17,728 bases of DNA from an archaeon (GTDB lineage Archaea > Iainarchaeota > Iainarchaeia > Iainarchaeales > CSSED10-239), in assembly GCA_023230325.1 (NCBI GenBank), contig JALNXN010000013.1, positions 1-17,728 on the forward strand, in the 5' to 3' direction. The position numbers and the translations under genes were made by a program. Under the pieces are notes generated by a model, which was given only the letters and a program-made list of their open reading frames with translations, made no database searches and was not told where the DNA came from. This document shows, one piece after another, positions 1-17,728 of the stretch; position 1 is the stretch's first letter; every line of letters starts with the position of its first letter.

Positions 1-126
1 TGAGTAGGATGCGAGCAATGAGCAAAAGTTTTTTCCGCCCGCCTTTCGAGAGAAAGGCGGCTCAAGCCAAATTTTTCGGCCCCGGGAGGGTGCCGAAAAA
101 TTTGCGGCCGCAAAACAAGATTTTTT
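1..126 (+). other. GC-rich hairpin block, possible structured RNA 3' end or dispersed repeat
   Basis: Bases 31-110 are 59% G+C, while nearby intergenic DNA (for example 1141-1200) is about 10%. Two near-perfect hairpins are visible. The first has a 9-bp stem 39-47/52-60 with a GAGA (GNRA) tetraloop. The second has a 13-bp stem 68-80/92-104 with an 11-nt loop. A 12-nt palindrome around GCGGCCGC (102-113) follows, then TTTTTT at 121-126. On the + strand this order (hairpins, then poly-T) fits the 3' end of a structured RNA or of an upstream transcript. I could not match it to tRNA, 5S, SRP RNA, RNase P RNA or C/D box RNA. It could equally be a dispersed repeat; it is cut by the window edge and its function is unknown. 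Confidence 0.45.
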
Positions 127-218
127 ACAAAGCTACATTTTTTTAAAAATGTTTTTCTTAATTTTCTTTAGTTATTCTATTCTTTATTAAAATTCTAATT
201 TTCTAAACTTATCTCTTT

Positions 219-1082
219 TCAAAAATCAATATTTTTAATCTGCTCAAAAGTAACATTTGGATAGCCCTTCATCTCCCCACCAAAGCTTGGGTAAGCAAAC
301 ATCTTCTTATCTTTATTTTCATCTCTGATCTTTAAAAACATCTTTTCTTGCTCCTCAAAGCCCTGATATTGGTTATATAAAAACAAAATAACATCAGAGA
401 TGGTCTTAATAGCAACAACTGTTTGCTTTTCAATCAAGTTCATATCTCTAAACTCCATATGGATTAGCCCAGGTGTGTCAACCACCTGTATCTCTTTTTC
501 CCTAATCTTAAAATACCCAATATTTAATGACTTGGTAGTAAATGAATAACTATTGATCTCTGGATTTGCACTTGTCAACTGAGTTAACAAAGTTGTCTTT
601 CCAGAGTTTGGAACCCCAATTAAAATTATTGTAAAAAGATCTTTTGGATTTGGAATTCTCTCAAAGTATTTTTTATACTCTATAAGTTGTTTGTTGGTTG
701 CTTCTAGTTTCTTGATTGCAGAGTTTGCTCTTCCTAAAAATTCTTTTTTTAATTGATTTTTTACTTTTTGTTCTTTTTGTCTTTTTACTTGCCCTTTATA
801 TTGTTCTGCTAATTTATTTATTATCTTTAATGTTGAAAGATAATGGTTTTTATGCTTTAACATGGTTGTCTCTGCACAGATGTTTTTAGACATTAACAAA
901 TAATAGTCAGGCATTAAGGAATAGTCAGGCAAGCTATTGTAGACATGTAAAAATCTATCATTAACTTTCTTTTGATATTCAATAATATACTTATAAATAT
1001 CTTTACTCTCAACTTCTTTTTTAAGTTGTCTTATCAAAAGATCAATTAAGTCCTTTGCCATAATTATATTTGGATATTTCAT
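219..1082 (-). CDS. NOG1-like Obg-family GTPase, G4 motif not recognisable
   Basis: This is a 287-residue P-loop GTPase with the layout of archaeal NOG1, a 50S ribosome-assembly GTPase. It has a helical, lysine-rich N-terminal domain (about 1-145), then the G domain. The P-loop GVPNSGKT is at 156-163, the switch-I Thr pair at 182-183 and the G3 DTPG at 202-205. The segment resembling NOG1 after G3 (GFEEQEKMFLKIRDEN, 241-256) is present. The base-specifying N-K-x-D motif expected about ten residues later is replaced by AYPSFGGEMKGYP, and the protein ends at 287, shorter than usual for NOG1 (roughly 320-350). Either the G4/G5 region has degenerated or this is a divergent paralogue. The start at 1082 has no strong Shine-Dalgarno. 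It is transcribed divergently from secF across an AT-rich spacer. Family assignment is good; a role in ribosome assembly is inferred from homology only. Confidence 0.8.
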   Translation of the reverse strand: MKYPNIIMAKDLIDLLIRQLKKEVESKDIYKYIIEYQKKVNDRFLHVYNSLPDYSLMPDYYLLMSKNICAETTMLKHKNHYLSTLKIINKLAEQYKGQVKRQKEQKVKNQLKKEFLGRANSAIKKLEATNKQLIEYKKYFERIPNPKDLFTIILIGVPNSGKTTLLTQLTSANPEINSYSFTTKSLNIGYFKIREKEIQVVDTPGLIHMEFRDMNLIEKQTVVAIKTISDVILFLYNQYQGFEEQEKMFLKIRDENKDKKMFAYPSFGGEMKGYPNVTFEQIKNIDF

Positions 1083-1414
1083 ATTTTCTCTTTTTTTAAT
1101 TAGTTTAAATTATTTTTTTTGTTTCTTAATTTTTACTTTTTCTTAAATATTGCTCTTAATATATAATTAATAATCAATATTATTATATATATAGATTTAT
1201 TTTTAAAAATTATAAAAGAATTTTATAAATTATTATTTTCTTTTTTTAAAGGTAATTATCTTTTCTCTTTAATTAATTACATTTATATAGTTTTCTTATT
1301 ATATAATATTTATTATAATTACTAATTTTCTATTAGTATTAATTATTTCTAAAAAATATAAAAGAATAAAATAAACCCAATTTAAATTAAAAATTTACAA
1401 AAATATAAAAGAAG
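1083..1414. promoter_or_regulatory. AT-rich divergent intergenic region with TATA-like boxes
   Basis: This 332-bp spacer separates the leftward GTPase gene from rightward secF. No ORF, RNA gene or stable hairpin is visible. AAAATATAAAAGAA occurs twice, at 1353-1366 and 1400-1413. The first copy has the look of an archaeal TATA box and would place a start near 1380-1390. The second lies too close to the secF start for a TATA role and is mirrored by a near-identical sequence just before secD. Base composition is so low in G+C that individual promoter calls are weak. Confidence 0.4.
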
Positions 1415-1423
1415 ATGACTATT

Positions 1424-2500
1424 ATGAAATTTTTTAAAAAAAATTATTCTAAATTAATGTACATTCCTTTAGTCTTAGGAATTATTGCCTTGTTTTTAGC
1501 TTTTGTCTACCCTGGTCTAGAAAAAGGAATTGATCTAAAAGGAGGAAATCAAATAAATATTCATTTTGATGATCAAAAAGACTTCTCTTTAATAGAGCCA
1601 ACTCTAAAAGAAAAATTCAATTTAGCAGAAGTGCATATTAGTGAGACTAAAAGCATAAACCAATATGGACTATTAATAGAGCTCTCTTTACAAGAAGATA
1701 TTGAACTTGTAAAAGAACAAAGATCAAAATTAGATTATACAGCAAACCTAGAAACAGTTAAAGAACAAGTAAACACAACAATTGTTCAACCTCTAGAAGA
1801 AAAAGGTTTTATAACAGAAGACGATTATCTTGATATTACCTTGGCTAAAAACATACCTGATCTAAAAGCAGGGGTTAATGAACTAATTATTATTGCAAAT
1901 AATAACTTTACAAATCAAGTAACAAACATAATCAAAGGGCAATTAGATTTAACAGACGATTCTAAGATTCAGATTAGAGAAGTTGCACCAACTCTTGGAA
2001 AAGATTTTGTAAGAAGTTCTGCAAAGGCTGGAATTATTGCTTTTGCTTTATTGGTTGCAGTAATTCTATTATTCTTTAGAGAAATAATTCCATCAGGATT
2101 GATTATCTTAGCTGCAGTTTTTGATGTTATTTTCGCACTTGCAGGTATGGCAATTTTTAATATTTCTTTGAGCCTAACAACAATTCCTGCTCTTTTGATG
2201 TTGGTTGGTTATTCAGTTGACACAGACATACTTCTGACAGCAAGGGTTTTAAAGGATAAAACAGAAGGCCCAATTGACTCTGCAAACACTTCAATTAAGA
2301 CTGGTTTGACTATGACAATTACAACTGTGTCAACAGTTATTGTTATGTTATTGATTTCTTACTTCTCACAATTACTTGTTGTTTTTGAAATTTCAGTAAT
2401 CTTGTTATGTGGGCTTGTTGGAGATGTGATTTCTACATGGACATTTAATGCTCCAGCTTTAATAAGGTATGCAGAGAGGAAAAATAAAAATAGACATTAA
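1424..2500 (+). CDS. secF: Protein-export membrane protein SecF
   Basis: SecF pairs with SecD to pull translocated proteins out of the Sec channel using the proton gradient. The protein has one N-terminal membrane segment (about 12-30), then GIDLKGGNQI, the equivalent of the first-periplasmic-domain signature. An extracytoplasmic domain follows to about residue 195, then a block of five hydrophobic helices to the C-terminus. The archaeal SecF signature YSVDTDILLTARVL has its acidic pair at D266 and D268. Length (358) is normal for the family. A start at 1415 would add three residues. I prefer 1424 because the bases before it (GAAGATGACTATT) align with those before the secD start (GAAGTGACATTTT), which suggests a shared ribosome-binding arrangement. 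secD follows after 21 nt, so the two form one operon in the archaeal order, secF first. Confidence 0.95.
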   Translation: MKFFKKNYSKLMYIPLVLGIIALFLAFVYPGLEKGIDLKGGNQINIHFDDQKDFSLIEPTLKEKFNLAEVHISETKSINQYGLLIELSLQEDIELVKEQRSKLDYTANLETVKEQVNTTIVQPLEEKGFITEDDYLDITLAKNIPDLKAGVNELIIIANNNFTNQVTNIIKGQLDLTDDSKIQIREVAPTLGKDFVRSSAKAGIIAFALLVAVILLFFREIIPSGLIILAAVFDVIFALAGMAIFNISLSLTTIPALLMLVGYSVDTDILLTARVLKDKTEGPIDSANTSIKTGLTMTITTVSTVIVMLLISYFSQLLVVFEISVILLCGLVGDVISTWTFNAPALIRYAERKNKNRH

Positions 2501-2521
2501 AATATAAAGAAGTGACATTTT

Positions 2522-4147
2522 ATGAGAAAATTAATTAAAAAACCAATATTTATTTTTTGGATAATATTACTGTTAATAGCTATTATCTTTTTAGCAACAA
2601 AGGGATTGTCTTTTGGTGTTGACTTTAGTGGTGGAACAGCTTTTCAAATTGTTCTCGAACATCCAGTTTCAAGTGATCAACTAAACCAAGTTAAACAGAT
2701 TATAGAAAAAAGAATTGATAAATTTGGATCAAAGGATGCAAAGGTTACTCCTTCTGGAAGCCAATATATCTTAGCCCAATTTGCTGAGTCTGATTCTGAG
2801 GAAGTAACAAAGATTAAAGACACAATTTTAAGACAAGGTAACTTTGAAGCAGTTCTAAACTCTGAAGTCTTATTTAGTGGAAATGATATAAAGACTATTT
2901 TTAAAGATCCTTCAAAGGGTTATGGTTCTAGATTGATTGACAGAACTAACAATGTCTACCAATGGACATTACCTTTCTTGTTATCCCCTGAAGCCTCTCA
3001 AAGGTTTGCAGAAATGATCTTTCATAAATGTGTGCCAACTGGGTATGGAGATGGGCAACAAGAGTATGATTGTGAAAAAACATATTTTTTTATTGATAGA
3101 CCTAAGGATCAAATTATCTTAATTGATTCTACTTTATATTTTGAGGAAAAGAAAGTTCCAACAACTCCTGAACTTGCCTCTGACTTTATTCCAATTGAGG
3201 AACTTTTTGATCAGTTGACAGTCCCACATTATGTAATTGATCAAAATTTAGATTCTGAGCAATTAGTAAACATAACTTCTGATTTTAATACTTACAAAAA
3301 AGCAATAGTTTCTCCTGGAATTTCAGAAAGTGTAAAAGAGCAATTGGAGGAGATTGGTTATGTTGTCACTGTTAAAGAAAAGGAAGGAGACACCTTTTGG
3401 ATGTGGTCCTCGTTAGGGTTAGAGTCTGTAATCTCAATAACTCCAGGTGTTGCAAACATGGATGTTCCAACAATTGATTCTCCAAGGTTTGAAACATTTA
3501 CTCAACTAACAATTTCAGGACAAGCAACTGGTTCTGAGGAAGCTAAAAAGAGATTAGATGATATTGATATAATTTTGGTGTCAGGATCTTTACCTGTTCC
3601 AATTGAAAGTATAAGTACTGAATCAATTTCTCCGTATCTTGGTAGGGATTTTTTAAAAACTTCTTTGTGGATTGGTATCTTTGCTTTGTTGACAGTTGCT
3701 GTTGTTTTGTTTATTAGATATAAATATTTAAAATTGTCTTTGCCAATCTTACTTACTGGTGCTTCTGAGATTTTATTACTTCTTGGTGTGTTGTCAGTAA
3801 TTAGTTTTAGATTAGACCTAGCTGCTGTAGCAGGGATCTTAGCAACCATTGGTGTGGGTATGGACGACAACATCATAATTATTGATGAACTTTTAAGAGG
3901 TAGAAAGAAAGGTGTAAAAGAGCATAATGATAGTTTGATGAAGAAAACTAAAAATGCTTTCTTTATTATGTTTGCTGCAGCTGCTACTCTTGCGGCCACA
4001 ATGATTCCTATCTTTGGTTTAGGGCTTGGGAAGTTAACTGGTTTTGCGGTAACTATTCTGATTGGTGCTGCAATTGGTATCTTAATCACAAGACCTGTTT
4101 ATGCTTTGATTGCTAGAAAAATTATTTCTTCAGATTCTAGTGATTAA
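2522..4147 (+). CDS. secD: Preprotein translocase subunit SecD
   Basis: SecD is the partner of SecF in Sec-dependent export. It has an N-terminal membrane helix (about 9-27) followed by the family motif GVDFSGGTAF (D34 to G38). A large extracytoplasmic domain reaches about residue 375, then a C-terminal bundle of five or six helices. The conserved loop GVGMDDNIIIIDELLRG contains D448 and D449 and matches the archaeal SecD signature. At 541 residues it is at the long end for archaeal SecD. The extra length is in the extracytoplasmic domain, which holds two cysteines about 14 residues apart (KCVPTG and DCEKTY) that could form a disulfide. It is the last gene of the secF-secD operon and is followed by a T-rich terminator. 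Confidence 0.96.
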   Translation: MRKLIKKPIFIFWIILLLIAIIFLATKGLSFGVDFSGGTAFQIVLEHPVSSDQLNQVKQIIEKRIDKFGSKDAKVTPSGSQYILAQFAESDSEEVTKIKDTILRQGNFEAVLNSEVLFSGNDIKTIFKDPSKGYGSRLIDRTNNVYQWTLPFLLSPEASQRFAEMIFHKCVPTGYGDGQQEYDCEKTYFFIDRPKDQIILIDSTLYFEEKKVPTTPELASDFIPIEELFDQLTVPHYVIDQNLDSEQLVNITSDFNTYKKAIVSPGISESVKEQLEEIGYVVTVKEKEGDTFWMWSSLGLESVISITPGVANMDVPTIDSPRFETFTQLTISGQATGSEEAKKRLDDIDIILVSGSLPVPIESISTESISPYLGRDFLKTSLWIGIFALLTVAVVLFIRYKYLKLSLPILLTGASEILLLLGVLSVISFRLDLAAVAGILATIGVGMDDNIIIIDELLRGRKKGVKEHNDSLMKKTKNAFFIMFAAAATLAATMIPIFGLGLGKLTGFAVTILIGAAIGILITRPVYALIARKIISSDSSD

Positions 4148-4178
4148 TTTCTTTTTCTTTTTTTATTTTCTTTTTTTA
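4148..4178 (+). terminator. Poly-T terminator after secD
   Basis: Immediately after the secD stop there are repeated T runs (TTTCTTTTTCTTTTTTTATTTTC and so on). Oligo-T stretches without a hairpin are the usual archaeal termination signal. The site lies between secD and the convergent archaeosortase gene. Confidence 0.6.
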
Positions 4179-4194
4179 CTTCTAATCTTTAAGT

Positions 4195-4638
4195 CTATTT
4201 CTCCCTACTTTTTAGAATAAAGATTATAATAACTCCACCCATAACAAACCAAAAAAAGATATGTGTAAATTTTGCAAATCCAAAGCTTACCTTCTCAGAC
4301 AACAACACTACTATTAATCTTAGAAAGTTTATAACTAATAAACTTGCAGTAAATAATAAAATCTTAAAGTTAAAGTAGCCTTTTACCTTGGTTACTAACA
4401 GTGCGAGAATGGTTGACAGGTAAGTGCTAATACTAACAATTCCACTACACTCTGCAACAAAAACAAAGCTATTGTAGTTGAAAACACCGCCAAACAAGTT
4501 CTTTATAAGATTAACTTGCATAAGGATTAGGTGGTTTGCAAAGTATCTTAGATTTACAAATAATAATAGAGAATAGATGACTATAAAGCTAACAATAAAT
4601 ATTATGTTTTGTTTTTGTTTAAAATTATTTTTAACCAT
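4195..4638 (-). CDS. Minimal archaeosortase/exosortase-family transpeptidase
   Basis: This is a 147-residue multi-pass membrane protein with all three catalytic signatures of the exosortase/archaeosortase family. The Cys is in ECSGIVS (C64), the Arg in NFLRL (R107), and the His in FTHIFFWFVMGG (H126). There are hydrophobic segments at about 12-30, 57-82, 92-114 and 124-143. Family enzymes cut C-terminal sorting signals (a motif, a helix and a basic tail) and attach the protein to lipid. This one is close to the minimum possible size. It is the last gene of the S15P-S3Ae-DUF92 operon, 22 nt after DUF92. No protein in this window ends in an obvious sorting signal, so its substrate is elsewhere. 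Family assignment rests on the Cys/Arg/His triad in the right order and spacing. Confidence 0.85.
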   Translation of the reverse strand: MVKNNFKQKQNIIFIVSFIVIYSLLLFVNLRYFANHLILMQVNLIKNLFGGVFNYNSFVFVAECSGIVSISTYLSTILALLVTKVKGYFNFKILLFTASLLVINFLRLIVVLLSEKVSFGFAKFTHIFFWFVMGGVIIIFILKSREK

Positions 4639-4660
4639 AAATAATTATACTTATAAAAAA

Positions 4661-5347
4661 CTATATAAATAGAAACATAACAATTGCAATTACTCCTGTT
4701 AGAAAAGTAGAAGCAAAGTTTGTTAAATTATTATTAAAATACCCCTTTCTTTCAATTGTTGCTCCAATCACACTATCTATCAAGGAACCAATAATTCCAC
4801 TAATTGCAATTATAAACACCAACTTATGCTCATAGTTAACAAAGTAAAAAAATAATCCAGTAATCATTGTTCCAAGTAGAGCAGCTGAGATTCCAAGAAA
4901 GGTAATTCCTCCATCAACCCCTGTCTTTACAGGTTTAAAGGTAGTTATCAATACTGGTTTTTTCTTAGAAAGCCTTCCAATCTCTGAAGAGAGTGTGTCT
5001 GAAAAAGCAGCACTAACAGCTGCAAGTGCAGCTACTGCAAAGGCTGTGCTGTTAAGTAGATTAAAATAATTAAAAATCACCCCAATTATAAAAAACACAA
5101 TGCTTGCTAAACAGTTTCCTAAAACATTTTTATAGTTTCTTTTTCCATGTTTCTTGTTTAAAAAAAGTGTAATTCCTTCTGCAATTGCAAAGAACAAGAT
5201 AACAAAGATGACTGCATACAAGTCTATAAAATATAAAAAAAAGCTAAACACTATGTAGATGATAGCCACAGTAAATAGGTCATAACCTCTAGTAATGTTT
5301 AGAAACAAACCAATTAAGATAAAGATTAAAAAATATAAAAAAAACAT
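4661..5347 (-). CDS. DUF92 family integral membrane protein
   Basis: This is a 228-residue, very hydrophobic protein with about six or seven membrane segments. DUF92 (TMEM19/VTE6) signatures are clear: SDTLSSEIG (116-124), the loop KPVKTGVDGGITFLG (138-152), and a C-terminal GSLIDSVIGAT followed by an Asn-rich loop (187-210). Plant members (VTE6) phosphorylate phytyl phosphate. A prenyl-phosphate kinase-like role in archaeal isoprenoid lipid metabolism is possible but not shown by the sequence. The gene starts 7 nt after the S3Ae stop and is followed by the archaeosortase, so an envelope or lipid function is a reasonable guess. Confidence 0.85.
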   Translation of the reverse strand: MFFLYFLIFILIGLFLNITRGYDLFTVAIIYIVFSFFLYFIDLYAVIFVILFFAIAEGITLFLNKKHGKRNYKNVLGNCLASIVFFIIGVIFNYFNLLNSTAFAVAALAAVSAAFSDTLSSEIGRLSKKKPVLITTFKPVKTGVDGGITFLGISAALLGTMITGLFFYFVNYEHKLVFIIAISGIIGSLIDSVIGATIERKGYFNNNLTNFASTFLTGVIAIVMFLFI

Positions 5348-5354
5348 AAGTTGA

Positions 5355-5927
5355 TCAGATTACTGTAGCTTTTGCAACTAAAACTTTATTTACATAACCT
5401 AACTTTACTAGTTTTTTTTTTAATTTCTCACTAAACTTTTGGTAAATGATGTTGTTCCAAGTTTCTTTTAGTGTTTTTTCTCTAACCTCAGTTTCAAAGA
5501 ACTCTTTAATAATGTTTCTTGATTCTCTTCTAAGTTCTGTTGTAAATTTAGTTCCAGATATAAACAATACTTTTAATTTTAATTTTTGCTCATCTTTAGT
5601 AACAACATTGATTATGTTTTCAATTTTTGATTTTCCTCTTCTTGCCATTCTCTTGATGTTTGCACCTTTGGAGGTTAGGTCTGTAATTTTTGTTTCAGCT
5701 CTTCCACCAGTAACCTTAAAGATTTTAAAAGTTATTATAAATCCTGAGTCTTTGATGTTGTTTGTTATTTTCTCTAAAGATTTTTTTATATTTCTATCTA
5801 TTAGGTTTTTACTTTCAAGAGCAACTGTCTTACAGATCTCTTTATTATCAAAAACAGAATCTGCTTCTACAGAATACCATTTCTTTTTTTTCCAATTGTC
5901 TACAACTCTTTTTTTAACTTTTGCCAT
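5355..5927 (-). CDS. rps3ae: 30S ribosomal protein S3Ae (eS1)
   Basis: This is a small-subunit ribosomal protein of the archaeal/eukaryotic S3Ae family, 190 residues long, typical to slightly short. Hallmarks are the basic N-terminus MAKVKKRVVDNWKKKKWYSV (1-20) and the RRGKSKIENIINVVTKD region. The tail TTELRRESRNIIKEFF followed by KEPW-like KETWNNI is also characteristic. A weak ribosome-binding sequence, GGTGTA, lies about 9 nt before the start. It follows S15P by 26 nt and precedes DUF92 by 7 nt. S15P and S3Ae are neighbours in many archaea, which supports the operon. Nothing odd is seen apart from the membrane-protein genes attached downstream. Confidence 0.95.
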   Translation of the reverse strand: MAKVKKRVVDNWKKKKWYSVEADSVFDNKEICKTVALESKNLIDRNIKKSLEKITNNIKDSGFIITFKIFKVTGGRAETKITDLTSKGANIKRMARRGKSKIENIINVVTKDEQKLKLKVLFISGTKFTTELRRESRNIIKEFFETEVREKTLKETWNNIIYQKFSEKLKKKLVKLGYVNKVLVAKATVI

Positions 5928-5953
5928 CTATACTACACCATTTTTAATTATAA

Positions 5954-6358
5954 TTACTTAACTAATAGCTTAGCTGTGCTATCAGAATATCTCCAGTTTT
6001 TAGGAATTTTTCCTTCTTTAATATAATATTTTTTTAATCTATTAATTTTAGAAACAGTTAATTGATATCCTCTTTTTCCAGAAGTATCTTTTTTGTTACT
6101 ATCTTTATGTTTAATTAACTTTACTGCTTTTTTAATTAATGCTAACAAATCATCAGGCAACTTTTCAGTTTCCAGTTTTAGTTCCTTTTGGATTACACCA
6201 ATTTTTTTACCAAGTTCTTTTTTTGTACTTAGCACTTTGCCTTTTTTAAGTTCAAGTCCAATTTTTGCTTTTGAAGTTCCTTTTTTTGTAAGTTCTTCAA
6301 TTTTGCCATATATTTCGTCTTTGTTCATTTTTTCTTGTTTATCTACCATACTAATCAT
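5954..6358 (-). CDS. rps15p: 30S ribosomal protein S15P (uS15)
   Basis: This is a 16S rRNA-binding small-subunit protein of 134 residues. The archaeal insertion-type N-terminal helix (KDEIYGKIEELTKKG) and the core are visible: LPDDLLALIKKAVKLIKHK, then KRGYQLTVSKINRLKKYYI. The tail GKIPKNWRYS is also typical. It lacks the basic SGSKRP-like N-terminal arm of most archaeal S15P. Met1, Met4 (6349) and Met10 are possible starts. Met4 is attractive because ATGATTAGT just before it resembles the GTGATTAAC that precedes two other genes here (valS and the gene at 10922), so ATGATT may be a ribosome-binding site rather than the start. It is first in a four-gene operon; an AT-rich, TATA-like stretch lies at about 6420-6436. 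Confidence 0.95.
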   Translation of the reverse strand: MISMVDKQEKMNKDEIYGKIEELTKKGTSKAKIGLELKKGKVLSTKKELGKKIGVIQKELKLETEKLPDDLLALIKKAVKLIKHKDSNKKDTSGKRGYQLTVSKINRLKKYYIKEGKIPKNWRYSDSTAKLLVK

Positions 6359-6503
6359 ATTTTATAATTTTTTTAAAAAGAAATCCTTACTTTTTATTTT
6401 TTTTAAGGTACTATAATTTTTTTATTTAAAATATAGTTTATATAATATATTAATAAGCTACGATTTATTTATATATATTGTTGTTTTAGATTTCTAAGTA
6501 AAT

Positions 6504-7073
6504 TTAAAGATACCTTCCTCTTTTTTCTATAATTTCTATTTTTTTAATTATTTCTTTTTTGTTTGTTTCTTTAGAGTACCCTTCAAGTATTTGCTCCCAA
6601 AAGCTTTCTGTCTTTTTTTGACTTAGAAGAGTTTTTTTAAAAACCAAAAGATCAGTTGCTTTATCTTCTATCTTGGAAGAAACACTTCCAAGTCCAAAAT
6701 CTATAAAAAATATTTTGTTGTTATTGATTATTATGTTTATAAGGTTAAGGTCCCCATGTATAATTCCATGATCATGCAACTTTGAAATCTCTTTTCCAAT
6801 CTCTATCAATTTCTTTTTATGTGTGTTTTCATTTTGGAGATAGCTCATAATTATTTTATCTTCTCCCACATAATAGACTGTTGTGCAATTGATATTATAT
6901 TTTTTAATTTTTTTTAAAAGATTTGCTTCTTCTTTATTTCTTTTTTTAATGATCTTTTTATCTAATGTCTTATGTCTGTATTTTTTTGAGAGTCTTTGTT
7001 TAATAATTACATCTTTATTAAATATTTTTGTTTTGTATATTTTTGCTTCAGCACCATATGCTATAAGTTTCAT
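6504..7073 (-). CDS. bud32: KEOPS complex kinase/ATPase Bud32
   Basis: Bud32 is the small RIO-related kinase of KEOPS, which makes the N6-threonylcarbamoyladenosine (t6A37) modification of ANN-decoding tRNAs with Kae1. All family motifs are visible in 189 residues: the glycine-poor loop AYGAEAKIY (5-13), the ATP Lys K25 and K30-K31-YRHK. The acidic helix-C residue is E49, the catalytic HGDLNLIN is at 106-113 (D108), and the metal-binding DFG is at 125-127. EDKATDLLVFKK (136-147) follows. The C-terminal RGR (185-187) corresponds to the basic tail that contacts tRNA. It is a stand-alone gene, not fused to Kae1, and no Kae1, Pcc1 or Cgi121 gene is present here. It starts 6 nt after the stop of the upstream membrane-protein gene, so the two are cotranscribed. 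Confidence 0.94.
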   Translation of the reverse strand: MKLIAYGAEAKIYKTKIFNKDVIIKQRLSKKYRHKTLDKKIIKKRNKEEANLLKKIKKYNINCTTVYYVGEDKIIMSYLQNENTHKKKLIEIGKEISKLHDHGIIHGDLNLINIIINNNKIFFIDFGLGSVSSKIEDKATDLLVFKKTLLSQKKTESFWEQILEGYSKETNKKEIIKKIEIIEKRGRYL

Positions 7074-7079
7074 AAAAAA

Positions 7080-7586
7080 TCAGCTTTTGCAAACACTAAT
7101 GGCATTAAGTTCATTTTTTATATCTTGAAATTCTGTAGTTGATCTTAACTTCTCAATATACTTGTCCCAATATATTTTTTCAAAGTGTTTATTATTTTCT
7201 TCCTTTGTAAACAAGTTTAGAACATTTTTTTGTTTAGTTACAATTAAATTAATTTTAAGATATAGTTTATTAGAGATGCAGTTTCTGTCATTAAGAATTG
7301 TTAAGTTTATGCTGTCTGTAATCTCCTTAGCATCATTTGCTAAAATTACATAATTGATAATTGGAGTTGTGTATTCCTTTGTCTTAAGCTCATTAAGTTC
7401 TGCAATATAGTCTAGGTGGTTGGTTGGGACTAATACCTCTCCAGTAACCCCATACTTTTTATTTATTTTTTCTAACTTGTTAAGGTCTGTGCTTTTTACC
7501 TGCATTAAAAATAAGTACACTATTATTACAAGAATTATTATAAATATTATTTCTCCTAAAAAGGAAGTTTTTCTTCTTTCTAACAT
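7080..7586 (-). CDS. Single-pass membrane protein of unknown function
   Basis: I do not recognise a family. The 168 residues begin with a short basic stretch (LERRK), then one hydrophobic helix (about 10-29). A mixed alpha/beta domain of about 140 residues follows, so the topology is probably an anchored extracellular domain. There are two cysteines, C103 and the near-terminal C166, which could pair. One N-glycosylation sequon (NLT) is present. The gene lies between valS (37 nt upstream) and bud32 (6 nt downstream) on the same strand. The spacing supports cotranscription with bud32 but says nothing about function. Confidence 0.75.
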   Translation of the reverse strand: MLERRKTSFLGEIIFIIILVIIVYLFLMQVKSTDLNKLEKINKKYGVTGEVLVPTNHLDYIAELNELKTKEYTTPIINYVILANDAKEITDSINLTILNDRNCISNKLYLKINLIVTKQKNVLNLFTKEENNKHFEKIYWDKYIEKLRSTTEFQDIKNELNAISVCKS

Positions 7587-7623
7587 ATCTTGTCTTATTT
7601 TTAATATTATATAATATATACAC

Positions 7624-10086
7624 TTACAAAGCTTTTTTAATATTTAGTTTTATGCTTTCTTGCTCAATAGTGTGATTTTCAAGTTTTTCTGTAACATTAA
7701 TTGTTTTAGCTTTAGTAACTGCTCTAAGATCTTCTAAAAACTTAGAATAATCTTTTGTGCTTTCAATCTCTATAACCTCTAATTCTGTTTTAAGTGAAAT
7801 GTTCTCTGTTGACTTGTAGGTTCTAATCATGGAGATAATTTTTAAGATCTCTTCATATGTTTCTTTTGTGTTTTTTTCACACTCATTAGAAGTAACTTCT
7901 TTTGGCCACTCACAAACATGTATTGATTCTTTCTTTTCAATATCTTTAAAATAGTAACTATATAGCTCCTCAGTTGCAAATGGAAGATAAACAGAGTACA
8001 TCTTTAACACAGCATTAAAGGCATGATACAAGGTATATTGTGCAGACAGTCTTTCTTTAGCTCCTCTAGTCTCTGGATTATATAATCTGTTCTTTACAAT
8101 CTCTAAATAATTGTCACAAAGTTCTTTCCAAAAGAAAAGATTAATCTCTTGAAGTGCTTTTGAAAAATCAAAATTATTTAGGTTATTATCTGCATTTTTA
8201 ATTGTTTGATTTAATTTATTTAATAAACAGTTATCAAGTTCTTCTAGCTTTTCAATTTTTGTTTCTGGATTAAAGTCAATCAAGTGCATTAAAGTAAATT
8301 TAACAGAATTAAATAATTTTATGATTGTCTTTTGTCCAGTCAAGATTTCTTTTTCTGGATAGATTAAGTCTTGTCCAAGTTTACAGCTAGCAGACATATA
8401 CCTAATAGCATCTGCTCCAAATTTCTCAATAGCAGTTTCAGGATCAACACCATTACCTTTTGATTTTGACATCTTCTTTCCATCAGTTCCTAAGATCCAA
8501 CCGTTGATCATTGCTTTTTTCCAAGGTATTAGATCATAATGGAATTTTGATTTAACAATTGTATTAAATAACCAAAAGGAGATTATGTCGTGTCCTTGTG
8601 GTCTTAAGTCCATAGGTTTGTTTTTTATTAGTTGATAGGTCTTACTGTCTTTTATAAGACTTTTAACAATTGTGGGAGTAAGAGCGCTTGTTGCCCAGGT
8701 AGTCATAACATCCTTTTCTGCAAAAAACTCTGTGTGTCCGCATTTTGGGCATCTTTCAATTGGTGGTTTTGTAGTTTCTGGATCAACTGGTAAAGAGTCT
8801 TTGTTAGCAACAACTATTTCTTCACAGTTTTTACAATACCAGATTGGAAAGGTTATTCCTAACTTTATTTGTCTTGAGATACACCAATCCCAGCTAAGTC
8901 CATTTACCCAATTGTTATATCTTGTTTTATAAAATTTAGGAAGCCATTCAAATTCATTTCCCCAGTCTATCATTTCTTTTTTAATGTCTAGGTATTTGAT
9001 AAACCATTGTTTGGAGTTAATAAATTCAATTGGAGTTGAACATCTTTCATGTGTGTTTACCATGTGCTTGATTGGGGTTTGGGTTGTTAGAAGATTATTG
9101 TTTTTAAGGTCTTGGATTATTTTTTGTCTAGCTTCTGTTATTTTTAGGTCTTTATATTCTTTTGTTATTTCACTCATAAATCCACTTTTAGTAATTGCTT
9201 GCTTGATTGGAAGATTATACTTTTTTTGCCATTCCATGTCTGTTTGGTCTCCAAAAGTACAGCACATAACTAACCCTGTGCCTTTGTTAGGGTCTGCTTT
9301 TTCGTCTTCTAAGATTGGAACTTCAAAATCAAATAATGGAACTTTTGCTTTTTTTCCTAAGAATTTTTTATACCTTTCGTCATTAGGGTTGTAGAAAATA
9401 GCAACACAAGCAGGTAGAAGTTCTGGTCTAGTTGTTGCAACAATTAGGTCTTGGTCATCTATTTTAAAAATTATGTTATTAAAAGTAGAAGATATCTCTT
9501 CATCAACCAAGTCAACTTGTGCAATTGCTGTTTGGCAAGTGGTACACCACATGGTTGGTGCTTCTTTTCTATAGGTTTTTTCTTTTTCTAAAAGATCAAT
9601 AAATGAGAGTTGTGATATTTTTCTTGAGTTGTCATCTATGGTGTCATAAACAAGTGTCCAGTCAACACTGATTCCTAATCTTTTAAATTTATATAAATAG
9701 TCTTCTCTAAGTTCTATGTCTAAGGTCTTATAACAAAGCTCTAAGAAATCTTCTCTAGTCATCAATTGTGATTTTACACCTTTTATTTTTTCTATTAATT
9801 TTTGGGTTGGAAGACCATTGTCATCTGTGCCTAAAGGTAGTAGGACATTAAAGCCTTTTAGTCTTTTATATCTTGCAATAAAGTCCATTTGAGCTCCACC
9901 AAAGGCATGCCCCATATGTAATTTTCCAGAGATTGTTGGAGGTGGAGAGTCAATTGTAAAGATTGGTTTTTCTAAGTTGTCTCTATCAAAGGCATAAAGA
10001 TTTTTAGTTGACCAAACCTCTAGCCATTTTTTTTCAATTTCTTGTGTGTTGTATTTTTTCGGTAATTGTGAAATATCTAAATCCAT
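7624..10086 (-). CDS. valS: Valyl-tRNA synthetase, archaeal type
   Basis: This class I synthetase charges tRNA-Val with valine. Its 820 residues carry the HIGH motif as HMGH (57-60, in PPTISGKLHMGHAFGG) and the KMSKS motif as KMSKS (538-542, in DGKKMSKSKGNGVDPE). The editing (CP1) domain is present, with VATTRPELLPACVAIF (216-231) and KGTGLVMCCTFGDQTD (268-283), both typical of archaeal ValRS. Zinc-ligand cysteine pairs are at C181/C184, C418/C421 and C446/C449. The anticodon-binding helical domain follows from about 600. The C-terminal coiled coil of bacterial ValRS is absent, as in other archaea. The start is supported by GTGATT, complementary to the 16S rRNA tail, 4 nt upstream. Confidence 0.97.
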   Translation of the reverse strand: MDLDISQLPKKYNTQEIEKKWLEVWSTKNLYAFDRDNLEKPIFTIDSPPPTISGKLHMGHAFGGAQMDFIARYKRLKGFNVLLPLGTDDNGLPTQKLIEKIKGVKSQLMTREDFLELCYKTLDIELREDYLYKFKRLGISVDWTLVYDTIDDNSRKISQLSFIDLLEKEKTYRKEAPTMWCTTCQTAIAQVDLVDEEISSTFNNIIFKIDDQDLIVATTRPELLPACVAIFYNPNDERYKKFLGKKAKVPLFDFEVPILEDEKADPNKGTGLVMCCTFGDQTDMEWQKKYNLPIKQAITKSGFMSEITKEYKDLKITEARQKIIQDLKNNNLLTTQTPIKHMVNTHERCSTPIEFINSKQWFIKYLDIKKEMIDWGNEFEWLPKFYKTRYNNWVNGLSWDWCISRQIKLGITFPIWYCKNCEEIVVANKDSLPVDPETTKPPIERCPKCGHTEFFAEKDVMTTWATSALTPTIVKSLIKDSKTYQLIKNKPMDLRPQGHDIISFWLFNTIVKSKFHYDLIPWKKAMINGWILGTDGKKMSKSKGNGVDPETAIEKFGADAIRYMSASCKLGQDLIYPEKEILTGQKTIIKLFNSVKFTLMHLIDFNPETKIEKLEELDNCLLNKLNQTIKNADNNLNNFDFSKALQEINLFFWKELCDNYLEIVKNRLYNPETRGAKERLSAQYTLYHAFNAVLKMYSVYLPFATEELYSYYFKDIEKKESIHVCEWPKEVTSNECEKNTKETYEEILKIISMIRTYKSTENISLKTELEVIEIESTKDYSKFLEDLRAVTKAKTINVTEKLENHTIEQESIKLNIKKAL

Positions 10087-10298
10087 TGTTAATCACTCTC
10101 TAATATTATATATAATAATTACTACAAAGATATTATAAATATTATATATTAAAAAAAGTTGAAGAGTTTCAAATTAGAAATTAAAGGTGTTGTTTTTTTG
10201 GGAGCAGAGGGGTTGTGTTTTTCTAAATTTAGATTATAGTTTTTTTATGATTTTCAATATCCACAATATCTTTTTTTGGGTAAGTTAAATATTTTTTT
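10087..10298. other. Intergenic spacer with valS promoter and a G/T-rich stretch
   Basis: Near valS (10087-10150) the sequence is almost pure A/T with TATA-like runs, suited to a leftward promoter, and contains GTGATT (10091-10096, - strand). Further out, 10186-10223 is unlike its surroundings on the + strand. It holds two related G/T-rich segments (GGTGTTGTTTTTTT and GGGGTTGTGTTTTT) joined by GGGAGCAGA and followed by the palindrome CTAAATTTAG. No ORF covers it. It could be part of an RNA or of a regulatory site, but the sequence alone does not decide. Confidence 0.35.
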
Positions 10299-10922
10299 TC
10301 AACTATACTTCTTCACAAGGTCAAAGATCTTATTTTGTATCTTAATAGAAAACTCAATTTCTTTAATTTTTTTAGAAACTTGTTCCATTTTGGATTTAGC
10401 AGTTGTTTGTTTAAACTTTTGTTTCTTTTTACTATACTCTCCAATGTTTGTGTCTCTATAAACAATTGAGTTATTAACTGTTTCTTTAAGTTTACGTCTA
10501 TAATCTGGATCTACAAGAAAGGTATTAAACAAATGTTGATATTCAGGGTCCATTAGAATTTGGTCTGTTAGTTTAGAGTCAAGAACATCTTTTTTATAAT
10601 CTTTGTCTATCATTTTCTTAATTTTATGTTGCCAATATTTCTTTTTAAAAACCATGTTTGTAGCAATATTCTTATAATAGTTTTCTGCATTGTTCTTTGT
10701 TCTTTTCCAATACTGCTCTTCTTTTTTAAGATCTAAAAGACTTTCACTTAATTCATTTTGTTTTTTTTTAATCTCTGTAAGTTTAGGGTAAACTATTTTT
10801 CTATTCTCTACCTGTAAGACTTTTGTTTTAAAATAATAAATTAAATATTTTTTATCCTCTTCACTTAAAGTAACAGAATAATATTTTTCTAATTGTTCGA
10901 TTTTGTTAATTGTTTGTTTCAT
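10299..10922 (-). CDS. Charged, mostly helical protein of unknown function
   Basis: I do not recognise a family. The 207 residues are rich in Lys, Glu and Tyr, with no membrane segment or signal peptide, so it is probably cytoplasmic. Helical, coiled-coil-like stretches are likely around 45-110 and 165-205. The middle holds two related short units, MDPEYQHLFNTFL and VDPDYRRKLKETV. No cysteine or metal-binding cluster is visible. The start is well supported by GTGATTAACTATG, nearly identical to the valS start context. It is 212 nt upstream of valS on the same strand, but the spacer probably contains a separate valS promoter. Confidence 0.75.
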   Translation of the reverse strand: MKQTINKIEQLEKYYSVTLSEEDKKYLIYYFKTKVLQVENRKIVYPKLTEIKKKQNELSESLLDLKKEEQYWKRTKNNAENYYKNIATNMVFKKKYWQHKIKKMIDKDYKKDVLDSKLTDQILMDPEYQHLFNTFLVDPDYRRKLKETVNNSIVYRDTNIGEYSKKKQKFKQTTAKSKMEQVSKKIKEIEFSIKIQNKIFDLVKKYS

Positions 10923-11060
10923 AGTTAATCACTATTTGTTTATCTTAATACAATATACAACCAAATATATTTTTAAATACTAATTTTTTTACAAAATCCA
11001 AGGTATTAATAAATATTTTGCATTATTTAATATTTATACACAATTATTAAAATAAAAAAT

Positions 11061-11066
11061 GAGGTA
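11061..11066 (+). promoter_or_regulatory. Shine-Dalgarno GAGGTA before nac
   Basis: GAGGTA lies 6 nt before the nac ATG at 11073 and is one of the stronger ribosome-binding sites in the window. A TATA-like sequence (TTTAATATTTATA, about 11026-11038) lies upstream. Together they fix the nac start. Confidence 0.6.
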
Positions 11067-11072
11067 ATTTTT

Positions 11073-11417
11073 ATGATTCCAGGAATGGGTGGACTTGATC
11101 CAAGAAGAATAAATTCTATGATGAAACAGATGGGTATTGAAAACAAAGAGCTATCTGCAAAAAGAGTAATCATTGAACTAGAAGGAGATTCTAAAATAGT
11201 AATTAATAACCCATCAGTAACTGAAATTTCAATGCAAGGTCAAAAAACATACCAAGTAGCAGGAGAAATATCAGAAGAGAAACAATTAAAAATTCCAGAG
11301 GATGATGTAAATTTAGTTTCTACAACTGCAAAAGTGTCTTATGAAAAAGCAAAATTGACTTTAGAAAAAACAAAAGGAGATATTGCGCAGGCAATCTCAG
11401 AATTGGAAGAGAAATAA
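11073..11417 (+). CDS. nac: Nascent polypeptide-associated complex protein (archaeal NAC)
   Basis: This ribosome-associated chaperone binds nascent chains near the exit tunnel; archaea have a single alpha-type subunit that forms homodimers. It is 114 residues, normal length. The N-terminus MIPGMGGLDPRRINSMMKQM is diagnostic. It is followed by the beta-rich NAC domain (about 28-75, including VIINNPSV-like IVINNPSV and YQVAGE) and a C-terminal UBA-like helical domain (about 76-112, EDDVNLVSTTAKVSYEKAK). It is a single-gene unit on the + strand. Its stop lies 6 nt from the end of the convergent gene, so both transcripts must terminate inside each other's 3' regions. Confidence 0.96.
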   Translation: MIPGMGGLDPRRINSMMKQMGIENKELSAKRVIIELEGDSKIVINNPSVTEISMQGQKTYQVAGEISEEKQLKIPEDDVNLVSTTAKVSYEKAKLTLEKTKGDIAQAISELEEK

Positions 11418-11423
11418 TTTATT

Positions 11424-12731
11424 TTATTTTTCCTCTAATTGCACAAACATCAATTCATCTCTAATTGCAAAGGCATTAACAATCAAATCAAAATTACTTT
11501 TATTCTCGTCTTCTGGCCATAAAAGATGTGCAGTTGCGTATCTTTCTTTAAAAGTATAATCTATGTTATTTAGAGTTACTTTCAAAAGATCAAATTCTGC
11601 AAGTCTAGTCACATTTGTAATCTCTACTTCTTTAGTTTCTAATTTTTGAGAGATTGCTTCTAGATTTAAATCACCAGTATTAAATATAAGGTTGATTTGT
11701 TGTTTTGGCATATTAATAATTAAAGGGGTGCCTTCTATTTTTTCTGAAAGCTTTTGTTTAGTTTCCAGATACTGTATAAGATCATAACCCTCATTAAAGC
11801 TAACAATCAATTTACTTTCATTTTCATCAATCTGTGTGTCTTTAATGATTGTGCCATTTTCATCTTTAAGTGCTTGTAAATCTATTTTTAAACTTTCAAA
11901 GTTTTGATCTTCTAAAAGCTTATACTCTAAATTGTCTATAAATTTTATAGTAATCTCTAGATTTTCATCAACAAACAACTCTTCAATTTCTGAAAGGCTA
12001 ATGTTATTATCAATATTTGTTTTTGAAACAACTGTGTAAGAATCTAACCAATCACTTAAATCAGAATTAATTTCTCCAAAAACCATCTGTGGGCTACTAG
12101 AAAGATTTTGTGATTCTAGGATTAAAAATTGTGTTGGAGTTTCTCCTCTAAAGACAATCTGGATCTGTGCTAAGATTTGATCTTTTTTAAGTGTCTCAAT
12201 TCCCAAGATTGCTTCCATTTTCTCAATAGTCATTTGATAATCTTTGGTTTTGTTATCATCGCCTACAAGATCAATTGTTTTTTTAGGTAAAGACACTAAA
12301 CCCATTTGGTAGATTTCAGGTTCTTTTATAAAATTAAAATCATTAATCTTATTTACAATTTCTTCCTTTTTATTACCATTAATTATTATTTTTACAATTG
12401 CAACAATATTTCCATTAACATCTTTATTGAAGTTCACTGTTGGACTTTTAACTCCATCAATCTCATAAAATTTACCTTTAACTTCTTCAACATCATAAAT
12501 GTCGGTGTTACCTGCAACAATTATCTGTGGATATATTTCTAAAACATTTGAATCAATTTGTCCTAGGTAAACTTCTAATGGTAAATTAAAATCTGTGTCA
12601 ACTGGTTTGTTATCATCAACAACTGGAGTGTCACTATCAGGTCTTCCCCCTAGTGCAAAGCCAAATATAGAACCAATAAATAGAATAACAACAATTATAG
12701 AAACAACTGCTTCTGTAGATATTTTTTTCAT
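11424..12731 (-). CDS. Membrane-anchored, sequon-rich extracellular protein of unknown function
   Basis: I do not recognise a family. The 435 residues start with MKKISTEA and a hydrophobic helix (about 8-27) ending in FALGG. An Asp/Pro-rich linker (30-48) comes next, then a long acidic alpha/beta region without further membrane segments. The layout suggests an N-terminally anchored surface protein. Seven N-glycosylation sequons (NKT, NLS, NIS, NGT, NES, NVT, NKS) fit archaeal surface glycosylation. There is no cysteine. Repeated strand-helix-strand patterns hint at several ferredoxin-like domains, but I cannot delimit them reliably. The start is supported by GTGATTT 5 nt upstream. The C-terminus is acidic (LEEK), without an archaeosortase sorting signal. 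Confidence 0.8.
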   Translation of the reverse strand: MKKISTEAVVSIIVVILFIGSIFGFALGGRPDSDTPVVDDNKPVDTDFNLPLEVYLGQIDSNVLEIYPQIIVAGNTDIYDVEEVKGKFYEIDGVKSPTVNFNKDVNGNIVAIVKIIINGNKKEEIVNKINDFNFIKEPEIYQMGLVSLPKKTIDLVGDDNKTKDYQMTIEKMEAILGIETLKKDQILAQIQIVFRGETPTQFLILESQNLSSSPQMVFGEINSDLSDWLDSYTVVSKTNIDNNISLSEIEELFVDENLEITIKFIDNLEYKLLEDQNFESLKIDLQALKDENGTIIKDTQIDENESKLIVSFNEGYDLIQYLETKQKLSEKIEGTPLIINMPKQQINLIFNTGDLNLEAISQKLETKEVEITNVTRLAEFDLLKVTLNNIDYTFKERYATAHLLWPEDENKSNFDLIVNAFAIRDELMFVQLEEK

Positions 12732-12800
12732 AATTTAAATCACTTTTAATTTTTATATGTTTTTTATTTTTAAATATGTATATATATTATTGTTCACTTC

Positions 12801-12810
12801 TTTTTAAAAG
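12801..12810 (+). promoter_or_regulatory. TATA-like box for dus, leaderless start
   Basis: TTTTTAAAAG is centred about 27 nt before the dus ATG at 12834, the distance expected between a TATA box and the transcription start in archaea. No Shine-Dalgarno precedes this ATG. The mRNA is therefore probably leaderless. ATGs at 12815 and 12830 are in another frame and stop quickly. Confidence 0.5.
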
Positions 12811-12833
12811 TTTTATGTATCTGATAATTATGT

Positions 12834-13784
12834 ATGTCTTTTCAAATTTCAAAATATAAATTTAAATCAAGAGGTGTTTTAGCACCAATCTTAGATTATT
12901 CAACTTTACCTTTTAGATTACTTTGTAAAGATTATGGTGCTTCTTTAACATTTACAGAGATGGTGCACATTAAACAAGTTGTTCCTTTTGAAAAAGATTT
13001 AAGTAAGATTAGTTCATTAGATTCTTGTAAAGATGACAAGGTTACTGCTGTTCAATTAGTTGGAGATTTTACAGATAGAAAATTAACTTTAAAAGCAATT
13101 GAGGTAATAGATTCTCTAAAAGACTTTGATATTATAAATTTAAATTTAGGTTGTCCCTCAGGAAAGATTATTGCAGGAAACTCAGGCTCTTGTTTGATAA
13201 AGGATCTTTCTAAAGTCTTACCTGTAATAAAAGAAATAAAATCTGTTTCTAATAAACCAGTAACTGTAAAGACAAGGCTTGGTTTTTATGAAAATGAAAT
13301 TAATATTATTTCTAAAAAACTAATATCAACTGGAATTGATGGACTAGTGGTTCATGCAAGAAGAGCTGTTGACAATTACTCTGTAAAAGCAGAGGTTTCT
13401 TTTTTAAAGAAACTAAATAAGGAGATTTCAATTCCTTTTATCTATAATGGAGATGTGTCAAAAAACAATCTAAACTTATTTGATGACTTTTCAGCAATCA
13501 TGGTTGCTCGTGAGGCTTTAGGCAATCCTTACATCTTTACCCAGATTGATGATTATGATCTGCAGAAAGAAATTGAAGAGTATGATCTTGAAAAAAGAAA
13601 AAAAGCTTTTCTAGATTTTTTAAAAATATACAAAAAACATAAAATTCCTTTTCCAAAATTTAAATTAATAGTTGTTTCTTTTTTAAAGGATTTTCCAAAA
13701 GCTAGTCAACTAAGAGATGTTGTTTCTAAATCTAAAAATGAGATTGAATTAATTTCTGTAATTAAAGAAGAATTGTATTTATAA
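12834..13784 (+). CDS. dus: tRNA-dihydrouridine synthase
   Basis: This FMN-dependent enzyme reduces uridine to dihydrouridine in the tRNA D-loop. The 316-residue protein follows the Dus pattern: VLAPILDYSTLPFR (15-28) for FMN binding, TEMV (41-44) and VQLVGDF (73-79). The catalytic Cys is C107 in INLNLGCPSGKIIAGNSG. VTVKTRLGF, then VVHARRA with the catalytic-region histidine, then YNGDV and MVAREALGNPYIF for phosphate binding complete it. A short helical domain closes the protein. It is a monocistronic + strand gene, and its last codons (KEELYL and stop) form the first unit of a 25-bp tandem repeat. Which D-loop position it modifies cannot be read from the sequence. Confidence 0.94.
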   Translation: MSFQISKYKFKSRGVLAPILDYSTLPFRLLCKDYGASLTFTEMVHIKQVVPFEKDLSKISSLDSCKDDKVTAVQLVGDFTDRKLTLKAIEVIDSLKDFDIINLNLGCPSGKIIAGNSGSCLIKDLSKVLPVIKEIKSVSNKPVTVKTRLGFYENEINIISKKLISTGIDGLVVHARRAVDNYSVKAEVSFLKKLNKEISIPFIYNGDVSKNNLNLFDDFSAIMVAREALGNPYIFTQIDDYDLQKEIEEYDLEKRKKAFLDFLKIYKKHKIPFPKFKLIVVSFLKDFPKASQLRDVVSKSKNEIELISVIKEELYL

Positions 13785-13947
13785 GTTATAAGAAGAATTA
13801 TATTTACAAGTTGTAAGAAGAGTTATATTTACAAGTTATAAGAAGAATTTTATTTATAATTTATAAGAAGAGTTGTATTTATAATTTATAAGAAGAATTA
13901 TATTTACAATTTGTAAGAAGAATTGTATTTATAAGTTAAAGAAGAAT
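13765..13947. repeat. 25-bp tandem repeat, about 7.3 copies, across two convergent gene ends
   Basis: Seven units start at 13765, 13790, 13815, 13840, 13865, 13890 and 13915, followed by a partial unit from 13939. The unit begins AAGAAGAATTATATTTACAA and ends GTTGT or GTTAT. Variants are A/G, A/G/T, C/T, G/T and A/G at five positions. All units are 25 bp except the seventh (24 bp). The first unit encodes the last residues of dus and its stop; the last units include the stop and final Leu codons of the convergent gene. 25 is not a multiple of three, so the array did not grow as coding sequence. It appears to have grown by duplication of the dus 3' end. Confidence 0.93.
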
Positions 13948-14676
13948 CAGATAGACAAGAATAGAAATTAGTAAAATCCACAAAATTGATTTATAATTTT
14001 TTCTAAGCTGATCAAAAAGCCAAACAATACCTTTGCCAATACTATTAAAGATAATAAATATGTAGTTTGCAACTTTTTTTGGACTCTTAATATCTTCAAG
14101 CATTTCATAAAAAAGTTCCTTTTGAGTTAGTTCTTTTTCTTTTATTTTCTCAAAGTCATTAACTTCCCCAGTAATTGCATCTAGTTTTATTTTAGTTTTT
14201 AGAATCTTTAATTTCCAATTAGGAACAATTATTTCTTCAACACCACTTAAGAATACTTCTTCAATTTTCACATTATATTTTTGAGCTAAATAATTAGTAA
14301 TTGTTTTTTCTGCTTCTTTTTGGGAAATTATTGACTTTTTTAAAACTATTTGGGTTTTGTCTGTTTTTGGAATATGCAATTCTGCCATTATCCTTGGTTT
14401 TTCAACAGCAAAAAGTAAAACTACCTTTTCATTTATTTTGTTGCTTATGCTGTTAATTGCAATTTGACCGGTAATCTGTTCAAATTTACCATTATAATTA
14501 GAAAGAATATCGTAGTAACAAACCCAATAAGGTGTGAGAGTTAGATATAAACTTTTTGGGCTTATATCTAATTTGTAACCTTTTTTTTTGAGATTGGTTT
14601 TAATTATCTCTATAACTTGTTTAGGCTCCAGTTTAACTGGAAACCTTTTTTTATCTATTTGCATCTTAGATGTCAA
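13936..14676 (-). CDS. PepSY-like membrane protein downstream of sepF
   Basis: There is no firm family. The 246 residues seem to hold two PepSY/YpeB-like units. Residues about 16-77 have a helix, then LTPYWVCYYDI, then GQIAINSIS. Residues about 116-172 have SQKEAEKTITNYLAQKYN, then VPNWKLKIL, then LDAITGEV. The pattern of a helix followed by [VT]P-x-W strands and a D/N-x-x-x-G turn is typical of PepSY. The C-terminus carries an amphipathic or hydrophobic stretch (203-222) and a terminal membrane helix (230-246), so it is probably tail-anchored with the domain in the cytoplasm. It starts 2 nt after the sepF stop, so translation is coupled, and a link with cell division or SepF membrane complexes is plausible but unproven. 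Its last codons lie in the tandem repeat. Confidence 0.8.
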   Translation of the reverse strand: MTSKMQIDKKRFPVKLEPKQVIEIIKTNLKKKGYKLDISPKSLYLTLTPYWVCYYDILSNYNGKFEQITGQIAINSISNKINEKVVLLFAVEKPRIMAELHIPKTDKTQIVLKKSIISQKEAEKTITNYLAQKYNVKIEEVFLSGVEEIIVPNWKLKILKTKIKLDAITGEVNDFEKIKEKELTQKELFYEMLEDIKSPKKVANYIFIIFNSIGKGIVWLFDQLRKNYKSILWILLISILVYLILL

Positions 14677-14678
14677 AT

Positions 14679-15026
14679 TTATTTTATTTTTTTAATAATT
14701 TTTACTTTACTAGGAACAATTAGTAGTTTAGTTTTTGACATCATTGCGATATCTCCACCTTTATCAGTAATATACATCTTTAATTGTCCAACAAATTGCT
14801 TTGCTCTTTGTGGATTTCTTTTTGAGATCCCTTCAATATCAAGAATAATTAGATTTCTATCTCTTAGTTCTTTAATAACAGCATCAACTTCTACATTTGA
14901 TTGTAGACTAATTGGCTTAACATAAAAGTCAACATCTTCTATTTCTTCCTCAACATCCATATTGTTAATGAATTCATCTAGATCCACTTCTTCTTTTTTT
15001 GTAAACATTTTGTCAAATAAGGCCAT
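14679..15026 (-). CDS. sepF: Cell division protein SepF, archaeal type
   Basis: SepF anchors FtsZ filaments to the membrane in archaea that divide with FtsZ. The protein is 115 residues. The N-terminal MALFDKMF resembles the amphipathic membrane-binding helix, followed by an acidic linker (about 10-33). The SepF core (about 34-110) has VKPISLQSNVEVDAVIKEL, then LIILDIEGISKRNPQRAKQF, then GQLKMYITDKGGDIAMMSK and the final strand LLIVPSKVKI. The ISKRNP and GGDIA blocks are typical of the archaeal family. A strong Shine-Dalgarno, GAGGTG (15034-15039, - strand), lies 7 nt upstream. FtsZ is not encoded in the window. It is cotranscribed with a PepSY-like membrane protein. Confidence 0.92.
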   Translation of the reverse strand: MALFDKMFTKKEEVDLDEFINNMDVEEEIEDVDFYVKPISLQSNVEVDAVIKELRDRNLIILDIEGISKRNPQRAKQFVGQLKMYITDKGGDIAMMSKTKLLIVPSKVKIIKKIK

Positions 15027-15033
15027 TTCTCCC

Positions 15034-15039
15034 CACCTC
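15034..15039 (-). promoter_or_regulatory. Strong Shine-Dalgarno GAGGTG for sepF
   Basis: On the - strand GAGGTG precedes the sepF ATG by 7 nt. It is the best match in the window to the complement of the archaeal 16S rRNA tail. It fixes the sepF start and suggests efficient translation. Confidence 0.65.
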
Positions 15040-15203
15040 GAAGTTTTGATTATTTATAGCTAAATAACTTATAATATTAATGCACCAAAATATTTAAATA
15101 TAAAATGTATTTTGAGTTTTTAAAATTTTAAAAAAACTTCTCTGTTTTTATGTTTTTTTGTACTTAATTTTGTAATAATTAAATATAAAGTAAGGTAATT
15201 TAT

Positions 15204-16361
15204 ATGGAAGATATAGTATTAATTCATTATAATGAAATTGCAATTAAGGGAAAGAATAGAAATTTTTTTGAACAGAAATTAATTAACCATATTAAAAGAG
15301 TTTTAAAAGAGGATCTACTTTTAATAAAAAAAAGATATGGCTTATTTTATTGTAAATTTAAGAAAGGCTCTAAAGATAGAGTGTGTAAGTTATTAAAGAT
15401 GGTTCCTGGAATTGCACATTTCTCATTTGCTATCATATCAGATTTAGATCTAGAGAAAATAAAAAAAGATTCTTTAGAATTTTTAAAAGAAAAAGATTTT
15501 CTAACATTTAAAGTTTTATGTAAAAGAAGTTATAAAAAATTTAAATATAAATCAATGGAAGTAAATATGCTTATTGGAGAGTATATTTTAAATAATTTAA
15601 AAAGGAAGGTAGATATTAAAAACCCAGATTTAAATTTATATATTGAAATTGGAGAAAAGGAAGTTTTCATATTTTCAAAAAAAATAAAAGGACTTGGAGG
15701 TTTACCAGTTGGAAGTTCATCAAAAATAATTTGTTCTCTTTCTGGAGGAATTGATTCTCCTGTTTCTGCATTTAAGATGATCAAAAGAGGGTGTGATGTA
15801 GTCTATGTTCATCTCTATAATAATACACTTGTAAAAAGAGAAGTTCTTTCTAAAATAAGAAACATTGTAGAAAAATTAAACAACTATCAATTAAATTCCA
15901 AATTATATGTTGTTCCTTTTTCAGAAATTCAGAAAGAAATAATTGCAAACATTAGTTCTGAATATAGGATGATAATTTATAGAAGATTTATGTTTAGAGT
16001 AATTAATGCCATATCAGTTATTGAAAATTGTAAAGGAGTAGTAACTGGGGATTCTATGGGGCAGGTTGCCTCTCAAACCTTAGAAAATATATTTTCAATT
16101 TATGATGTGAGCACCATCCCTATATTGACACCACTTATTGGGAGTGATAAGCAGGAGATTATAGTTGTTGCAAAAGAGATAGGTACTTATGAGATTTCAA
16201 TAATTCCTTACCCTGATTGTTGTTCATTTATGTTATCTTTACATCCTCAGACCAAATCTAATTTAGATGAAATTAAAAAGTTAGAAGAAAGTATTTTAAA
16301 AAAAGAATTACTAATAGAAAATGCAATTAGTAAGGCAGATGTTTTTGAATTTAAAATTTAA
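15204..16361 (+). CDS. thiI: tRNA 4-thiouridylation enzyme ThiI
   Basis: ThiI adenylates and thiolates U8 of tRNA (s4U8), and in some organisms also supports thiazole synthesis. The 385 residues have the N-terminal ferredoxin-like domain (IHYNEIAIKGKNRNFFE, 7-23) and a THUMP domain (about 60-160). The PP-loop ATPase domain carries SGGIDS at 180-185 and GDSMGQVASQTLENI at 282-296. The rhodanese domain of enterobacterial ThiI is absent. The likely thiolation cysteines are C339-C340 in PYPDCCSF. No CxxC is present near residues 250-280, where methanogen ThiI carries one. The start is supported by AAGGTAAT about 4 nt upstream. It diverges from sepF across 177 bp and is followed by a T-rich terminator. 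Confidence 0.95.
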   Translation: MEDIVLIHYNEIAIKGKNRNFFEQKLINHIKRVLKEDLLLIKKRYGLFYCKFKKGSKDRVCKLLKMVPGIAHFSFAIISDLDLEKIKKDSLEFLKEKDFLTFKVLCKRSYKKFKYKSMEVNMLIGEYILNNLKRKVDIKNPDLNLYIEIGEKEVFIFSKKIKGLGGLPVGSSSKIICSLSGGIDSPVSAFKMIKRGCDVVYVHLYNNTLVKREVLSKIRNIVEKLNNYQLNSKLYVVPFSEIQKEIIANISSEYRMIIYRRFMFRVINAISVIENCKGVVTGDSMGQVASQTLENIFSIYDVSTIPILTPLIGSDKQEIIVVAKEIGTYEISIIPYPDCCSFMLSLHPQTKSNLDEIKKLEESILKKELLIENAISKADVFEFKI

Positions 16362-16396
16362 TTTCTTTTAAATTTTTTTTCTTTTTCTTTTTTAAT
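16362..16396 (+). terminator. Poly-T terminator after thiI
   Basis: Right after the thiI stop come T runs of 8, 5 and 6 separated by single C or short A-rich stretches. This is a typical hairpin-less archaeal termination region, and it separates thiI from the next rightward gene. Confidence 0.6.
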
Positions 16397-16429
16397 CTCA
16401 ACCTTTAAAAATATTTTGCTTGTCTAATA

Positions 16430-16451
16430 GTAGATATATATTATATTTAAA
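16430..16451 (+). promoter_or_regulatory. TATA-like promoter of the pilin/FGE-fold gene
   Basis: TAGATATATATTATATTTAA lies 13-34 nt before the ATG at 16464, the spacing of an archaeal TATA box to a leaderless start. No good Shine-Dalgarno is present (only AGAGAAG). The gene therefore has its own promoter rather than reading through from thiI. Confidence 0.45.
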
Positions 16452-16463
16452 GAGAAGAAACTT

Positions 16464-17728
16464 ATGACAGAAAATAAAGCTAAACATACTTTTAATAACA
16501 AAAAAGCAATTTCCCCATTAATTGCAACCATCCTTTTGGTTGTTGTTGCAGTAGCATTAATTGCCATAGTCTTAACTTGGGGAAAGACCTTTACAAGAGA
16601 GTCTTTGGATAAGACAACTGATTTTGCAGATCTAAAACCCTCAGACTCAGCTTTCTTTTTAACCATAGAGCCTGGAATCAATGGTAGGCTCTTTGCAAAG
16701 TTCAACCCGCCAGTAAACACCATTGAACAAATAACAATTGTTGGTTATTCTTTATTAGACATTCCAAGAGTTCCCTTAGAACCACCAGTAACCATAAAAG
16801 CACAGAGTCGGTTACCACTAGACTTAGGAATAGTCCAATCCCCTTTTGATCTAGTTTTATATTTAGATGATGACACCATAATAACAAAAACAGGTGTAAA
16901 AACAATCAACAGACAACCAAGCAAATGTCCAGAAGGTTTCATCCTAGTTCCAGGTAACTTCTTATATGGAACCACAAACGGAAACAGTATGGGTTTTTGT
17001 GTTGCCAAATATGAAATGAAAGCAGACAAAGATGGAGATGGTATAGGAGACCTGGTTTCAGACTACCCAGCAATGACTTCCACTTATAATACCTGGTATT
17101 TCTCAGAAGACTCAAACATCACTTTAGTCTCAACTCCTGAAGGGTCTCCAATAGCAAACATTATACAAACAGAAGCAATTACAGCATGTGAATCTATAGG
17201 TGGTCATCTAATCACCAACAATGAATGGATGACCCTTGCAAGAAACATAGAACTTGTTCCTTCTAATTGGTCAGGAGGAGTTGTTGGAGACGGTTATTTG
17301 CCAAGAGGCAACTCCTCCTCTTCAAGTGCTATGGATGGTTTTAATGAATTATCAGGTTGGACTAAACGTACCCTTACCTTAACAAATGGAGAAGTTATTT
17401 GGGATTTAGTTGGGAATGTTTGGGAGTGGACAAATGATAGTATTTTGCGAAAAGATCAACCAGATGGTTTCAATGATGTAGATGATAGTAGTTACATAGG
17501 TGATGAATGGTTTGATTATTCAAAAGGTGGGGGTATTGGGAGATATATAACTTCAGATAATTTAGGTGATACTACTTTAGAATATAAAGATTTATTTTTA
17601 TTAACAAGTAATAAATATAATGCGAATAATAATGGTGTTGGAAGAATATATACAAATAGTAATAGTACTTCAACACCTCTTCGAGTGTTTTTGCGGGGCG
17701 GGTCGTGGAACTATGGCTCTGACTCTGG
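16464..17728 (+). CDS. Type IV pilin-leader protein with FGE/C-type-lectin fold, partial (3' end missing)
   Basis: The reading frame is open from the ATG at 16464 to the window end (421 full codons). Residues 13-40 are an archaeal type IV pilin leader: KKA then ISPLIATILLVVVAVALIAI, with processing expected between A15 and I16. Residues 43-150 form a beta-rich stalk-like region. From C155 the FGE-sulfatase (formylglycine-generating enzyme) fold begins. It has CPEGFILVPGNF, GFCVAKYEMKA (C179), a calcium-loop-like DKDGDGIGD (188-196), ACESIGGHLITNNEWMTLA (C242), WDLVGNVWEW (313-322) and finally RVFLRGGSWNYGSDSG (407-422). The two FGE catalytic cysteines align with Y417 and G422, so it is probably not a formylglycine enzyme but a binding/display protein on a pilus or the cell surface. 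The last 53 bases are 58% GC and resemble the start of a DGR variable region. Codon use changes near residue 290. Confidence 0.88.
   Translation, partial: MTENKAKHTFNNKKAISPLIATILLVVVAVALIAIVLTWGKTFTRESLDKTTDFADLKPSDSAFFLTIEPGINGRLFAKFNPPVNTIEQITIVGYSLLDIPRVPLEPPVTIKAQSRLPLDLGIVQSPFDLVLYLDDDTIITKTGVKTINRQPSKCPEGFILVPGNFLYGTTNGNSMGFCVAKYEMKADKDGDGIGDLVSDYPAMTSTYNTWYFSEDSNITLVSTPEGSPIANIIQTEAITACESIGGHLITNNEWMTLARNIELVPSNWSGGVVGDGYLPRGNSSSSSAMDGFNELSGWTKRTLTLTNGEVIWDLVGNVWEWTNDSILRKDQPDGFNDVDDSSYIGDEWFDYSKGGGIGRYITSDNLGDTTLEYKDLFLLTSNKYNANNNGVGRIYTNSNSTSTPLRVFLRGGSWNYGSDS

Follow-up and report, generated by a model that had tools for sequence, protein, structure and literature searches.

Probable start of a diversity-generating retroelement variable region in the gene for a pilin-like surface protein from an Iainarchaeota-related archaeon

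The window analysed here is a stretch of 17,728 bp that makes up a whole contig, and its right edge is therefore a contig end; the initial annotation had raised this as a possibility, and it is borne out by the database entry of the protein encoded there, which is placed on one 17,728-bp contig. At this end lies the putative target gene of a diversity-generating retroelement (DGR), located at positions 16,464–17,728 of the forward strand, with 421 complete codons and a reading frame that is still open where the contig end cuts off its 3′ part. The encoded protein begins with a class III signal peptide predicted from the sequence (residues 1–15; 16,464–16,508), overlapped from residue 12 by the archaellin/type IV pilin N-terminal domain TIGR02537 (residues 12–42; 16,497–16,589; E 1.3e-6, 27.8 bits, above the cut-off of 20), a combination that identifies an N-terminus of the archaeal type IV pilin type. 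The Pfam profile Pilin_N scored 15.8 bits, under its cut-off of 25.2, and cleavage presumably follows the residues ...NKKA. A long N-terminal helix (residues 18–49; 16,515–16,610) and a beta-sandwich (residues 66–145; 16,659–16,898) were placed from the predicted model of P0002, whose numbering is common to both proteins and which, among the matches listed, is the closest full-length homologue (94% identical to the window protein and 25 residues longer at the C-terminus). From residue 153 onwards (16,920–17,728) follows an FGE-type C-type-lectin head, incomplete at its 3′ end, in which the FGE-sulfatase domain PF03781 was detected above cut-off (E 4.9e-6); the head appears FGE-like by fold, and no formylglycine-generating enzyme activity is claimed for it. 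Within the head, the visible start of the variable region (VR) runs from V408 (17,685–17,728), its left limit being set by homology to the template repeat (TR)/VR repeats of two related loci, L001 and L002. The hypervariable columns 416 and 417 correspond to codons N416 (AAC) and Y417 (TAT) at 17,709–17,714, and column 420 corresponds to D420 (GAC) at 17,721–17,723. The pilin-type N-terminus, absent from the initial annotation, lifts the case above the routine.

Ten genes of the window (5954–16,361) match positions 808,000–822,000 of the complete chromosome of Candidatus Forterrea multitransposorum, a member of Iainarchaeota, with their order kept, and ValRS is situated elsewhere in Forterrea. 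No DGR was found after thiI in Forterrea, and the lineages thus carry the cassette at different sites. A SepF-like cell-division gene (14,679–15,026, reverse strand; PF04472, E 1.8e-9) adjoins thiI, and its neighbours are conserved in Forterrea. At the left contig end of the AT-rich window, positions 30–112 form a GC-rich stretch with inverted repeats, for which tRNA and Rfam searches returned no match.

Regarding base composition, a recount of the G+C jump described at the right edge gave identical figures, namely 31 of 53 bases in 17,676–17,728 against 17% in 17,581–17,640. Among the 17,676 overlapping 53-mers of the window, 23 hold at least 31 G+C, the other 22 starting at 32–60 in the GC-rich left end. 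The VRs of L001 and L002 have 57% G+C compared with 33% in the rest of the gene at both loci, and the jump is thus a property of the element. The last codons also read as first given: F409, L410, R411, G412, G413, S414 (TCG), W415, N416 (AAC), Y417 (TAT), G418, S419 (TCT), D420 (GAC), and S421. When the window was compared with five close relatives (P0002, P0003, P0004, P0014, and P0019), the three codons singled out earlier, N416, Y417, and D420, proved to vary, with 13 of 15 cells differing from the window; the ten other VR residues differed in 3 of 50 cells (two in P0003 and one in P0014), and the upstream residues in 278 of 1855, a count that includes P0019 with its N-terminus of another kind. 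Relatives as much as 94% identical to the window protein carry different VR residues, which indicates recent diversification. The locus therefore carries a 3′-end VR that changes at adenine-derived codons, of which about the first 44 bases are visible.

The same pattern extends across the family. A protein search returned 576 relatives of the window protein at E ≤ 0.001, the best 120 of which were listed. The tails of the closest full-length relatives follow the pattern RVFLRGGSW..GS.SGLLAL.L...SG.L....GLRCAVVP, and this tail motif was present in 68 of the 120 listed proteins, with equal motif length in 64 of them. In the 13 tail columns with an entropy above 2.6 bits, K, E, Q, M, or W occupied 6 of 832 cells among the listed proteins. 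In the 68-row alignment, these residues filled 9 of 865 hypervariable VR cells versus 905 of 3955 cells (23%) in 63 upstream columns matched for entropy range; P0013 was left out of the alignment and of both counts, and Fisher P values on this comparison take related rows as independent. Their near-absence from the VR is accounted for by NNY codons, which arise from AAY template codons and yield such a residue set.

As had been noted initially, the window contains neither a recognisable reverse transcriptase (RT) nor a recognisable TR, and it holds no recognisable Avd gene either: tblastn with the RT and Avd queries of relatives gave a best E of 0.25, and the longest match of relatives' TR queries to the window was 10 bases. 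A genome scan for target loci yielded 79 loci in species genomes, the three best being located in the Forterrea chromosome (L002) and in an ainarchaeum MAG (L001 and L003), while L110 represents a second Forterrea cassette. In L001, L002, and L110, the target is followed by an ORF of 128–136 aa, bAvd, the TR, and the RT, all in the same direction. The proposal that the right edge is the start of a DGR VR is thus supported by homologous genes in related archaea with Avd, TR, and RT directly downstream. The RVT_1 domain was found in L002 and L110; the RT of L001, of which the first 128 residues are present before the contig end, was recognised by its likeness to that of L110. For the cassette RT, NCBIfam gave a sub-threshold group II maturase match only. 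The motif [ILVM]G[NS]xxSQ, which we take to be a mark of DGR RTs, occurred in all 120 listed RT relatives, and QGxxxSP in none of the 120. The family bAvd (PF22296) scored above cut-off in L001, L002, and L110. The TR reads as Asn at 12 sites, so that 15 to the power of 12, about 1.3e14, heads would be possible. A hairpin follows the TR in L001 (z −3.7) and L002 (z −5.5); the VR of L001 is followed by none (z 1.05), this being the only VR folded, and BPP-1 has one downstream of its VR.

The first small ORF of the cassette had no Pfam match above cut-off. In a very large protein set, it had 15 relatives at E ≤ 0.001, two of which carry the label PF05635, a family said in the accessible part of PMC10053308 to resemble Avd. 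Its predicted model is a helical bundle (pLDDT 85), for which a structure search gave no match below E 0.001; S23-type proteins ranked best, followed by Avd (4dwl and 8ub7), with TM 0.72–0.74 by target length. Based on the model, we read this ORF as a putative second Avd, a four-helix gene in the interval between target and bAvd (L001:1809–2219, L002:11,633–12,019, and L110:6687–7082).

The TR/VR detector was positive for the archaeal loci L001, L002, and L110, each with a pair differing at TR adenines, and negative for L003, L018, and L083; the per-base counts derive from cores chosen with at most one non-A change, which biases their P values. L001 and L110 come from different genomes and share 93% identity across 3.4 kb. 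The two TRs are distinguished by 2 of 126 sites, neither of them an adenine, and the two VRs show 18 differences, consisting of 16 at TR adenines plus the two TR marker sites. At both markers, each VR bears the base of its own TR, from which it must have been copied with mutations; overall, the VR is no more divergent than the gene (86% versus 89%). These markers, common to TR and VR in each of two genomes, would be the sequence trace of mutagenic retrohoming. In the 44 further loci L004–L047, a TR/VR pair of at least 80 bp was found in 11 (L005, L006, L008, L010, L011, L017, L021, L027, L028, L030, and L035), compared with any hit in 4 of 32 control loci (L048–L079) and one of at least 80 bp (L062, 93 bp). 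Hits in L111 and L114 were attributed to low-complexity sequence or to repeats among pilin genes and left uncounted; a further L002 hit (13,711–13,828/15,260–15,377) is a plain repeat. Additionally, in L002 about 115 bp of the 3′ end of the RT gene is duplicated almost exactly past the adjoining gene, which encodes a 421-aa ATPase-like protein, as if inserted with duplication. Three adjoining pilin-type genes are situated in Forterrea at L111:4561–9334, the middle one a full-length FGE-head target for which no TR of its own was found.

The initial annotation had also suggested that a contig end here would be explained by collapse of the assembly in a hypervariable repeat, and trouble of this kind was seen at individual loci. 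In L003 (5576–5960), the VR passes directly, as judged by eye, into the sequence that follows the TR in L002, and both avd genes and the TR are missing from the locus as assembled; either the assembler collapsed the repeat or the repeat recombined. A contig end within the VR was encountered in L024, one of 32 loci, and such a break was consequently dropped as a rule. The break at the right end of the window fits the idea of assembly collapse without being a general signature.

Target matches were present in 10 of the 53 genomes searched around G001; full-length matches occurred solely in G001 and G002, and most of the other genomes with a match showed pilin N-termini only. Six other targets lie on contigs equal in size to that of a listed RT (235,843, 13,382, 9399, 8917, 6970, and 4407), and we infer that these are the same contigs, the target and RT lists each comprising the best 120; within those lists, P0002, P0003, and P0004 had no such pairing. 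Both relatives' genomes encode pilus-assembly families over cut-off, with T2SSE at 5 and 5, T2SSF at 6/7 and 7/9, and the A24 peptidase at 2/3 and 2/2. Among bacteria, the N-methyl pilin motif was above cut-off in L006, L008, and L021, which have FGE-head targets with TR/VR pairs and represent three of the seven bacterial TR/VR loci whose targets were looked at.

When compared with known systems, the predicted model of P0002 resembles the DGR proteins TaqVP, Mtd, and TvpA. In the accessible portions of the literature, TaqVP of the Thermus aquaticus DGR (PDB 5vf4) is described as a single-domain prophage protein, in contrast to the archaeal head found here, which is carried on a pilin-type N-terminus and a beta-sandwich and is accompanied by two Avd-type genes; Mtd of the Bordetella phage BPP-1 is a phage receptor-binding protein (PMC5006420) and has no pilin part. 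DGRs of archaea and archaeal viruses were described in 2015 (PMC4372165), followed in 2016 by the AvpA structure (PMC5006420). The nanoarchaeal DGRs with AvpA and the archaeal virus ANMV-1 are likewise archaeal DGRs with AAY-rich variable sites (PMC4372165, PMC5006420), but AvpA, according to PMC6328139, does not belong to the FGE subtype, unlike the head described here. The words pilin and flagellin are absent from the available text of PMC4372165 and PMC5006420, and our literature search returned no paper joining DGR with prepilin. Pilin-like DGR targets in general already have a precedent, since 'putative pilin structures' are mentioned for DUF1566-linked DGR proteins in the available part of PMC6642488, with Paul 2017 given as the source. 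Archaeal type IV pili (8fk7, 6nav, and 6w8u) have the pilin signal at the N-terminus and a long helix followed by a beta domain, as in our protein. What appears to be new is an FGE head carried by an archaeal pilin-type protein and accompanied by two Avd-type genes, the assignment as a DGR target being by homology.

Taken together, the window very probably ends at the start of a DGR VR, in the gene for a pilin-like surface protein from an Iainarchaeota-related archaeon. The same cassette of Avd-type genes, TR, and RT would lie beyond the contig end in the window's own genome. The RT would copy the TR RNA with errors at adenines, and the mutated cDNA would replace the VR. A prepilin peptidase would cut the N-terminus of the target, which would then be exposed on a type IV pilus or at the membrane, its variable head pointing outward. 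The protein would be an adhesin with a rewritable tip, whose head could bind a changing set of ligands that may be found on partner cells, surfaces, or viruses.

Concerning display, it is quite possible, if short of an even prospect, that the target is only anchored in the membrane via its pilin-like helix and never forms part of a pilus. The complete protein, at about 447 residues, would be large for a pilin. The accessible part of Roux 2021 (PMC8144416) describes most cellular targets as membrane-anchored. Against this stand the N-terminal score above the curated archaellin/pilin cut-off and the pilus-assembly families in both relatives' genomes. As to the retroelement, a target that has lost its own cassette or is served by one located elsewhere, with a VR that is a relic or is diversified in trans, would match the third full-length Forterrea target (L111), where no TR/VR pair could be distinguished from the pilin-gene repeats, as well as L003 in its assembled form and the absence of a DGR beside thiI in Forterrea; we consider it improbable given the recent diversification of the window VR and the cassettes directly downstream of three relatives' targets. 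That this is an ordinary FGE-domain surface protein with a fast tail under positive selection, no DGR, and a contig end placed by chance would agree with the window's lack of RT and TR and with the single contig end in a VR among 32 loci, but is scarcely credible beside the depletion of K, E, Q, M, and W relative to equally variable upstream columns and the TR/VR pairs, Avd-type genes, and RT at three homologous genes.

Beyond the preferred reading of a pilin-like DGR target, the same FGE/VR head was found in a fibre-type protein (L116:2521–4026 and L083:2925–4310). Ten relatives with another N-terminus were scanned, of which P0089 had Laminin_G_3 above cut-off and P0114 below it, the others showing FGE only. 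One of the ten, the fibre-type family member P0093, is encoded on the viral contig L116, and L083 has portal, maturation-protease, and major-head matches; no TR was found in either locus. In L083, a pilin-type 5′ part gives way within the head to 7.7 kb of sequence that is 97.8% identical to L116. The reading of L083 as a pilin DGR target beside a virus was therefore set aside; the locus is either a real recombinant or an assembly error enabled by the common head. P0019 shares 85% identity over its N-terminal 178 residues with P0055 of the fibre-type family, while its head is closer to the pilin head of P0002, from the window's clade (80% identity), than to other fibre-type heads (at most 67%); such a clear discord between N-terminus and head occurred in P0019 alone out of eight proteins compared. 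Neither P0093 nor P0002 had a match in the phage records searched, and no relative of the RT P0125 was confirmed in viral contigs. That the pili of these archaea and the fibres of their viruses trade a single hypervariable head module is a doubtful, speculative proposal, and the viral link is a lead rather than a result. If the exchange is real, host and virus would draw on one DGR scaffold, and the host cassette might even diversify the viral fibre in trans.

At the level of method, the locus illustrates how homology can make sense of an otherwise bare contig edge. At the level of the family, the accessible part of Roux 2021 (PMC8144416) states that DGR targets of archaeal clade 5 and CPR clade 2 typically lack a recognisable membrane or other conserved domain, and leaves open whether this is a detection problem. 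An archaeal target family with a pilin-type N-terminus would bear on that question if the loci described here belong to those clades. The arrangement proposed here would give small-genome microbes a concrete way to keep altering what their surface fibres bind.
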